Assembly (NCBI RefSeq): GCF_009498275.1
Contig: NZ_CP045643.1
Span: 3,906,001 to 3,970,000, forward strand
Reading direction: 5' to 3'
Source: Streptomyces fagopyri
Lineage (GTDB): Bacteria > Actinomycetota > Actinomycetes > Streptomycetales > Streptomycetaceae
Length of the DNA: 64,000 nucleotides
Both the position numbers and the translations under genes were made by a program. Numbering within the stretch: position 1 is the first letter of the stretch; every line of letters starts with the position of its first letter. The notes beneath the pieces were generated by a model that saw nothing but the letters and a program-made list of their open reading frames with translations, did no database searches and had not been told where the DNA came from. Positions 1 through 64,000 of the stretch are shown one piece after another.

Positions 1-726
1 CAGCGACACCCCCACCAGCAGCGCCCCGCCCCCGACGAGCACCGCCGCCCCGGCCAGCGCCGCCCGTGCCGAGGCGCCGAGCCACCGCCCGACCCACGGC
101 GCCGGCGGTTCGCCGGTCGCCCAGCGGCGTACCCCGGCGGGCAGCGGGCGGCGGGCGAGAGCCCGGCCCACCCAGAACGGCACCGGCCCGCGCGGGTGCC
201 CGTACGCCGTCCACACCCCGGCCGCCGCCGCGCCCGCGGTGAGCAGCGGCAGGCACAGCCCCGACCATGCCCAGGACGGCCGCAGCTCCCCGCCCGAGGT
301 GTACAGCAACACCACCGCGCTCAAGGTCAGATAGCCCGCGACGGTCCCGGCCCACACCGTGCGCCCCGAGGCCCCCGCGTCGGCGTCCGCCGCGTCCCGT
401 GCCGCGCGGTGCAACAGCCACGCGGGCAACAGCGTCAGGAGCAGCGGGGTGAGCCCCACCGGCATCGGCAGTCCCGAGAGGGTGTCCGTGCGAGCCAGCT
501 CCACCCCGTGGGCCAGCAGCCACAGCGCGGCGGCGACGTGCAGCGCGCCGCCGGGCCCGCTGTCCGGGTACGGCGAGCTGATCCACAGCATCATGACGAG
601 GACGGCGAGCGAGCCGAGCCCGAGTCCCGCGGCGAGCACACCGCCCAGGAATCCGGCGGCCAGTCCGGGTGATCGGTGCCGCATCCGGGTGATCAGGAGC
701 GACATCGAAAGCCTGTGGTCGGTCAT
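1..726 (-). CDS. DUF6350/PerM-type polytopic membrane protein (partial, C-terminus outside window)
   Basis: The minus-strand frame is open from an ATG at 726 to the window edge: 242 codons without a stop. The translation begins [20 protein letters not shown] and continues with repeated hydrophobic stretches (for example [20 protein letters not shown] and [20 protein letters not shown]), so it is a multi-span membrane protein. A GGGGTGA element lies just before the start. In Streptomyces a DUF6350 protein, often labelled cell division protein PerM, sits between sucCD and purN; I assign the family by that context and by the hydrophobic pattern. It diverges from the HTH/sigma-like gene at 852, with 125 bp between them. 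Function is not established. Confidence 0.75.
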
Positions 727-851
727 CTGTGTCACCCCGCCATGCTCCCAACGACACGCGCTTTCTCGTCGTAACAGGCAAAGCTTGGATGTGTCGCCCA
801 ATATGCAGCTATGTACTTTTTCGTACGGAGGGGCGCCCTGTGGGGTCCACG

Positions 852-2138
852 ATGACGCAAGACCCCTCGACCCCCCTGCCCGGCCGTGAGGAGCGCCGCC
901 GGCTGCGTGAGGCCAAGTCGCTGAGCCATGCCGACATCGCGGCCGAGGTGGGTGTCACCGCCGCGGTCGTGCGCTCGTGGGAGTCCGGTCGTACGACACC
1001 GTGCGGCCGCGAACGGGACGCGTACGCACGGCTGCTGACCTCCACCGAGGTGGCCCGCCATCAAGGGGAGGAAGTCCGCGACGCCCCCGCCGACGATCCC
1101 GTCGACGGCCGGAGCGGACGCCGGAAGAGCTGGGGCCTCGGCCGTCGCGGCGGCGGACGGGACGCGTGTCCGGACGGCGACGCCGGCCAGGACGAGGCCG
1201 CCCGCGTACCGGCCGGCGTCGCCGCCGGTCCCGTACAGGCGCCCCCGCGACCGACACGCCCGCCGTCGGCTCCCACCGGTCCCGGGGGGAAGCCCCGGCC
1301 CGAGCGCGGATGGGGTCCCGGGTACGAGCCCGTCCCGGTCGGCCTGACGCCCGCGGAGGCCTTCGACGCGCTCTACGGGTTCTGCGCCCCCGCCCTGCTG
1401 CGGCAGACCTATCTGCTCACCGGGCGGCGCGAACTGGCGCGCGAGTCCGTGGAGCGGGCCTTCCAGTCGGCCTGGCAGCGGTGGCCCGAGGTGGCCGTGG
1501 ACCGGGATCCGGCGGGGTGGGTGCGGGCGGTCGCGTACGAGTACGCCCTCTCGCCCTGGCACCGGATCCGCCCGCGGTACCGGCACGCGGAGCCGCCGCC
1601 CGCCGACGCCGACGACGCCGTGCTGCTCTCCGTACTCCTCGAACTGCCACCGATGCACCGGCGGACCCTGCTGCTCTACGACGGTGTCGGGCTCGACCTG
1701 CCGGAGACCGCTGCCGAGACGGAGGCGAGCACGCCGGCGGCGGCCAACCGGCTGCTGCACGCGCGCGAGACGGTGGCCACGCGACTGCCGGAGCTCGCCG
1801 CGCCCGAGAACCTGCACCGGCGGCTCGCCGAGATCGCCGGTACGGAGCGGCTGCGGGCCGGGAAACCCTTCATGGTCCGCTGGGGCAGCGAGCGCCGCGC
1901 CCTGCACTGGACCCGTGCCGCGATGGCCTTCACCGCCGTCTTCATCGGCATCACCTCGCTGACCCTCAGGGCCGCCCCCGACCACTACGAACCGCCGCTG
2001 GCCCCGGGGGCGACGGTGAACGGCCTGCCGCCGCGGGTCGCTCCCGGGCCGCTGTCCCACGAGGAGCTGGCCCTGCGCGCCCGGCTCAGAGCGGCCGCGG
2101 CGAGCGGTCCGGAGCGGCTGGTCCCGGATCCGCGCTGA
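852..2138 (+). CDS. Helix-turn-helix / sigma-factor-like chimera with C-terminal membrane segment
   Basis: 428 aa from the ATG at 852, with GGAGGGG about 17 nt upstream; an in-frame ATG at 729 lies upstream of this motif and is less likely. Residues 20-62 form an XRE-like helix-turn-helix ([20 protein letters not shown]). Residues 63-165 are a charged and proline-rich linker. Residues 168-240 resemble ECF sigma region 2 ([20 protein letters not shown]). Residues 258-310 resemble region 4 ([20 protein letters not shown]). Residues 355-373 are a single hydrophobic segment, followed by about 55 residues. The parts are seen; that it is a membrane-tethered regulator is inference. No anti-sigma gene adjoins it. 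It ends 56 bp from sucD, tail to tail, across a strong terminator. Confidence 0.7.
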
Positions 2139-2145
2139 GAACACG

Positions 2146-2181
2146 GACGGGCCCGCACCCCCCGGGGGGTGCGGGCCCGTC
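2146..2181. terminator. Bidirectional terminator between HTH/sigma-like gene and sucD
   Basis: A perfect 36-bp palindrome: left arm GACGGGCCCGCACCCCCC at 2146-2163 and its exact complement at 2164-2181. It occupies the 56-bp gap between two convergent stop codons, so it can serve both transcripts. Confidence 0.9.
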
Positions 2182-2194
2182 TCACTGTTCCGTG

Positions 2195-3079
2195 TCAGCC
2201 CGCGAGCAGCTCGCGCGCCAGCTTCGCCGTCTCGGTCGGCGTCTTGCCGACCTTGACGCCGGCGGCCTCCAGGGCCTCCTTCTTGGCGGCGGCGGTGCCG
2301 GAGGAGCCGGAGACGATGGCGCCGGCGTGGCCCATGGTCTTGCCCTCGGGCGCGGTGAAGCCCGCGACGTAGCCGACGACCGGCTTCGTCACGTTCTTCG
2401 CGATGAAGTCCGCCGCACGCTCCTCGGCGTCGCCGCCGATCTCGCCGATCATGACGATCAGGTCGGTGTCGGGGTCGGCCTCGAACGCGGCGAGCGCGTC
2501 GATGTGCGTCGTACCGATGACCGGGTCGCCACCGATGCCGACGGCGGACGAGAAGCCGATGTCACGCAGCTCGTACATCATCTGGTACGTCAGCGTGCCG
2601 GACTTCGAGACCAGGCCGATGCGGCCCGGCTTCGTGATGTCGCCCGGGATGATGCCGGCGTTGGACTGGCCCGGGGTGATGAGACCGGGGCAGTTCGGGC
2701 CGATGATGCGGGTCTTGTTGCCCTTGGCCTTCGCGTACGCCCAGAAGGCGGCGGAGTCGTGGACCGCGATGCCCTCGGTGATGACGACCGCGAGGGGGAT
2801 CTCCGCGTCGATCGCCTCGACGACGGCGGCCTTGGCGAAGGCCGGCGGCACGAAGAGGACGGACACGTTGGCGCCGGTCTTCTCCATGGCCTCGGCGACC
2901 GTGCCGAAGACGGGGATCTCGGTGCCGTCGAAGTCGACGGAGGTGCCGGCCTTGCGCGGGTTCACGCCGCCGACGATGTTCGTCCCGTCCGCGAGCATGA
3001 GCTTGGTGTGCTTCATGCCCGTGGCACCGGTCATGCCCTGGACGATGACCTTGCTGTCCTTGTTCAGGAAGATAGCCAT
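2195..3079 (-). CDS. sucD: Succinyl-CoA ligase [ADP-forming] subunit alpha
   Basis: 294 aa, the usual length. With SucC it interconverts succinyl-CoA and succinate coupled to nucleoside diphosphate phosphorylation (TCA cycle, cytoplasm). The N-terminal Rossmann CoA-binding domain starts [34 protein letters not shown] and the region around [13 protein letters not shown], near residue 250, are family signatures; the His of GHAG is the phosphorylated residue. It lies 21 bp downstream of sucC on the same strand, a typical sucCD operon, and ends at the palindromic terminator at 2146-2181. Confidence 0.98.
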
Positions 3080-3100
3080 GGCTGTTTAGTCCCTCGTCCC

Positions 3101-4279
3101 TTACTTCGCAGCCGCGAGCTCGGCGGCCTTGTCGGCCGCGCCGTCCATGGTGTCCACACGCTGGACCAGCGGGTGGTTGGCGTCCGACAGGATCTTGCGA
3201 CCCAGTTCGGCGTTGTTGCCGTCGAGGCGCACGACCAGCGGCTTGGTGACTTCCTCGCCCTTGTCGGCGAGCAGCTGGAGCGCCTGGACGATGCCGTTGG
3301 CGACCTCGTCACAGGCGGTGATGCCACCGAAGACGTTGACGAAGACGGACTTGACGTCCGGGTCGCCGAGGATGATCTCCAGGCCGTTCGCCATGACCGC
3401 GGCGGAGGCGCCGCCGCCGATGTCGAGGAAGTTGGCGGGCTTCACGCCGCCGTGCTTCTCACCGGCGTACGCGACGACGTCCAGGGTGCTCATGACGAGA
3501 CCCGCGCCGTTGCCGATGATGCCGACCTCGCCGTCGAGCTTGACGTAGTTGAGGTTCTTCGCCTTGGCGGCGGCCTCGAGCGGGTTGGCGGAGGCGTGGT
3601 CGACCAGCGCCTCGTGGTCGGGCTGACGGAACTCGGCGTTCTCGTCCAGCGACACCTTGCCGTCGAGGGCGATGACCTTGCCGGAGGCGACCTTGGCGAG
3701 CGGGTTCACCTCGACGAGGAGGGCGTCCTCCTTGATGAAGGTGTCCCACAGCGTCACCAGGATCTCGGCGACCTGCTCGGCGACCTCGGCCGGGAACTTC
3801 GCCTGGGCGACGATCTCGCGGGCCTTCTCGATCGAGACGCCCTCGTTGGCGTCGACCGGGACCTTCGCGAGGGCCTCGGGGTTCTCCTCCGCGACGACCT
3901 CGATCTCCACGCCGCCCTGCACGGACGCCATGGCGAGGAAGGTGCGGTTCGTGCGGTCGAGGAGGTACGAGACGTAGTACTCCTCGACGATCTCGGGCGC
4001 GGTCTCGGCGATCATCACCTTGTGGACCGTGTGGCCCTTGATGTCCATGCCGAGAATGTCCGTCGCGCGGGCGACGGCCTCGTCCGGGGTGGCGGCGAGC
4101 TTGACGCCGCCGGCCTTTCCACGGCCACCGACCTTCACCTGCGCCTTGATGACGGACTTGCCACCAAGACGCTCGGTCGCCTCGCGGGCTGCCTCAGGCG
4201 TGTCGATGACTTCACCGGCCAGCACCGGTACACCGTGCTTGGCGAAGAGGTCCCTCGCCTGGTACTCGAACAGGTCCAC
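3101..4279 (-). CDS. sucC: Succinyl-CoA ligase [ADP-forming] subunit beta
   Basis: 392 aa from a GTG start ([20 protein letters not shown]), full length. ATP-grasp N-terminal domain (residues about 1-220) and a flavodoxin-like CoA-ligase C-terminal domain. [12 protein letters not shown] and the C-terminal stretch with FLDIGGGA and [13 protein letters not shown] are SucC signatures. It is the first gene of the sucCD operon. There is no clear Shine-Dalgarno sequence before the GTG; AGGGACGG lies 7-14 nt upstream. The next gene upstream, at 4834, is on the same strand but separated by tandem terminators, so sucC should have its own promoter within 4280-4500. Confidence 0.98.
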
Positions 4280-4500
4280 GCGCGTCCGTCCCTATCAGTG
4301 ATCTCGCGGTTCGTTGTCTGCGTGGGCGTGCCGCGAAGGGCAACGTGACGTCCGCTTGTCACAAGGGTGGCGCACACGATGTCCGAGCGCGCGGCATGTC
4401 CGTCCCGCAGGTTATCGCCGCTGGACGCGGGTCCCTAAATCGCAGATCACACCTGAGCGGTGATACCTGTCACAGATCCGTCCCGCCCCGTGACAGGGCA

Positions 4501-4536
4501 GGGCCTCACCGGGCTGGGGTTGACCCGGTGAGGCCC
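4501..4536 (-). terminator. Rho-independent-type hairpin, distal of a tandem pair
   Basis: Perfect 13-bp stem GGGCCTCACCGGG (4501-4513) / CCCGGTGAGGCCC (4524-4536) with a 10-nt loop. It lies downstream of the minus-strand gene ending at 4834 and keeps that transcript out of sucC. Confidence 0.75.
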
Positions 4537-4563
4537 CTTGAACAGGCCCGTGACGGGCCCGGA

Positions 4564-4597
4564 ACGGGTGTTCCCCACCCCAATGGGGAACACCTGT
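4564..4597 (-). terminator. Rho-independent-type hairpin, proximal of a tandem pair
   Basis: Stem GGTGTTCCCC (4567-4576) / GGGGAACACC (4585-4594), perfect over 10 bp with an 8-nt loop, extendable by three pairs that include one G-U. With the 4501 hairpin it forms a double terminator for the 4834-6006 gene. Confidence 0.75.
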
Positions 4598-4833
4598 CCC
4601 GCCCGCGGGGATGCGGCCGGACGGATCCGACGGGTTTCGGCCGTCCGGGGCTGCGGCCCCGCGGAGTCTGAGGTGTGTACGGATGAGCCGGCTGTGCCGA
4701 GTGCGCGGGACGGCCGGCTCGGTCATGTCCCGGGCGCCGCCGCTCGCGCGGGCGCCGGGTGGGACGCGTGCCGTCCTCGCGCGGGCGGGTCACCGACGAG
4801 GGAAGGGGAAGCCCTTGCCGGGGACCGGAAGCC

Positions 4834-6006
4834 CTAGCCGGGGAAGAGCGGTACGTCCCGGTACCTGTCCCGGGTCCCGGCCGCGGTCACGGACTCGGAC
4901 GTGGTGGACACGAGCACCAGGGGCGCGCGGCGGTCCAGGGCTACGGCGTACGCGTCGCCGTGCCGCGACACACCCCCGTCGACCGCCGGCCGGTCGCCCG
5001 GCGCACCCGAGGAATCACCGACCGGTGCCCTACGCGCGGGAGCCGGTCCCGCCGTCGGACCCCGGTGGCCAGGATGGCCGTGTCCGTGGTGTGCGGCCCC
5101 CGCCCGGACGTCCGCACCGGGGCCCACGGGACCGTACGCGGGGACGGCTTCGGAACCCGGTTCCCAACCTGCGGCATGGGGTGCCGCCGGGTCCGGGGCC
5201 GGCGCGCCCACCGTGCCCGGCCGTATCGGGTGCGCCGGATCCGCGCGGGGAACCGGCTTCCCGTTCCCCGCGACGGGAGGCGTGAGCGGACCCGGCGGCG
5301 ACGGCACGGACGGAAGCGATGGGACCGCCGGGGGTGCGGGAAGTGCGGGAAGTCCGGGGAGGGCGGGGAGTCCGGGAAGGGTCACCGGCAGGGTCGTGGC
5401 CGGCCCCCCGGTGAGCGTCTTCGCGAGACCGCCTACCGGCCGTACGACGCTGTCGGCAACCCGTCGTACGACGTTGCCGAGGGTCCCGGTGCCCAGGGAG
5501 TCGGCACGGCCGGCCGACGTCGGCACCCGGGGTGCCTCCGCCGATGGCGTGGGTCGCTCCCGCGGCGGCTTCCCCAACTCCTGAGGCTTCCGGAACGACT
5601 CCGACTGCGACTGCGGCTTCTGTTTCAGGTGCGGCGCGTGGTTCGGCTGCGACTCCTGATTCGGCTGCGGCCTGCGGGGCGATTGCGGCTCCTGGTTTCT
5701 CTGCGACGCCCGCTTCGACTGAGGCTCCCGCTTCCGCCCGGCCGAGTTGTCCGCGCGCGGTCCGGTCAGTACCCCGGCGGTATCGGTGAGCACCGGTCGC
5801 GCGGCCCGCTCCGCCGCCGACGCCACCGGCGTCGTCAAGGCCGTGGGCGTGCCGCCGTCCGCCGCGTGCGCCTGTCCCCCGCAGAGGAAGCCGAGGGCGG
5901 ACAACCCGGCCATCAGCAACGACGCTTGCAGCGCACGCCGCCCGGCCGCCCTGCGCAGCACACGCGGAGCGGCACCGGCGGCAGGCGGTGCGGCGGTCGG
6001 GATCAC
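4834..6006 (-). CDS. Secreted proline/glutamine-rich protein of unknown function
   Basis: 390 aa if started at the GTG at 6006, which has GGAGG 11 nt upstream and places a signal peptide near the N-terminus (basic segment, then ALQASLLMAGLSALGFLCGG ending QAHA). A GTG at 6063 in the same frame would add 19 basic residues. The mature part is low-complexity: a glutamine/proline/lysine-rich stretch (residues about 95-150), a Leu/Pro repeat region built on LPGLPALPGLPALPAP, and Gly/Ala/Pro/His-rich sequence. The last about 70 residues look more ordered (DAYAVALDRRAPLVLVSTTS, ending VPLFPG). Exported, probably extended across or attached to the cell wall. I recognise no catalytic motif. Two terminators follow the gene. 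Confidence 0.7.
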   Translation of the reverse strand: MIPTAAPPAAGAAPRVLRRAAGRRALQASLLMAGLSALGFLCGGQAHAADGGTPTALTTPVASAAERAARPVLTDTAGVLTGPRADNSAGRKREPQSKRASQRNQEPQSPRRPQPNQESQPNHAPHLKQKPQSQSESFRKPQELGKPPRERPTPSAEAPRVPTSAGRADSLGTGTLGNVVRRVADSVVRPVGGLAKTLTGGPATTLPVTLPGLPALPGLPALPAPPAVPSLPSVPSPPGPLTPPVAGNGKPVPRADPAHPIRPGTVGAPAPDPAAPHAAGWEPGSEAVPAYGPVGPGADVRAGAAHHGHGHPGHRGPTAGPAPARRAPVGDSSGAPGDRPAVDGGVSRHGDAYAVALDRRAPLVLVSTTSESVTAAGTRDRYRDVPLFPG

Positions 6007-6162
6007 GACGGGAAGTGCCTCCGTACGACGGGGCCGGACGGTACGGGTCGGAACCCGGCGCACCGTTCGATTCGAAGAGGCGCTGATCCTCGCACGGGAC
6101 TCCCGAGGTTGCGCAAGCCCCCTGTTACCGATGGGTAGGCATGTCCGGTATTTCGGCTCTCC

Positions 6163-7464
6163 TCACACGGCGTCGGGAACGGGAAGCGGGCGCTTCTCGA
6201 TCGCCGCCGCCATCACGTCGGGAAACAGATCGGGTGTGCAGGCGAACGCCGGTGCGCCCAGCGCCGCGAGTGCCGCCGCGTGCTCACGGTCGTAGGCCGG
6301 CGTCCCCTCGTCGGACAGCGCCAGCAGCGCCACGAACTGCACTCCCGACGCCTTCATCGCCGCCACCCGCTTCAGCATCTCGTCGCGTATGCCCCCTTCG
6401 TAGAGGTCGCTGATGAGCACGACCACGGTGTCGGCGGGCCGGGTGATGCGCGACTGGCAGTACGCGAGCGCCCGGTTGATGTCCGTCCCGCCCCCCAGCT
6501 GGGTGCCGAAGAGGACGTCGACCGGGTCGTCCAGCTGGTCGGTGAGGTCCACGACGGCCGTGTCGAAGACGACGAGCCGGGTGGCGATGGACCGCATCGA
6601 CGCGAGGACGGCCCCGAAGACGGACGCGTGGACGACGGACGCGGCCATCGAGCCCGACTGGTCGACGCACAGGACGACCTCCTTCTTCACGGACTGCGAG
6701 GCGCGTCCGTGACCGATCAGCCGTTCGGGAACGACCGTGCGGTGTTCGGGCAGGTAGTGCTTCAGGTTGGCCGCGATCGTGCGGTTCCAGTCGATGTCGT
6801 GGTGGCGGGGGCGGTTGACGCGGGCGCTGCGGTCGAGGGCGCCGGAGAGCGACGCCCGGGTGCGGGTGGCGAGCCGCTTCTCCAGGTCCTCGACGACCTT
6901 GCGCACGACGGCCCGCGCGGTCTCCTTCGTCGTCTCCGGCATGACCTTGTTGAGGGAGAGGAGGGTGCCCACCAGGTGCACGTCGGCTTCCACCGCCTCC
7001 AGCATCTCCGGCTCCAGGAGCAGGGCGGACAGACCGAGCCGGTCGATCGCGTCCCTCTGCATGATCTGCACGACGGACGACGGGAAGTACGTCCGGATGT
7101 CCCCGAGCCAGCGGGCGACCGACGGTGCGGACGCCCCGAGCCCCGCCGAACGGTCCCGCCCCGGCCGCTCCCCGCTCCCCTTTCCGTACAACGCGGTGAG
7201 CGCGCCGTCCATCGCCGCGTCCTGCCCGGCGAGCGCGTGTCCGGTGCCGTCCGCCTCGTCGCCCCCGAGCACGAGCCGCCAGCGCCGCAGCCGCTCGTCG
7301 GCCGAGGCGTCCGCACGGCGCGCGGAACCGACCGGCGGCACGTCGCCGGTCGGCCGCCCCTCGGCGACCGACCGCGGTGCGCCGACCGACCGCGGTGCGG
7401 CGGCCGGTCGCGGTGCGGCGGTGGCTCGGGGCGCGGCGGTCGGGTCCACTGGTACTGAGGTCAT
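6163..7464 (-). CDS. VWA (CoxE/YehP-like) domain protein of a MoxR-VWA locus
   Basis: 433 aa. Residues 1-60 are Ala/Pro/Arg-rich repeats, residues 60-260 helical. A von Willebrand A domain from about residue 263 has an intact metal-ion site: D268-Q-S270-G-S272, the downstream LGGGTDINRAL, and VLISDLYEGG. The ATG overlaps the stop of the DUF5682 gene (ATGA, 7461-7464), so translation is coupled. In known MoxR systems the VWA partner couples the AAA+ motor to a client protein; the position after MoxR and DUF5682 mirrors Escherichia coli yehL-yehM-yehP. The client is unknown. It is the last gene of the minus-strand operon; 156 bp separate its stop from the next minus-strand start. Confidence 0.88.
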   Translation of the reverse strand: MTSVPVDPTAAPRATAAPRPAAAPRSVGAPRSVAEGRPTGDVPPVGSARRADASADERLRRWRLVLGGDEADGTGHALAGQDAAMDGALTALYGKGSGERPGRDRSAGLGASAPSVARWLGDIRTYFPSSVVQIMQRDAIDRLGLSALLLEPEMLEAVEADVHLVGTLLSLNKVMPETTKETARAVVRKVVEDLEKRLATRTRASLSGALDRSARVNRPRHHDIDWNRTIAANLKHYLPEHRTVVPERLIGHGRASQSVKKEVVLCVDQSGSMAASVVHASVFGAVLASMRSIATRLVVFDTAVVDLTDQLDDPVDVLFGTQLGGGTDINRALAYCQSRITRPADTVVVLISDLYEGGIRDEMLKRVAAMKASGVQFVALLALSDEGTPAYDREHAAALAALGAPAFACTPDLFPDVMAAAIEKRPLPVPDAV

Positions 7465-10112
7465 CGGTCCACCCCCACAAGGTCGTCGGCGTCGACGGTG
7501 TCGTCACCGTCGGCGGATTCTTCGGCGCCGGCGGATCCGTCGGGCTCGGCGGCTGGGCCGATCTCCGGCCCGAGCAGCAGACGCAGTACCGGCAGGACGG
7601 CGTCCGCCCGTGCGGCGTCCGGTTCGGGGGCGAACCCGGGTATGCCGGAGACGGCCGTCGCGACACTCCCCCGCGCCCGCGAGCCGCGTCGGACCAGTTC
7701 CCCCAGCGTTCTGCGCACCCCGGCCTCGTACGCCGAGAACGTGCGCCGCAGCAGCGGGAGCACGTCGGTGAACGCCTCCGCCGGCACCCCCGTCAGCCAC
7801 GCGTCGACCAGTCCGAGCAGCCGCTCGTCGTGCACGAGCAGCATGCCTCCCCCGGAGCCGCCGCCGACGAACCCCTCGATCCACGCGGCCGCGTCACCCG
7901 GCTCCGTGCCCGGCGACAGCACGAGGCCCATGAGCCGGGCGGCCTCCTCCTGTCCCAGCTCTCCGTCGTCCAGCAGCAGTCGCACGGCCCGGCCGCGGAG
8001 GACGCCGGGGACGGTGTCCCGGCCGGTCAGCACACGCAGCACGGAGTGCCAGCGACCGCGCATCCCCGTGCCTCGCCGTCCACCGGCGGACGGCGAGGCC
8101 GTGACCGTCTCCCCCAACGGCCCTGCCCCTCCCGGCAGTCCCGTCTCCCCCGACGGCCCTGCCCCTCTCCGCAGCCCCGTCTCCCCCAGCAGCCCTGTCT
8201 CTCCCAGCAGTCCCACCGCGCCGTGCACCGCGTCCACATGGCGCCGCATCTCCTCGGCGGCCTCGGCGTCGAGGGCCGCGCAGGCAGGCGGGAGACCGAC
8301 GAAGATCCGCTCGGCGAGACCCGCGGCCACCTCGGCGAGAGCGCGGGTGTCCGTGCCGCGGACGTCGCCGTAACGCAACGAGCGGACCAGCGCGGGCAGC
8401 GCCTGGGCGAGGTGGCCGACGTCCGTGTCCAGTGCCGCCCGGTCGGCGAGGACCCGCATCACCACGGGCAGCGCGTCCGTGAGCCGGGCTAGCAGACAGC
8501 GTTCGGCGAGTGCCGTGACCTCGGCCAGGGCGGGTGCGGCGACGGCGTCCGCCTCCGTCCTGGCGGTCGCCGCGGAGAGCACGGTCGTGCCCCACACCCC
8601 GGCCTCGGCGACCCGTACGGACAGCTCCGGTTCCCAGCGCAGCCGCCAGGTCTCCCGGAAGGTGCCGGTGCTGCCGCGGGACGCGACGGGCTCGCCCCAC
8701 CCGATGCCGAGCAGCCGCAGCCGGTGCAGGAGCCGGCTGCGCCCCGCGTCGGTCTCGCCCCGCAGGTCGAGCTCCAACTCCCGCTCCTGCGGCTCCGGTT
8801 TGATCCGCAGCCGCTTCTGGAGCCGGGCGAGGTCGCGCTGGAGCGGCACGGCGGGAGCGGACGGCGGCACCTCGCCCAGCACGTCGCCGACCACGAGCCG
8901 GTCGTGCACGAGCGCCAGCGGCACGTCCGAGCCCTCGCACATCACGGCCCGTACGGCATCGGTGGTCTCGGTCAGCCCGGCCAGCGGGCGGCCCCGTACG
9001 GCGGCGAGCGTGTCCGCCAGCCGGACCGCCTCGATGACGTGCGCGGACGAGACCATGCGGTCCTCGTCGCGCAGCAGCCGGGCCACCTTCGTCATCCACC
9101 GCTCGACCGGACGGTCGGGGGCGTCGAAGAGATGCCCGTACCAGCCCGGCGAGTCGATGCCCGCGCCGTACCCGCCGGCCCGGGACAGCCTGCGGTGCGT
9201 CCACGGCACCCACGTCATGTCGGTCCTGACCCTGGGCAGTCCCTTGAGCAGCGCCCGGTCGGCGGCGACCGTGGTCCTGCGGCGCAGCGCGGGCACGTGC
9301 CAGGCCCCGCACACCACGGCCACGTCGTCCCCGAACTCCCGTCGTGCCGCGCGCACCTGGAGCCGCATGTACGCCTCCCGCTCCGGATCCCGGGCGTGTC
9401 CGCCGCCCCCGTACGCCCCCCGCAGTACTCCCATCGCCTCCTCCAGCGCGGCGAACGGCGCGAACGGATCGGTGCGGGTCCCGCTCCGGTGCTCGACCGC
9501 GTCCTCCCACCAGCGCTCGGGATCGTCGTGACCGGCCGTCCGCGCGAGCACGGCGAGCGGATCGATCCGCACGGCGTCGTCGGTGAGTTCGGCCGGTACC
9601 GCGGGTTCGGCTGGTACGGCGGGTGACCGGGCCGGTTCCTCCTTCTCCCGGGCCAGGGTGTGCGTCGCCGGCAGGTCGATGAAGCGGGCCGGGACCCCAC
9701 GGTCCAGCGCCCACCGGATCGCCACCCACTCCGGGGAGAACTCGGCCAGCGGCCAGAAGGCGGAGCGGCCCGGCTCGTCCACCACATGGGCCAGGAGCGC
9801 GACCGGAGGACGCATGTCCGGATCGGCGGCGAGCGGAATGAGCGTGTCGGCCTCCGGGGGCCCCTCGATCAGGACGGTCCGTGGTGCCGCGGCGTCCAGC
9901 GCGGCCCGTACCGCACGGGCCGAGCCGGGTCCGTGGTGCCGGACCCCGAGCAGCAACGGCCCGCCCGCCCGCGCCGCCGGCACCCGTTCCGCCCCCGACC
10001 CCGCCCCGACCGCGCTCCGCGTCCCCTCCCGTTCGCGGGGTTCCGCCCTCTCCGCCCCTCCTGCCGCGCCGAGGCCGCGTTCCTCCCCCGTCCCCTCCCC
10101 CGGTCCGGTCAC
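7461..10112 (-). CDS. DUF5682 family protein (YehM-like) of a MoxR-VWA locus
   Basis: 883 aa from a GTG at 10112 that overlaps the MoxR stop (GTGA, 10109-10112). The N-terminal about 300 residues hold LLLGVRHHGPGSARAVRAAL, VLIEGPPEADTLIPLAADP and VVCGAWHVPAL. This His/Glu-containing pattern is typical of DUF5682 and faintly recalls the TraB/ChaN-type fold. The rest is long and helix-rich, with a Gly/Leu repeat linker (LLGETGLLGETGLRRGAGPS, encoded around 8100-8210) and a C-terminal domain with repeated helices. No enzymatic activity is established for the family. Its place between MoxR and VWA, with 4-bp overlaps at both ends, argues for equimolar production in one complex. Confidence 0.85.
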   Translation of the reverse strand: MTGPGEGTGEERGLGAAGGAERAEPREREGTRSAVGAGSGAERVPAARAGGPLLLGVRHHGPGSARAVRAALDAAAPRTVLIEGPPEADTLIPLAADPDMRPPVALLAHVVDEPGRSAFWPLAEFSPEWVAIRWALDRGVPARFIDLPATHTLAREKEEPARSPAVPAEPAVPAELTDDAVRIDPLAVLARTAGHDDPERWWEDAVEHRSGTRTDPFAPFAALEEAMGVLRGAYGGGGHARDPEREAYMRLQVRAARREFGDDVAVVCGAWHVPALRRRTTVAADRALLKGLPRVRTDMTWVPWTHRRLSRAGGYGAGIDSPGWYGHLFDAPDRPVERWMTKVARLLRDEDRMVSSAHVIEAVRLADTLAAVRGRPLAGLTETTDAVRAVMCEGSDVPLALVHDRLVVGDVLGEVPPSAPAVPLQRDLARLQKRLRIKPEPQERELELDLRGETDAGRSRLLHRLRLLGIGWGEPVASRGSTGTFRETWRLRWEPELSVRVAEAGVWGTTVLSAATARTEADAVAAPALAEVTALAERCLLARLTDALPVVMRVLADRAALDTDVGHLAQALPALVRSLRYGDVRGTDTRALAEVAAGLAERIFVGLPPACAALDAEAAEEMRRHVDAVHGAVGLLGETGLLGETGLRRGAGPSGETGLPGGAGPLGETVTASPSAGGRRGTGMRGRWHSVLRVLTGRDTVPGVLRGRAVRLLLDDGELGQEEAARLMGLVLSPGTEPGDAAAWIEGFVGGGSGGGMLLVHDERLLGLVDAWLTGVPAEAFTDVLPLLRRTFSAYEAGVRRTLGELVRRGSRARGSVATAVSGIPGFAPEPDAARADAVLPVLRLLLGPEIGPAAEPDGSAGAEESADGDDTVDADDLVGVDR

Positions 10113-11302
10113 GCGCCCGCCTCCCGGCAGGCCCGGTAGAAGTCCTTCCAGCCCTCGCGCTCGCGGACGACCGCCTCCAGGTACTCCTGCCAGACGACCC
10201 GGTCGGCCGCCTGATCGCGCACGACGGCGCCGAGGACGCCCGCCGCCACGTCCGAGGCGCGCAGGACGCCGTCGCCGAAGTGGGCGGCCAGTGCCAGCCC
10301 GCCGGTGACGACGGAGATCGCCTCGGCGGTGGACAGCGTGCCGCTGGGCGACTTGAGCTTCGTACGCCCGTCCGCCGTCACGCCGTCGCGCAGCTCACGG
10401 AAGACGGTGACGACACGGCGGATCTCGTCGACGCCGTCCGGGACGGACGGGAGGTCGAGGGAGCGGCCGATCTGGTCGACGCGGCGCGCGACGATGTCCA
10501 CCTCCGCCTCGGCGCTCTCCGGCAGCGGCAGCACCACCGTGTTGAAGCGCCGGCGCAGGGCGCTGGACAGCTCGTTCACCCCGCGGTCGCGGTCGTTGGC
10601 CGTGGCGATCAGGTTGAACCCGCGGACGGCCTGCGTCTCCTGGCCCAGCTCCGGTATGGGCAGGGTCTTCTCCGACAGGATCGTGATCAGCGTGTCCTGT
10701 ACGTCCGCCGGGACACGGGTCAGCTCCTCGACGCGGACCGTCATGCCCTCGGCCATGGCGCGCATGACCGGGCTCGGCACGAGCGCCTCCCGGCTCGGGC
10801 CGTGGGCGAGCAGCTGTGCGTAGTTCCACCCGTACCGGATCGCCTCCTCCGGTGTGCCGGCGGTGCCCTGCACCAGCAGGGTCGAGTCGCCGCTGACCGC
10901 CGCGGCCAGGTGTTCGGACACCCAGGTCTTCGCGGTGCCGGGCACGCCGAGGAGCAGCAGGGCGCGGTCGGTGGCGAGGGTGGTGACCGCGACCTCGACG
11001 ATGCGGCGCGGGCCCACGTACTTCGGTGTGATCTCCGTGCCGTCCGGCAGGGTGCCGCCCAGCAGATAGGTCGCCACGGCCCACGGCGACAGCCGCCAGC
11101 GGGCCGGGCGGGGCCGGTCGTCCTGCGCGGCCAGCGCGGCGAGTTCGGCGGCGAAGGCGTGCTCGGCGTGCTGTCGCAGCACCTCGTCCGCGTGACCGTC
11201 CGCGCTCACCGCGCTCGCGCCGGCGCCCGGGGCCGCTCCCCGGGCCTGTCCCGCGGGCGTGTCGACGGACGTCGGTTCCACGGACTCGATGGACACGGTC
11301 AT
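10109..11302 (-). CDS. MoxR-family AAA+ ATPase (YehL-like)
   Basis: 397 aa from the ATG at 11302, preceded by GGAGGGGGG; an in-frame start at 11386 would cross the divergent promoter and is rejected. Residues 119-126 are the Walker A motif GVPGTAKT. RVEELTRVPADVQDTLITIL covers the Walker B region in its MoxR form, and GFNLIATANDRDRGVNELSS is the sensor 1/arginine-finger region. The first about 60 residues are an Ala/Gly-rich extension. MoxR ATPases act as chaperone-like motors with VWA partners, and the third gene of this operon encodes one. It is the first gene of a translationally coupled three-gene operon. Upstream, TTGTCAGTG on the minus strand lies in a DNA-damage-promoter-like arrangement with a one-base mismatch in the -10. 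Confidence 0.93.
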   Translation of the reverse strand: MTVSIESVEPTSVDTPAGQARGAAPGAGASAVSADGHADEVLRQHAEHAFAAELAALAAQDDRPRPARWRLSPWAVATYLLGGTLPDGTEITPKYVGPRRIVEVAVTTLATDRALLLLGVPGTAKTWVSEHLAAAVSGDSTLLVQGTAGTPEEAIRYGWNYAQLLAHGPSREALVPSPVMRAMAEGMTVRVEELTRVPADVQDTLITILSEKTLPIPELGQETQAVRGFNLIATANDRDRGVNELSSALRRRFNTVVLPLPESAEAEVDIVARRVDQIGRSLDLPSVPDGVDEIRRVVTVFRELRDGVTADGRTKLKSPSGTLSTAEAISVVTGGLALAAHFGDGVLRASDVAAGVLGAVVRDQAADRVVWQEYLEAVVREREGWKDFYRACREAGA

Positions 11303-11346
11303 GGCGCGTGTCCCCCCTCCAGCTCGGCCGGTTCGGATCTGGTTCC

Positions 11347-11369
11347 ACCGTGCACCACACCACTGACAA
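11347..11369 (-). promoter_or_regulatory. Near-consensus DNA-damage (PafBC-type) promoter for the MoxR operon
   Basis: On the minus strand TTGTCAGTG (11369-11361) is followed by 8 nt and CACGGT (11352-11347). The published mycobacterial RecA-independent damage promoter is TTGTCRGTG-N8-TANNNT; here the first -10 base is C in place of T. The start codon is at 11302 with its own Shine-Dalgarno, leaving a leader of about 38 nt. Confidence 0.55.
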
Positions 11370-11419
11370 TCGGCTCTGACCTGCACAAACGCGTTCGCGG
11401 AGGTCGATTGTCAGTGGTG
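11358..11419. repeat. 15-bp perfect inverted pair in the MoxR/SWIM divergent promoter
   Basis: Left arm CACCACTGACAATCG (11358-11372) and right arm CGATTGTCAGTGGTG (11405-11419) are exact reverse complements separated by 32 bp. Each arm presents TTGTCAGTG pointing toward one of the two divergent genes, so the repeat is probably two copies of one promoter or activator element and not a hairpin. Confidence 0.9.
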
Positions 11420-11430
11420 GGATCTACCTT
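11408..11430 (+). promoter_or_regulatory. DNA-damage (PafBC-type) promoter for the SWIM gene
   Basis: TTGTCAGTG (11408-11416), 8 nt, then TACCTT (11425-11430): an exact match to TTGTCRGTG-N8-TANNNT, the RecA-independent DNA-damage promoter known from mycobacteria and assigned to PafBC. The ATG at 11438 lies 7 nt after the -10, so the transcript should be leaderless, consistent with the absence of a Shine-Dalgarno sequence. Confidence 0.78.
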
Positions 11431-11437
11431 CGATGAC

Positions 11438-12793
11438 ATGACTCAGCAGGGGGTGCGCTGGACGGCGGACCAGGTGCTGGCACTGGCGCCTGACACGGCG
11501 TCACGCAGAGCGGGCAGCGAGCTCGGCACCGCCGGACCGTGGTCGGAGACAGGCAGTTCTGACGAGGGGACGCTATGGGGACTGTGCAGAGGAAGCGGCA
11601 GCACGCCTTATCAGACGGTCATAGACATCGCGGACTCCACCGGGCCCGCGTACACGTGCAGTTGTCCGAGCCGGAAGTTCCCGTGCAAGCACACGCTGGG
11701 ACTGCTGCTGCTCTGGGCGGGCGAGGACGGTGTGGTGCCGCGGGGGCCCGTGCCGGACTGGGCGGAGCGATGGACGGAGGGGAGAAGGGAGCGAGCGGCG
11801 GCGAGTCCGACGACGGGCGGGGCATCTGGGACGGCGTCACCGGCTGACCCGGAGGCGGCCCGGCGCAGGGCGGAGCGCCGGGCCGCTCGGATCACCGCGG
11901 GGGCCGGGGAGTTGGAGCGGCGGCTGGCCGACCTGTTGCGGGGCGGCCTCGCGACGGCCGAGCAGGCGGGGTACGGGATGTGGGAGGAGACGGCGGCCCG
12001 CATGGTCGACGCGCAGGCGCCCGGACTGGCGGCGCGGGTGCGGGAGTTGGGGGCGATCCCCGCCTCCGGTGCGGGCTGGCCCGTGCGGCTGCTGGAGGAG
12101 TGCGCGATGCTCCATCTCCTCGACCGGGGCTGGCTGCGCCGGGAGGCGCTGCCGGACGGGCTGGCCGCGACGGTCCGCTCCCGGGTCGGCCTGTCCGGCT
12201 CCGCAGCCGGCCCGCCGCTGCGGGACCGCTGGCTGGTCCTCGCCCAGTACGACACGGCGGACAGCCGGCTCATCACCCGCAGGATCTGGTTGTACGGCGC
12301 GGAGTCCGGCCGCACGGTCCAGGTCCTCTCCTACGGAGCGGCCGGCCGCGCGCCGGAGCAGGCCCTGCCGGTCGGCCTGGCCTTCGAGGCGGAGGTGACC
12401 GCGTACCCGGGCTCGGGCCGGCTGCGGGTGGCCCTGGGCGAGCGGTTCACCCTCCCGGCCCCCACGCGCAGCCGGCCGCCGGGAGTGGGCACATCCCGCG
12501 CGGCGGCCCGTTACGGCGAGGCGCTGCGCGACGACCCCTGGCTCGACTCCTGCCCGGTCACGCTGGACCGGGTCATACCCACCCCCGACGGGGACTCCTG
12601 GCAACTCGCCGACGAGGAGGGGGATTTCGCGCTCCCACTCGCGCCCTCGGCGCTCTCCGGCCCCGGGCTGTGGCGGCTGGCCGCCCTCTCCGGCGGCGCC
12701 CCCGTCACGGTCTTCGGCGAGTGCGGTCACCGTGGCTTCGTTCCGCTGACGGCCTGGCCGGCGGAGGCGGGCGAGGCGGTACGGCTGTGCTGA
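11438..12793 (+). CDS. SWIM zinc-finger protein (YehQ-like) of a MoxR-VWA locus
   Basis: 451 aa. The start at 11438 is chosen because it sits 7 nt after a TANNNT -10 (leaderless) and the preceding ATG at 11433 runs straight into a stop. The SWIM motif is clear: C74-S-C76, six residues, C83-K-H85 (CSCPSRKFPCKH). Upstream is the usual small beta domain (LWGLCRGSGSTPYQTVIDIA); downstream is a proline/alanine linker and about 300 residues without a recognised fold. SWIM domains bind zinc and act in DNA or protein binding; the eukaryotic SWIM protein of the Shu complex works in recombination. Transcribed away from the MoxR operon from a shared 135-bp region. Confidence 0.88.
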   Translation: MTQQGVRWTADQVLALAPDTASRRAGSELGTAGPWSETGSSDEGTLWGLCRGSGSTPYQTVIDIADSTGPAYTCSCPSRKFPCKHTLGLLLLWAGEDGVVPRGPVPDWAERWTEGRRERAAASPTTGGASGTASPADPEAARRRAERRAARITAGAGELERRLADLLRGGLATAEQAGYGMWEETAARMVDAQAPGLAARVRELGAIPASGAGWPVRLLEECAMLHLLDRGWLRREALPDGLAATVRSRVGLSGSAAGPPLRDRWLVLAQYDTADSRLITRRIWLYGAESGRTVQVLSYGAAGRAPEQALPVGLAFEAEVTAYPGSGRLRVALGERFTLPAPTRSRPPGVGTSRAAARYGEALRDDPWLDSCPVTLDRVIPTPDGDSWQLADEEGDFALPLAPSALSGPGLWRLAALSGGAPVTVFGECGHRGFVPLTAWPAEAGEAVRLC

Positions 12794-12881
12794 CCCGCGG
12801 CGTCCCGTCCACCGGCGGCTTCCCGCCCCCGTTCCCCGCCCGTTTCCCCTGCCCGTGTGCCTCCGTACGGAAAGGACGTTC

Positions 12882-14528
12882 ATGAACGCGACCCCGGCTT
12901 CGGCGGGCGTGCCCGTCGAGAGTTCCTGGGAGGAGCTCGTCACCGTGGCGCTGCTCGGGACCGAGCGGCGTACGCCGCCCGTGTGGGCGGCCGGGCGTGA
13001 GGTGCCGGTGGCCGTCCTGGACGCGGCCGCCGTGGCGACCCTGCGGCGGCGGGCCGGGATGCGGCCGGGCCGGGCGGCCGTCCGGCCCGAGCCCGCGGCG
13101 CCGGACCCGCGACGCCCTCTGCCACCCGCCGCCGCCCGGCGGCTGGCGGTGCTGCTGGCCGACCGGCCCGGCGCCGGAGGCGGCCGCCGTGGCACGGCCC
13201 CCGACCTCATGGAACTGCTGCCCCAGTGGCTCGCGCTGGCCGACGCGCAGGGTTTCGCGGCTCCGCCGGAAACACTGCCCGCGCTCCTCGACGCCGCCCG
13301 GGGCCGCACGGATCTGCGGCCCGCCGCGCTGGCCTTCGCCGGACCGCGCGCCCTGTGGCTGGCCCGGCTGAACCCGGACTGGCGGTTCGCGCTGCGTTCC
13401 ATGCCGGGCGGCGGCGCCGCGCTGCCCGGCCCCGACGAGCCCGAGCGCACCCAACGGCTCTGGCAGGAGGGCCTGTTCGCCGAGCGGGTCGCACTGCTCA
13501 CGGCGCTGCGGGCCCGGCGTCCGGCGACCGCGCGCGAACTGCTCGCCACCACCTGGGGGACGGAGCGGGCCGAGGACCGCCTGATGTTCCTCGACTCGCT
13601 GCGGTCAGGACTGGAGCCGGCCGACGAGCCGTTCCTGGAGCGGGCGCTCACCGACCGGAGCCGCAATGTGCGGGCCACGGCGGCGGAGCTGCTGTCCGCG
13701 CTGCCCGGTTCGGCGCTCGCCGCCCGGATGGCGGCGCGGGCCGGTTCGTGCGTGGCCGTCGACCGCACCCAGGGGGCGCCCTCGATCGTCGTCGAGGCGC
13801 CGCACGAGTGCGACGCGAGCATGGAGCGGGACGGTGTGGTACCGAAAGCTCCGGCGGGACGAGGGGAACGGTCGTGGTGGCTGGGCCAGTTGGTCGAAGC
13901 AGCGCCGCTCGGGGCATGGCCGCGGCGGCTGGGGGGACGCACACCGGTGGAGATCGTCGCGCTTCCCGTGACGGACGACTGGCGGAACGAACTGCACGCC
14001 GCGTGGTGCCGGGCGGCGGTACGGCAGCGGGACCCGGGCTGGTCCAGAGCGCTCCTCGGCGCACCCTCCGCCGCGGAGGCCGGCGGGCCGGGGGCGGTGT
14101 CGCCGGCGGAGCGTTCGAAGCTGCTCGCCACGCTGGGTCCGGCCGAACGGGCCGAGTGGGTGGCGGGGTTCATCGCCACCCACGGCCTGTCCGAGGCGTT
14201 TCAGCTGCTGGGGGTCTGCGCGGTGCCGTGGGCGGAGCCCCTGGGGCGTGCGGTGGTCGACGCGCTCGACATCGCGCGCGACGCGGGGAGTTATCCATGG
14301 AGTTTCAGTGGGGTGATGGGGCTGGCGGAGCGGTGTCTGGATCCGCTGGAGGCGGGGCGGCTCGACGCGCTCACGGCGATTCCCGACGAGACGGAGAACG
14401 CGGCGCCGGGGGCCGGCGGCTACTGGTCGGAGGCCTTCCAGCGTCTCGTCACCACCTTGCGGCTGCGCGCGGAGATGACCGCGGAGCTGGCGGTGCCGGA
14501 ACCCGAGCGGAGTCCGGCGATGCCCTGA
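12882..14528 (+). CDS. DUF5691 family protein, helical-repeat component of the MoxR/SWIM locus
   Basis: 548 aa from the ATG at 12882, with AAAGGA 6-7 nt upstream; it lies 88 bp after the SWIM stop on the same strand. The N-terminus carries WEELVTVALLGTERRTPPVW, typical of the family. The middle is a helical HEAT-like stretch (ERALTDRSRNVRATAAELLS). Later are FSGVMGLAERCLDPLEAGRL and a C-terminal helix. DUF5691 genes recur beside SWIM genes in MoxR/VWA loci; the biochemical role is unknown. A scaffold that holds substrate for the MoxR-VWA machine is a guess from the repeat character alone. Confidence 0.82.
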   Translation: MNATPASAGVPVESSWEELVTVALLGTERRTPPVWAAGREVPVAVLDAAAVATLRRRAGMRPGRAAVRPEPAAPDPRRPLPPAAARRLAVLLADRPGAGGGRRGTAPDLMELLPQWLALADAQGFAAPPETLPALLDAARGRTDLRPAALAFAGPRALWLARLNPDWRFALRSMPGGGAALPGPDEPERTQRLWQEGLFAERVALLTALRARRPATARELLATTWGTERAEDRLMFLDSLRSGLEPADEPFLERALTDRSRNVRATAAELLSALPGSALAARMAARAGSCVAVDRTQGAPSIVVEAPHECDASMERDGVVPKAPAGRGERSWWLGQLVEAAPLGAWPRRLGGRTPVEIVALPVTDDWRNELHAAWCRAAVRQRDPGWSRALLGAPSAAEAGGPGAVSPAERSKLLATLGPAERAEWVAGFIATHGLSEAFQLLGVCAVPWAEPLGRAVVDALDIARDAGSYPWSFSGVMGLAERCLDPLEAGRLDALTAIPDETENAAPGAGGYWSEAFQRLVTTLRLRAEMTAELAVPEPERSPAMP

Positions 14529-14719
14529 GCACCGGGGCCGGAGATCCTCCCCGCGGCCTCGCCCCCGAACCCCGGACGGTCCGCGGCGCCGCCCGGTCGG
14601 GGGCACGGGGAGCCGTGCGACCGGCCCCCGGCCGCCCGCATCCGAAGAACCCCCACCCGGGGACGGGCAGGGGCGACCAGGGCGGAAGCCCGCCCGCGCC
14701 GGCCTCCGCCGGCCAGGCG

Positions 14720-15136
<417 letters not shown>

Positions 15137-15630
15137 CACTGCCTCCATGAACCGACTACAACGACCTGTACCGACACATATCGAACATTCCGCCGCTCAC
15201 CGCACCGGACGTACCTCTGCGGCACAGGCACCCCGCACCGCACCGGCCGGGGAAGTGAACGAACGTTATCGTCAGATCCGTGCAAACCGCAGTTTCCCGC
15301 TGAAGAGCGAGGGGGAAATCACACGGTGGGACACATTCGCCGCGCATCGCTCCGCGCTTCAGCGGCACCCGCGCCGCAGGAACCTGCGACGCGCGGGCCA
15401 CGACCGGAGCCTGCGCAAGGAGAGCCGCCGACAGGTGGCGGCACCGGCACCGCGCCGACGAGGCGCGGCGACGGTGCGGCACACCGGCGGGAGCACGACG
15501 GCAGGGACTCCCGCCGCGCCACCGGCGCACCACACGCCGCGGACGCACCGTCGCCCTCCGCCACCGGCGCTCTCCACAAGGGCACACGGGGGACGGAGCT
15601 GTCCCTTCGCGTGTCGACTGGAGGTCGGCC
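15137..15630. other. Intergenic region between icmB and the lipase gene
   Basis: A 494-bp divergent gap. The first about 170 bp contains AT-richer sequence (around 15165-15190 and 15255-15275), where promoters for both genes probably lie. GAACGAACGTTA at 15257-15268 resembles an SOS box but is one base off. The rest is very GC-rich with overlapping spurious frames on both strands; I see no gene. Confidence 0.4.
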
Positions 15631-16506
15631 ATGAAGGTCACCGGGACAGAGCCGCCCGTTCTCCCGTTCCGTCAGCGCCTGCTGCCAGGCAGGCTGACAG
15701 GGCTCTCGGTGGCCCTGCTGAAGGCGACGGCCCTGGAGCTCGCGATCCTCGCCGGGCACCTCCTCCTCTACCCGTCCGGCATCGTGCAGGAGCGCCGCAC
15801 CTCCCCCGCGCTCCCCCCGTCCGACGCCACCCGGCTGCCCACCGAGGCCAAGCCCCCGGTCGTCCTGCTGCACGGCTTCATCGACAACCGCTCGGTCTTC
15901 GTCCTCCTGCGCCGCAACCTCGCGCAGCACGGCAGGCAGCACATCGAATCGCTCAACTACTCACCGCTGACCTACGACATCCGCACCGCCGCGGAGCTGC
16001 TCGGCCGGCACATAGAGGACATCTGCGAGCGCACGGGGCGCGACCGGGTGGACATCGTCGGGCACAGCCTCGGCGGACTGATCGCGCGGTACTACGTGCA
16101 GCGCCTCGGCGGCGACCTGCGCGTCCGCACGCTGATCACACTCGGCACACCGCACTCGGGCACCCGGGTGGTCCCGTTGATGAACGCGCACCCGATCGTC
16201 CGTCAGATGCGCCCGGGCTCGGACGTGATCCAGGAGCTGCGCGAGCCCGCGCCCGACTGCCGTACGCGTTTCGTGAGTTTCTGGAGCGACCTCGACCATC
16301 TGATGGACCCCCTGGAGACCGCCGCCATCGACCACCCGGACCTGCTCGCGCAGAGCGTCCAGGTGAGCGGTATCGGGCATCTCGCCCTGCCGGTCCACCC
16401 CGCGGTCGCCACCGGGATACGTCAGGCGCTCGACAGCGAGGAGAAGGCCGTCCGCACCACCCCCGTGGAGGCCGTGGCCGAGGCCGGGGGGCTCACCGTG
16501 GCGTGA
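15631..16506 (+). CDS. Alpha/beta-hydrolase, class 2 lipase/esterase type, membrane-anchored or exported
   Basis: 291 aa from the ATG at 15631, with GGAGG 6 nt upstream. An N-terminal hydrophobic segment (LSVALLKATALELAILAGHL) precedes the hydrolase domain. VVLLHGFIDNRSVF forms the oxyanion hole region, GHSLGG the nucleophile elbow (Ser), followed by ITLGTPHSGT, and IGHLALPVHP the likely catalytic His. The fold and motifs fit triacylglycerol/esterase EstA-like proteins; the substrate is not determined. Probably acts at or outside the membrane. No obvious operon partner; the M23 gene starts 308 bp downstream behind its own promoter. Confidence 0.87.
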   Translation: MKVTGTEPPVLPFRQRLLPGRLTGLSVALLKATALELAILAGHLLLYPSGIVQERRTSPALPPSDATRLPTEAKPPVVLLHGFIDNRSVFVLLRRNLAQHGRQHIESLNYSPLTYDIRTAAELLGRHIEDICERTGRDRVDIVGHSLGGLIARYYVQRLGGDLRVRTLITLGTPHSGTRVVPLMNAHPIVRQMRPGSDVIQELREPAPDCRTRFVSFWSDLDHLMDPLETAAIDHPDLLAQSVQVSGIGHLALPVHPAVATGIRQALDSEEKAVRTTPVEAVAEAGGLTVA

Positions 16507-16814
16507 CACCCGTCCGGCGACCGCCGTCCGGCTCCCCTCCTCCCCGCGGAAGACGAGCCGGAGAGGAGCCGGAGAGGGATGGGACCCGGTCGGAGAGGGG
16601 CCGGAGAGGGGTCGGAGAGCGTCCTGACGGTGTCTCAATTTCGAACACTCGTCGAACGCCAGGCCAAGCCCGTGCCCGCACTCCGCCGAAAGACGGCCGA
16701 ATGCCCGTTTCCCGGGAAGAGGAAACCTGCCGAAGATTGTCGCGCCCGCATACCGCCGGGTACAGTCGCCGCACTGCTCTGCCAGCCCCTGTTGTCGAGG
16801 CGAAAGAGAAGTTG
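16507..16814. other. Intergenic region with GGAGAGG repeats and the M23 promoter
   Basis: 308 bp. 16549-16620 holds about six imperfect copies of an 11-12-bp unit (GCCGGAGAGG-like). 16737-16766 holds the promoter listed separately. No gene seen. Confidence 0.5.
16737..16766 (+). promoter_or_regulatory. Promoter of the M23 peptidase gene
   Basis: TTGTCG (16737-16742), 18 nt, TACAGT (16761-16766). Transcription would start near 16773, giving a leader of about 42 nt before the GTG at 16815. Prediction from motif and spacing only. Confidence 0.5.
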
Positions 16815-18455
16815 GTGAACGACCGTCACCCGTCGGGGACCGTGACCTCCCCGGCCCCGGCTTCCGATGCCGTCTCGGCGCACTACGCGTCCTACGGCGG
16901 CCAGGAAGTCCAGTACGGCGACTTCACCACGTACGACGGCCACAACGGAACCGGCGCCTACGCGACCGCGAGTTTCGAGACCGATCCCCTCTTCGGCAAC
17001 ATGTCGGGCGGCGACGGGACGGGCTCGTACGACGCGACGCAGTGGAACACCGGCGACCACCAGACGCCGGCCTACGACCCTTACGCCGCGCAGCACCAGA
17101 CCGCGTACGACACCGGCGGCTACGACACCACCGCGTGGGCGACCGGCTATCAGCAGCTCGCCGACATCCCCGCACAGCATCCGGGCCCCGACGCCACGGG
17201 CCAGTGGGACGCGGCCGCCTGGCTCCAGGCCGAACCGGCCGGCCAGACCCAGCAGTGGAGTGCGCCCACCCAGGAAACGGGTGCGTACGACGCCACCCAG
17301 TGGAACACCGTCGGTGAACACGACCCGTACGAGGCCTACGAGCACCCCCAGGTGGGCGAATCGCACGACCACCAGGCCACCGATCCGTACGAGCACCAGG
17401 CCGTGGCGGACCCGTACGAACACCAGGCCGTGGCGGACCCGTACGAACACCAGGCCGTGGCGGACCCGTACGAACACCAGGTCGCGGCGGACCCGTACGG
17501 ACAGCATGCTTCGGCCGACCCGTACGAGCAGCAGGGCGAGCACGAGCCCTTCGAGCAGCAGGCGACCTCGGCCTTCGAGCAACTGCCGTACGAGGAGCCC
17601 GCCGCAGCGCGGGACGAGTACGACTTCGAGGACGCCGATCCCGCGCACGAGACGCCGCTGCTCGACGACATGGAAGAGGTCACTCCGGCCTCCCGTACCG
17701 CGAACAGGCCGGCCTCCCGCTCCCGTCGCCGCTCCCCGGCCAAGCGTTCCGCGCTGCTCACCGTCGCCGTGCCCTCGGCCTGCGTGATGGGCGTCGCGGG
17801 TATCGCGGCGGCCTCCGTGGGCACCATCGGCGGGGACGACACCAAGAACACGACGGCCAGCGCGCCCGACGCGGCCGCGGTGAAGCCGTCCACCGCCAAC
17901 AACAAGCTGGACACCCAGCTCCAGAGCCTGTCGGCGGGTGCGGACGACTTCGCCGACCGGGCCAGCCGGACCCAGGAACGCATCGACCTCAAGGCCCAGC
18001 AGGCCGCCGAGCAGCAGAAGGCGGCGGCCGCGGCGGCCCGCAAGGAGCGGCTGCGGCCCAAGTTCGTCCTGCCGGTCACCCAGAGAGGACTCAGCGCCTA
18101 CTTCGGTCAGGCGGGGGTCAACTGGATGTCCGTGCACACGGGCATCGACTTCCCGGTGTCGTACGGCACGACGGTCATGGCCGCGACGGACGGCACCCTG
18201 CGGACGCAGTGGAACAGCGCGTACGGGAACATGGCGATCCTCACCGCGAAGGACGGCACGGAGACCTGGTACTGCCACCTCTCCAGCTACAAGGTGCCGT
18301 CGGGAACCGTCGTGAAGGCCGGTGACCAGATCGCGTTCTCCGGAAACTCCGGGAACTCGACCGGGCCGCACCTGCACTTCGAGGTCCGGCCCGCGGGCGG
18401 TTCGGCCATCGACCCCCTGCCGTGGCTGCGCAGCCACGGTCTGGACCCGACGTGA
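16815..18455 (+). CDS. Membrane-anchored M23 family metallopeptidase with a repeat-rich cytoplasmic tail
   Basis: 546 aa from the GTG at 16815 (weak AAAGAGAAG upstream). Residues 1-300 are acidic and rich in Tyr, Gln, Asp and Ala, with recurrent TQWNT and YDT elements. From residue 190 come at least four near-identical 9-residue repeats (DPYEHQAVA) and degenerate copies. Residues about 313-336 are one hydrophobic segment (TVAVPSACVMGVAGIAAASV). A coiled-coil stretch follows (residues about 355-412), then a peptidase M23 domain with HTGIDFPV and GPHLHFEV, the LytM zinc ligands. The topology implies an extracellular peptidoglycan endopeptidase with a large disordered cytoplasmic domain. It converges on pcrA. 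Confidence 0.88.
   Translation: MNDRHPSGTVTSPAPASDAVSAHYASYGGQEVQYGDFTTYDGHNGTGAYATASFETDPLFGNMSGGDGTGSYDATQWNTGDHQTPAYDPYAAQHQTAYDTGGYDTTAWATGYQQLADIPAQHPGPDATGQWDAAAWLQAEPAGQTQQWSAPTQETGAYDATQWNTVGEHDPYEAYEHPQVGESHDHQATDPYEHQAVADPYEHQAVADPYEHQAVADPYEHQVAADPYGQHASADPYEQQGEHEPFEQQATSAFEQLPYEEPAAARDEYDFEDADPAHETPLLDDMEEVTPASRTANRPASRSRRRSPAKRSALLTVAVPSACVMGVAGIAAASVGTIGGDDTKNTTASAPDAAAVKPSTANNKLDTQLQSLSAGADDFADRASRTQERIDLKAQQAAEQQKAAAAAARKERLRPKFVLPVTQRGLSAYFGQAGVNWMSVHTGIDFPVSYGTTVMAATDGTLRTQWNSAYGNMAILTAKDGTETWYCHLSSYKVPSGTVVKAGDQIAFSGNSGNSTGPHLHFEVRPAGGSAIDPLPWLRSHGLDPT
17382..17543 (+). repeat. 27-bp tandem repeats inside the M23 gene
   Basis: Six consecutive 27-bp units encode DPYEHQAVA three times, then DPYEHQVAA, DPYGQHASA and DPYEQQGEH. 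The first four are nearly identical at nucleotide level, indicating recent expansion or homogenisation, so copy number may vary between strains. Confidence 0.85.
18420..18439. repeat. 20-bp perfect palindrome at the 3' end of the M23 coding region
   Basis: CCGTGGCTGCGCAGCCACGG reads the same on both strands and codes for the last residues of the peptidase. It may act as an early part of the termination region. Confidence 0.6.
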
Positions 18456-18459
18456 GCAC

Positions 18460-18493
18460 GCCGTAGGCCGATCGCCGTAGGCCGATCGCCGTA
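18460..18493. repeat. 14-bp tandem repeat after the M23 stop
   Basis: GCCGTAGGCCGATC occurs twice (18460-18473, 18474-18487), followed by a partial third copy to 18493. No function is evident. Confidence 0.7.
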
Positions 18494-18513
18494 ATCCAGC
18501 CTGGGGTTTTCAC

Positions 18514-18538
18514 GGCCGGACGGGCCCCCCGCCCGGCC
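18514..18538. terminator. Terminator between convergent M23 and pcrA genes
   Basis: Stem GGCCGGACGGG (18514-18524) with CCCGCCCGGCC (18528-18538): 11 pairs with one mismatch and a 3-nt loop, in the 98-bp gap between two stop codons. Confidence 0.65.
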
Positions 18539-18553
18539 CCGACGCCCTGCGGG

Positions 18554-21157
18554 CTAGAGCTTCTCCACCGGCGCGTACCGCAGCAGCAGCCGCTTCGGCT
18601 TGGGCTCGCCGAAGTCGACCGTGGCCTCCGCGTTCGCCCCCGTGCCCTTCACCCCGACCACCGTGCCGAGCCCGAACTGGTCGTGGGTGACCCGGTCGCC
18701 CACCGCCAGCGAGACGACCGGCTTCTCGGAGGCCCCGCGGCGCGTCGCGAAGCCGGAGGCACCGGACGCCGCGGACCGTGAGCGCGAGGACGACAGCGAG
18801 GCCGCCACACCCGAGACGGGCCCCGAGGACACCGGGGCCATGGCGCCCGTGCGCTTCCACTCCAGATGCGTGTCCGGGATCTCCTCCAGGAAGCGGGAGG
18901 GCGGGTTGTACGAGGGCTGGCCCCACGCGCTGCGCATGGACGAGCGGGTGAGGTAGAGGCGCTCACGCGCGCGCGTGATGCCGACGTACGCGAGACGCCG
19001 CTCCTCCTCCAGCTCCTTGACCTGCCCCAGCGCGCGCATGTGCGGGAAGACGCCGTCCTCCATGCCGGTGAGGAACACGACCGGGAACTCCAGGCCCTTG
19101 GCGGTGTGCAGGGTCATCAGGGTGATGACGCCGTTGCCGTCGTCCTCGTCGGGGATCTGGTCGGAGTCGGCGACGAGCGCGACCCGCTCCAGGAACCCGG
19201 AGAGCCCGCCGGCCACCGCGACCCCCTCAGCGGCATCGGTCGTCCCAGCGGCATCGGTCGCCCCAGCGGCACCGGTCGCCCCTGCGGCATCGGTCGCCCC
19301 TGCGGCATCGCCGGCCGCCCCGGTCCCGTCCTCGCCCCCGCCGGACTCCTGCTCGAACTCAAGCGCCACGGCCGCGAGTTCCTGGAGGTTCTCGATCCGG
19401 GTCTCGTCCTGTGGGTCCGTCGAGGCCTGCAGCTCGGCGAGATAGCCGGTGCGTTCGAGGACCGCCTCCAGGACCGTCGCCGGGCCCGCGCCGGACTCGA
19501 CGATCGTACGGAGGTCCTCCATGAGCGCGTTGAACCGCTTCACGGCGTTCGTCGACCGCGCCGCCATGCCGTACGCCTCGTCGACGCGGCGCAGCGCCTG
19601 CGGGAAGCTGATCCGCTCCCGCTGCGAGAGGGCGTCGATCATCGCCTCGGCGCGGTCACCGATCCCGCGCTTGGGGACGTTCAGGATCCGGCGCAGCGGG
19701 ACGGAGTCCTCGGGGTTGGACAGGACGCGCAGGTAGGCCAGGACGTCCCGGACCTCCTTGCGCTCGTAGAAGCGGACACCGCCGACGACCTTGTAGGGCA
19801 GGCCGACGCGGATGAAGATCTCCTCGAACACACGGGACTGGGCGTTCGTCCGGTAGAAGACCGCGACATCGCCCGCCTTCGCGTCGCCCGCGTCGGTGAG
19901 ACGGTCTATCTCGTCGGCGACGAACTGTGCCTCGTCGTGCTCGGTGTCGGCGACATAGCCCGTGATGTTCGACCCGGCGCCCGCGTTGGTCCACAGGTTC
20001 TTGGGGCGGCGCGACTCGTTGCGCTCGATGACCGCGTTCGCCGCGGTGAGGATCGTCTGGGTGGAGCGGTAGTTCTGCTCCAGCAGGATGGTCGTCGCGT
20101 CCGGGTAGTCCTCCTCGAACTGGAGGATGTTGCGGATGGTCGCGCCGCGGAAGGCGTAGATCGACTGGTCGGCGTCACCCACGACGCACAGCTCGGCGGG
20201 CCCGAGGTCGCCCTCGGCCGGCGGCAGGCCCTCGGGGCGGTCGCCGCTCGCCGGTCCCACGAGCTCCCTGACCAGGGCGTACTGCGCGTGGTTCGTGTCC
20301 TGGTACTCGTCGACCAGGACGTGGCGGAAGCGGCGGCGGTAGTGCTCGGCGACGTCCGGGAAGGCGCGCAGCAGGTTGACCGTCGTCATGATCAGGTCGT
20401 CGAAGTCGAGCGCGTTGGCCTCGCGCAGCCGCGACTGGTACATCGCGTAGGCCTGCGCGAGGGTCTTCTCGAAACCGTCCGCCGCCTGGCCGGCGAAGTC
20501 CTCCTCGTCGATCAGCTCGTTCTTCAGGTTGGAGATCTTCGCGCTGAACGACTTCGGCGGAAAGCGCTTCGGGTCGAGGTCCAGGTCCCGGCAGACCAGG
20601 GCCATCAGGCGCTTGCTGTCGGCGGCGTCGTAGATCGAGAAGGAGGACGTGAAGCCGAGCCTCTTCGACTCGCGGCGCAGGATGCGTACGCACGCGCTGT
20701 GGAAGGTCATCACCCACATCGCGTGGGCGCGCGGGCCGACGAGCTGCTCGACGCGCTCCTTCATCTCGCCCGCGGCCTTGTTCGTGAAGGTGATCGCGAG
20801 GATCTGGCCGGGGTGGACATGGCGCTCGCCCAGCAGGTGCGCGATCCGGTGCGTGAGCACCCGGGTCTTGCCGGAGCCGGCGCCGGCCACGATGAGCAGC
20901 GGGGAGCCGGAGTGCACCACGGCCGCGCGCTGGTTCTCGTTGAGCCCGTCCAGCAGGGCCGCCGGGTCCACGGCGGGCCGGTGGGCGCCGTCGCGGTAGT
21001 ACGCGTCGCGGTCCGGGGGCACGTCGAAGCGGCCGCCGAACAGGTCGTCCGGAAGCGGCTCCGCCACCTCGTCCTCGGGCGGCGGCGGAGGCTCTTCCTC
21101 ATGGGCCCCGGAAGGCTTGAGGTCCGCCAGGAAGCTGTCATCAAAGAGGCTGCTCAT
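18554..21157 (-). CDS. pcrA: ATP-dependent DNA helicase PcrA/UvrD, superfamily 1A
   Basis: 867 aa, slightly long for the family. A 3'-5' helicase for repair and for resolving replication-transcription conflicts. Seen motifs: Walker A in LLIVAGAGSGKTRVLTHRIA, LVDEYQDTN (motif II), GDADQSIYAFRGA (III), LLEQNYRST (IV), ITLMTLHTAKGLEFPVVFL (V) and YVGITRARERL (VI). An Ala/Thr/Gly repeat insert (DAAGATDAAGATGAAG) interrupts the region before motif V and accounts for the extra length. The C-terminus has the Tudor-like module VTHDQFGLGTVVGVKG. The ATG at 21157 lies 9 nt after a TAGACT -10 box, so the mRNA is nearly leaderless; the promoter matches the DNA-damage consensus. Confidence 0.97.
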   Translation of the reverse strand: MSSLFDDSFLADLKPSGAHEEEPPPPPEDEVAEPLPDDLFGGRFDVPPDRDAYYRDGAHRPAVDPAALLDGLNENQRAAVVHSGSPLLIVAGAGSGKTRVLTHRIAHLLGERHVHPGQILAITFTNKAAGEMKERVEQLVGPRAHAMWVMTFHSACVRILRRESKRLGFTSSFSIYDAADSKRLMALVCRDLDLDPKRFPPKSFSAKISNLKNELIDEEDFAGQAADGFEKTLAQAYAMYQSRLREANALDFDDLIMTTVNLLRAFPDVAEHYRRRFRHVLVDEYQDTNHAQYALVRELVGPASGDRPEGLPPAEGDLGPAELCVVGDADQSIYAFRGATIRNILQFEEDYPDATTILLEQNYRSTQTILTAANAVIERNESRRPKNLWTNAGAGSNITGYVADTEHDEAQFVADEIDRLTDAGDAKAGDVAVFYRTNAQSRVFEEIFIRVGLPYKVVGGVRFYERKEVRDVLAYLRVLSNPEDSVPLRRILNVPKRGIGDRAEAMIDALSQRERISFPQALRRVDEAYGMAARSTNAVKRFNALMEDLRTIVESGAGPATVLEAVLERTGYLAELQASTDPQDETRIENLQELAAVALEFEQESGGGEDGTGAAGDAAGATDAAGATGAAGATDAAGTTDAAEGVAVAGGLSGFLERVALVADSDQIPDEDDGNGVITLMTLHTAKGLEFPVVFLTGMEDGVFPHMRALGQVKELEEERRLAYVGITRARERLYLTRSSMRSAWGQPSYNPPSRFLEEIPDTHLEWKRTGAMAPVSSGPVSGVAASLSSSRSRSAASGASGFATRRGASEKPVVSLAVGDRVTHDQFGLGTVVGVKGTGANAEATVDFGEPKPKRLLLRYAPVEKL
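19219..19320. repeat. 15-bp imperfect tandem repeats inside pcrA
   Basis: About six units of the type CGGCATCGGTCGCCC (plus-strand reading) encode the (T/A)DAAGA-type linker of the helicase. They look like an expandable low-complexity linker. Confidence 0.7.
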
Positions 21158-21166
21158 CGCTCTCCG

Positions 21167-21189
21167 AGTCTAGGCGGCCCCACTGACAA
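21167..21189 (-). promoter_or_regulatory. DNA-damage (PafBC-type) promoter of pcrA
   Basis: On the minus strand TTGTCAGTG (21189-21181), 8 nt, TAGACT (21172-21167): an exact match to TTGTCRGTG-N8-TANNNT. The pcrA ATG is 9 nt past the -10. Helicases of this family are known members of the mycobacterial RecA-independent damage regulon, which supports the call. Confidence 0.8.
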
Positions 21190-21690
21190 CCCGCCGCCAC
21201 CCCGGAAACTGGGCCGGAATTCCCGCGGAGTCCGGACCCGAATTCCCGCTGGAGCCGGGGCAGGACGGCCACGGACGCCGGACCAGGACCGCCACGGACG
21301 CCGGGCCGGGGTGCGCACGAACGCCGCACGGGGGTCCCACAGGGTCCGGACCGGGGCTGTGGCCGGACCGGACTCGCACGAAAGCCGGGCCGGGACTCGC
21401 ACGGAAACCGGGCCGGGACGCATACGGAAACCGGACCAGGACTCGTACGGACACCGCACGGGGTTCCCGGCGGCGCACAGGGTTCCCGGCAAGGACCCCC
21501 ACCGTGTCCGCGCCGGTGCACAGCACCTGCCGGGGAACCGGGCCGGAGTGCCGCGAAAACCGGTCCCCGCCCACACCGAAACACCCTCACCTTCCGGCAG
21601 CGCCCCGCTACGGTCGGCCACCGATCCGCCGCTCCGGGCGTCCAGGCGGCCCAGGTCACGAAAACGTATCGGGCATATCGCACATCAAAC
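21190..21690. other. Intergenic region with degenerate about 24-bp repeats
   Basis: No credible gene. 21368-21460 contains about four imperfect copies of a 23-24-bp unit built on GGACTCGCACGGAAACCGGG. The overlapping frames on both strands have repeat-driven, arginine/proline/glycine-rich translations. 21660-21690 turns AT-richer where the NlpC promoter begins. Confidence 0.5.
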
Positions 21691-21720
21691 TTCACAGACC
21701 GCTCACGCGTTGGCTAGCGT
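21691..21720 (+). promoter_or_regulatory. Promoter of the first NlpC/P60 gene
   Basis: TTCACA (21691-21696), 18 nt, TAGCGT (21715-21720). The paralogue at 25169 has the same layout (TTACCG, 18 nt, TAGCGT). The predicted transcript starts near 21727 and carries the riboswitch in its leader. Confidence 0.6.
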
Positions 21721-21734
21721 GCCCGGCAGACCGC

Positions 21735-21930
21735 TCGACGGCAACCGGCGAACGTCGCCGGGCCGAGCGGCCTCCGCCGAGTCCGGCGCGCCCGCGCGGC
21801 GACCGGAGCCGGGGACCCAACCGACTCTGGGGTGAATCGGTCCGACCGCCCGTGGGGCAAGGACCGTAGGGCAAACCTTCCGGAAGTACCCGCCCGAACC
21901 CGACAGCTAACCCGGTAGGCGGATGACGGA
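21735..21930 (+). ncRNA. ydaO/yuaA-type cyclic di-AMP riboswitch
   Basis: The leader carries conserved pieces of the ydaO class in the right order: GGGGACCCAACC (21811-21822), GGGGTGAATCGG (21829-21840), GGGCAAACCTTCCGG (21869-21883), then CCCGAACCCGACAGCTAACC (21893-21912) and GGTAGGCGG. The Shine-Dalgarno sequence (GGAAGGAG, 21928-21935) follows at once. In actinobacteria this class precedes cell-wall hydrolase genes and responds to c-di-AMP. The outer boundaries are approximate. Confidence 0.88.
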
Positions 21931-21944
21931 AGGAGTCGCCTCTC

Positions 21945-23105
21945 TTGGCGTCGCACCGCAAGTGGAGTCCTCCGGGCACACGCCGGACGGGCCTACGGAC
22001 CCCCGTCCTCGCCACGGCCGCCCTGACCTCCGTGGCCCTGCTCTCCCAGACGGCGAACGCCGCGCCCCCGGCCGAGCCCCGACCGAGCCTCGAAGAGGTC
22101 GAGAAGAAGGTCGACGACCTCTACCACCAGGCCGAGACCGCCACCGAGAAGTACAACGCGACCAGGGAGAAGACCGCCAAGCAGCGCGAGCGCGTCGGCT
22201 CCCTCCTCGACGACGTGGCCCGGCGCACCGAGAAACTCAACACCGCGCGCGAGGAGCTCGGTTCGTTCGCCGCGGCCCAGTACCGCACCGGGGCGTCCGC
22301 ACCCGGCAGCGCGAGCCTGCTGCTGGCCGACACCCCGCAGGACTACTTCGACCAGACCCAGTTGATGAACCGTCTGACCACCCGCCAGAAGGCGGCCGTC
22401 GACGACTACGTCACCGAGCAGGCCTCGACCTCGAAGAAACGCGAGGAGGCCTCCCGGAGCCTGCGGACGCTCACCACCTCGCAGGACGCGCTCAAGACCT
22501 CCAAGGCCGACGTCCAGGGCAAGCTCGCCGCGGCGCGCGACCTGCTGTCGAAGCTGACCGCCGACGAGAAGGCACGGCTCGCCGCGATCGCGAAGAAGAA
22601 GCGGGAGGAGGCCGACCGCGAGGCGGCCCGACTCGCGGCCGAGCGGGCCGCGTCGGAGAAGAAGGCCCGGGACACGGCCCCACCGCCGGGCACGTCGTCC
22701 GGGACCACGGGGACGTCCGGGACCACGGCCACCGACTCCTCGTACACCGCCAAGGCCGGCAAGGCCATCGCCTTCGCGCGTGCCCAGGTCGGCAAGCCGT
22801 ACGTGTGGGGCGCGACCGGACCCGGCTCGTACGACTGCTCCGGTCTCACCCAGGCCGTGTGGAAGGCCGCCGGCGTCACCCTCCCGCGTACCACCTACGA
22901 CCAGGTGAACGCGGGCACCACGGTCCCCCTCTCCGCCATCGAGCCCGGAGACCTCGTCTTCTTCTACGGCGACATCAGCCACGTGGGCCTCTACGTCGGC
23001 GACGGGATGATGATCCACGCCCCCAAGCCGGGTGCGTACGTCCGCGAGGAGTCGATCTTCTACGGCGGCGAGTCGATCATCCACAGCGTGGTGCGCCCGG
23101 CCTGA
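21945..23105 (+). CDS. Secreted NlpC/P60 peptidoglycan hydrolase under c-di-AMP riboswitch control
   Basis: 386 aa from a TTG at 21945; GGAAGGAG precedes it by 9 nt, and the paralogue starts with GTG at the same position of the conserved (L/V)A(S/A)HRK. Signal peptide (residues about 1-40, ending QTANAAPPA). Residues 45-235 form a long coiled coil. A Thr/Ser/Gly linker follows, then a C-terminal NlpC/P60 domain with the catalytic Cys in YDCSGLTQAVWKAAG and the His in ISHVGLYVGDGMMIHAP. The family cleaves D-glutamyl-meso-DAP-type bonds in peptidoglycan stems. Control by the upstream riboswitch ties it to c-di-AMP. Confidence 0.93.
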   Translation: MASHRKWSPPGTRRTGLRTPVLATAALTSVALLSQTANAAPPAEPRPSLEEVEKKVDDLYHQAETATEKYNATREKTAKQRERVGSLLDDVARRTEKLNTAREELGSFAAAQYRTGASAPGSASLLLADTPQDYFDQTQLMNRLTTRQKAAVDDYVTEQASTSKKREEASRSLRTLTTSQDALKTSKADVQGKLAAARDLLSKLTADEKARLAAIAKKKREEADREAARLAAERAASEKKARDTAPPPGTSSGTTGTSGTTATDSSYTAKAGKAIAFARAQVGKPYVWGATGPGSYDCSGLTQAVWKAAGVTLPRTTYDQVNAGTTVPLSAIEPGDLVFFYGDISHVGLYVGDGMMIHAPKPGAYVREESIFYGGESIIHSVVRPA

Positions 23106-23454
23106 GCCCCGGCGCGGGCACGCGCGCGTGAGGCCCCCCGGGCTCCACGCGCCCGGCCCGCGCCGCTCGCTCGTGCCCGCGCCCCCGTACCCGCCGTACG
23201 CCCGTACCCGCCGTACGCCTGTACCGCCGCGCCCTCGTCACCCGTGCCGTCCACGCCCCTTGTCGCCGTACGCCGGTACGCCCGTACGCCCGTACGCGCG
23301 GCCCCCTTGTCGCCGTACGCCGGTACGCCCGTACCGCCCGCGCACTCCTCCCCCCGGCGCCCCGCGCCCCCGCACCCGTCCGGCCGACCCCGCATGCGTG
23401 ATGTACGCGCGCGCCCCGCGGGCAACCCGCCCGAAGGTCCCTAGCATCGGGGCC
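23106..23454. other. GTAC-rich repetitive intergenic region
   Basis: 349 bp packed with GTAC/CGTACG words. A 32-bp sequence beginning CCCCTTGTCGCCGTACGCCG occurs twice exactly, at 23256-23287 and 23303-23334. No gene is evident. The last 15 nt hold the TAGCAT -10 of the next gene. Confidence 0.6.
23442..23447 (+). promoter_or_regulatory. -10 box of a leaderless transcript (membrane protein at 23455)
   Basis: TAGCAT lies exactly 7 nt before the ATG at 23455 and there is no Shine-Dalgarno sequence, the arrangement of leaderless Streptomyces mRNAs. Confidence 0.5.
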
Positions 23455-24432
23455 ATGCCAGCCACCTCGCCGCCCCGCAGCCCGTGGGTCCGACTCCGTT
23501 CCTGGTGGGCGGAGAGCCCGCCCGCCGCCGCGGCCGCCGTTCTGGCCACCGGCATCCTCTCCGTCGGGCTGCACGAGGCCGGTGACGAGGTCCTGTCCCG
23601 GATCGCGCTGGTCCTGGCGGCCGTCATCTGGCTCGGGTTCGCCGTGGACTTCACGGTCCGCCTGCTGCGCGATCGGGAGCGGTGGCTGGAGGAGGCCGGC
23701 ACGCCGAGCGCGCTCACCGGGGTCGCCGCGACCGCCGTGCTCGGCACCCGGCTGACCGACCTGGGATGGCTCGGGGTCGCCGAGGTGCTGCTCGCGCTCG
23801 CCGCGGTGCTGTGGCCGGGGCTGCTCTACCTGCTCGTACGGGGCCTGCGGCTCCGTATGCCCGGAAGCGTGTTCCTCGGATGCGTGGCCACGCAGGGACT
23901 CGCGGTGCTCGCCGCGTCGCTCGCCGGGGCCACGCGCGCGGACTGGCTCGCGTACGCGGCGCTGGTCCTGTTCTGGCTGGGGTTCCTGGTGCTGTACGTG
24001 GTGGCGCTGACGTGCTTCGACTTCCGGGAGACGGCCAACGGGCGCGGCGACCACTGGATCGCGGGCGGCGCGCTCGCGATCTCCGCGCTGGCCGCGTCGA
24101 AGCTGGTCCTCGCGTACCAGGCGGACATCTACCTGTGGAACTACGACGACAACGGCGTGATGCGCTGGGTGACCCAGGCGCTGATCATGGTGACGCTCGC
24201 CTGGTACGCCGTGCTGGCCGTCGCGGAGCTGCTGTGGCGCCGTCCGCGTTACGACGTGCGGCGCTGGGCGACCGTGTTCCCGATGGCCATGACGGCGGCG
24301 GCGGCCCTGTCGGTCGCGGACGCCGTCGGCTTCGCGTGGCTCAGGGGGGTCGGGCAGGTACTGCTGTGGATCTCGGTGGCCGCCTGGCTGCTGGTGGCGG
24401 CCGGAACCGTCAGGTCCACAGCACCGCGATGA
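23455..24432 (+). CDS. Polytopic membrane protein, possibly tellurite-resistance/dicarboxylate transporter (TDT) type
   Basis: 325 aa from the ATG at 23455. About ten hydrophobic segments, beginning AAAAAVLATGILSVGLHEAG and including VLLALAAVLWPGLLYLLVRG and LAYAALVLFWLGFLVLYVVA. The early ATGILSVG and the late DHWIAGGALAISALAASKLV recall the TDT/SLAC1-like family, hence the tentative name; the substrate is unknown. Its stop overlaps the 3' end of the minus-strand gene by 23 bp, so the two genes converge and overlap. Confidence 0.7.
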   Translation: MPATSPPRSPWVRLRSWWAESPPAAAAAVLATGILSVGLHEAGDEVLSRIALVLAAVIWLGFAVDFTVRLLRDRERWLEEAGTPSALTGVAATAVLGTRLTDLGWLGVAEVLLALAAVLWPGLLYLLVRGLRLRMPGSVFLGCVATQGLAVLAASLAGATRADWLAYAALVLFWLGFLVLYVVALTCFDFRETANGRGDHWIAGGALAISALAASKLVLAYQADIYLWNYDDNGVMRWVTQALIMVTLAWYAVLAVAELLWRRPRYDVRRWATVFPMAMTAAAALSVADAVGFAWLRGVGQVLLWISVAAWLLVAAGTVRSTAPR

Positions 24433-24763
24433 AGATGTTCGCGGTCGTCAGCAGCCCGACCAGCCCGAACAGGCCCTTGTCGACCTTCTCGTCGTCCCGC
24501 TTCACATAGACCAGCCCGAGGATCACGATCAGCAGGGCCAGCTTCACGCCGATCTTGACGGTGTTGACCGAGTGGTCGTCGGCCTGGTTGAGACCGACCA
24601 GGACGACACCCGTGACCAGCATGGTCAGCGCGCCGTGCAGCATGGCGGGGACGAACCGGGCGGTGCCCCGGCCCATCGCCTTCATCTGGGTGAGGAAGCC
24701 GCCGAGCAGCGAGGCGATGCCGATGATGTGCAGGCCCACGAAGAGATGGATGAGTACGTCCAT
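24410..24763 (-). CDS. Small four-helix membrane protein
   Basis: 117 aa from the ATG at 24763. Four predicted spans: LIHLFVGLHIIGIASLLGGF, MLHGALTMLVTGVVLVGLNQ, VKIGVKLALLIVILGLVYVK and LVGLLTTANIFIAVLW. On the minus strand TAGGCT (24777-24772) is 8 nt before the ATG and no Shine-Dalgarno sequence is present, so a leaderless start is likely; the longer frame beginning at 24832 is rejected. The gene appears conserved among Streptomyces beside the NlpC genes, but I know of no function. It overlaps the membrane protein at 23455 tail to tail. Confidence 0.8.
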   Translation of the reverse strand: MDVLIHLFVGLHIIGIASLLGGFLTQMKAMGRGTARFVPAMLHGALTMLVTGVVLVGLNQADDHSVNTVKIGVKLALLIVILGLVYVKRDDEKVDKGLFGLVGLLTTANIFIAVLWT

Positions 24764-25168
24764 GGGGCCGGAGCCTAATCGGAGGTGTGTGCCCCTCTTG
24801 GCACCGCCCCACCCCATGAGGACCCGTAGCACCTGAGAACCCCCGAACGTCCCGGAACCGCCCCATCGGTCATCACCCTGTGTGAAGTCGCCGACGCCGG
24901 ACCGGGATCACAGTCACATACGGTCACCCGGCGATCCAGTTACGCCAGTTCCGAACATGGTGTTACCGAGCCCTCGCACTCAGGTTTAGCGTCCTCCACC
25001 AGGTGCCCGGCTCCCCACCGCCGCCCGGGCCAGGGGCGGCAGCCGGACACCACCGCCGAGAAAGGTCCGGCGGCGACTCGCTCCCCCTGTGTGGGCCGTC
25101 GCCGGACGCGTCACCGATGACCGCGCCCTCCGAGGCGGTCACGTCCCCCGGGAAGGATGTGGGCCCTC
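24764..25168. other. Intergenic region and structured leader of the second NlpC/P60 gene
   Basis: 405 bp. TTACCG (24963-24968), 18 nt and TAGCGT (24987-24992) mirror the promoter of the paralogue at 21691. The implied leader of about 170 nt contains inverted segments, for example TGACCGC/GCGGTCA just before the Shine-Dalgarno, but I find none of the ydaO signature blocks. No gene is seen. Confidence 0.5.
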
Positions 25169-26260
25169 GTGGCAGCACACCGCAAGCCCAGACAGCGCTC
25201 ACTCGGCGGCCATACGGTCCGCACGGCCGCGACCATCGCCCTCGCCGGCGCGGCGACGACGGCCGGATTCGAGGGCACCGGGCACGCGGAGCCGCGGCTG
25301 TCCCCGGCGCAGGTGAAGGCCAGGGTCGACAAGCTGTACGAAGAGGCCGAGGTCGCCACGGAGAAGTACGACGGGGCGAAGGAGAAGGCCGACCAGGCGT
25401 CCCGGCGGCTGCACGACCTGCGCGACGAGACGGCGCGCAAGGAGGACCGGCTCAACGCTGCACGGGACGCGCTGGGTTCGATCGCCGCGGCGCAGTACCG
25501 CAGCGGCGGCCTCGACCCCGCCCTGCAGCTCGCGCTCTCCGATCGCCCCGACCAGTACCTGGACGGGGCCGCGTTCGCCGAGCGGGTCGGTGACCGGCAG
25601 GCGGGGGCGGTGGCCCGGGTACGCAAGCAGCTGCGGGAGATCGAGCAGCTGCGCGGGGCCGCGCACATCGAGCTGACCGCGCTCACCTCGCGGCAGGCGG
25701 AGCTGAAGCGGGCCAAGAGGACGATCACCGGCAAACTGGACTCCGCGCGGCAGTTGTTGTCGCGGCTCACCGACGAGCAGCGGTCGCGGCTCGGGGACCT
25801 CGGGGCGGCCGGCGGTGCCGCGGGCGCGGTGCGGCACGCCTCGCGCTCCGCCGCGCGGGATCTGGGCCCGGCGCCCTCGTCGCCCTCGGCAGGCTCCGTC
25901 GCGGCCCCCAACTCCCGTGCGGCCGCCGCCGTCTCGTACGCCTACGGGAAGCTCGGCAGCCCCTACGTCTGGGGTGCCACCGGGCCCGACGCCTTCGACT
26001 GCTCGGGCCTCGCCCAGGCCGCGTACCGCTCGGCGGGCGTCCAGCTGCCGCGCACGACGTACGCCCAGATCAACGCGGGCCGACGGGTGTCGCGCTCCGA
26101 ACTCGCCCCCGGTGACCTGGTGTTCTTCTACTCGGGCATCAGCCATGTGGGGATCTACGTGGGCAACGGGATGATGATCCACGCCCCGAACCCCACCGCG
26201 CCGGTGCGTCTCGCGCCGGTCGACGAGATGCCGTTCGCGGGTGCCGCCCGGGTGGCCTGA
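25169..26260 (+). CDS. Secreted NlpC/P60 peptidoglycan hydrolase, paralogue of the 21945 gene
   Basis: 363 aa from the GTG at 25169. GGAAGGA lies 11 nt upstream, and the N-terminal VAAHRKPRQ aligns with the start of the paralogue; the ATG at 25157 overlaps the Shine-Dalgarno sequence. Signal peptide to about residue 37, coiled coil to about residue 205, Ala/Ser linker, and an NlpC/P60 domain with YVWGATGPDAFDCSGLAQAA (catalytic Cys) and ISHVGIYVGNGMMIHAP (His). Domain order matches the first copy, so the pair arose by duplication. This copy lacks a recognisable c-di-AMP riboswitch, which suggests divergent control. Confidence 0.93.
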   Translation: MAAHRKPRQRSLGGHTVRTAATIALAGAATTAGFEGTGHAEPRLSPAQVKARVDKLYEEAEVATEKYDGAKEKADQASRRLHDLRDETARKEDRLNAARDALGSIAAAQYRSGGLDPALQLALSDRPDQYLDGAAFAERVGDRQAGAVARVRKQLREIEQLRGAAHIELTALTSRQAELKRAKRTITGKLDSARQLLSRLTDEQRSRLGDLGAAGGAAGAVRHASRSAARDLGPAPSSPSAGSVAAPNSRAAAAVSYAYGKLGSPYVWGATGPDAFDCSGLAQAAYRSAGVQLPRTTYAQINAGRRVSRSELAPGDLVFFYSGISHVGIYVGNGMMIHAPNPTAPVRLAPVDEMPFAGAARVA

Positions 26261-26378
26261 GCGCACGGGTCCACCCGGGTGGCGCGAAGACACCGGGGCG
26301 GATCGGCGCAGTGGGGGCGCGGGGGGTGGATCGCGGTAGCGTCGACGCGGACTCCGTCCCGTCGTCCGAGAGGTCCTG

Positions 26379-27011
26379 ATGCCCGGCTTCCTGTTGCCGC
26401 CGCCTCCGCCGCCCGCGCACATCCGCTCCTGGCCGGACCGGGCGGCGCTGCTGGCCGACCGGGGGCGGGTACTGGAGGAACTGCGCGGACGGAGCCTCGG
26501 GGTGCATCGGGTGCTGCTGCTCTGGCTGCTGGCGCTCGCGGCGATCGTCGGCTGGGCCCTGCTGGTACTGCCGTTGCAGCAGATCGAGCAGCGCGATCCC
26601 ACCGGTGTCGTCCTGGGTCCGCTGTTCGCCCTGCTGGGTCTGGCCGCGCTCGCCCCGACGGTCCTCGCCGTCACCCTGTCCGTGCGCAGCGACCGCCGCC
26701 TGCACGAACTGCTGGAGGCCTGGACCGCGTTGGACCGCCATCCCGCGACCGACTCCCGGCTCCGCTCCCCCGGGCTCAGCCTCTTCTGGCTCCTCTCCTC
26801 GCTCGGCGTCTGCGCGATCGGCGTCTGGACGTCCTACGCGGCGGCGGCACCGGTCGAGTCCGGCCGGGGTCTGTACAGCGATGTCGTCCAGGGCGTCGGG
26901 ATCGGCCTGATCCTGTGGACGACCGGTCTCATCGGGATCGCGAAGGCCGTCCGCCACTACCGCTGGGCGCTGCGGATCCTGAGCCCGGCGCCCGCCGCGG
27001 AACACCGGTAG
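26379..27011 (+). CDS. Integral membrane protein of unknown function
   Basis: 210 aa from the ATG at 26379, with GAGAGG about 5 nt upstream; TAGCGT at 26337-26342 may be its -10. A proline-rich start (MPGFLLPPPPPPAHIRSWPD) and a short amphipathic region precede two hydrophobic segments (LLLWLLALAAIVGWALLVLP, VVLGPLFALLGLAALAPTVL). After a charged loop come two more (LSLFWLLSSLGVCAIGVWTS, VVQGVGIGLILWTTGLIGIA). Four spans, no family recognised. It converges with the response regulator gene. Confidence 0.78.
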   Translation: MPGFLLPPPPPPAHIRSWPDRAALLADRGRVLEELRGRSLGVHRVLLLWLLALAAIVGWALLVLPLQQIEQRDPTGVVLGPLFALLGLAALAPTVLAVTLSVRSDRRLHELLEAWTALDRHPATDSRLRSPGLSLFWLLSSLGVCAIGVWTSYAAAAPVESGRGLYSDVVQGVGIGLILWTTGLIGIAKAVRHYRWALRILSPAPAAEHR

Positions 27012-27081
27012 GCACCCGCCGCGGAACACCGGTGCGCGTCCGACGGAGGTCCGGCGTCCGCGCGGCTCCGCGGACCGCGTG

Positions 27082-27909
27082 TCACACCAGACGTCGCGCC
27101 GTCGCCCAGCGTGTCAGCTCGTGCCGGTTGGAGAGCTGGAGTTTCCTGAGGACCGCCGAGACGTGCGACTCGACCGTCTTGACGGAGATGAACAGTTGCT
27201 TGGCGATCTCCTTGTACGCGTAGCCGCGGGCGATGAGGCGCAGGACCTCGCGCTCTCGCTGGGTGAGCCGGTCGAGGTCCTCGTCGACCGGCGGGGCGTC
27301 GGTGGAGGCGAAGGCGTCCAGGACGAATCCGGCCAGGCGGGGCGAGAAGACCGCGTCGCCCTCCTGGACACGGAAGATGGAGTTCACCAGGTCGGTTCCG
27401 GTGATCGTCTTGGTGACGTAACCCCGGGCACCACCGCGGATCACGCCGATGACGTCCTCCGCGGCGTCCGACACGGACAGCGCGAGGAATCGGACCGGCC
27501 GCTCGGCGTCCCCCATCAACGGGGCGCAGCGGCGCAGCACTTCGACACCGCCGCCGCCCGGCAGATGGACGTCGAGCAGCACGACCTCGGGCCGGGCGGC
27601 CGTGATGACCGTGACCGCCTGGTCGACGTCCGCGGCCTCGCCGACCACCTGCACGCCGGTCCGCTCGGTCTGTCCGATCTCGGCCTGCACTCCCGTACGG
27701 AACATGCGGTGGTCGTCGACGAGGACGACGCGCACAGTGCGTCCGCCCGGGGCTCCGGACGGCTCGACGCCGTCCGCGGCACCCGGCCCGCCCGCCGCCG
27801 GGGACCCGGTGGCCGCCCCCGCTCCGGTCGCGGTGTCGCTCTGCTCGTTCGGGCCGGTGTGCGCGGGCACACCGGCCGTCTGTCCGGTCGGCCCGTTCGC
27901 GTCGCTCAT
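27082..27909 (-). CDS. NarL/LuxR-family response regulator of a PspC-type two-component system
   Basis: 275 aa. Residues 1-58 are an Ala/Gly/Pro-rich extension. Residues about 58-180 form a receiver domain: VVLVDDHRMFRTG (acidic pocket), VVLLDVHLPGGGG (phospho-Asp) and GARGYVTK. Residues about 210-275 are a LuxR-type helix-turn-helix (LTQREREVLRLIARGYAYKE, then LFISVKTVESHVS). The ATG overlaps the stop of the sensor kinase gene by 4 bp (27906-27909), so the pair is co-transcribed and translationally coupled. Likely an envelope-stress regulator like LiaR/VraR, judged from the kinase partner and the divergent PspC/LiaF-like gene. Confidence 0.93.
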   Translation of the reverse strand: MSDANGPTGQTAGVPAHTGPNEQSDTATGAGAATGSPAAGGPGAADGVEPSGAPGGRTVRVVLVDDHRMFRTGVQAEIGQTERTGVQVVGEAADVDQAVTVITAARPEVVLLDVHLPGGGGVEVLRRCAPLMGDAERPVRFLALSVSDAAEDVIGVIRGGARGYVTKTITGTDLVNSIFRVQEGDAVFSPRLAGFVLDAFASTDAPPVDEDLDRLTQREREVLRLIARGYAYKEIAKQLFISVKTVESHVSAVLRKLQLSNRHELTRWATARRLV

Positions 27910-29195
27910 GACGTCTTCTCCGCCCTCTCCATTTCCAGCTCGACCTCCGTGCCGCCGTCCGGCACCGCGCGCAGCCGCGCCGTGCCGCCGTTGCGCTCCA
28001 TCCGGCCGATGATCGATTCTCTGACGCCCATGCGGTCGGCGGGTATCGCGTCGATGTCGAAGCCCGGGCCGCGGTCGCGGACGGACACGAAGACCCTCTT
28101 TCCCTCGACTTCGGCGTAGACCTGTACGGCGCCGCCCTCGCCACCGTACTTGGCGGCGTTCACCATGGCTTCCCGTGCGGCCTGCATCTGCGCGGTCAGG
28201 CCCTCGTCGAGCGGGCAGTCGCCGACCACGACGACCTCGAGCGGGACGCCGTGCTTGTCCTCGACCTCGGCCGCGTTGCGGCGGACCGCCTCGGCGAGGG
28301 TGGCGGGTTCGTCGGCCTCGTCCTTGCCGGTGCCCTCCGGTTTGTAGAGCCAGGCGCGCAGGTCGCGCTCCTGGGCCCGGGCGAGCCGGCGCACCTCGTT
28401 CGCGTTCTCCGCGTTGCGCTGGATCAGGGTCAGGGTGTGCAGCACCGAGTCGTGGACGTGGGCGGCCACCTCGGCCCGCTCCTGGGCCCGGATACGCATC
28501 AGGCGCTCCTCGGAGAGGTCCTGCGTCATGCGGACGAGATAGGGGCCGGCCAGGAGCGCGGTGCCGACGAGGACGGCGAGCGCGGCCTGCAGGACGGAGC
28601 CCAGGTGGGCCGCGGAGCCCTGGAGGACGAATATCCCGGTGACGCCCGCGGTGACGAGCAGCACGCCGGCCGCGGACCGCAGCAGCGTGAGCGTCCGGCG
28701 ACGGCGGCCGACCTCCACCCAGCGGGCCCGCCGCGCGTTGTCCGCCTGGCGCCAGACCAGGGCGACGCCCGCGCCGACGAGGACGGTGGGCCAGAGATAC
28801 GCCTTGGCTCCGCCTCCGAGGTTCACGTTGCCGACGAAGACCATGGCCACGACGACCATGAGGAGCAGGGCGACGATCTGGCCCCGGTCCGGCTTGCGGG
28901 CGACGAGTCTGCGGCGGCCGTCGGGAGCGGTCTCGGTGGTGAAGGCGGGCGCGCGCTCGGAGTCGACCCCGCCGACGCCCAGCGGCACGAAGAACCAGAA
29001 GGCGGCGTAGAGCAGCGCGCCGAGGCCGTCCGCCATGAACAGGCCGACGAACACCAGTCGCACCCAGATCACGGGCAGCCCGAGATGCCCCGCGAGCCCT
29101 CGCGCCACACCGCCGAGCCAGCGTCCGTCACTGCTGCGGTAGAGCTTGCGCGGGGGCCGCGGGTCGTCGAGAGGCACTGCTGCGGCTTCCGGCAT
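27906..29195 (-). CDS. PspC-domain sensor histidine kinase, LiaS/DesK type
   Basis: 429 aa from the ATG at 29195; an in-frame GTG at 29210 is the alternative. Residues about 12-75 are a PspC domain (LYRSSDGRWLGGVARGLAGH, then WVRLVFVGLFMADGLGALLY). Several membrane spans follow. The dimerisation/phosphoacceptor helix of the HisKA_3 type is AAHVHDSVLHTLTLIQRNAE, whose HD is the phosphorylated site. The ATPase domain follows (EAMVNAAKYGGEGG, VSVRDRGPGFD, MGVRESIIGRMERNGG). Fusion of PspC to the kinase suggests it senses membrane damage directly. Divergent from the PspC/LiaF-like gene at 29374. Confidence 0.93.
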   Translation of the reverse strand: MPEAAAVPLDDPRPPRKLYRSSDGRWLGGVARGLAGHLGLPVIWVRLVFVGLFMADGLGALLYAAFWFFVPLGVGGVDSERAPAFTTETAPDGRRRLVARKPDRGQIVALLLMVVVAMVFVGNVNLGGGAKAYLWPTVLVGAGVALVWRQADNARRARWVEVGRRRRTLTLLRSAAGVLLVTAGVTGIFVLQGSAAHLGSVLQAALAVLVGTALLAGPYLVRMTQDLSEERLMRIRAQERAEVAAHVHDSVLHTLTLIQRNAENANEVRRLARAQERDLRAWLYKPEGTGKDEADEPATLAEAVRRNAAEVEDKHGVPLEVVVVGDCPLDEGLTAQMQAAREAMVNAAKYGGEGGAVQVYAEVEGKRVFVSVRDRGPGFDIDAIPADRMGVRESIIGRMERNGGTARLRAVPDGGTEVELEMERAEKTS

Positions 29196-29229
29196 GCCAA
29201 CGATGTTCACACGGCCGGACGGCCGGAGC

Positions 29230-29317
29230 ATCAGGGTCGACCCCCGAGACTCCCCTGATCTTCGACGGGCCGGTGCTCGAACGGCTCCCCGCGCACCCGT
29301 CAGGGCCGATATCAGGG
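29230..29317. promoter_or_regulatory. Cluster of four TCAGGG sites in the divergent kinase/PspC promoter
   Basis: TCAGGG occurs at 29231-29236, 29300-29305 and 29312-29317, and inverted (CCCTGA) at 29253-29258. Two of them form the inverted pair ATCAGGG/CCCTGAT with 16 nt between. Four copies within 90 bp of the 178-bp divergent region make this a candidate operator for the adjacent response regulator. Inference only. Confidence 0.4.
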
Positions 29318-29373
29318 TTCGGCCAGGGTCGTCCCGACTCCCGTCGCGCCTTCTCGCCCGTCACCATGGACAC

Positions 29374-30744
29374 ATGACAGATCAGCAGCACGCGGCAGCG
29401 GAGCCGCCCCGCGGCTCCGGCGCCCCGTCCCCGGGCACCGCCACGGGTGGGGAGCCGCGCGCGCACGACGGCGTGGTGGCGCCCGAAGCCCCGCACAGGT
29501 TCCGGCGCGACCGGCGGCACAGGATGCTGGGCGGGGTGTGCGCCGGGCTCGGGCGGCAGTGCGACATGGACCCGGTGATCTTCCGGATCGTGCTCGCGGT
29601 GCTCTCCGCGACCGGCGGCATCGGCCTCATCCTGTACGGCTTCTTCTGGCTGTTCGTCCCGTACGAGGACGAGGACGAGAACGAGGTGCGCAAGCTCCTC
29701 ACCGGCCGGGTGGACGGCCAGGCGCTGACGGCCGTGCTCTTCGCCCTCGTCGGCTGCGGAGTCTTCCTCTCGATGCTCAACAACGGCGGGGTGCTCACCT
29801 TCGCCGTGGTCCTCACCCTGCTCCTCGCGGGCGCGGGGTACTGGTCGCAGCAGCGCGACGCCCCGGACCCCGACCCGCTCGCCGCCCAGGCCGTGGCCGA
29901 CGCCCCGCCCGAGGCACAGGCTCCACCCGTGCCCGCCTCCTACCCGTCATGGTGGCGCGACCCGATCGTCAAGGACGGTTCGCACGTCGGCGGCACGGGC
30001 TATCTCTGGGGCCCGCAGGACGCCCGGGACCGGGACGTCGCGGCAGCGGTCGACATCGCCCGCGGCACGCCCCGCCCGGGCCCGCGCGCCCCGCGGGAGC
30101 CGCTGCCGCGCGGGCCGCGCTGGATCGGCGGTTGGGTGTTCCTGCTCGCGCTCGTCGCGGGCGGCCTCGGCTCGGGCCTGACGTGGCACGACCGGCCGCT
30201 CGGTTCGAGCCTTCAGATCGGTCTGTCCTGCGCCCTCGTCGTCTTCGGTCTGGGCATCGCGCTCAGCGCGTTCGTCGGCCGTACGGGAGCGGGCTCGCTC
30301 TTCCTGGCCGTGCTCACGGCCGCCCTGCTGGCCGGCTCGGTGGCCCTGCCGAAGGACATCAGCACCCACTGGAGACGCACCGGCTGGACACCGGCCGCCG
30401 TCACCGACGTACAGAAGAACTACGAACTCGGCACCGGTGTCGGCACCCTCGACCTGAGCCGGCTCGACGTCGCCGCGGGACAGACGGTGACGACGCGCGC
30501 GGAGGTGGGGGCGGGCCGGCTCGAAGTGGTGCTCCCGAAGGACGCGATCGTAAGGCTGAACATCGACGTGGGGCTCGGGGACATCCAGTTGCCCGGCGAC
30601 GGCAAGAAGGACGTGGACGTGGAGCCGGGCAAGGTCAAGCAGGTGACGCTGGCCCCCGCGGCCGGCACCGGGCACGGCGGAATCCTCGACCTCGACCTGC
30701 ACGTCGGCGTCGGCCAGGCGGAGGTGACCCGTGGCACGTCATGA
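29374..30744 (+). CDS. PspC-domain membrane protein with LiaF-like C-terminal beta domain
   Basis: 456 aa from the ATG at 29374 (the ATG at 29366 stops after three codons). A disordered N-terminus precedes a PspC domain (RRHRMLGGVCAGLGRQCDMD, then VLAVLSATGGIGLILYGFFW). Further membrane spans follow in residues about 120-160 and 250-330. The C-terminal about 100 residues are a repetitive beta segment (GTLDLSRLDVAAGQTVTTRA, then VGAGRLEVVLPKDAIVRLNI), as in LiaF/YvqF-type proteins that inhibit Lia sensor kinases. Divergently oriented to such a kinase/regulator pair. A negative regulator of the kinase is the simplest hypothesis. Confidence 0.87.
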   Translation: MTDQQHAAAEPPRGSGAPSPGTATGGEPRAHDGVVAPEAPHRFRRDRRHRMLGGVCAGLGRQCDMDPVIFRIVLAVLSATGGIGLILYGFFWLFVPYEDEDENEVRKLLTGRVDGQALTAVLFALVGCGVFLSMLNNGGVLTFAVVLTLLLAGAGYWSQQRDAPDPDPLAAQAVADAPPEAQAPPVPASYPSWWRDPIVKDGSHVGGTGYLWGPQDARDRDVAAAVDIARGTPRPGPRAPREPLPRGPRWIGGWVFLLALVAGGLGSGLTWHDRPLGSSLQIGLSCALVVFGLGIALSAFVGRTGAGSLFLAVLTAALLAGSVALPKDISTHWRRTGWTPAAVTDVQKNYELGTGVGTLDLSRLDVAAGQTVTTRAEVGAGRLEVVLPKDAIVRLNIDVGLGDIQLPGDGKKDVDVEPGKVKQVTLAPAAGTGHGGILDLDLHVGVGQAEVTRGTS

Positions 30745-30991
30745 GTTCCAGCCGGGAAAGCTGGTCGCGGGCTTCTTCCTCGCCACCGCGGGCGTCGTGT
30801 ACGCCGGTGACGCGGGCGGCTGGTGGGACACCCCGTGGTTCGTGATGATCCCGCTCCTCACGGGCGGCCTGTGCCTGGCCGGAGTGGTGGCGCTCGTGGC
30901 CCTCGGCGTACGGCGGCGCCGGGCGGGCTCACGACGGGCGGCCGCGAGGGCGGCGGACAGGGGCCCCGAGGACTCGCACGTACCGGGCTGA
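30731..30991 (+). CDS. Small membrane protein coupled to the PspC/LiaF-like gene
   Basis: 86 aa from a GTG at 30731 that lies inside the end of the preceding gene (14-bp overlap), indicating translational coupling. Two hydrophobic segments (LVAGFFLATAGVVYAGDAGG and VMIPLLTGGLCLAGVVALVA) are followed by a strongly basic tail (GVRRRRAGSRRAAARAADRG). It probably works with the PspC protein in envelope-stress sensing; no independent evidence. Confidence 0.82.
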   Translation: MARHEFQPGKLVAGFFLATAGVVYAGDAGGWWDTPWFVMIPLLTGGLCLAGVVALVALGVRRRRAGSRRAAARAADRGPEDSHVPG

Positions 30992-31370
30992 CCGGGACGG
31001 GACGGGCGGGGACACGGCACACGGACGGACCGCTCGACCGGCGGCGCTCACGCCTCGGTCCCGCGGTCCCGTGGATGCTCGGTGGGCGGGTGGTGAGGCG
31101 GGCGGGTCCCGCGTACGGGCCCGGGGGACCGGGTGGACCGGACCCGCGGCGGCCTGGCGGACGGTCGCCCCACCGGGCAGGCCGGCAGTCGGTCGGTCGG
31201 TGGCCCCATCCGGCAGCCGGGGCAGTCAGTCGTCCGCCCCACCCGGCACGCAGGCGGCCGGGGCGGGCAGTCGAGGCGGACGGCAGACGGTCGGTCCATC
31301 CGGGCGGCAAGAAGCCCGTCGGGCCGGCCCACGGTCGGTCGACCCGGCAGGCGGCCTCGGTCCGTCGTGG
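30992..31370. other. Convergent intergenic region, GGTCGG-rich
   Basis: 379 bp between the small membrane gene and the convergent DoxX gene. It is full of short GGTCGG/GGCAGCCGG-like repeats that open spurious frames on both strands. I see no gene and no single dominant terminator hairpin. Confidence 0.4.
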
Positions 31371-31922
31371 CTAGTAGCGGTACTCCCCGCCCCGCTGCGC
31401 GCCCCGCTGCCCGCGTCGCGCGCGCCAGAGCGCGTCGAGCGAGAAGACCGAGGCGCCGGCGAGGACCAGGGGCAGCCAGGCCATCAAGTAGATGAGGTCG
31501 TTGCCGTAGTAGTACGGGTCGGAGGCCCAGCTGACCGTCAGCCACAGGCTGAGCGAGATCAGCGCGCCGCCCAGCGCCGCGAGACGGCCCAGCAGTCCGA
31601 TGAGGGTGCCGATGCCGACGGCCAGTTCGCCCAGGGCGATGGCGTAGCCGAAGCCGACCGGACTCTTCAGCGCGAGGTCGACCAGGGCCGGGATCGCCGA
31701 GGAGTCACGCACCGAGCGCATCAGGTCGCCGATCGAGCCGGAGCCGGAGTCGGAAAGGAAGGCGCTGTTGGTGAGCTTGTCGATCCCCGCGTAGATGAAG
31801 GTGACGCCCAGGAAGATGCGCAGGGGCAGCAGGGCGTAGCGCGTGGCCGTCTCGCGCCACCCGTCTCGCCCGCCGCCGTCGACATAGGAGCTTTGGGTGT
31901 CCGTTCGCATACCGTGAGTCAT
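31371..31922 (-). CDS. DoxX-family membrane protein
   Basis: 183 aa from the ATG at 31922, with GGCGGAGAG just upstream; the longer frame from 31964 adds a basic tail and is less likely. The DoxX signature LRIFLGVTFIYAGIDKLTNS is clear, followed by FGYAIALGELAVGIGTLIGL and two further spans (LAALGGALISLSLWLTVSWA; LIYLMAWLPLVLAGASVFSL). DoxX proteins are small four-helix membrane proteins linked to redox and thiosulfate/quinone chemistry or oxidative-stress complexes; the partner here is not identifiable. The C-terminus is Arg/Gly/Gln-rich. Confidence 0.88.
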   Translation of the reverse strand: MTHGMRTDTQSSYVDGGGRDGWRETATRYALLPLRIFLGVTFIYAGIDKLTNSAFLSDSGSGSIGDLMRSVRDSSAIPALVDLALKSPVGFGYAIALGELAVGIGTLIGLLGRLAALGGALISLSLWLTVSWASDPYYYGNDLIYLMAWLPLVLAGASVFSLDALWRARRGQRGAQRGGEYRY

Positions 31923-32263
31923 CGCTCTCCGCCGCCTCTCACCCGTATTCCGTTGACCCCTCAACAGACCATACGTACGGAAGCGGGTCCCCGCTCAATG
32001 GCCGGGAGCGGATTTCTTGCCCGGAGACACATCGCCGCCGTCTTCAGGCCGCGGGCGCCGGGTCGGCCTGGCCGGGATCGCGCCGATGCCCCCACCGCCG
32101 AACCGGTGACGCGGTGACCCGGTGACCCGGCCCCGAAGCACTCCGGCGTCCCTGCGCCCCGGCCCCGAAGCACTCCGGCGTCTCGGCTCCCCGGCCCGGT
32201 CGCGCCCCAGGCCCAGGCCCGTCACCCCCGGGTGGGCCCGTCACTCCCTGGGCCGTAGCTCCC
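31923..32263. other. Intergenic region with a 24-bp direct repeat
   Basis: 341 bp. A 24-bp sequence beginning CCGGCCCCGAAGCACTCCGG occurs at 32127-32150 and again at 32159-32182. GGTGACCC repeats precede it. The first about 60 bp upstream of DoxX is AT-richer (around 31950-31980) and probably holds its promoter. No gene is seen. Confidence 0.5.
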
Positions 32264-33691
32264 TCAGTCCGTCACGTCGATCACGCAGCGGTTGGTCTCC
32301 ACACCGGCCGCCGTCACCACCTGGACCTCCACCCGCCCCGGCTCCACGTCGACCGGTACCGGCACGGTGAGCACGGCGTCCGTGGGGTTGCTGAAGCCGC
32401 CCGGCACCGGGACCAGCGGCACGTGCACATGGACCGCGCCGATGCGGACGACCATGCGGGAGAGCCGGTCCGCGGTCTGGGCGCCCGGAGGGACGAAACC
32501 GGCCCCCCGGATCTCGATGTCGTCCCCGGTGCGGATCGGGGCGTCGAGGTCACCGGCCTCGCGGGAGCGGACGACGGAGAGGATCACGGGCCGGCCGCCC
32601 TCGGCGTACTTGCCGGAGAGGTAGGTGGCGGCAGAGACCAGGACGAGCAGTGCCAGCCCCCAGGGCAGGTCGGGCAGCTGTTCCGGCCGCCGGGCCAGCC
32701 GGACCGCGGCGAACACCAGGGCGACGGCGCCGACGACGACGTACTGGATGTCGGCGAAGCTTCCCTTGCCGGAGTCGTCCGTCAGCAGGTCGGCGGCACG
32801 CGGCCGGTCGGCCCGTACCTTCTGCAGCCGTTGCCCGAGCACCCGCACGCCCACCACGCGGCGCACCAGCACCGCGATCCCGCACACCACCGCGACGACG
32901 GTCACGACACCGGCGCCCCGGGCGAGTTCGAGCCCGGCGATCAGGTCGTCGCGCCTGCCGTGGGCGGAGGCGGCCGCCAGCTGACCCACCAGGACGAGCA
33001 CCGCGTACACCACGAACAGCACCCACGCGGCGGCCATCGCGCGCGAGGTGGAGAGACGGTTGTCCTCACCGATGACCGGCGCGAGGGCACCGCCGCGCGC
33101 CCGGTGCAGATAGCCCGCTCCGGTCAGCAGGGCCGCCACCAGGACGGCGGCGACCAGCCCCGCCGTCCGCGCCGCGGACCACCCCGCGCCGATCGCGGTG
33201 AGCGCCTGCACCAGCAGCAGCGCCACGACGGTTCCCCACACCGCGAACGCCGTACGCCGCCACAGTCGTCCCAGCCAGGCCTCGCCGTCGACGCGCCCGC
33301 GTTCCGCGACGAGGTCCGCGGACTGGGTGAGTTCGTCCGACACCCACTGCCGGGACGCGGACGCCGAGTGGGCGACGCCGGCCGGCAGACCCTGTCCCGA
33401 CGCCAGTTCGTCGCGCTTGGCGAGGAACGCGGCGACGGCCCGCCGGTGTCCCTCGCGCGCCCCGTGCGGACAGTCCCCGCAGGTGCAGCCGCCACCATGC
33501 GCGCCCTGCCCGGCACCGAGCCCGCCACCGCGCCCCGCACCGCGCTCCGCGCCGTGTCTCGCCTCCTGCACCGCCACGCCCGTTGCCGCCTTCCCCGCAC
33601 CGGGAACTCCCGTGCGGCCAGATCCTCGTACGTCTGCGTGCGCCTGCGTACGTCCTCGTGCGGCGCCGTACGTCTCCGTACCGCTCCGCAC
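32264..33691 (-). CDS. Multi-span membrane protein with C-terminal beta domain and N-terminal Cys cluster
   Basis: 475 aa from a GTG at 33691; GGAAG lies 6 nt upstream and supports this start, although the first about 60 residues are Arg/Gly-rich and encoded by repetitive DNA. Residues about 68-75 (CTCGDCPHG) form a CxCxxC group of metal-binding appearance. Six or so membrane spans follow (for example FAVWGTVVALLLVQALTAIG and AWVLFVVYAVLVLVGQLAAA). The last about 110 residues are non-hydrophobic and beta-rich (IRTGDDIEIRGAGFVPPGAQ), resembling an IPT/TIG-like fold. No function is known to me. It diverges from the DUF4429 gene, 143 bp away. Confidence 0.75.
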   Translation of the reverse strand: MRSGTETYGAARGRTQAHADVRGSGRTGVPGAGKAATGVAVQEARHGAERGAGRGGGLGAGQGAHGGGCTCGDCPHGAREGHRRAVAAFLAKRDELASGQGLPAGVAHSASASRQWVSDELTQSADLVAERGRVDGEAWLGRLWRRTAFAVWGTVVALLLVQALTAIGAGWSAARTAGLVAAVLVAALLTGAGYLHRARGGALAPVIGEDNRLSTSRAMAAAWVLFVVYAVLVLVGQLAAASAHGRRDDLIAGLELARGAGVVTVVAVVCGIAVLVRRVVGVRVLGQRLQKVRADRPRAADLLTDDSGKGSFADIQYVVVGAVALVFAAVRLARRPEQLPDLPWGLALLVLVSAATYLSGKYAEGGRPVILSVVRSREAGDLDAPIRTGDDIEIRGAGFVPPGAQTADRLSRMVVRIGAVHVHVPLVPVPGGFSNPTDAVLTVPVPVDVEPGRVEVQVVTAAGVETNRCVIDVTD

Positions 33692-33834
33692 GCCTGACTT
33701 CCGTACAACTGCCTTACAACTGCCCCGCGATGACAGCGAATTGTGCCGTACGCAACAGCGCCCGCGTCCGGCAGGTCTGGTCAGCGCGGGTGAAGTGCCG
33801 GACCCCGTGTTGACCCGGCTGCGAGAATTCCCCC

Positions 33835-34728
33835 ATGGCCGAGATCATCCAGCGCGACGGGACCTGGGCCTTCGACGGCAGCACGGTCAGGATCACGCCG
33901 GGGCTGCACCGTTCCGTGCCCCTGTTCCGGCAGACATACGGGGAGATCACGGTGCCCCTGGAAGCGGTGTCCGGCATCGTCCACGAGCCCGAACGCAAGC
34001 GCGGCCGGCTGCGCCTGAGACTGCGTGAGGGCGCCGATCCGCTGCTCCAGGCGACCGGGGGACGGCTTCCGGACGCGGCCGATCCGTACCGGCTGACGGT
34101 CGACGTCGACCGGTCCGGGGTCGCCGAGTACGTCGCCGAGGAGATCCGCCGTGCGCTGCTCCTGGACCAGGTCCCCAAGGAACCGGCGACGGCCTATCTG
34201 CTCGCGGGGCCGCCGGTGCCCGTCTCCGTGCGGTCCAGCGACGGCACCGTCTCCTTCGACGGCGCGCGCGTGCGCATCGACTGGGCGGACACCTCCGACC
34301 GGGTCAAGCGGGCGACGGGCCCGCGGATCATCGCCGTCGGGGACCTGGTGCAGGTGGAGTGGCTGCCCAACTCCGGTTACGAGAACGGGTTCCTGCGCTT
34401 CGTGACGCGCGAGACCGCGTTCTCCAAACTGCCGCCCGAGAAGGACCCGTTCGCGCTCGACCTGTGGGGCAGCGCGCGCCGTGACCTGCTCACGGCGCTC
34501 GTCGCCGCCGCGGTGACGGCCCGTCTGCCGCATCCGTCGGTCCGCGCCGGCGAGTTCACCGACCGGCCCCCGCAGTCCCCCGCCGCCGCGCGGGTACCGG
34601 CCCAGGCCGACCATCACGACGTACTGCTGCGCCGGCTGCGCGAGCTGGGCGAGCTGCACCGGGACGGAGTGCTCACGGACGAGGAGTTCGCGGCGACGAA
34701 GGCGGCGGTCCTGAAGGGCTTCAGCTGA
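33835..34728 (+). CDS. DUF4429-SHOCT domain protein
   Basis: 297 aa from the ATG at 33835. Two DUF4429 repeats: residues about 5-115 (GTWAFDGSTVRITPGLHRSV) and about 130-230 (DGTVSFDGARVRIDWADTSD, then FLRFVTRE). A proline-rich linker leads to a C-terminal SHOCT helix (LLRRLRELGELHRDGVLTDE), a short oligomerisation module. The family is abundant in Streptomyces; no role is established. The PH-like beta repeats suggest binding of a ligand or membrane. The last 8 bp overlap the convergent class II aldolase gene. Confidence 0.9.
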   Translation: MAEIIQRDGTWAFDGSTVRITPGLHRSVPLFRQTYGEITVPLEAVSGIVHEPERKRGRLRLRLREGADPLLQATGGRLPDAADPYRLTVDVDRSGVAEYVAEEIRRALLLDQVPKEPATAYLLAGPPVPVSVRSSDGTVSFDGARVRIDWADTSDRVKRATGPRIIAVGDLVQVEWLPNSGYENGFLRFVTRETAFSKLPPEKDPFALDLWGSARRDLLTALVAAAVTARLPHPSVRAGEFTDRPPQSPAAARVPAQADHHDVLLRRLRELGELHRDGVLTDEEFAATKAAVLKGFS

Positions 34729-35515
34729 GGAGATCGGGTTCGCTCCGGCTGATGTCCTGCCACAGGGGCTGGTAGTTGATCCACGCGACCAGGTCGCCCC
34801 CGAGCTGCTCCCGGGTCGCGACCGCCTGCTTGTGGTCGATGAGGACCGGGCGGCCCGCGGCCTGCGCGGTGAGCTGGACCTGGCTGGAGCGTTCCATCGA
34901 CAGGAACCACCAGGCCGCCGCGTCCACCGAGTCGCCGACGGTGAGCAGTCCGTGGTTGCGCAGCACCAGGGCCTTGCGGGTGCCGAGCGCGCCGGCGATC
35001 CGGCGGCCCTCCTCGGTGTCCACGGCGACACCGCTGTAGGTGTCGTAGAGCGCGTGGTCCTCGTAGAAGGCACAGCTCTCCTGGCTGATCGGGTCGAGGA
35101 GGTCGCCGAGGGCGGAGAGCGCGCGGCCGTGCACCGAGTGGCAGTGGGCGACGGCGACGACGTCGGGGCGGGCGGCGTGGACCTGCGCGTGCACGGTGAA
35201 CGCCGCCTGGTTCACGTGGTAGCGGCCCTCGACCACCTGCCCGTCCTGGTTGGCCATGACCAGGTCGCTCACGGTGACGTGCTTGAAGGGCATCCCGAAG
35301 GGGTTCACCCAGAAGCAGTCGCTGTACTCCGGGTCGCGCGCCGTGATGTGGCCGGAGACCCCGTCCTCGAATCCGAGCCGCCCGAAGATCCGCAGCGCTC
35401 CGGCCAGCCGCTCCTTGCGGTGGCGCCGCTCGTCGTCCGGCGAGTCGTACATCGGCGGCATGGCGAACTGGAGCTGGTCGGTCGGTAGGGGCAGGGGCGG
35501 CGTGGGCCCTTGCAT
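34721..35515 (-). CDS. Class II aldolase/adducin family protein
   Basis: 264 aa from the ATG at 35515, with GGAGGACAT immediately upstream. Class II aldolase fold: GVSGHITARDPEYSDCFWVN (phosphate/substrate loop), zinc-ligand HCHSVHG near residue 130, and LRNHGLLTVGDSVDAA with the third His. Zinc-dependent members cleave sugar phosphates such as fuculose-1-phosphate; the longer, adducin-like group to which this looks closest often has unknown substrates. It diverges from the pyridoxamine-oxidase-like gene at 35736 with 220 bp between; no metabolic neighbour points to a sugar. Confidence 0.9.
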   Translation of the reverse strand: MQGPTPPLPLPTDQLQFAMPPMYDSPDDERRHRKERLAGALRIFGRLGFEDGVSGHITARDPEYSDCFWVNPFGMPFKHVTVSDLVMANQDGQVVEGRYHVNQAAFTVHAQVHAARPDVVAVAHCHSVHGRALSALGDLLDPISQESCAFYEDHALYDTYSGVAVDTEEGRRIAGALGTRKALVLRNHGLLTVGDSVDAAAWWFLSMERSSQVQLTAQAAGRPVLIDHKQAVATREQLGGDLVAWINYQPLWQDISRSEPDLLS

Positions 35516-35735
35516 ATGTCCTCCAGCACTGGCGTGTCCGATACGGAGCGGAAGTTACCTCCGGGCGCCGTAGGAGAACAGGGCCGTTCGGTGAAGAGAG
35601 TGCGCAACCGTTACGCGGGAGCGCCGTGGGGAGCCGTCCGGCCCACCCCCGCATGCGGGGGTCCGCGGGGAGCGCACCCGAAAAACTCGCCCATACGCGA
35701 CAGAAGATGTCGGGTATCGGCGCGAAACTGCCTGC

Positions 35736-36212
35736 ATGAGTCGTACGAACTGGGCCGCCTTCACCGTCTCCGCACCCGAGCTCGCCCGGTCGGCGGAGGA
35801 ACGATTCGGGGCCTTCACCCACCACGTCCTGGCGACCCTCCGCAAGGACGGCACACCCCGCACCAGCGGCATCGAGGCGCGTTTCCTGCTCGGCGAGCTG
35901 TGGCTCGGCATGATGCCGGACTCGCTCAAGGCGTCCGACCTGCGCCGCGACCCGCGCTTCGCGCTCCAGGCGAACCCGGGGCCGGGTACCACCATGGGCG
36001 GGGGCGACGTACGGATCAGCGGCCGGGCGGTGGAGGTCACCGACGGCGACGCGAAACGGGCGTACGTGGAAGAGGTGGAACCGCCGGAGCCGTTCCACCT
36101 CTTCCGCACCGAACTGACGGAGGTCGTACGGACCTTCGTCGAGGACGACACGTATCTGGTCGTCCAGGTCTGGAAGCCCTCGGAGCCGGTGCGGACCCTC
36201 AGGCGGACCTGA
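35736..36212 (+). CDS. Pyridoxamine 5'-phosphate oxidase-like (split beta-barrel) flavin-binding protein
   Basis: 158 aa from the ATG at 35736. LATLRKDGTPRTSGIEARFL and LGMMPDSLKASDLRRDPRFA are typical of the FMN/F420-binding split-barrel family, which is much broader than true PdxH. Actinobacterial members often use F420 or heme. No clear Shine-Dalgarno sequence. Its stop lies 9 bp from the guaA stop on the other strand. Oxidoreductase or cofactor-binding role; substrate unknown. Confidence 0.88.
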   Translation: MSRTNWAAFTVSAPELARSAEERFGAFTHHVLATLRKDGTPRTSGIEARFLLGELWLGMMPDSLKASDLRRDPRFALQANPGPGTTMGGGDVRISGRAVEVTDGDAKRAYVEEVEPPEPFHLFRTELTEVVRTFVEDDTYLVVQVWKPSEPVRTLRRT

Positions 36213-36221
36213 CGGGAGGGG

Positions 36222-37802
36222 CTACTCCCACTCGATCGTGCCCGGGGGCTTGCTCGTCACGTCGAGGACGACGCGGTTCACGTCGGCGACCTCGTTGGTG
36301 ATCCGGGTCGAGATCTTGGCGAGGACGTCGTACGGGAGGCGCGACCAGTCGGCCGTCATCGCGTCCTCGCTCGACACCGGGCGGAGCACGATCGGGTGGC
36401 CGTACGTACGGCCGTCACCCTGGACGCCCACGCTGCGGACGTCGGCGAGCAGGACCACCGGGCACTGCCAGATGTCGCGGTCCAGGCCGGCCGCCGTCAG
36501 CTCCTCGCGGGCGATGGCGTCGGCCTCGCGCAGCAGGTCGAGGCGGTCCTTGGTGACCTCGCCGACGATACGGATGCCGAGGCCGGGACCCGGGAAGGGC
36601 TGCCGCTGGACGATCTCGTCCGGCAGGCCGAGCTGCTGGCCGACCATCCGGACCTCGTCCTTGAAGAGCTTGCGCAGCGGCTCGACGAGCTCGAACTCCA
36701 GGTCCTCGGGGAGGCCGCCCACGTTGTGGTGGGACTTGATGTTGGCGGTGCCGGTGCCGCCGCCGGACTCGACGACGTCCGGGTAGAGGGTCCCCTGCAC
36801 CAGGAAGGCGACGTCCTCGCCCTCCGCGGCCTCGGCGACGATCTCCGCCTGGGCCTGCTCGAAGACCCGGATGAACTCGCGGCCGATGATCTTCCGCTTC
36901 TCCTCGGGGTCCGAGACGCCCTTGAGCGCGTCGAGGAACCGCTCCTGCGCGTCCACGACCTTCAGCTGCACGCCGGTCGCGGCCACGAAGTCCTTCTCGA
37001 CCTGCTCCGTCTCGCCCTTGCGCATCAGACCGTGGTCGACGTACACGCAGGTCAGCTGGGAGCCGATGGCCTTCTGTACGAGGGCGGCGGCGACGGCGGA
37101 GTCCACACCGCCGGACAGGCCGCAGATGGCGCGCTTGCCGCCGACCTGCTCGCGGATGAGGGCGACCTGCTCCTCGATGACGTTGCCGGTCGTCCAGTCC
37201 GGCCGGAGGCCGGCACCGCGGTACAGGAAGTGCTCCAGCACCTGCTGACCGTGCGTGGAGTGCATGACCTCGGGGTGGTACTGCACGCCGTACAGCTTCT
37301 TCTCGTCGTTCTCGAAGGCCGCGACCGGGACGACGTCCGTGGCGGCCGTCACCGTGAAGCCCTCGGGGGCGGCGCTGCACGCGTCGCCGTGCGACATCCA
37401 CACCGACTGCTCGTCCGGGGTGCCCTCGAACAGGGTGGAGCCCGACTTCGAGACGTGCAGGGGCGTACGGCCGTACTCGCGGGCGCCCGTGTTGTCGACG
37501 GTGCCGCCGAGGGCCGTCGCCATCAGCTGGAAGCCGTAGCACATGCCGAAGACGGGGACGCCGGCCTCGAAGAGCTCGCGGTCGAGGCGCGGCGCGCTCT
37601 CCGCGTACACCGACGAGGGGCCGCCGGAGAGGATGATCGCCGCCGGGTTCTTGGCGAGCATCTCCTGGACCGGCATGGTGCTCGGCACGATCTCGCTGTA
37701 GACCCGGGCCTCGCGGACGCGACGGGCGATGAGCTGGGCGTACTGCGCACCGAAGTCGACGACCAGGACGGTGTCGGGGGCGGCGGGGGACGCTTCTGGC
37801 AC
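36222..37802 (-). CDS. guaA: GMP synthase (glutamine-hydrolysing)
   Basis: 526 aa from the GTG at 37802, which has GGAAGG 7 nt upstream; an upstream start at 37826 would lie before this Shine-Dalgarno. It converts XMP, ATP and glutamine to GMP. Glutamine amidotransferase domain (residues about 10-205) with catalytic Cys in [11 protein letters not shown] and the His/Glu of YHPEV. ATP pyrophosphatase domain with P-loop [13 protein letters not shown]-terminal dimerisation domain ([20 protein letters not shown]) ending [18 protein letters not shown]. Cytoplasmic purine biosynthesis, monocistronic here. Confidence 0.98.
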
Positions 37803-37929
37803 GGTTTGCCTTCCGGCGGTGAGCAAGGGGTGTGGGGTGTCGAGTCTACCGGGGGTCCGCGTGGGGGTGCCGTCCCGCCGTCTTCGCCCCTGCCGCCCCC
37901 GCCGCCGCTACCCGACCCATCCCGAACCT

Positions 37930-37994
37930 GGGGGCTGCCCCCCGGACCCCCGCATCGGCCTGAACGGCCTCGTCCTCGAACGCCGGACGGGCTG
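37930..37994 (-). repeat. Dispersed Streptomyces intergenic repeat, copy A
   Basis: On the minus strand it begins TCAGCCCGTCCGGCGTTCGA and continues through GGACGAGGCCGTTCAGGCCG to a run of G/C ending in CAGCCCCC. This type of element, with a core like GTCCGGCGTTTGAGGACGAG, recurs between genes in many Streptomyces chromosomes. The inner GGCCGTTCAGGCC forms a small stem. Confidence 0.65.
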
Positions 37995-38144
37995 ATGGTG
38001 CGGGCCTGGGCTGGAGGGTTGGGGGTGTCGGCTCGCGCTGAGAGGTGTTCCGGGCGGGCTGGAGCACGGGCCTGTGCGGGAGGGTTGCGGGTGGGCTGGG
38101 GATGCGGGGTTCGCGCTGGAAGGCGGGCGTCGAGGTCATGCTTC

Positions 38145-38216
38145 TCAGCCCGTCCGGCGCTTGAGGACGAGCCCTTCGGGCGATGCGGGGGTCCAAGGGG
38201 CGCGGCGCCCCCTGGC
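38145..38216 (+). repeat. Dispersed Streptomyces intergenic repeat, copy B (inverted to copy A)
   Basis: It begins TCAGCCCGTCCGGCGCTTGA and continues GGACGAGCCCTTCGGGCGAT, then GGGGGTCC and GGGGCGCGGCGCCCC. It matches copy A at 25 of the first 27 positions in opposite orientation, about 150 bp away. The middle stem differs (GCCCTTCGGGC here), as expected if pairing and not sequence is kept. Confidence 0.65.
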
Positions 38217-38295
38217 AGGGGACCGGAGGGAGAGCCCCGGGGTGGCACGGGTAGGGGCGGCGGGGGCGCGAGAACGTCTCAGTATGCGAACCCGC

Positions 38296-38324
38296 TTGGA
38301 CCGTTCCGGACGCGCGGGCATACT
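38296..38324 (+). promoter_or_regulatory. Promoter of the chorismate mutase leader
   Basis: TTGGAC (38296-38301), exactly 17 nt, CATACT (38319-38324). The predicted start point coincides with the ATG of the leader peptide at 38331, so the leader ORF would be read from a leaderless transcript. Confidence 0.7.
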
Positions 38325-38330
38325 GGTCGC

Positions 38331-38402
38331 ATGCTCACGCACCAGACCTTCGCGTTTACCTATGGCAACCGGCCCACCGGCTGCCATGGTCGTGCTGCTT
38401 GA
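38331..38402 (+). CDS. Aromatic-amino-acid leader peptide upstream of chorismate mutase
   Basis: 23 aa beginning MLTHQTFAFTY, with Phe, Phe and Tyr codons in five consecutive positions 7-11 (FAFTY), then NRPTGCHGRAA. The ATG lies 6 nt after a CATACT -10. Downstream, overlapping its end, ATGGCAACCGG/CCGGCTGCCAT can form a hairpin; further on there is a strong terminator before the chorismate mutase gene. This is the layout of ribosome-mediated attenuation: scarcity of charged Phe or Tyr tRNA would stall the ribosome on FAFTY and favour read-through. Seen: ORF, codons, hairpins. Inferred: the mechanism. Confidence 0.7.
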   Translation: MLTHQTFAFTYGNRPTGCHGRAA

Positions 38403-38422
38403 GCAACTGACAAGCGACTCCC

Positions 38423-38457
38423 CAGGCGCCCCGGGCCGACAAGGCCCGGGGCGTCTG
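38423..38457 (+). terminator. Attenuator terminator before chorismate mutase
   Basis: CGCCCCGGGCC (38427-38437), loop GACAA, GGCCCGGGGCG (38443-38453): 11 perfect pairs, extendable to about 15 with one G-U, followed by CCGTTT. It lies between the leader peptide and the structural gene. CGGCCC in the leader (38369-38374) could pair with GGGCCG (38433-38438) as a competing antiterminator. Confidence 0.75.
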
Positions 38458-38516
38458 CCGTTTCCGGGCCCGGCAGCCCCGGGGTGCCCCTTCCACCGAG
38501 CAGAAGGAGCCCCACC

Positions 38517-38810
38517 ATGGCCGACGTGACCGACGTACTCGACAAGACCGGCGCCCGCACCGACGAGGCCGCCGACGTGATCACCGGCGCCCGCGACCGC
38601 GTCGACGCCCTCGACGACCGGATCATCGGTCTCGTCCAGGAACGCATGGCCGTCTCGGCGGTGATCCAGAAGGCCCGGATCGAGTCCGGCGGCCGGCGCG
38701 TGAACCTCTCCCGGGAGATGGAGGTCCTCGGCCGCTACCGGGACGCGCTGGGCAAGCCGGGCACGTCGCTGGCCATGACCCTGCTGGAGCTGTGCCGCGG
38801 CCGCATCTGA
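38517..38810 (+). CDS. Chorismate mutase (AroQ class)
   Basis: 97 aa from the ATG at 38517; AGAAGGAG lies 7 nt upstream. The all-helical AroQ fold converts chorismate to prephenate, the branch point to Phe and Tyr. RVDALDDRIIGLVQERMAVS holds the first-helix Arg, and ESGGRRVNLSREMEVLGRYR continues the fold. Length fits a stand-alone monofunctional enzyme. The leader peptide with FAFTY and the attenuator upstream fit control by Phe/Tyr supply. Cytoplasmic. Confidence 0.92.
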   Translation: MADVTDVLDKTGARTDEAADVITGARDRVDALDDRIIGLVQERMAVSAVIQKARIESGGRRVNLSREMEVLGRYRDALGKPGTSLAMTLLELCRGRI

Positions 38811-39400
38811 GTCCCGCGCGCCACCCGCATCCCGCGCGCCCTCTTCGTCCCGCGCCTCCGTCACGTCGGGGACGCCACGTACGCACATACGCGTGCCGTC
38901 TCACCCGTACGGCGCGTGACCGGGCCGCGACGGGCTTCGTTGGTCCCGGTGTCCGTGCCAGCCAGGGGCGGGCCCGAAACAACCACGCGTGGCTCCGCTG
39001 GGGCGATGAGACGTACGGATCGTGCCGTGCGTCGTGGGACCTCGCCCCAGAGGTGTGACCGGACGGCAGGGGACAGCGGCCCGGTCACTCAAGAGAACGG
39101 TCGGCTCCGGGGACGCCCGGGGCCGGCCGGCGCAGTCCTCCGACCGGCCGGCGGAACCGAACTCCTTCGACGGGCCCCACCCGTAGAAGCTCCCCACCCC
39201 GTACGTCCCGTGGTCCCGGCTCCCGCCGCGGCCCCGGCTCCACGTCCCCGTGGACGAACCACCACTTCATGACCCGCGGCGCACCCCCTCCGGCGCCGCG
39301 CACCCGGCACCGGCGCCGCCCTGACGTCGGTGCTGACGCAGAAGGGCCTCGCGGTCTCCGTCCCGCGGGGCCCTTCGCGCACGTCCGCGTGTCCTCCGGC
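38811..39400. other. Convergent intergenic region after chorismate mutase
   Basis: 590 bp with no credible gene. Spurious short frames on both strands lack Shine-Dalgarno sequences and GC-biased codon use. Apart from the terminator at 39341-39376 I see no organised structure. Confidence 0.5.
39341..39376. terminator. Terminator downstream of the 39401-40603 gene
   Basis: GAAGGGCCTCGCGG (39341-39354), 8-nt loop, CCGCGGGGCCCTTC (39363-39376): 14 pairs with one G-U. It is placed 25 bp beyond the stop of the minus-strand gene. Confidence 0.8.
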
Positions 39401-40603
39401 TCAGGTCCTGGAGACCGATCCGCAGGACTCGCCGTCGGAGTGATGGAGCCCCCGGCTCCGGTCGTACGGATCGATCGCGGGTCCGCTGGGCGTCGCCCCG
39501 GCCGAGGCGGTCGGGGCCGCCGAGTCGAACCGTGGGTGCAGGAAACCGTCGTAGACGAAACAGGCGGAGTTGGAGAGGTTCTCGTCGTACGCGAGGAGCG
39601 CCAGCCTGCCGGGCGTGACCCGGTACTTCGTGGGGTCGGAGACCTCGACGTCGAGGACCCGGCGCACGATGGTGCGGGCCACCTCGTCCGACTTCCCGTC
39701 CGCCCGTGCCAGCGGGTAGACGAAGGTGTAGTCGGCGTGGATGACGACGGACGCGCGGGTGCCCGCCTTGAACGTCATCCGGCCGCGGGTCTTCACCACG
39801 TCCCCGACGAGCCGCACCTCGTGCGGGTCGAACCGGCTGAAGAGCCGGAGCGGATCGTGCTTCGCGTCCGGTTCGCGCAGCCAGCTGTTCACGTCGTCGA
39901 GCATCTTCGGCTGCTGGGGGTCGAGGAGGGCGAGCGCGCTCTTCGGACGGCCGCCGAGCAGGGTCCCTCGGTCGATGTTCGCGCCGACGAGCAGTTTCCT
40001 GGTCAGCCGCAGTGCCCGGGCGACCTGCTCCTTGCCGAGCGGACCGACGGGCTTCGCCTCCGGCACGACGATGCCGGCCGCGCCGTCGGCGTACCGCTCG
40101 GCGGGTGAGCCGGCGAACGGCCGGTCGAGGGTGGGGGTACCGGGCGCCGCCGAGGGTGCCGCGGTCGGGGCCGCGGTCTCGGCGGGCAAGGGAGCGGCGG
40201 ACCTCACGTCGCCGGGCGACGCGCCGCCCGCGGAGGAGCTCCCGGAAGACGTGCCGAGGAGATCGCCGGGCAGCAGCGACGGCCGTACGGCCACCAGCGC
40301 GACGGCGGCCGCCAGGGGGACGCCGATGATCGCCCACAGCCGCCGGCGCCGGGCCGTGCGGTTCTCCGCCTTCCGCATCTCCTGCCACGCGGGCCCGGTC
40401 CGCCACCCCTCCGGTTCGATGCCCCGGGCCTCCTGCTGCCGCAGCCGTTCGGTCACCATGCGGGCGCGCGCGGAGGGCTCCTTGGGGGCCGAGGCCCGGA
40501 TGTCCCGCTCGGAGTCGCGGATGAACCGGTCCCACACCTCGTCGGGAACGGAGGGTTCCTCCGGCCGCTCCCCACCTGCCCTTCCGGGCTGCTTCTCAGA
40601 CAC
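39401..40603 (-). CDS. Single-span membrane protein with large extracytoplasmic domain
   Basis: 400 aa from the GTG at 40603. On the minus strand TAGAAC (40617-40612) lies 8 nt before the GTG, with TTGTGG 18 nt further upstream, so a leaderless start is likely; the longer frame to 40666 is rejected. The cytoplasmic N-terminus includes VPDEVWDRFIRDSERDIRAS. Near residue 90-110 is one hydrophobic segment (LWAIIGVPLAAAVALVAVRP). A Ser/Ala/Pro linker follows, then about 230 residues of extracellular domain (KEQVARALRLTRKLLVGANI, then MTFKAGTRASVVIHADYTFV). The fold is conserved in Streptomyces but I do not recognise a function; the short cytoplasmic part resembles anti-sigma-type stubs only superficially. 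Confidence 0.82.
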   Translation of the reverse strand: MSEKQPGRAGGERPEEPSVPDEVWDRFIRDSERDIRASAPKEPSARARMVTERLRQQEARGIEPEGWRTGPAWQEMRKAENRTARRRRLWAIIGVPLAAAVALVAVRPSLLPGDLLGTSSGSSSAGGASPGDVRSAAPLPAETAAPTAAPSAAPGTPTLDRPFAGSPAERYADGAAGIVVPEAKPVGPLGKEQVARALRLTRKLLVGANIDRGTLLGGRPKSALALLDPQQPKMLDDVNSWLREPDAKHDPLRLFSRFDPHEVRLVGDVVKTRGRMTFKAGTRASVVIHADYTFVYPLARADGKSDEVARTIVRRVLDVEVSDPTKYRVTPGRLALLAYDENLSNSACFVYDGFLHPRFDSAAPTASAGATPSGPAIDPYDRSRGLHHSDGESCGSVSRT

Positions 40604-40817
40604 GAGGGTCAGTTCTAGGCGGATGGAACAGGCATCCACAAGTCGTATCCGTGTGTGACCCAGCACACATAAGAATTACGTGAAGGACCGCACAACCCTT
40701 GATGAGGTCCACGGGTCACACCTGCTGAACCAACGGCCACACCCGCGCCCCACACGCGGAGGCCTCACCCATTCGCGTACCGCGGTCACGCGGTGCACCG
40801 GACTCTCCGAGGTCTTC

Positions 40818-41852
40818 ATGAAGCTTCGCCGTGCCATGGCCGTCGCGGCCGCGACGGCAGCCATAGCCCCACTGGCGCTGCTTTCGGCGCCGGCCGCGTT
40901 CGCGTCGGACGACAACACCACTCCCCCGGCCGCGTCAGCGTCAGCGTCCGAGTCCGCCGGCGAGCCGACGTCCGCGTCGCCGAGCGACTCCGCTCCCGCG
41001 CCGAGCGCCTCCGGGTCCGCGAGCGAATCCGCGCCGGCTCCGAGCGGCAGCGCGAGCACCAGCGCCAGTGCCAGCGCCAGCGCGTCCGGAAAGCCGTCGA
41101 CGTCCGCCAGCCCGTCGCAGTCCTCGGAGCCGTCGGCGTGGCCGACGGAGGACTGCCCCGTCGACGACGACGGTGTGGACGCCGGTTCCCAGCTGTCGCT
41201 GGCCGTCTCCGGACTGCCCGGCAAGATCGTCGCGGGCAGCGGCTGGCACAACTTCACGCTCTCCGCCGCCAACCACAGCGACCAGGACCTCGGCCAGGTC
41301 CAGTGGCTCGCCACGGTCGACAACTACTCGGACAGCGACGACGAGGGCGACTGGCTGAGCACGTACGCCCAGCTCGAGTACTTCAACCCCACGACCAAGT
41401 CGTGGGAGTCCATCGCGGACGAGGTCGGCAACGGCATCTACTTCGGTGAGACCACGCTGGGCGGCAAGCAGACGGTCGCCATCAAGCTGCGCGTCAACAT
41501 CGGCTCGAAGGCGCCCGCCGGAGACGGCTACGCCCTCGGCCTGGGCGGTTACGTCGACCAGGAGAAGGACTGCGTCCACAGCTCCTTCGCGTTCTACGAG
41601 CTCACCGTCCTCGCGGCCGGCAGCAGCAACGAAGACCCGGGCGAGGCCACGCCGGGCAAGGGCGACACGCCGTCCGGCGGCACGAAGCCGCAGGGTGGCG
41701 CCGACGAGATCCCGGCCACCGGCAGCCTCGCCTCGACCGGTTCCTCGTCCGCCCTGCCGACGATCGCCCTCGTGGGCGGTATCGCCGTCGTCGCGGGCGC
41801 CGGTGCGGTGTTCACGGTGCGTCGCCGCAAGTCGGGTGGCGCGGCCGCGTAA
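40818..41852 (+). CDS. Sortase-anchored (LAxTG) surface protein with Ser/Ala repeat stalk
   Basis: 344 aa from the ATG at 40818, with GAGG 5-6 nt upstream. Signal peptide (MKLRRAMAVAAATAAIAPLA, cleavage near AFAS). Residues about 35-105 are a Ser/Ala/Pro stalk (SASASASASG). A globular domain spans residues about 115-265 (GSGWHNFTLSAANHSDQDLG; FGETTLGGKQTVAIKLRVNI). A Gly/Pro linker leads to LASTG, a hydrophobic stretch (PTIALVGGIAVVAGAGAVFT) and VRRRK, the class E sortase signal LAxTG of Streptomyces. An ATG(S) four residues earlier could be mistaken for the signal. Wall-anchored; role unknown. Confidence 0.9.
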   Translation: MKLRRAMAVAAATAAIAPLALLSAPAAFASDDNTTPPAASASASESAGEPTSASPSDSAPAPSASGSASESAPAPSGSASTSASASASASGKPSTSASPSQSSEPSAWPTEDCPVDDDGVDAGSQLSLAVSGLPGKIVAGSGWHNFTLSAANHSDQDLGQVQWLATVDNYSDSDDEGDWLSTYAQLEYFNPTTKSWESIADEVGNGIYFGETTLGGKQTVAIKLRVNIGSKAPAGDGYALGLGGYVDQEKDCVHSSFAFYELTVLAAGSSNEDPGEATPGKGDTPSGGTKPQGGADEIPATGSLASTGSSSALPTIALVGGIAVVAGAGAVFTVRRRKSGGAAA

Positions 41853-41904
41853 GGCGTCGCGCCCGGGACGGGCCCGCCTGGCGGCCCGTCCCGTAGCCGT
41901 ACAC

Positions 41905-41948
41905 GTACAAGAACTCGGTACAGGAACTCGTACAAGAACTCGTACACG
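41905..41948. repeat. 12-13-bp tandem repeats before the 41955 terminator
   Basis: Three units of GTACAAGAACTC/GTACAGGAACTC follow the surface-protein stop codon. They are unusually AT-rich for the region. Confidence 0.7.
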
Positions 41949-41954
41949 TGCAAG

Positions 41955-41994
41955 AAGAGGGACCTGAGCTCGGAGGGGGGCACAGGTCCCTCTT
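41955..41994. terminator. Bidirectional terminator between the LAxTG gene and the GMC oxidoreductase gene
   Basis: AAGAGGGACCTG (41955-41966) and CAGGTCCCTCTT (41983-41994) form a perfect 12-bp stem with a 16-nt loop. The TT/AA ends give short U tracts on either strand. Confidence 0.85.
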
Positions 41995-42099
41995 CACGTT
42001 CGGTGTCCTCCCACCCGGGCCGGCGCGCGGGCCTGCGCGCCCCCGGGCCGGCCCGCCTCGCGCCGCCGCTGTGCGCCACCCGCGCCCGCCGGCTCCGGC

Positions 42100-43908
42100 C
42101 TACTTCTTCGGCGGCACCGTCGGCATCCCGAGGAACGGCAGCCTCAGTGCGCCGAAGGCGTCCGCGGGGACGGCGGGCCGGAGGGGCTCGACCGGCGTCA
42201 GCCGCTCGTACGCGGCGCCCGGCGCCGGGCGCGGGTCCGCCTCGCCCCTGTTGGGCCAGTACGACATCGCGCGCTCGGCCTGGGCCGTGATGGTGAGCGA
42301 CGGGTTGACGCCCAGGTTCGCGGAGACGGCGGCGCCGTCCACCACCGAGATCCCCGGGTGGCCGTACAGCCGGTGGTAGGGGTCGATGACGCCTTCGTCG
42401 GCGCTCGCGCCGATCGGGCAGCCACCGAGGAAGTGCGCGGTGAGCGGTGTGCCCATCAGCTCGCCCACATTGCTGCCGGCGAAGCCGTTGATCTCGGCGG
42501 CGAGGGTGGAGGCGGCCTGCGAAGCCGCCCTGATCTGCTTGGGGTTGGGCGCCCCGTGCCCCTGACGGGCGGTCAGCAGTCCCTTGCCCGCGCCCTTCGG
42601 CTTCAGGTAGGTGGTCAGCGAGTTGTCGAGCGACTGCATCACCAGACCGATGATGGTCCGCTCCGACCAGTGCCGGTTGGAGAGCGAGCGGGCCACCAGC
42701 AGCGGGTGCCGCACGGCGTTGGCCAGCCAGCCCAGAGCCCTCGACGAGCCCTCCGCGTACGGGACCTGGAGGATGGAGAGGCTGCCCATCGAGTTCGACC
42801 CCCGGCCGTAGCGGACCGGTTCGATGTGGGTGTTCTCGTCGGGATGGATCGAGGACGTGATGGCGACGCCCCGGGTGAAGTCGACCTTCGGCTCCCCGGT
42901 CGCCCTGCGGTACCGGCGGTTGTCCGTCTGCGCGCCCACCAGCGCCTCGGAGTTGGTGCGCGTCAGCTCGCCCAGCCTCGGCGAGAGGCGGGGCAGTTGA
43001 CCGCCCGCCTTCATACGGTGCAGCAGGGTCTGCGTGCCGTACGTACCGGCGGCGATCACGACCCGGCGCGCCGTGAACATCCGCCCGGCGCCCTTGCGTT
43101 TCCGGTCCGTGGGCAGGGTGGCGACGGCGTACCCGCCACGCGAGTCGTCGGTGACGGACACGACGGTCGTCATCGGGTGCACGGCCGCGCCCGCCTTCTC
43201 GGCCAGGTACAGGTAGTTCTCGTTGAGGGTGTTCTTCGCGCCGTGCCGGCAGCCCGTCATGCACTCACCGCACTCCGTGCACGCCTTGCGGCCGGGTCCG
43301 GCGCCGCCGAAGTAGGGGTCCGCCACCTCGCCGCCGGGCCCGGCCTCGGCCGCGCCGTCCGCGTCCCGCCCGTCCCCGAAGAAGACACCGACCGGCGCCA
43401 TGTGGAAGGTGTCGCCGACACCCATCCGCTGCGCGGCGGCCTTGAGGTGGACGTCGGACGGGGTCATCGTCGGGTTGAGCCGTACGCCGAGCATGCGCCG
43501 GGCCTGGTCGTAGTACGGCTCCAACTCCTCCTGCCAGTCGGTGATGTCCTTCCACTGCGGGTCGTCGAAGAACGCCTTCGGCGGTACGTAGAGGGTGTTG
43601 GCGTAGTTGAGGGAGCCGCCGCCGACCCCCGCGCCCGCCAGCACCATGACGTTGCCCAGCAGATGGATGCGCTGGATGCCGTACATGCCGAGCGGTGGGG
43701 CCCACAGGTAGTTCTTGATGTCCCAGGAGTTCTTCGGCAGCGTGTCGCGGGTGAAACGGCGGCCGGCCTCCAGCACCCCCACGCGGTAGCCCTTCTCCGT
43801 CAGGCGCAGGGCCGTGACGGAACCGCCGAAGCCGGAGCCGACCACCAGGACGTCGTAGTCGTACGCGGAGTCGTCGTGCTGCTCCTGGACGGAGTTCTCC
43901 TGTGACAC
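42100..43908 (-). CDS. GMC-family FAD oxidoreductase, cholesterol-oxidase-like, with a CxxCxxCxxxC cluster
   Basis: 602 aa from the GTG at 43908; GAGGAG lies 9 nt upstream. N-terminal FAD-binding motif VVGSGFGGSVTALRLTEKGY, then GAGVGGGSLNYANT. Around residue 235 is KACTECGECMTGCRHGAKNT: four cysteines spaced as in a 4Fe-4S ferredoxin. C-terminal FAD/active-site region with AHFLGGCPIG and GVNPSLTITAQAERAMS. The family includes ChoD-like proteins annotated as cholesterol oxidases whose substrates are mostly untested. It lies 72 bp behind the SSADH gene on the same strand, so co-transcription is likely. Confidence 0.9.
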   Translation of the reverse strand: MSQENSVQEQHDDSAYDYDVLVVGSGFGGSVTALRLTEKGYRVGVLEAGRRFTRDTLPKNSWDIKNYLWAPPLGMYGIQRIHLLGNVMVLAGAGVGGGSLNYANTLYVPPKAFFDDPQWKDITDWQEELEPYYDQARRMLGVRLNPTMTPSDVHLKAAAQRMGVGDTFHMAPVGVFFGDGRDADGAAEAGPGGEVADPYFGGAGPGRKACTECGECMTGCRHGAKNTLNENYLYLAEKAGAAVHPMTTVVSVTDDSRGGYAVATLPTDRKRKGAGRMFTARRVVIAAGTYGTQTLLHRMKAGGQLPRLSPRLGELTRTNSEALVGAQTDNRRYRRATGEPKVDFTRGVAITSSIHPDENTHIEPVRYGRGSNSMGSLSILQVPYAEGSSRALGWLANAVRHPLLVARSLSNRHWSERTIIGLVMQSLDNSLTTYLKPKGAGKGLLTARQGHGAPNPKQIRAASQAASTLAAEINGFAGSNVGELMGTPLTAHFLGGCPIGASADEGVIDPYHRLYGHPGISVVDGAAVSANLGVNPSLTITAQAERAMSYWPNRGEADPRPAPGAAYERLTPVEPLRPAVPADAFGALRLPFLGMPTVPPKK

Positions 43909-43980
43909 GTGCTGCTCTCCTCGTCGAGAACGGGTGCGGGCCTGCAAGAACGCCTGGGCCGGTGCCTGTCGCGGCAGGCC

Positions 43981-45618
43981 CTAGCGCAGCCGCAGCGCCT
44001 TCATGACCTGAAGGCTCCGGCTCATGAACGCCGCGTACTTCTCGTCGTCCATGCCGAGCGACGGTGCCATCGGCAGCAGTCGCTGCTGGGCGACGGTCTG
44101 CGCCTCGGTGTACTTGAGGATGCCCTCGGAGCCGTGGCGCCGGCCGAGTCCCGAGTCCTTCATCCCGCCCATCGGCGACTGGACACTGCCGTACGCGGGC
44201 GCGTAGCCCTCGTTGACGTTCACGGTGCCGGTGCGCAGCCGGGCCGCGACCGCGCGTCCGCGCCGCCCGTCCTTCGTCCAGACGGAGGAGTTGAGGCCGT
44301 ACGCGGTGGAGTTGGCGAGTTCGACCACCTCGTCCTCCGTCCTGAAGCGGTACAGCGAGACCACCGGTCCGAAGGTCTCCTCGTTGCAGACGGCCATGGG
44401 CGCCTCGACGCCGTCGAGGATGGTCGGCTCGTAGAAGTAGGGGCCGATGTCGGGACGGGCGACGCCTCCGGCGAGGACCCTCGCCCCCTTCGCGACCGCC
44501 TCCTCCACGTGCCGCGTCACGGTCTCCAGCTGCCGCTCCCCGACCAGCGAGCCCATGTCGGCCCCGTAGGCGAGGGAGGTACCGAGCCGCATGGCCCTGG
44601 TGCGGGCGGCGAAGCGCTCCGCGAACGCGTCGGCGACGGACTCATGGACGTACAACCGCTCGATGGAGATGCAGAGTTGGCCGGCGGAGGAGAAGCAGGC
44701 GCGGACGGCACCCGCGGCGGCCTTGTCGATGTCGGCGTCCTCCAGGACCACCATGGCGTTCTTGCCGCCGAGTTCGAGCGAGACGCCCACGAGACGGGCC
44801 GCGGCGCCCTGGGCGACCTCGCGGCCGGTGCGGGTGGACCCGGTGAAGGAGACGTAGTCGGCGTGCTTGACGACCTCGGGACCGACGACCGGGCCGTCCC
44901 CGATGACCACCTGGAAGACCTCGGCGGGCAGTCCCGCCTCGATCAGCAGGTCGCGCGCCCAGAGCGCGGTGAGGCAGGTCTCGGTGTCGGGCTTCATGAC
45001 GACCGCGTTGCCCGCGACGAACGCGGGAAGCGCGTCGCCGACGGAGAGTTCGAGCGGGTAGTTCCAGGGCGCGATCTGGCCGACGACACCGCGCGGGTGG
45101 CGCAGTTCGGTGACCTTGGTGAGGGTGGGCATCGCGCCGGCGTGCCGCTTGGGACTGAGGTACGCCGGGGCCTTGCGGCCGTAGTGGCGCGCGGCCACGA
45201 CGACGGCCTGCACCTCCTCGTGCGCGTGCAGGCGGGCCTTGCCCGTCTCCAGCTGGATGAGGTCCAGCACCTCCGCCTGCCGCGCGAGCACCAGGTCGTG
45301 GAAGCGCAGCAGGACGGCGGCGCGCCGCCGTACCGGGGTGGCACCCCAGACCGTCTGCGCCACGCGGGCCCGCTCGAAGGCCGTGGCGACGTCCTCGGGG
45401 GTGGACTCGGGCAGGTCGGCCAGCTTCTCGCCGGTGAACGGCGTGTGGTTGGCCGTCCGTCCGGAGCCGACGACGCCCTTGGTGAGCTGCGCGACCAGCT
45501 CGGGCGTGACCACGTCGGCAGCGGTGCGGGCGCCCGCGGGGGCGGGGGCGAAAGGGTTGGTGCCGGTCTTTTCCGGCTGGTCCGTACCGATGATTTCCGG
45601 GGCCTGCGAGTCCGTCAT
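43981..45618 (-). CDS. Succinate-semialdehyde dehydrogenase (NADP+)
   Basis: 545 aa, about 60 more at the N-terminus than classic GabD. Aldehyde dehydrogenase fold: GQIAPWNYPLELSVGDALPA (cofactor loop), SFTGSTRTGREVAQ, catalytic Glu in VSLELGGKNAMVVLEDADID, catalytic Cys in SSAGQLCISIERLYVHE, and CNEETFGPVV. It matches the actinobacterial GabD2-like SSADH group that oxidises succinic semialdehyde to succinate. The ATG at 45618 is preceded by TACCCT exactly 7 nt upstream, suggesting a leaderless message. Followed by the GMC oxidoreductase gene. Confidence 0.9.
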   Translation of the reverse strand: MTDSQAPEIIGTDQPEKTGTNPFAPAPAGARTAADVVTPELVAQLTKGVVGSGRTANHTPFTGEKLADLPESTPEDVATAFERARVAQTVWGATPVRRRAAVLLRFHDLVLARQAEVLDLIQLETGKARLHAHEEVQAVVVAARHYGRKAPAYLSPKRHAGAMPTLTKVTELRHPRGVVGQIAPWNYPLELSVGDALPAFVAGNAVVMKPDTETCLTALWARDLLIEAGLPAEVFQVVIGDGPVVGPEVVKHADYVSFTGSTRTGREVAQGAAARLVGVSLELGGKNAMVVLEDADIDKAAAGAVRACFSSAGQLCISIERLYVHESVADAFAERFAARTRAMRLGTSLAYGADMGSLVGERQLETVTRHVEEAVAKGARVLAGGVARPDIGPYFYEPTILDGVEAPMAVCNEETFGPVVSLYRFRTEDEVVELANSTAYGLNSSVWTKDGRRGRAVAARLRTGTVNVNEGYAPAYGSVQSPMGGMKDSGLGRRHGSEGILKYTEAQTVAQQRLLPMAPSLGMDDEKYAAFMSRSLQVMKALRLR

Positions 45619-46093
45619 GAAGCGCAGGGTATGACGGCGCGAGAGCTTTGGGTACCCGTTGGTAACCCGCTTTCACGGGGTGCACACACCGCGCCAGTGA
45701 GCACTGGCAGCGAATGCGCTGATCAGGGCGTTGTTCGGGGGCGCGCCCGCTTCATACCGGTTGCCCGCCGGGAGAAGGATGCGCGGCCTCCGACCAGGAG
45801 CCGCGCACGTCCCGGACATTCCCGCGACGGCCGGCCCCTCCGCCCTTTCCTCCACCGGCGAAGAGAAATGCCCCACCTCGGCGGATCGGATTGCAAAATA
45901 GACATCGGGGCATTATTCGTCGCGCCCGGCGAGCCATTCCCTGACCTTGCTCTTGCCTTGAAGGCATAGGCGGCTCACGGTATCTTCACGGGACAGTCGG
46001 CACATATTCCCGAAAATGGCGCGCACCTCCGCATATGGCGAACGCCATGCCAGACGGAACGGGGGTGCCCCGCCCTGCTTGGAGAGCGCGAAG
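45619..46093. other. Divergent intergenic region, AT-richer, with the glycosyltransferase promoter
   Basis: 475 bp, noticeably AT-richer from 45885 to 46035 than its surroundings. The SSADH -10 (TACCCT, 45631-45626 minus) is at one end, the glycosyltransferase promoter near 45958-45986. No gene is seen; an upstream in-frame ATG at 46016 has no Shine-Dalgarno sequence. Confidence 0.5.
45958..45986 (+). promoter_or_regulatory. Promoter of the glycosyltransferase gene
   Basis: TTGAAG (45958-45963), 17 nt, TATCTT (45981-45986). It would give a leader of about 100 nt before the ATG at 46094. Confidence 0.6.
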
Positions 46094-48091
46094 ATGGCCA
46101 CGCCCACCGTTTCGGTGATCATTGCGGCATACAACGCGATGCCCTACGTGACGCGCACCATTTCCTCGGTCGCCGAGCAGACCATCGGCACGGAACGGCT
46201 GGAGGTCATCGTCGTCGACGACGGTTCGACCGACGGCACCGCGGCCGAACTCGACCGCCTGACGGACGTGCACCCCGGCCTGCTGCGCGTCGTCCGCCAG
46301 GAGAACTCCGGCGGCCCCGCGGCACCCCGAAACGCCGGACTCGACCTCGCCCGCGGCGAGTTCGTCTTCTTCCTGGACGCCGACGACCGCCTGGGACCCG
46401 AGGCCCTGGAACGGATGGTCGCCATGGCCGAGGAGAACGGCACCGATGTCGTCCTCGGCAAGATGGTCGGCGGCGGCGGACGCGAGGCACCCACGTCGAT
46501 GTTCCGGCGCAACGAACCGAAGACCGACGTGTTCACCTCCCGCGTCTACTGGACCCTCAGCCCGATGAAGCTGTTCCGCCGCGACCTGCTGGAACGGCAC
46601 GGACTGCGCTTCCCCACCGACCTGCCCACCGGCGAGGACCAGCCGTTCGTGGCCTCCGCCTACCTGCACGCGTCGGGGATCTCCGTGGTCGCCGACTACG
46701 ACTGCGTCCACTGGGTCCTGCGCGACGACGGCACCAACATCACGGCGACCACCTCGGGTTCCGAGCCCCGCCTGCGCTACCTCGCCCGCATGGTCGACCT
46801 CATCACCGACAACGTTCCGCCCGGCCCCGGCCGCGACCGCCTGGCGCACCGGCACCTCACGGTCGAGGTGCGGTCGCTCGTCCACAGCCACCTCGCACTG
46901 GAGACCCGCGAGCGGCAGCGCGAGACCCTGGCCCGTCTCACCCGCGTCATCACCCCGCTGCTCCACGACGGCCTGCGCGGGGAACTCTCCGCGATGGCGT
47001 GGCTGCGCCTTCACCTCGTACGTCACGACATGCCCGGGGAACTCCTCGAACTCGACCGTTTCGAGGACGAGTCGAAGGAGTCGGGCGTGGCCACCCCGCT
47101 GGTCGTCGACAGGGGCCGCGCCTACGCGCGCTACCCCTTCTTCCGGGACCCGGCGCGCGCCGTCCCCGACGACTGCTACGACGTCACCGGCCAGGTCGGC
47201 ACCCGCCACCACGTCTCCCGCGCCGAACTGCGCGGCACCGTACTGCGCCTGGCCGGCTACGCGTACCTGCACCGTGTGGCGACGCAGGACGTCACCACCG
47301 AACTGGTGCTGCGCGAACGGGAGAGCGGGACCGAGCACCGCCTCCCGGTGACGCACACCGCCACCCCGGGGCTCGGCGCGTACGAGGACGAGGGCCGGTA
47401 CACGTACGACACGGCGGGGTTCGAGGCCCGCGTCGACATCGAGACCGCCGCGGGCGCGGCACCGCTCGACGACGGACTGTGGGACATCTCCCTGGCGGTC
47501 GGGGCCCAGGGCCTCTCGCGTGAGGTACGGATCGGCGGCAAGCGGGGCGAGGACGTGTCCGGCGTGGCCGACACCCGGGTCGTGGACACCCCGCGCGACG
47601 TCCGCGCCGTCACTCTCTACACCACCAAGCCGCACGGCAACTTCACGCTGGACCTGGGCGAGAGGAAGCACCGGGTACTGTCGCACCTGAAGCTCGCCCC
47701 GGCCCGCTGGAACGCCAGTACCCCCACCGAGCTGCTGGTCTCCGGCCGGTGGACGCTGGGCGCCTACCCGGACGGCCCGCTGGAACTGGTGCTCAGCGGC
47801 GACGGCGGTGCGACGGCCGTCTTCCCCGCCACCCGCACCCCGCACGGCGACACCTTCACCGCCCGGGTGCCGGCCGCCGACCTGCCGGCCGGAGTCTGGA
47901 GCGGCGAACTGCGGCTCTCCGGCTGGTCCGTGACCCTTCCGCCGCTCCCGGAGAACCTGACCGCGGCCAAGTGGCGCCGCCGGGGCACGCCCTGGTACGC
48001 CAAGCCGCTGTCCGGCGGGTCCGAGCGGTTCGCCCTGCGGGTGGGGAAGACCGGCCTCGTCAAGACGGTCGCGGGCCGCGTCAGGCCGTGA
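46094..48091 (+). CDS. Family 2 glycosyltransferase with long C-terminal extension
   Basis: 665 aa from the ATG at 46094, with GGAGAG about 7 nt upstream. Residues 1-230 are a GT2 GT-A domain: VSVIIAAYNAMPYVTRTISS, VVDDGSTDGT, GPAAPRNAGLDLARGEFVFF, the metal-binding LDADDRL, and a GEDQPF catalytic-region motif. Residues about 230-330 are helical. Residues about 345-665 are beta-rich repeats of the kind found C-terminal to teichoic-acid-type transferases (for example DVTTELVLRERESGTEHRLP). Probably builds a wall or surface polymer on the cytoplasmic face. It converges on the kinase cluster, which would fit wall-related control, but that link is inference. Confidence 0.88.
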   Translation: MATPTVSVIIAAYNAMPYVTRTISSVAEQTIGTERLEVIVVDDGSTDGTAAELDRLTDVHPGLLRVVRQENSGGPAAPRNAGLDLARGEFVFFLDADDRLGPEALERMVAMAEENGTDVVLGKMVGGGGREAPTSMFRRNEPKTDVFTSRVYWTLSPMKLFRRDLLERHGLRFPTDLPTGEDQPFVASAYLHASGISVVADYDCVHWVLRDDGTNITATTSGSEPRLRYLARMVDLITDNVPPGPGRDRLAHRHLTVEVRSLVHSHLALETRERQRETLARLTRVITPLLHDGLRGELSAMAWLRLHLVRHDMPGELLELDRFEDESKESGVATPLVVDRGRAYARYPFFRDPARAVPDDCYDVTGQVGTRHHVSRAELRGTVLRLAGYAYLHRVATQDVTTELVLRERESGTEHRLPVTHTATPGLGAYEDEGRYTYDTAGFEARVDIETAAGAAPLDDGLWDISLAVGAQGLSREVRIGGKRGEDVSGVADTRVVDTPRDVRAVTLYTTKPHGNFTLDLGERKHRVLSHLKLAPARWNASTPTELLVSGRWTLGAYPDGPLELVLSGDGGATAVFPATRTPHGDTFTARVPAADLPAGVWSGELRLSGWSVTLPPLPENLTAAKWRRRGTPWYAKPLSGGSERFALRVGKTGLVKTVAGRVRP

Positions 48092-48198
48092 CCCGCCGGC
48101 GATCACGGCCGTCAGGGGTCCGACCGCCGGGACCGGAGCGTCCCCGCGGACGGGCGAAAGCGCGGCCGGTGAGGTCTTTCTGACGGCTCGTCTGTTCT

Positions 48199-50145
48199 CT
48201 ACCGCTTGTCGATGTCCAGGTTCGCGATCGCCGCTCGCGCGACCTCACGGCCGCGGGCCGTGAAGTCACCCTTGCCCGGATAGCTGACCGTGAGCTTGTA
48301 CATGTCCCCCGCGGACGACTTGTAATAGAACATGCGCAGCTCGCGCGGGCGCGGGTCCTGGCTGTCGTTCGTCATGTAGACCACCGTGTTCTCCGCGGAC
48401 CGCCCGCCGCGGTACGTGGTCTCCCTCGGCACCGTCCTCGGCCCCTCGGGCATGTCGAGGGCGTACGCGCCGCTCTGCTTGAAGTCGCCGTTGTCGGCGT
48501 ACATCTGGGCGGCCGAGGAGTCCTTGATCTGATGGGACGCGTCCTCGGACGCGCGGGAGACGCCGAGGCCGATCCAGATCCCGCCGCTCCAGTCGGTGTA
48601 CGTGACCCAGTGGCCCTTGTCCGACGTCCGGTCCGGCGTCGATCTCTGGTAGCCGGCGGGCACCGCCAGCGTCGCGGTGATGTCCTTCTCGTGGTGCTTC
48701 CCCCAGCCGTCGGGCAGCGGCCCCGCGAACGGATTCGCGATCACCAGGTACGCCGCCACGGCCGCCGCGACGACGGCCGCGCCCAGCCCGAACAGGGCCG
48801 CGCGGGGAACCCGGACACCGCCGCGCCCCGTCCCGCCGGTCCGCGTCGCCCCGCCGGTCCCCCCGTCCTCGGGAACCCGCACGGTCTCCGTGGGCGTCCG
48901 GGCGGTCTCCGTGGGCGTCCGGGCCGGCGGCTCGGCGGCCTCCGTCAGGAGCCGGCGCACCCGGTCGGCCCGCAGGCGGCGGGACGGGTCCTTGTCCAGC
49001 AGCCCGTTGATCGCCTCCGCCAGCGGCCCCTTCGCCGAAGCGGGCGCCGCCGGCGTGGAGTTGAGCACGGACTGCAGGGTGGCCGGGGTGTTGCTGCGGC
49101 GGAAGGGCGACACGCCCTCCGTCGCCGCGTAGAGGACGACGCCGAGCGACCACAGGTCGCAGGACGGGCCGGGGCGCTGACCCAGCACCCGTTCGGGAGC
49201 GATGTACTCGGGCGAGCCGACGAAGCCGCCGGTGTCCGTCAGACTGGTCTCACCCTCGATCCGGGCGATGCCGAAGTCGGTCAGAACCACCCGCCCGTGC
49301 GGGCCGAGCAGGACGTTGTCGGGCTTGACGTCACGGTGCAGGATGCCCGCCGCGTGCGCGGCCTCCAGAGCGCCGAGCACCTCCAGACCGATCCGCGCCG
49401 CCTCCCGCGCACCGAGCGTGCCCTCTTCGAGGGCGGCGCCCAGCGAACGGCCCCGCACCAGCTCCATGACGATCCAGGGCCGGCCGTCCACGACCGCGAC
49501 GTCGTGGACGTTCACCACCGCCGGGTGGTCGAGCCGGGCCGCGGCACGCGCCTCACGGCGCATCCGCTCGAAGGCGTTGGCGCGTTCACGTTCGGGCAGG
49601 TGGTCCGGGAGCCTGGGTTCCTTGACGGCGACCTCGCGGTCCACCGTCTCGTCCTCGGCCCGCCAGACCGTCCCCATGCCGCCGTGGCCCAGCTTGGCCA
49701 GCAGCCGGTAGCGGCCCGCGACCAGCCGCCCGGTGCCGGGGTCCTGAGCGGGCGAGCCCTGCGGGGAGCGTGGAGGCGCGGACTCCGGGGGCCGGGGCGG
49801 CCGCGGATGCGCGGTCCCGGAACGGGGAGGGTGCTGGGAGGGCTGGTGCGCGGACTCGGCGTGCGCGGACTGCGCGTGCGCGGACTGCGCGTGCGGCTCC
49901 GACTGTGCATGTGGATGCGGCTGTGGCGGCCCGGACCGCGGCCCCGGCTGCGGCTGCGGCTGTGCGGACTGCGCCGGCGGTGGCGGGCCGGCCTGCGTCC
50001 GTGGGGCGGACCTGGCCGGGTCGGCGTACGGATTGCCCGGGTGGGGAACGCCCTGCTGCTCCGCGGGCGTGACCGGCCGCGGTGGTCGCAGGGCGAAACT
50101 GGTCGGCTCGTCGGCGCCTTGCGTGACTCCCCCGTCGCTGCTCAT
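48199..50145 (-). CDS. Membrane Ser/Thr protein kinase 1 of a five-kinase cluster
   Basis: 648 aa from the ATG at 50145 (TAGGGA lies 7 nt upstream; possibly leaderless). Residues 1-140 are Pro/Gln/His/Ser-rich. Kinase domain about 143-405: G-loop LAKLGHGGMGTVW, VAVKEP (Lys), HRDVKPDNVL, LTDFGIA, GSPEYIAPE. One transmembrane segment (ALFGLGAAVVAAAVAAYLVI). Extracellular C-terminal domain of about 170 residues starting DITATLAVPAGYQ, related to the same domain in the neighbours. All catalytic motifs are intact. The cluster resembles the five-kinase cluster I recall as SCO4775-SCO4779 in S. coelicolor, linked to sporulation wall synthesis. Confidence 0.93.
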   Translation of the reverse strand: MSSDGGVTQGADEPTSFALRPPRPVTPAEQQGVPHPGNPYADPARSAPRTQAGPPPPAQSAQPQPQPGPRSGPPQPHPHAQSEPHAQSAHAQSAHAESAHQPSQHPPRSGTAHPRPPRPPESAPPRSPQGSPAQDPGTGRLVAGRYRLLAKLGHGGMGTVWRAEDETVDREVAVKEPRLPDHLPERERANAFERMRREARAAARLDHPAVVNVHDVAVVDGRPWIVMELVRGRSLGAALEEGTLGAREAARIGLEVLGALEAAHAAGILHRDVKPDNVLLGPHGRVVLTDFGIARIEGETSLTDTGGFVGSPEYIAPERVLGQRPGPSCDLWSLGVVLYAATEGVSPFRRSNTPATLQSVLNSTPAAPASAKGPLAEAINGLLDKDPSRRLRADRVRRLLTEAAEPPARTPTETARTPTETVRVPEDGGTGGATRTGGTGRGGVRVPRAALFGLGAAVVAAAVAAYLVIANPFAGPLPDGWGKHHEKDITATLAVPAGYQRSTPDRTSDKGHWVTYTDWSGGIWIGLGVSRASEDASHQIKDSSAAQMYADNGDFKQSGAYALDMPEGPRTVPRETTYRGGRSAENTVVYMTNDSQDPRPRELRMFYYKSSAGDMYKLTVSYPGKGDFTARGREVARAAIANLDIDKR

Positions 50146-50277
50146 GGGTCCATCCCTATCGCGGCCCACGCACCGGCATCCAGACCCGTCGCGTACCGGT
50201 CACAGACCCGTGACGCACCGCACCGCCGAAATGCCGCATATCCAACGCCGGCGCGACATCCACCGCCCGTGCGCGGT

Positions 50278-51954
50278 TCACGAGGCGGCGAAGGTGTCCA
50301 CCGCCACGTCGAAGTACTTCTTCGCCTCCGTCACCCTGCCGACCGGCGCCGAGACCCACACGTCGTACATCCGGCCGCCCTCCTCCCAGCACAGGTCGTA
50401 CGTGTGCCGCGCCCCCTCCGCCTCGGTGAAGCCCTCCCAGGTGAACTCCCACAGCGCGGCGGACCGTCCGGCGTGTGTGGTGGGGGTGACCGTGCCGTCG
50501 TGGTACCCCGGGTTCGTGGACGGACCGTCGGCGTCCGCGCTCCGCATCACCACGAGCGGGCCGCCCACCACGGGATCCGACACCTTGATGCCGATCCGGA
50601 AGGTCTGTCCCGGCGACATGTAGAAGATCCGCTCGCCCTGCGGATCACGGGTGAAGCCGTCGGGAACGGCGAGCGCGTACCCGTCCGGATCGTGCACCGT
50701 CCGGTAGCCGGCCGGCGCGGTGCGGCCGGCGGCGCTCGGTGTCCGCTCCCGGGTGACGGTGACCGTGGGGTGCGCAGTCGCCGGGGACACCTCGTGGCTC
50801 ACGGACGCCGACGCGCTCGCCGAGGCCCCCCGTGCCGGACTCGTCGACGCGGCAGGCGTACCGGCCCTGCCTCCCCCGCCGCCCCTGTCCCCGCCGTCGT
50901 GCGCCAGCAGTGCGGCCGCCGACACCCCCGCACCCACCAGCGCGGCGACCAGCGCGGCGACGAGCAGGCCCCGCGCGGAGCCTTTCGTGGAGCGCTCCGA
51001 CACGGCAGTGACGGGTGTGCCGGCGGACGGCACCGGAGGCGCGGCGTCCGGCGGCACGGGCCTGCGCCTGGGTACGTTGCGCTGCGTGGGCGTGTACCCG
51101 GGCGGCGCTGGGCGCGGTGTGCGGCCGGTCTGCCGGAACGCCAGCAGCAGCCGCTCCGCCTCCACCGCGTCGAGCCGCCGGTCCGGATCGCGCTCCAGCA
51201 GACCCCGGACGACGGGCAGCAACGGCGCGGCCTGGGCCGGCGGTCTGATCTCGTCCATGACGACCGCGTGGAGGATGCCGCCCAGGGAGTCGCGGCGGAA
51301 CGGCGACTCGCCGCTCAGCACCGTGCACAGCAGCGCGCCGAGCGACCACAGGTCGGACTCCGGGCCGGTACGGGCGCCGGACATCCGCTCGGGCGCGGTG
51401 TACTCGGGCGAGCCGACGAAGGAGCCGCTCTCGGTGAGCGTCGTCGCCCCCGCGACCTGGGCGATGCCGAAGTCGGTGAGGACGACCCGGTCGGTGCCCG
51501 CCTCCATCAGGACGTTCGCGGGCTTGAGGTCACGGTGCAGGATCCCCGCGTCGTGCGCGCGGCGCAGCGCGCCGAGGAGGGCGATACCGATCCGGGCGGC
51601 CTCGCGGGCGTCGACCGGGCCGTCCGCCGAGATCCGCTCGGCGAGCGAGCCGCCGTCGATCAACTCCATGACGATGTAAGGGCGTTCGGCCTCCTCCACC
51701 ACGTCGTGCACGACGATGATGTGCGGGTGGTGGAGCTGGGCGACCGCGCGGGCCTCGCGCAGGGTGCGATCGCGCTGCTGCCGGGCCTCGTCCGCGGAGA
51801 GCGAGTCGTCGAGGGCGACCTCCTTCACCGCGACCTGACGGCCGAGCAGTTGGTCGGCGGCCCGCCAGACGACACCCATGCCGCCCCGCCCGATCCTGGC
51901 CTCCAGCCGGTAACGGCCGGCGATCACGCGGACGTTCTCCCCCTGGGTCCCCAT
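50278..51954 (-). CDS. Membrane Ser/Thr protein kinase 2 of a five-kinase cluster
   Basis: 558 aa from the ATG at 51954, which lies 7 nt after CATGAT; an ATG at 51966 is an alternative. The kinase domain begins almost at the N-terminus (YRLEARIGRGGMGVVWRAAD, VAVKEVAL, HRDLKPANVL, LTDFGIAQ, GSPEYTAPE). A Pro/Arg juxtamembrane stretch, one membrane span (GLLVAALVAALVGAGVSAAA), a Ser/Ala linker, then an extracellular domain with DPDGYALAVPDGF and ALWEFTWEGF. In the S. coelicolor order this position corresponds to the kinase called PkaI, reported to act on the spore-wall complex; that assignment is by synteny from memory. Confidence 0.93.
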   Translation of the reverse strand: MGTQGENVRVIAGRYRLEARIGRGGMGVVWRAADQLLGRQVAVKEVALDDSLSADEARQQRDRTLREARAVAQLHHPHIIVVHDVVEEAERPYIVMELIDGGSLAERISADGPVDAREAARIGIALLGALRRAHDAGILHRDLKPANVLMEAGTDRVVLTDFGIAQVAGATTLTESGSFVGSPEYTAPERMSGARTGPESDLWSLGALLCTVLSGESPFRRDSLGGILHAVVMDEIRPPAQAAPLLPVVRGLLERDPDRRLDAVEAERLLLAFRQTGRTPRPAPPGYTPTQRNVPRRRPVPPDAAPPVPSAGTPVTAVSERSTKGSARGLLVAALVAALVGAGVSAAALLAHDGGDRGGGGGRAGTPAASTSPARGASASASASVSHEVSPATAHPTVTVTRERTPSAAGRTAPAGYRTVHDPDGYALAVPDGFTRDPQGERIFYMSPGQTFRIGIKVSDPVVGGPLVVMRSADADGPSTNPGYHDGTVTPTTHAGRSAALWEFTWEGFTEAEGARHTYDLCWEEGGRMYDVWVSAPVGRVTEAKKYFDVAVDTFAAS

Positions 51955-52104
51955 ACGCCCCATCATGCCGCACCGGATGGACGCCTTCCGTGGCGGCGAT
52001 CGGCCGAGTTTTCCACCGCCCCGGCGCCGGCCGCTTCCCCCGCCCCCCGCTCCGGGACGACGACCGCGACCACCCGGCAGCGGAACCTTCTGCTCCAGCA
52101 GGGA

Positions 52105-53733
52105 TCAACCCTCCTGGAAGCTCCGCAGGATCCGGTCGAACTCCTTTTTGGTGGTGTCCCAGTCGTCGGCCGGGGAGGCCTCGTAGATGGCGTACTCGAT
52201 GCCGTCACTGGCCATGTACCCGACGTCGATCGCGTGGTAGGGCCCCGGGAAGTGGTGCGGGGCGTCCTTGGCCAGCGCGTTCCACGTGTACTCCCAGCGG
52301 ACACCCGGCTGGTCGCGGAACAGCTCTTCCTTGAGGCGCAGTTGCTCGTAGTTCTGCAGCCGCCCCGAGATCCGCCGATCCAGGTACTTCATGTGGTCGT
52401 ACGAGGTGCTGAAGTCCGGCGCGGTGTCGACGGCGACCCGCACGAGGTGCTTGCCCTTGTCGGGCGTGTAGTCGACCTGCCGCAGGCCGTCCTCGTCTAT
52501 GGAGACGGACCGCTGCCACCCCTTGGGCAGGGAGACGCTGAAGCCGACCGGGTCGTGACGCCGCTCCCAACCGGTGGGACCATCCGCCTGACCACCCTTG
52601 TCGCTCGGCGTGGCACTCGTACGGGTACTGGCACCTGGAGCCGACGGCCCGGAGGCTGAGCCGCCGGGTCCGCCCTTCCCGAAGTGCTGCACCGCGACCG
52701 CGCCACCCCCACCGACGATCGCCGCGAGGGCGACGACCAGAGCGACCGTACGCAGCCGGTGCCGCTTCGGCGGCGCGGGGACGGTCTCGTTCGTCACCGC
52801 CGGAAACGGCGTGGCGGGGGCCGTCTGCGCGCGGGTACCGCTGCCGGTGCCCGTCCTCGTGGTGTCGTACCCCGTCTGCCCCGTCTGCCCATGGGACCGC
52901 GTCGTGTCCGGCGGTCCTCCCGCCGCCTCGGCCAGCATCTGCTCGGCCTGCGCCGCGCTGGGCCGGTCGGCCGGATCCTTGCGCAGCAGCGCGGCGAGGA
53001 CGGGTCCCAGCGCACCCGCGTTGACCGGTTCGGCGGGTTCCTCCTCGACGACGGCCTGCATGGTGCCGATGGGCGAGGTGCGGCGGAACGGCGACCTGCC
53101 CTCCACCGCCGTGTACAGCGTGGCGCCGAGCGCCCACAGGTCGGACGCCGGGCCCGGGTCGTGGCCGCGCACCCGCTCCGGGGCGAGGTAGTCGACCGAG
53201 CCGACTATCTCACCCGTGCGCGTGATGGTCGTGTCGCCCTCGACCTGCGCGATCCCGAAGTCCGTGAGCAGCACGCGCCGGTCGGAGGACAGCAGGACAT
53301 TGCCCGGCTTCACGTCCCGGTGCAGCACCCCGGCCTCGTGCGCGGCGCGCAGGGCGCGCAGCACCCACAGACCTATCCGCGCCGCCTCGGCCGACTCGAT
53401 CCGCCCCTGCTCGTTGACCGCGTCGGCCAGCGAGTTGCCCTCGACCAGCTCCATGACGATCCACGGCCGGCTGTCGTGGTCCAGCACGTCGTGCACGGTG
53501 ACGACGGCCGAGTGGTTGATCCGGGCCGCGGCCCGCGCCTCCGCGTGGGTACGGGCCAGAAGCACCGCCCGGTCGCTCTCCGTGACGTACAGCGCGGCCG
53601 TCAGCTCCTTGACCGCGACCGCGCGGTGCAACACCTCGTCGTGCGCGCGCCACACGCGGCCCATGCCACCGCTGCCGATGGATTCGACAAGTCGGTAGCG
53701 GCCCGCGAGGAGCAGGCCCTGCATCTGATTCAC
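52105..53733 (-). CDS. Membrane Ser/Thr protein kinase 3 of a five-kinase cluster
   Basis: 542 aa from the GTG at 53733 (start inferred from family alignment; TTG 53745 and ATG 53724 are alternatives). TAGTCT (53767-53762, minus) is a likely -10. Kinase motifs intact: YRLVESIGSGGMGRVWRAHD, VAVKEL, HRDVKPGNVLLSSD, LTDFGIAQVEGDTTITRTGE, GSVDYLAPE. Membrane span TVALVVALAAIVGGGGAVAV. Extracellular domain beginning DPVGFSVSLPKGW and containing VRWEYTWN. Separated by 150 bp from kinase 2. Confidence 0.93.
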   Translation of the reverse strand: MNQMQGLLLAGRYRLVESIGSGGMGRVWRAHDEVLHRAVAVKELTAALYVTESDRAVLLARTHAEARAAARINHSAVVTVHDVLDHDSRPWIVMELVEGNSLADAVNEQGRIESAEAARIGLWVLRALRAAHEAGVLHRDVKPGNVLLSSDRRVLLTDFGIAQVEGDTTITRTGEIVGSVDYLAPERVRGHDPGPASDLWALGATLYTAVEGRSPFRRTSPIGTMQAVVEEEPAEPVNAGALGPVLAALLRKDPADRPSAAQAEQMLAEAAGGPPDTTRSHGQTGQTGYDTTRTGTGSGTRAQTAPATPFPAVTNETVPAPPKRHRLRTVALVVALAAIVGGGGAVAVQHFGKGGPGGSASGPSAPGASTRTSATPSDKGGQADGPTGWERRHDPVGFSVSLPKGWQRSVSIDEDGLRQVDYTPDKGKHLVRVAVDTAPDFSTSYDHMKYLDRRISGRLQNYEQLRLKEELFRDQPGVRWEYTWNALAKDAPHHFPGPYHAIDVGYMASDGIEYAIYEASPADDWDTTKKEFDRILRSFQEG

Positions 53734-53890
53734 GTTTCCCCGCAATGGTCTTGACAGGGTCAGACTAAAGAGCGGTCACGCCGCAGGGAACCGGCGGGGT
53801 CGTACGGAGACACCACTGTGACGGTTCTCCCTTCCCGGTACGGGAGGCAACCATCGCGCGTTCAGCGTGCGCCGTCGCCAGGCGGCCCGC

Positions 53891-56800
53891 TCAACCGGTG
53901 ACTTGGTACGTCGCCGACGCCTGTTCGTACAGCCGGGTCACCTCGTCCGTCTCGGCCTCCGGGCCACGCACCTGGACGATGTGGTAACGCCCACCCGAGA
54001 CGATCACGAGGTTGCGGACGTACAGCTCCTGACCAGCGGAGTTCTGCCAGGTGAACTGCCCCTCGGCCATGGTCCGTCCGCCGACGTCGATCCGTCGCAT
54101 CCCGCTGGACGTCGCCCAGGTCGAGTCGCGGAACGGCTGCAACTCGCTCTCCCGTTCGCGCTGGTACGTCAGCGGATCACTGCCGTAGGTCGCGGTGCTG
54201 TCCCGCCCGGGTACGACGATGAGTTCGAAGTCGCCGTGGGAGTAGACGACCTGCCCGCGGCCGTTCTTGGGCGAGCGGTCCCAGCCGTCGGCCACCGCGA
54301 CCTGGAAGCCCGCGGAGTCCTTGCGCAGCGTGAAGCCCGCCGGGACGCCCGGGGCCTTGCTCCCGGTGCCCGGCGAACCGGCCTGTCCGGAGGGACTCCT
54401 GTCATCGCCCGGGGAGGTCTGGTCGGGCCGCGGCTCGCTGCTCGCGCTTCCGTCGGCGCCGGTGCCCGAGGAGTTGCGCGGTGCGGGGCTCAGCTGTCCC
54501 GCGGAGTCGGCCGGACTGCCGTCGGAACCGTTCGTCCGGTCGTTCTTCGGCATGAAGACCATCGCGTACGCGACCGCCGCGGCCAGCAGAAGCAGGACCA
54601 GCAGGACCAGGTTCCGTCCGAGGCGTCGGGGCCCTTCCCGCACGGCCCGGCCCGCCGGGCGGACCGGGCGGTCGTTCCTGGCCCGTTTGTGACGGGCGTG
54701 CGGGCTGGTCGCGGGCAGCCCGGCGCGGCGCCGGCGGACCAGTTCGCCCCTCCTGCGCACGATCGGGAGCCGCCTGGGGTCGACCGGGGGCGCCGCGACG
54801 ACGTGCGCGCCCGCCTCGGGCTCGGGCGCGGACCGTACCAGCGAGCGCAGCCAGCCGCGCAGCTCCTCGAAGTCGAGCCGCTCCGTCGGGTCCTGACGCA
54901 GCAGCGACTCCACGACGGGCCGCAGCGGACCGCACTCCTCCGCGTACGCGGGCGGCTCGGCGCACACCAGCTGCACCAGCTCGGCGGTGTTCTCCTCCGG
55001 GTAGGGCGCGTGGCCCTGCACGGCCCGGAAGAGGAGCGCGCCCAGGGCCCACAGGTCGGTCGCGGGACCGATCGGGGCCGCCAGCTGCCAGTTCTCGTGC
55101 ACCGGGCCGGCCTGCTCGGGCGCCCAGCGTTCGGTCACCGGGCCGACGACCGCCATCCGCGCCTGCCGGGCCCGCTCCGCGGCGAGCGCCGTGGCGGGTC
55201 CGCGGCGCGGCGGCGTACCGGCGACGAGCTCGTCCCAACGGCCGCTCGGGGGGACGGGAACCGCGGACCGCTGCTGTCCGGGCACCAGCGCGGACGCGCC
55301 GGCGCGGGAAAGCTCAGGGGGGCCGTGTCCGGCCGCGCCGCCCGGGAGTGCCGTGCGCGCCTGGTCGCCGCCCCGGCCGAGTCCTTGTCCCTGCCCCTGT
55401 CCTTGTCCCGGTCCTTGTCCCGGTCCTTGTGCGATGGGGTTTCCGGCCGTCTGACCGATGTCGTGGCCGTGACCCCGGGTGCCGCCGGGATCGGTGCCCT
55501 GGCCGAAACCCCGGCCGCGATCGGCGTCTTGAGCAAAGCCACGGCCGGTGTCGGTGCCTTGACCGAAGCGGTCGCCGGTGTCCCTGCCCTGACCGAAGCC
55601 ATGGCCGGTGTCGTGGCCTTGGCTCTGGCCAGAACCCTGGCCGGTGTCGGGGGCGACACCCTGGCCGGGTCCCACGGTGCCGGGGCGGGGTTGGGCGCCG
55701 TGCCAGGCCCGGGTGTGCGCCACTCCGTACGGGTCGGCGATCTGACCGGGCGGCGGTGTCTCCGGCCGCTGTTCGACGATGTGCCCGGAGGCCTGGGCGG
55801 GCGGTGCGGAGGAGTCGGCGGGCGAGGCGGGGCGGGGCGCGGGCAGCGCGGCGGGGCCGCCTCGCTGCTGCTCGTGCACGCGGGCGGCGGCGCGCGCTCC
55901 GGCACGGTACGCGGCGATGGCTCCGGCCCGCGCCGCCCGGGCGTCGCCGCCGGCCTCCAGCGCCCTCCGGGCCAGGGCCGCGCTGCCCGCGGCGGGCGGT
56001 TCCGCCACGGGCGTACCGTTCTCGGCGCGTGCCTCTATCGCGGCCCGCCGCGCGGCTTCCGCGTCGCTCCCCTGGGCGCCGGCGACCACGGCACCGAACG
56101 TGCCGCCCGGACTCGTGGCCCCCGGAGCTCCGCCCACGCCGCGCGAGACGCCCGGCCCGTGACCCGTGCCGGAATCCGCGCCGGGCGAACCGGCGTTCCG
56201 CGGCTGCCCGGCGCTCTCACCCCCGGAAGCCCACGAACCCCGCGGAATCTGCGGGGCCTGAGGGGCCCGCGCCACCCGGGAAGTCCGCGTCCCGGCCGGC
56301 CCCGGGGCCCCCGGTGCTCCGGGCGCACCCGGTCCTCCGGGCGCACCCTCCGCACCCGCCGGACCCTCGAAGTCCCTCACCGGCACCGGGTCGTACCCGC
56401 ACAGCGCCTCCTCCGCGGCGCCGACGGCCAGCCCGGTCAGCATCACCCGGCCGTCGTCGCAGACGAGCACCGTGCGCTCGGTGATGTTGCGGTGCACCCA
56501 CCCGTGCGCGTGCAGCACCCGCAGCGCGGTGAGGACGTCGGCGGCGACCTCGGCGGCGCGATAGGGGCTCAGCGGTTTCTCGGCGAGCAGCGCGGCCAGC
56601 GGCTTCGCCGGCACCAGTTCGCTCACTATCCACAGGGACCCGCCTTCGGCGAACACGTCGAAGACCTGGTCGAGCCGGGGATGGTCGGGAATCTGGGCGG
56701 CGGCCTGCGCGGCCTCGATCGCCCGGCGCACCGCGGGTTCGGCGGGCCGGCGTGTGGTGCGCGCGGTGGCGCGGCGCACCCCGCCGTCCCGCGCCACGAA

Positions 56801-56989
56801 ACCCTCGGGCAGCCCGTCCGCGTCGAGCACCTCGGCCTCGACGACCTCCGGCAACGGCACCTGCCGGACATGCACTTCCTGTCCGCTGTAGGTGTCGAAG
56901 GCGCGGCTCTCGGCGAACTCGTCCTCATCGGGGGGCGGCAGCGGCAGGCGATAGCGGTCGGCCAGTACCCGACCCGCGTACTCGTCCAC
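53891..56989 (-). CDS. Pseudokinase with split kinase fold and extracellular domain, member 4 of the cluster
   Basis: 1032 aa from the GTG at 56989 (GGGGGAGG 4 nt upstream). The kinase fold is recognisable but its catalytic residues are gone: no glycine loop, VHVRQ (39-43) where VAVKE is expected, HRN (N168) for HRD, and LTGLAVG for LTDFGIA. Residues about 205-635 are a Gly/Pro/Ala/Gln-rich insert, with GQG.DTG.GFGQG-type repeats. The C-lobe then resumes (WAPEQAGPVHENWQL, ATDLWALGALLFRAVQGHAP, LLRQDPTERLDFEELRGWL). One membrane span (LVLLVLLLLAAAVAYAMVFM). The extracellular domain with SAGFQVAVADGW is intact. Probably a regulator or scaffold for the flanking kinases. Confidence 0.88.
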   Translation of the reverse strand: MDEYAGRVLADRYRLPLPPPDEDEFAESRAFDTYSGQEVHVRQVPLPEVVEAEVLDADGLPEGFVARDGGVRRATARTTRRPAEPAVRRAIEAAQAAAQIPDHPRLDQVFDVFAEGGSLWIVSELVPAKPLAALLAEKPLSPYRAAEVAADVLTALRVLHAHGWVHRNITERTVLVCDDGRVMLTGLAVGAAEEALCGYDPVPVRDFEGPAGAEGAPGGPGAPGAPGAPGPAGTRTSRVARAPQAPQIPRGSWASGGESAGQPRNAGSPGADSGTGHGPGVSRGVGGAPGATSPGGTFGAVVAGAQGSDAEAARRAAIEARAENGTPVAEPPAAGSAALARRALEAGGDARAARAGAIAAYRAGARAAARVHEQQRGGPAALPAPRPASPADSSAPPAQASGHIVEQRPETPPPGQIADPYGVAHTRAWHGAQPRPGTVGPGQGVAPDTGQGSGQSQGHDTGHGFGQGRDTGDRFGQGTDTGRGFAQDADRGRGFGQGTDPGGTRGHGHDIGQTAGNPIAQGPGQGPGQGQGQGQGLGRGGDQARTALPGGAAGHGPPELSRAGASALVPGQQRSAVPVPPSGRWDELVAGTPPRRGPATALAAERARQARMAVVGPVTERWAPEQAGPVHENWQLAAPIGPATDLWALGALLFRAVQGHAPYPEENTAELVQLVCAEPPAYAEECGPLRPVVESLLRQDPTERLDFEELRGWLRSLVRSAPEPEAGAHVVAAPPVDPRRLPIVRRRGELVRRRRAGLPATSPHARHKRARNDRPVRPAGRAVREGPRRLGRNLVLLVLLLLAAAVAYAMVFMPKNDRTNGSDGSPADSAGQLSPAPRNSSGTGADGSASSEPRPDQTSPGDDRSPSGQAGSPGTGSKAPGVPAGFTLRKDSAGFQVAVADGWDRSPKNGRGQVVYSHGDFELIVVPGRDSTATYGSDPLTYQRERESELQPFRDSTWATSSGMRRIDVGGRTMAEGQFTWQNSAGQELYVRNLVIVSGGRYHIVQVRGPEAETDEVTRLYEQASATYQVTG

Positions 56990-57194
56990 GATGCCTCCCC
57001 CGGCCGCCCGGTGGTCAATTCCGTTCGCCTTGCGCCCCGTTACGGCTTGGTACGGTCCGCAACCACTCACGATACGTGCCGGAGGCAACCCGCAATGTGA
57101 GGATGCGAGATGTCACCAGCCCGTGACCGAGCCCTACATCAGACACCCCGGGCGAACCGGCCCGAACCTCACGACTCGGGCTCGGACCCGCGTC

Positions 57195-59474
57195 TCACGG
57201 CTTCGGCTGGAACGTCTTCGTCAGCGTCTGCCAGGTGTCCTTGCGCAGATCGCTGTCCCAGGCGGAGGCCTTCGCCGTGTACATCAACGCGTACCCCTGA
57301 TGGTCGTTGACAACGAATCCGCGGTCGATCGACCGGAACTTCGTGCCCCCTTCCTGGTAGGTGAACTCCCAGTCGGCGGTGTTCCAGCCGCGGTAGTCCA
57401 CCTTCTCTATGCGGACCTTCTGGTACTGCGAGCGCACCATGTCCCGCTCCTGGTTCTTCCAGTCCGCCACCGGGTCGTTCTTGGGCGTCGTCGTCCAGCC
57501 GACGAGCAGCTTCTGTCCGTCGGGGCCGGTGAACCGGGCGCCCGCCAAGTCCGTGGACAGGTACTTCCAGCCCTTGGGCAGTCCGATCGAGAACCCCTGG
57601 TCTCCGTGGTACGTCGACTCCACGGCCGAGCCCTCGGAGCCGGACTCCTTGCCGCCGCCGCCCGAACCGCCGGCGTCGTCCGAGCCGCTCGCGTCACCCG
57701 AGGCGTCCGTGCCGGGCGTGGCGCCCGCCGTGCCGCCGCCGTCCGGTGCGGAGGAGTCGTCCTTCTTGCCGCCGTTGTCGGTCTGCGCGCCCTTGTTCGC
57801 GTCCTTGCCGCCGCTGCCGGCGTTCGCCCCGCTGGACGCGGACGTCTTGGTGTCGCCGCTCTTGCCGCCCTTCGCGTCGCTGTCGTCACCGCCGCCGAGC
57901 GTGAGCGCCAGTACCGTCCCGATCACGACGAGCGCCAGGACCACCGCGATGACGACCAGGGTGCGCCGCGGCACCACATCGGTGAGCGACGCCCTCGGCG
58001 CGGGCCGCGCCGGCCGCTCGGGGGCCACCGGCCATCCCGAACCCGGGGAACGCCCCGCGCCCGAGCCGCCCGCGGCCCCACCCGCACCGGTCGAACCCGT
58101 CGAGCCGGCCGCCTCCACCACGCGTGTCGAATCCGCCGAGCCCGCCGTGTCCTTGGCACCGGGTCCGCCGACCGGGCCGGAGTTCAGCCCCACCGTCGCG
58201 CCGCCGCGGGCGCCCGGCTCGCGGGAGACGTCCGCCCCTGCGGTGCGCGGGCCCGGCGTGACCGCGCCCGCTCCGGCCGCCGCGGCCTTCCCGTCCGCGG
58301 GCTTCGACGGGGTCGTGCCCGCCGGAGCCGCCGGTCCGGGGACCGTGGGCGTCTTGGCGGCCGCGCCCTCGGCGCCCACCGCGCCCGTGCCCGCCGTACC
58401 GGTGGACTTGGCGCGCGCCGTCGCCGCCGCGGTGGCCGCGCCGGCCGCGGAAGCGGCCTTGCGCACGGAACGCAGCGCACCGCGGAACCGCTCCCCGGCC
58501 TCCTCGCCCCGCTTGGCACCGCTGCCGCCCGAACGCCCCCCGCGGGACTCGTCGTCCGGCAGCGGCGGCAGCGACACGACTTTCGTCGCGTCCACCGGCT
58601 CGGGCACGGCCGCCCGGGGCTCGGGGGCGCGGACCACCTCGCTGAGCATCGCGCGCGCACGTTCGTTGTCGAGCCGCTGTTCGGGATCCTTGGCGAGCAG
58701 CCCGTAGATCACGTTCTCCAGCGGACCCGCGTTCTTCGGCTGTTCCACCGGTTCGGTCATGACCGCGGTGAGCGTCGCGATCGCGGAGCCCCGGTCGTAC
58801 GGCGGGACGCCCTCGACCGACGCGTACAGCAGTCCGCCCAGCGACCAGAGGTCGGCCGCGGGGCCGGGCTTGTGGCCGCGCGCCCGCTCGGGGGAGATGT
58901 AGGAGGGCGCGCCGACGAGCATGCCGGTCGAGGTGATCGACGGGTCGCCCTCCACCTGGGCGATGCCGAAGTCGGTCAGCACGACCCGGCCGTCGTCGGA
59001 GATCAGCACGTTCGACGGCTTCACGTCGCGGTGCAGGATGCCCTCGCGGTGCGCCGACCGCAGGACGTCGAGTATCGCGAGCCCCACCTCGGCGGCGCGC
59101 TTCGGTGTGAGGACGCCGTCCTCACGGATGACCTCGGCGAGCGACTTGCCCTCGACGAGTTCCATCACGATCCACGGCCTGTTGTCCTCGTCGACCACGT
59201 CGAAGACCGTCACCGCGCCGTTGTTGCGAATACGCGCGATCGCCTTGGCCTCACGCAGGGTGCGCGTGATCAGCCGCCGCTTCTCGTCCTCGTCGATGCT
59301 CGATGGGAACCTCAGCTCCTTGACGGCGACCGTGCGGCCCAGCGTTTCGTCCTGGGCCCGCCAGACCGTGCCCATGCCGCCGCGGCCGAGAACATCCCCC
59401 AGCCGGTACCGCCCGGCGAGGAGACGTTCGCTCTTGTCCTGACGGGATGCTCCCGCCCGCTCCGCGTCCGACAT
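57195..59474 (-). CDS. Membrane Ser/Thr protein kinase 5 of a five-kinase cluster
   Basis: 759 aa from the ATG at 59474, with GAGGGGACGC directly upstream; ATG 59486 and longer frames are less likely. Kinase motifs intact: YRLGDVLGRGGMGTVWRAQD, VAVKEL, HRDVKPSNVLISDDGRVVLT, DFGIAQ, GAPSYISPE. A long Ala/Gly/Thr/Lys linker (residues about 300-500), one membrane span (LVVIAVVLALVVIGTVLALT), a Ser/Gly/Asp linker, then an extracellular domain beginning QGFSIGLPKGWKYL with TADWEFTYQEGGTKFR. First gene of the minus-strand cluster; gaps of 130-205 bp between members leave room for individual promoters. Confidence 0.94.
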   Translation of the reverse strand: MSDAERAGASRQDKSERLLAGRYRLGDVLGRGGMGTVWRAQDETLGRTVAVKELRFPSSIDEDEKRRLITRTLREAKAIARIRNNGAVTVFDVVDEDNRPWIVMELVEGKSLAEVIREDGVLTPKRAAEVGLAILDVLRSAHREGILHRDVKPSNVLISDDGRVVLTDFGIAQVEGDPSITSTGMLVGAPSYISPERARGHKPGPAADLWSLGGLLYASVEGVPPYDRGSAIATLTAVMTEPVEQPKNAGPLENVIYGLLAKDPEQRLDNERARAMLSEVVRAPEPRAAVPEPVDATKVVSLPPLPDDESRGGRSGGSGAKRGEEAGERFRGALRSVRKAASAAGAATAAATARAKSTGTAGTGAVGAEGAAAKTPTVPGPAAPAGTTPSKPADGKAAAAGAGAVTPGPRTAGADVSREPGARGGATVGLNSGPVGGPGAKDTAGSADSTRVVEAAGSTGSTGAGGAAGGSGAGRSPGSGWPVAPERPARPAPRASLTDVVPRRTLVVIAVVLALVVIGTVLALTLGGGDDSDAKGGKSGDTKTSASSGANAGSGGKDANKGAQTDNGGKKDDSSAPDGGGTAGATPGTDASGDASGSDDAGGSGGGGKESGSEGSAVESTYHGDQGFSIGLPKGWKYLSTDLAGARFTGPDGQKLLVGWTTTPKNDPVADWKNQERDMVRSQYQKVRIEKVDYRGWNTADWEFTYQEGGTKFRSIDRGFVVNDHQGYALMYTAKASAWDSDLRKDTWQTLTKTFQPKP

Positions 59475-59623
59475 GCGTCCCCTCATGCAACCCGCCCTGA
59501 CAGAGCCTTCATTGTCCCTCACCCGACAAGCGCTCAGCGCCCAGGGTGCCTCACGGAAGAGGTCCGCCCGGTGCCGGAGCCGCGGCGTCCCGCATGATGG
59601 ACGGCACGAAGGAGGGACCGCCG

Positions 59624-60280
59624 GTGCCATCGCGCCGGACACCTCGGACACTCCTGGTCATACCACTGTCCCTGACGCTCGTGGTACTGGCCTCGGTCGG
59701 CCTGTCCGGCCTGAATCCGCCCCTCTCCCGGTCTTCCCTCTCCCCGCCTTCGGCGGACTCCCGGCCTCCGAAAACGCCCCGTCCGGGGGTGCCGGGAACA
59801 TGTCCGCCGCCCTCGACGACGGACTCGCCGTCACCCGCCCCGCGAAGCCGAACGCCTCGCGGACCCCCGGGTCTTCGACGCCGGTCACCTCCCGCCCCCT
59901 CCGCTCCGTCGCACCCGCCGACTCGTCAACCTCCGTCTCCCCGACCACCGGTGCCGCCCTCGCCCGTCTCGTCACCGGCCGCCGCCCTGCTCCCCTCCAA
60001 CGGCACCGGCTCGCGCTCCGCGGCCGCCGGCCGGGCAATCGCCCGTACCGACCGCTTCCGCGCGGACCGCGTCACCAGGGCGTCCATCGCGACCGTGGTG
60101 CTTCAACTGGCCGCCGGGCAGCGGCTGTCACCGTCCGGCTCCCTCGACGCCCATCTTCCGACCCGGTCTCGAACCCGCCCCGCCCCGAACCGAGTTCTGC
60201 CCCCGCACCTGGTGGAACGGAGCGGACCCGGGCAGAGATCCCGGATCACTACACCCGTTCGAGTGATGTGCCGGGAACCG
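59624..60280 (+). pseudogene. Decayed beta-lactamase/D-Ala-D-Ala carboxypeptidase (S12) fragment
   Basis: A GTG at 59624 with GGAGGGA upstream opens a frame with a signal-peptide-like start (LLVIPLSLTLVVLASVGLSG). A Pro/Ser/Arg run of low coding quality follows. FRADRVTRASIATVVLQLAA then resembles the SxxK region of S12 enzymes (typically FRAGSVTKTF.ATVVLQL), but the Ser and Lys are replaced (D-R-V-T-R). Nearby, in this and another frame, RITTPVR and HYTRSSDVPG look like remnants of the following RITVRQLL.HTSG.PDY segment. The frame then runs into the antisense of glpD without a proper end. I read it as a truncated, frame-damaged pseudogene; a diverged small exported protein is the alternative. 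Confidence 0.45.
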
Positions 60281-60284
60281 CAGG

Positions 60285-61991
60285 TCAGAGGGGCACGATG
60301 TCCGGGGCCCCGAGCCGCGCCGCGTCGGCCGTCAGGTCGTCCGGCTGGCGCTGGGACTCCCGCTCGGCCTCGACCCGCTTCTCGTAGTGCTCCACCTCGC
60401 GCTCGATCTGGTCCTTGTCCCAGCCGAGGACCGGCGCCATCAACTCGGCGGCCTCGCGGGCGCTGCGCGTACCGCGGTCGAAGGTCTCTATCGAGATGCG
60501 GGTCCGCCGGGTCAGCACGTCGTCCAGGTGCCGGGCGCCCTCGTGCGAGGCCGCGTAGACGATCTCGGCCTTGAGATAGTCCTCCGCCGCCGGCAGCGGC
60601 TCACCCAGCGCCGGGTCGGTGGCGATGAGGTCCATGACCTCCTCGGCGAGCACGCCGTAGCGGTTCAACAGGTGTTCCACGCGCACCACATGGAGCCCGG
60701 TGCGCTGCGCGATGCGCGCCCGCGCGTTCCACAGCGCCCGGTACCCCTCGGCGCCCAGCAGCGGGGTGTCCTCGGTGACGCACTCGGCGACGCGCTGGTC
60801 GAGTCCGTGCACCGCCTCGTCGACCGCGTCCTTCGCCATCACCCGGTAGGTCGTGTACTTGCCGCCCGCGACGACCACGAGTCCCGGCACCGGATGGGCC
60901 ACGGTGTGCTCGCGCGACAGCTTGCTGGTGGCGTCCGACTCACCGGCGAGCAGCGGCCGCAGTCCCGCGTACACCCCCTGGACGTCGTCGCGGGTCAGCG
61001 GTACCGAGAGCACCGAGTTCACGTGCTCCAGCAGATAGTCGATGTCCGCGCTGGACGCCGCCGGGTGGGCCTTGTCGAGGTCCCAGTCGGTGTCCGTGGT
61101 GCCGATGATCCAGTGCCGCCCCCAGGGGATGACGAAGAGGACGGACTTCTCGGTGCGCAGGATCAGGCCGGTCGAGGAGTGGATCCGGTCCTTGGGGACG
61201 ACCAGGTGGATGCCCTTGGAGGCCCGTACGTGGAACTGGCCCCTCTCGCCGACCATGGCCTGGGTGTCGTCGGTCCACACTCCCGTGGCGTTGACGACCT
61301 GCTTGGCGTGGATCTCGTACTCCCCGCCGCCCTCGACGTCCCGCACCCGGGCGCCGACCACGCGCTCGCCCTCGCGCAGGAAGCCGGTCACGCGGGCGCG
61401 GTTGGCGACCTTCGCCCCGTACGCCGCCGCCGTGCGCACCAGGGTCGCCACATAGCGGGCGTCGTCCATCTGCGCGTCGTAGTACTGCAGCGCGCCCACC
61501 AGCGCGTCCTTCTTCAACGCGGGGGCGACACGCAGCGCCTTGCCGCGGCTCAGATGGCGGTGGGTGGGCAGTCCGCGTCCGTGGCCGCTCGTCATCGACA
61601 TGGCGTCGTAGAGGGCGACGCCCGATCCCGCGTACAGCCGCTCCCAGCCCTTGTGCTGGAGGGGGTAGAGGAAGGGCACGGGCTTCACCAGGTGCGGTGC
61701 GAGCCGCTCCAGCAGGAGCCCGCGCTCCTTCAGGGCTTCGCGCACCAGGGCGAAGTCGAGCATCTCCAGGTAGCGCAGACCGCCGTGGATCAGCTTGCTG
61801 GACCTGCTCGACGTGCCCGACGCCCAGTCACGGGCCTCGACCAGCCCCGTGGACAGCCCGCGTGTCACGGCGTCGAGCGCGGTGCCCGCACCGACCACGC
61901 CCGCGCCCACGACCAGCACGTCCAGCTCGCGCTCGGCCATTCCCGCCAGGGACTCGACACGCTCCGCCGGCCCCAGTCTCGCTGTCCTCAC
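60285..61991 (-). CDS. glpD: Aerobic glycerol-3-phosphate dehydrogenase
   Basis: 568 aa, the family length, from the GTG at 61991; GGGAGG lies 5 nt upstream, so the longer frame to 62201 is rejected. FAD-dependent, membrane-associated oxidation of sn-glycerol-3-phosphate to DHAP, feeding the quinone pool. FAD-binding VLVVGAGVVGAGTALDAVTR, SSRSSKLIHGGLRYLE, NATGVWTDDTQAM, FVIPWGRHWIIGTTDTDWDL and GGKYTTYRVMAKDAVD are GlpD signatures. A C-terminal helical cap domain ends the protein. Not next to a glycerol kinase or facilitator gene, so it is one of possibly several glpD copies. Confidence 0.95.
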   Translation of the reverse strand: MRTARLGPAERVESLAGMAERELDVLVVGAGVVGAGTALDAVTRGLSTGLVEARDWASGTSSRSSKLIHGGLRYLEMLDFALVREALKERGLLLERLAPHLVKPVPFLYPLQHKGWERLYAGSGVALYDAMSMTSGHGRGLPTHRHLSRGKALRVAPALKKDALVGALQYYDAQMDDARYVATLVRTAAAYGAKVANRARVTGFLREGERVVGARVRDVEGGGEYEIHAKQVVNATGVWTDDTQAMVGERGQFHVRASKGIHLVVPKDRIHSSTGLILRTEKSVLFVIPWGRHWIIGTTDTDWDLDKAHPAASSADIDYLLEHVNSVLSVPLTRDDVQGVYAGLRPLLAGESDATSKLSREHTVAHPVPGLVVVAGGKYTTYRVMAKDAVDEAVHGLDQRVAECVTEDTPLLGAEGYRALWNARARIAQRTGLHVVRVEHLLNRYGVLAEEVMDLIATDPALGEPLPAAEDYLKAEIVYAASHEGARHLDDVLTRRTRISIETFDRGTRSAREAAELMAPVLGWDKDQIEREVEHYEKRVEAERESQRQPDDLTADAARLGAPDIVPL

Positions 61992-62252
61992 CGCTGCCTC
62001 CCGCTGTCTGTCGCGCTGGCCGCACCTGTCCGGCGACGCCCTGCTCACATGCCCCCTGCCCAAAGTCTGACCGTCTTGCCCTTCTTCGGCCACCACGCAC
62101 CCCCAGCCTGTGGACAACACTCGCGGAAACTCGCCCGACCAATCCCACAAATCGGTCATATTTACTCCTAGTCTGACATTGCGCTCGTCCATCCTGTCCA
62201 CAGGACTTGCGCACCTGTCCCGCTTCGGTTACTGGGAAGGACGGCCCACGCC
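61992..62252. promoter_or_regulatory. Divergent glpD / nucleotide-sugar-dehydrogenase promoter region with an imperfect palindrome
   Basis: 261 bp with an AT-rich centre (62137-62180). On the minus strand GACCGAT-TTGTGGG-ATTGGTC (62157-62137) is an imperfect palindrome with 6 of 7 paired positions, an operator-like shape. TGTGGACAA (62110-62118) and TGTCCACAGG (62195-62204) are also inversely related. No binding factor can be assigned. Confidence 0.4.
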
Positions 62253-63461
62253 ATGCCCGCAGATCTCGCCGTCATCGGACTCGGTCATCTCGGCCTGCCC
62301 CTGGCCCAGGCCGCCGTCGCCGCCGGCGTCTCCACACTCGGCTACAAGACCGGGCCGGAAGGCGGCTCACTCACCCCCGCCGAACTGCGCCGGATGCTCT
62401 CGGGGGGCTTCCGGCCGACCACCGACGCGGCCGAACTCGGCCGTGTCCGCACCGCCGTCATCTGCGCCCCGACCCCACCGGGACCCGACGGCGCGCACGA
62501 CCTGGCCCAGGTGGCCTCCGCCGCCCGCACCCTGGCCGCGCACCTGCGGCCGCACACCACGGTGATCCTGGAGTCGCCGGTGCACCCCGGGACCACGGAC
62601 GACTTCCTGCTCCCCCTCCTCGAAGACGGCTCGGGGCTGCGCGCGGGACGCGACTTCCACCTCGCGTACTCGCCCAGCCGGGTCGACCCCGGCAACCGTG
62701 ACTTCGGCCCGGCGAACACCCCCAAGATCATCGGCGGCCTCACTCCGGCCTGCACCGAGTCGGCCGCCGCCTTCTACGGCCGCCTCACGGACAAGGTCGT
62801 CCGCGCGCGGGGACCACGCGAGGCGGAGACCGTGCAGCTTCTGGAGACCAACTACCGGCACGTGAACATCGCCCTGGTCAACGAGATGGCCGTGCTCTGC
62901 CACGACCTGGGCGTCGACCTGTGGGACGTCATCCGCTGCGCCGAGACCAAGCCGTTCGGCTTCCAGGCGTTCCGGCCGGGCCCCGGCGTCGGCGGGCACG
63001 GCATCCCCCAGGACCTGACCGGCCGCGCGCCCCGCTCCCTGCGCATGGTCGAACTGGCCCAGCAGGTCAACAGCCACATGCCGCAGTACGTCATCCAGCG
63101 CGCCGCCGCCCTCCTCAACGAGCACGGCAAATCGGCCCGTGCCGCACGCGTGCTCCTGCTCGGGGTCACCTACAAGGCCGATCTCGCGGACCAACAGGGC
63201 ACGCCCGCCCACGAGATCGCCCTGCGCCTGATGGAACTCGGCGCGTCCGTCAGTTACCACGACCCGCTCGTCCCCGCCTGGAGCGTCCTCGGCCACCCCG
63301 TCCCCCGCGCCGACTCGCTCTACGAGGCCGCCGCCGACGCCGACCTCACGATCCTGCTCCAGCAGCACCGGACGTACGACCTCCAGGGCCTGTCCGTGAA
63401 GGCCCAGCTCCTCCTGGACACGCGCGGTGCGACTCCCACGGGGGCGGCGCACCGACTCTGA
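62253..63461 (+). CDS. Nucleotide-sugar dehydrogenase-like protein lacking catalytic residues
   Basis: 402 aa from the ATG at 62253, with GGAAGGA 11 nt upstream. Overall fold of the UDP-glucose/UDP-ManNAc 6-dehydrogenase family: NAD motif AVIGLGHLGLPLAQAAVAAG, SPVHPGTTDD, VNIALVNEMAVLCHDLGVDL, TKPFGFQAFRPGPGVGGHG, and a C-terminal domain with LLLGVTYKADLADQQGTPAH. Residues that catalyse the two-step oxidation are changed: SPSR (S142) for SPER, Q195 for Lys, T199 for Asn, and GGHGIP (G250) for GGHCIP, whose Cys forms the thioester. It therefore should not act as a normal four-electron dehydrogenase. A diverged function or a regulator is likely. Confidence 0.85.
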   Translation: MPADLAVIGLGHLGLPLAQAAVAAGVSTLGYKTGPEGGSLTPAELRRMLSGGFRPTTDAAELGRVRTAVICAPTPPGPDGAHDLAQVASAARTLAAHLRPHTTVILESPVHPGTTDDFLLPLLEDGSGLRAGRDFHLAYSPSRVDPGNRDFGPANTPKIIGGLTPACTESAAAFYGRLTDKVVRARGPREAETVQLLETNYRHVNIALVNEMAVLCHDLGVDLWDVIRCAETKPFGFQAFRPGPGVGGHGIPQDLTGRAPRSLRMVELAQQVNSHMPQYVIQRAAALLNEHGKSARAARVLLLGVTYKADLADQQGTPAHEIALRLMELGASVSYHDPLVPAWSVLGHPVPRADSLYEAAADADLTILLQQHRTYDLQGLSVKAQLLLDTRGATPTGAAHRL

Positions 63462-63583
63462 CCCGGCCGAAATCCCCGACGAGATGTCAGTGCCCCCTGT
63501 TAATGTGCGTCAGCTCTCGCACACACGTACGCCCGCGTCCCGGGCGCTCTCAGGTGTGCGCTCACGTCCCCGGGGGGAACCAC

Positions 63584-64000
63584 ATGAGTCAGCCGACACC
63601 GCCGCCCGTCCCACCGGCCGGCAACCCGTACGCGGGCGAGCCCGCCGACCGGCCGCCCGTCCCGCAGCAGGGCGTCCCGCAGCAAGATGCCCCGGCCGCC
63701 CCGCAGGGCGCGCCCCAGCCGGGCTTCCCTGTCGCACCCTTCGCCCCGGCCGCCCCGGCGCGCGGCAACTTCGCGCTCGGTCTCGCCGCCGCCCTCGGTG
63801 CCGGCCTGGTCTCCGCCGTCCTGTACGGCATCGTCATCGGCCTGACCAAGCACGAGATCGGCTATGCCGCCGTCGGTGTCGGCTTCCTCGTCGGCATCGC
63901 CGCGGGCCGCGCCGGCGGCCGCAGCCAGAGCCTGCCGGTCGCCGGAGTGATCTTCTCCGTCGCCGCGATCTATCTCGGCCAGCTGATCGGCGAGGCCATG
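63584..64000 (+). CDS. Proline-rich membrane protein (partial, C-terminus outside window)
   Basis: 139 codons from the ATG at 63584 (GGGGGGAA upstream) to the window edge, no stop. Residues 1-58 are Pro/Gln/Ala-rich (MSQPTPPPVPPAGNPYAGEP). At least three hydrophobic segments follow: LGLAAALGAGLVSAVLYGIV, YAAVGVGFLVGIAAGRAGG and VAGVIFSVAAIYLGQLIGEA. This architecture is common among Streptomyces DUF proteins; I cannot name the family. Confidence 0.75.
   Translation, partial: MSQPTPPPVPPAGNPYAGEPADRPPVPQQGVPQQDAPAAPQGAPQPGFPVAPFAPAAPARGNFALGLAAALGAGLVSAVLYGIVIGLTKHEIGYAAVGVGFLVGIAAGRAGGRSQSLPVAGVIFSVAAIYLGQLIGEAM

Follow-up and report, generated by a model that had tools for sequence, protein, structure and literature searches.

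Conserved damage-type promoters at a divergent MoxR-VWA and SWIM-DUF5691 gene cluster of Streptomyces resembling Deinococcus ddrTUVWX

The window, a 64,000-nucleotide stretch of DNA from Streptomyces fagopyri, carries five genes encoding a MoxR-type AAA+ ATPase and DUF5682, VWA_CoxE, SWIM and DUF5691 proteins. We lean towards the view that this cluster is the Streptomyces form of Deinococcus ddrTUVWX and acts as a damage-induced AAA+ remodeller of complexes between single-stranded DNA (ssDNA) and protein. Control by DNA damage has good support; we infer the biochemical step. Because damage-response motifs are found on both halves of the cluster and the Deinococcus counterpart is induced by radiation, the cluster probably helps cells to cope with damaged DNA.

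All five genes were recovered in a profile scan of the window (AAA_5/MoxR, 3.8e-37; DUF5682, 1.9e-298; VWA_CoxE, 7.3e-61; DUF5691, 5.9e-175). The SWIM domain, scored on the longer open frame 9881-12793, gave 1.1e-4 and 22 bits against a cut-off of 19.6. The MoxR, DUF5682 and VWA_CoxE genes are coupled by 4-bp overlaps, GTGA and ATGA, the latter shared by the VWA_CoxE start and the DUF5682 stop. SWIM and DUF5691 are transcribed divergently from them. The domain scan and these overlaps confirm the layout described in a first-pass annotation made from the sequence alone; the MoxR start was refined to 11302. No NCBIfam model scored above its cut-off in a scan of the cluster proteins. The features are listed in Table 1.

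Table 1. Genes and promoter elements of the cluster, in window coordinates
Feature	Position	Strand	Description
VWA_CoxE protein, 433 aa	6163..7464	-	MIDAS motif DQSGS from residue 268, T and D further downstream
DUF5682 protein, 883 aa	7461..10112	-	invariant residues in the N-terminal alpha/beta domain; HEAT-like helical repeat at the C-terminus
MoxR-type AAA+ ATPase, 397 aa	10109..11302	-	Walker A GVPGTAKT, Walker B VRVEEL, sensor 1, arginine finger
MoxR-side PafBC-type promoter	11347..11369	-	TTGTCAGTG-N8-CACGGT, variant -10
GCAGGTCAG box	11376..11384	-	lies 6 bp before the MoxR-side motif, also recurring in relatives (partly judged by eye)
SWIM-side PafBC/RecA-NDp promoter	11408..11430	+	exact TTGTCAGTG-N8-TACCTT
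SWIM protein, 451 aa	11438..12793	+	zinc finger of the SWIM type at residues 74-85; middle part helical; C-terminus (about 253-442) OB-like
DUF5691 protein, up to 557 aa	12855..14528	+	other possible ATG start at 12882

Both arms begin at a promoter of the PafBC (RecA-NDp) type, with the same motif and spacing as in the regulon of mycobacteria and Streptomyces. The exact match claimed earlier for the SWIM side was found, as was the MoxR-side copy with one mismatch in the -10, counted against TANNNT (three against TACCTT). In total, the window holds four motif matches at up to three mismatches, compared with 0.18 expected. The SWIM start codon lies only 7 nt past the -10, and the transcript is therefore probably leaderless, as the sequence suggests for recA, uvrB and dnaX in the same genome. 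Genome-wide, exact TTGTCRGTG-N8-TANNNT occurs 23 times, and 10 of these sites stand before genes recognisably of repair, replication or helicase function, among them recA, uvrB, ruvC and dnaX; the Pfam scan of the downstream genes covered 19 of the 23 sites, leaving out L001, L006, L007 and L044. We reject a chance origin of the motif, as the reversed control gives no site in this genome and none in 246 Streptomyces genomes. Two adjoining WYL regulator genes near 7.346-7.348 Mb, about 3.5 kb before a motif-bearing helicase gene (L048), are candidates for PafB and PafC by position and domain. In the part of PMC9380542 available to us, an initial search is said to have found no conservation in S. 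venezuelae of the PafBC motif known from M. smegmatis; S. fagopyri bears on this remark, as the motif is plainly present at its repair genes. The cluster was not found among the members of the mycobacterial and Streptomyces PafBC regulon described in the accessible portions of the literature. PMC5656591, likewise available in part, lists MoxR1, MoxR2 and a VWA protein by name only.

Both promoters are conserved across the genus. They are present in nine of nine Streptomyces from a phylum-wide sample, and the divergent motif pair was detected in 153 of the 246 genomes. Forty of the 93 pair-negative genomes were examined in list order, two of low completeness (G296, G344) being omitted; 35 encode the SWIM protein at E 1e-30, and all 30 loci returned retain both sites at no more than one mismatch, with T or C allowed in the MoxR-side -10. 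That element reads CANNNT in 66 of 66 distinct genomes (one contributing set has 39 rows for 36 genomes, with G023, G182 and G107 each appearing twice). Since the C is kept throughout, we reject decay as the origin of the mismatch; the variant -10 is probably a weaker, more tightly controlled promoter. The search of orthologous actinobacterial loci proposed in the first-pass annotation was positive in Streptomyces and in family f84, where the genes form one operon and the motif precedes SWIM, within two mismatches, in 17 of the 20 loci with a scorable SWIM start (6 of 26 were dropped: L155, L171, L178, L184, L185, L187). In the other actinobacterial loci, 4 of 16 have the motif within two mismatches, at no constant position. 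A paralogous system, system B, carries the strict motif in four of five loci, and 36 actinobacterial yeh-type operons hold 12 relaxed sites, compared with none for the reversed pattern.

The wider sample of relatives, 80 kept from at least 579, includes loci of other phyla in which the five-gene set is also a single operon. According to the accessible text of PMC5552922, ddrTUVWX of Deinococcus deserti (Deide_18730-18690) has a SWIM gene induced more than 10-fold by radiation in an IrrE-dependent manner, with an RDRM upstream. Like the cluster, it is a five-gene damage-response set, with SWIM first, a MoxR-like gene third and a VWA CoxE-like gene last; this likeness rests on the published annotation as available to us, and the sequences compared are those of D. 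taeanensis. There, the annotated order is SWIM-DUF5691-AAA-DUF5682-VWA, and identity to the window proteins is 73% for MoxR, 54% for VWA, 44% for DUF5682 and 36% for SWIM. The Deinococcus set differs in being, as far as the published account available to us goes, a single operon under DdrO/IrrE through the RDRM, whereas the Streptomyces genes form two divergent halves with PafBC-type motifs. The same system is thus controlled by damage regulators that are unrelated to each other, as PafBC-type motifs in Streptomyces and IrrE-dependent induction in Deinococcus indicate. The first-pass annotation did not mention this counterpart, a link added here; its proposal of damage control is strongly supported by the motif conservation together with the published induction of ddrTUVWX.

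The genes yehLMPQ of E. coli K-12 likewise comprise MoxR-type AAA_5, DUF5682 (2.4e-98), VWA_CoxE and SWIM members; unlike the Streptomyces cluster they lack DUF5691, have SWIM last and are linked to yehF (WGR) and yehI (DUF4132). Their products are annotated as uncharacterised or putative. In the sources available in part, the DdrO regulon includes DUF4132 and WGR proteins, and molR of E. coli is listed as LexA-regulated. When three LexA-type patterns were scanned near the mapped genes of the 80 loci, scattered GTTC/GAAC-type matches appeared in seven (L197, L205, L217, L230, L250, L267, L272); in two of these, L230 and L272, a GAAC-N4-GTTC site lies 263-269 bp upstream of MoxR. CTGT-N8-ACAG had no match near the mapped genes. 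In 24 proteobacterial loci, CTGT-N8-ACAG sites with one mismatch, their positions judged by eye, showed no consistent place before the operon. In E. coli, CTGGATAAAATTACAG lies 10 bp upstream of yehF. The 26 kb scanned hold eight such one-mismatch sites against 7.9 expected, so CTGGATAAAATTACAG alone proves nothing.

The predicted model of the SWIM protein combines a zinc finger with OB-like folds resembling RPA/SSB. The earlier proposal that SWIM is the DNA-facing part thus gains support at the level of the predicted fold, from the OB-like C-terminus. A Foldseek search with the whole SWIM model returned nothing at E 0.001 or better, and its profile gave chance-level matches only among PDB sequences. 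The C-terminus aligns weakly with the 472-aa protein of system B (p 0.004, probability 8); in one locus (L079) the two system-B genes are a single open frame. Phage records contained no SWIM match, and one unverified phage contig carries a MoxR relative. For DUF5691, which had been proposed as an adaptor, two natural SWIM-DUF5691 fusions (L250 and L068) support a partnership with SWIM. The same role is doubtful for DUF5682: His, Glu, Asp and Arg are invariant in the N-terminal alpha/beta domain of 34 of 34 sequences, which makes it look more like an enzyme than a mere adaptor. Among the 34, one member matched the ChaN profile (0.056) and one the TraB profile (0.14), amid other families at chance level. 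Comparison by hhalign was negative against a single TraB sequence and against five of the EreA-like kind. The DUF5682 fold search was dominated by the helical C-terminus, with no match to the whole model at E 0.001 or better in Foldseek, and PDB sequences gave chance-level profile matches only.

Based on these observations, we suggest the following mechanism, in which dependence on PafBC in S. fagopyri, assembly of a complex, the client and the chemistry are what we infer. Upon damage, PafBC, which is activated by ssDNA according to the accessible text of PMC11804915, would bring RNA polymerase to the two divergent promoters, one driving the SWIM-DUF5691 arm and the other, with the variant -10, the MoxR-DUF5682-VWA arm. 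MoxR hexamers and their VWA partner would form an ATP-driven remodeller, as their intact motifs and knowledge of the family suggest. SWIM, through its zinc finger and OB-like folds, may recognise damaged or single-stranded DNA together with DUF5691 and pass a protein stuck on DNA to the remodeller, with DUF5682 as a scaffold, or enzymatic, subunit between SWIM-DUF5691 and MoxR-VWA. An AAA+ protein is paired with a VWA protein also in RavA-ViaA, NorQ-NorD and CoxD-CoxE; to our knowledge none of these has SWIM, DUF5682 or DUF5691 partners, and the ViaA equivalog model scores 25.1 in the window against a cut-off of 500. A far bolder version, which we regard as a long shot, is that one ancient machine, recruited independently by PafBC, DdrO and LexA (the last for its neighbour molR), clears stuck proteins off DNA: the SWIM OB folds would find ssDNA, MoxR-VWA would pull on the bound protein and DUF5682, as a new Tiki/TraB-like metallo-hydrolase (GxRH...E...GxxH), would cut it, amounting to AAA+-assisted repair of DNA-protein crosslinks.

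The affinities of MoxR and VWA allow a different reading. The solved proteins nearest to MoxR by sequence are midasin and NorQ, the VWA protein belongs to the CoxE family, and molR has a historical link to molybdate in the accessible text of PMC8533742. The cluster might thus encode a damage-induced maturation chaperone that, in the manner of CoxD/CoxE or NorQ/NorD, supplies one enzyme needed under genotoxic stress with its metal or cofactor, with SWIM as a protein-protein module and not a DNA binder. We consider this unlikely: the cluster contains no candidate cofactor enzyme, the predicted OB-like folds of SWIM resemble ssDNA binders, and moeA and moeB of D. radiodurans are not differentially expressed upon DdrO depletion in the data available to us. 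Still less probable is an anti-phage conflict system of the MoxR-vWA ternary kind, with DNA damage as the infection signal. MoxR-vWA couples are described in the available part of PMC7159879 as cores of predicted conflict systems, and the MoxR of the cluster has a match to bpMoxR, a domain of the MoxR-vWA-beta-propeller ternary system, at 25.8 bits, under the cut-off of 27. Against this reading, PADLOC gave no system (four proteins without a match, MoxR at only 0.0088), the cluster occurs in most Streptomyces tested, and all of 13 loci share the same neighbour gene, which would not be expected of a shuffled defence island; nor was a hypervariable effector noticed in passing. It is very improbable that the cluster serves as an accessory to general stress or to DNA metabolism, without a direct role at damaged DNA, its PafBC sites giving modest induction only; the same motif also precedes DUF4253, SUKH-4, MFS and sigma-factor genes, but damage-type control of both halves, system B, the yeh-type operons and the Deinococcus counterpart makes incidental regulation hard to sustain.

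A damage-induced remodeller of ssDNA-protein complexes is thus the reading that we prefer. The comparison joins ddrTUVWX and yehLMPQ/molR, so far separate loci of unknown function, with the Streptomyces cluster as one family. In distant lineages, its members are subject to damage-type control by regulators unrelated to one another. This points to a step of the DNA-damage response that is conserved and has so far gone undescribed, and Streptomyces offers a tractable host in which to study it.

The divergent five-gene layout proposed by the first-pass annotation is borne out by Pfam assignments and by the ATGA and GTGA overlaps that join the three minus-strand genes (VWA, DUF5682 and MoxR). The window corresponds to 3.906-3.970 Mb of a genome that consists of a single 8.88-Mb contig. 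The MoxR protein has intact Walker A (GVPGTAKT), Walker B (VRVEEL), sensor 1 (IATAN) and arginine finger motifs; the MIDAS of the VWA protein (DQSGS) and the CxCx6CxH motif of the SWIM protein are likewise intact. The closest solved relatives of this MoxR are midasin and NorQ, and by analogy the locus is predicted to work like the MoxR-VWA remodellers. Natural SWIM-DUF5691 fusions occur in two other loci (L250:4100-6922, 940 aa; L068:3276-6137, 953 aa).

Features of the locus and motif sites in the window
Feature	Position	Strand	Remark
VWA_CoxE gene	6163-7464	-	Pfam
DUF5682 gene	7461-10112	-	Pfam
MoxR-type AAA_5 gene	10109-11302	-	Pfam
GCAGGTCAG box	11376-11384	-	six bases upstream of TTGTCAGTG
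SWIM gene	11438-12793	+	Pfam
DUF5691 gene	12855-14528	+	Pfam
UvrD/PcrA helicase gene	18554-21157	-	start codon 9 nt past -10
PafBC-type promoter of UvrD/PcrA	21167-21189	-	
Weaker motif match	46790-46812	-	3 mismatches

A PafBC-type damage promoter had been claimed for both arms, and both carry it: the SWIM side as an exact TTGTCAGTG-N8-TACCTT, the MoxR side as TTGTCAGTG-N8-CACGGT, with a deviating -10. Genome-wide, TTGTCRGTG-N8-TANNNT has 23 exact sites versus 0 for the reversed pattern. Ten precede genes whose domains mark them as repair, replication or helicase genes (RecA, UvrB, O6-methylguanine methyltransferase, DnaX, RuvC, MgsA/RarA, UvrD/PcrA, a RecD2-HHH protein and two DEAD helicases), two precede the SWIM gene of the window and a SWIM-like gene without Pfam match in a paralogous set, system B, and six precede ribosomal S6, DUF4253, DUF2797, SUKH-4, MFS and sigma factor genes. 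Of the five remaining sites, L003 has a downstream gene with no Pfam match; the scan covered 19 of the 23 downstream genes, all but those at L001, L006, L007 and L044. Uncharacterised genes with exact damage-type promoters are found at L003, L039, L041 and L043 (one Pfam-less, DUF4253, DUF2797 and SUKH-4). In eight motif genes, SWIM among them, the start codon lies 7 nt past the -10, as expected of leaderless mRNAs. Two neighbouring WYL genes, located some 3.5 kb upstream of L048, a helicase gene that bears the motif, are candidates for PafB and PafC. The 23-to-0 count, the repair-type downstream genes and these candidates together indicate, at the level of genome sequence, that the motif marks a genuine damage regulon in this host. 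A 2022 study reports that the M. smegmatis motif is not conserved in S. venezuelae (PMC9380542); an account of the RecA-NDp promoter in Streptomyces had, however, already been given (PMC5087735).

Both sites are present in all nine locus-bearing Streptomyces genomes of a phylum-wide draw. Of 246 Streptomyces genomes, 153 carry the divergent pair pattern (control, 0); all pair loci inspected, 39 rows from 36 distinct genomes, have MoxR and SWIM on either side of it. Forty of the 93 genomes without the strict pair were taken as a fair test, and SWIM was found in 35. At the 30 loci returned from pair-negative genomes, MoxR is always divergent from SWIM. Their SWIM-side motif matches exactly in 26 cases and with one mismatch in the other 4; on the MoxR side, where T or C was accepted as the first base of the -10, 25 sites match exactly and 5 have one mismatch. 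Since that base is C in 30/30 of these loci and 36/36 pair genomes, the MoxR-side -10 is a conserved variant rather than a decayed site. In relatives the GCAGGTCAG box recurs next to one of the two sites, some six bases upstream of it; judged by eye, it follows the MoxR direction in one group and the SWIM direction in another. The exact GCAGGTCAG-TTGTCAGTG composite has only one further copy in the host genome (L143:2318; G000:C1:6723317), before a HEPN_SAV_6107 gene and again with a CA-type -10, CACGAT. The composite possibly reflects a second regulator or a special class of PafBC promoter.

DUF5682 (E <= 1e-40) was detected in 98 of 394 class members. The expectation that the motif accompanies actinobacterial orthologues held for Streptomyces and family f84 and failed for other families: only 4 of their 16 loci come within 2 mismatches, at no fixed position. 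Motif and locus are therefore not linked throughout the group. In f84 the genes form a single operon, SWIM-DUF5691-MoxR-DUF5682-VWA. Of 26 f84 loci, 20 had a SWIM start that could be scored, and 17 of these carry the motif (<=2 mismatches) at a distance of 21 or 22 nt upstream of the projected first SWIM codon. L157 and L162 agree with Streptomyces in having the called SWIM start 7 nt past the -10. System B (L071, G000:C1:2089-2097 kb) comprises SWIM-like, 472-aa, VWA, MoxR and DUF5682-like proteins and is headed by a strict motif, as are 3 of 4 orthologous loci; its SWIM-like and 472-aa genes are one open frame in L079. A named collection provided 80 of at least 579 relatives: 36 actinobacterial (one of the window type, the other 35 of the yeh type known from E. 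coli, whole or fragmentary) and 44 non-actinobacterial. Among the matches listed, the former have 12 relaxed sites, 9 of which also satisfy the strict pattern; all 12 lie on the operon strand, and there is no reversed site. The latter have no relaxed and 2 reversed sites. In ten of the listed actinobacterial loci the site stands ahead of an open frame of 1091-1241 aa, in the WGR/DUF4132 position, and the remaining two lie before MoxR in L211 and before a 126-aa frame in L221.

Among the loci listed, the window-type order is also found in Bacteroidota, Pseudomonadota, Chloroflexota and Planctomycetota, with DUF5691 detected in part. One such cluster, on a Hymenobacter radiodurans plasmid (L275), has DUF5682 annotated as three pieces and VWA unannotated, and is perhaps frame-broken or mis-sequenced. 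An unverified phage contig from human faeces (L282, MT835988), which may be bacterial contamination, encodes a MoxR 55% identical to that of the window. In Deinococcus the set is already known: the D. deserti genome paper reports a radiation-response motif ahead of Deide_18730, the head of five genes including MoxR-like and VWA genes (PMC2669436), later named ddrTUVWX. The later paper describes Deide_18730 as a SWIM zinc-finger protein induced more than 10-fold by radiation in an IrrE-dependent manner, and Deide_18690 (VWA CoxE-like) and two others as induced more than 5-fold; in all Deinococcus species that it analysed, homologues of Deide_18730 have a motif upstream (PMC5552922). The D. deserti set was compared with the window genes through its published annotation. 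A D. taeanensis plasmid copy is annotated SWIM-DUF5691-AAA-DUF5682-VWA plus one small extra gene, with 73% (MoxR), 54% (VWA), 44% (DUF5682) and 36% (SWIM) identity to the window; window DUF5691 gave no tblastn match there. Upstream of the SWIM gene of this plasmid copy, at 19 bp, is a palindromic RDRM-like site that differs from TTATG-N7-CATAA at one base (0.155 expected in 17.4 kb). Judged by the published RDRM consensus, the site is not significant alone: <=3 mismatches gave 3 matches, two of which are this same site counted on both strands, versus 2.75 expected.

The yeh-type order, WGR/DUF4132-MoxR-DUF5682-VWA-SWIM, occurs in Pseudomonadota, Myxococcota and others among the loci listed; molR_1 we take to be yehF. 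In D. radiodurans, DUF4132 and WGR proteins are reported to belong to the targets of DdrO and to respond to mitomycin C by induction (PMC8533742), and published work includes molR of E. coli among the genes under LexA (PMC11039860, PMC4576408, PMC3978071). A consistent LexA box was not found across the proteobacterial loci examined. The PafBC-type, DdrO/IrrE and LexA evidence indicates that distant lineages have this gene family under damage regulators that are unrelated to one another.

Gene content places the locus with ddrTUVWX and yehLMPQ. Membership in RavA-ViaA was rejected after a profile search, and in the bpMoxR ternary conflict system after a Pfam search. In the literature searched, 'SWIM zinc finger' occurred nowhere together with MoxR and AAA, and no DUF5682 or DUF5691 study was found among the titles listed; PMC4858521 and PMC10910872 each contain three of the terms MoxR, SWIM, VWA, DUF5682 and DUF5691. 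Thus, within that literature, connecting the Streptomyces cluster with PafBC and with ddrTUVWX appears to be new. PADLOC reported no defence system at the locus, and the same neighbour gene lies beside it in 13/13 loci. Based on these observations and its presence in most Streptomyces tested, we argue for a core role of the locus rather than a defence island.
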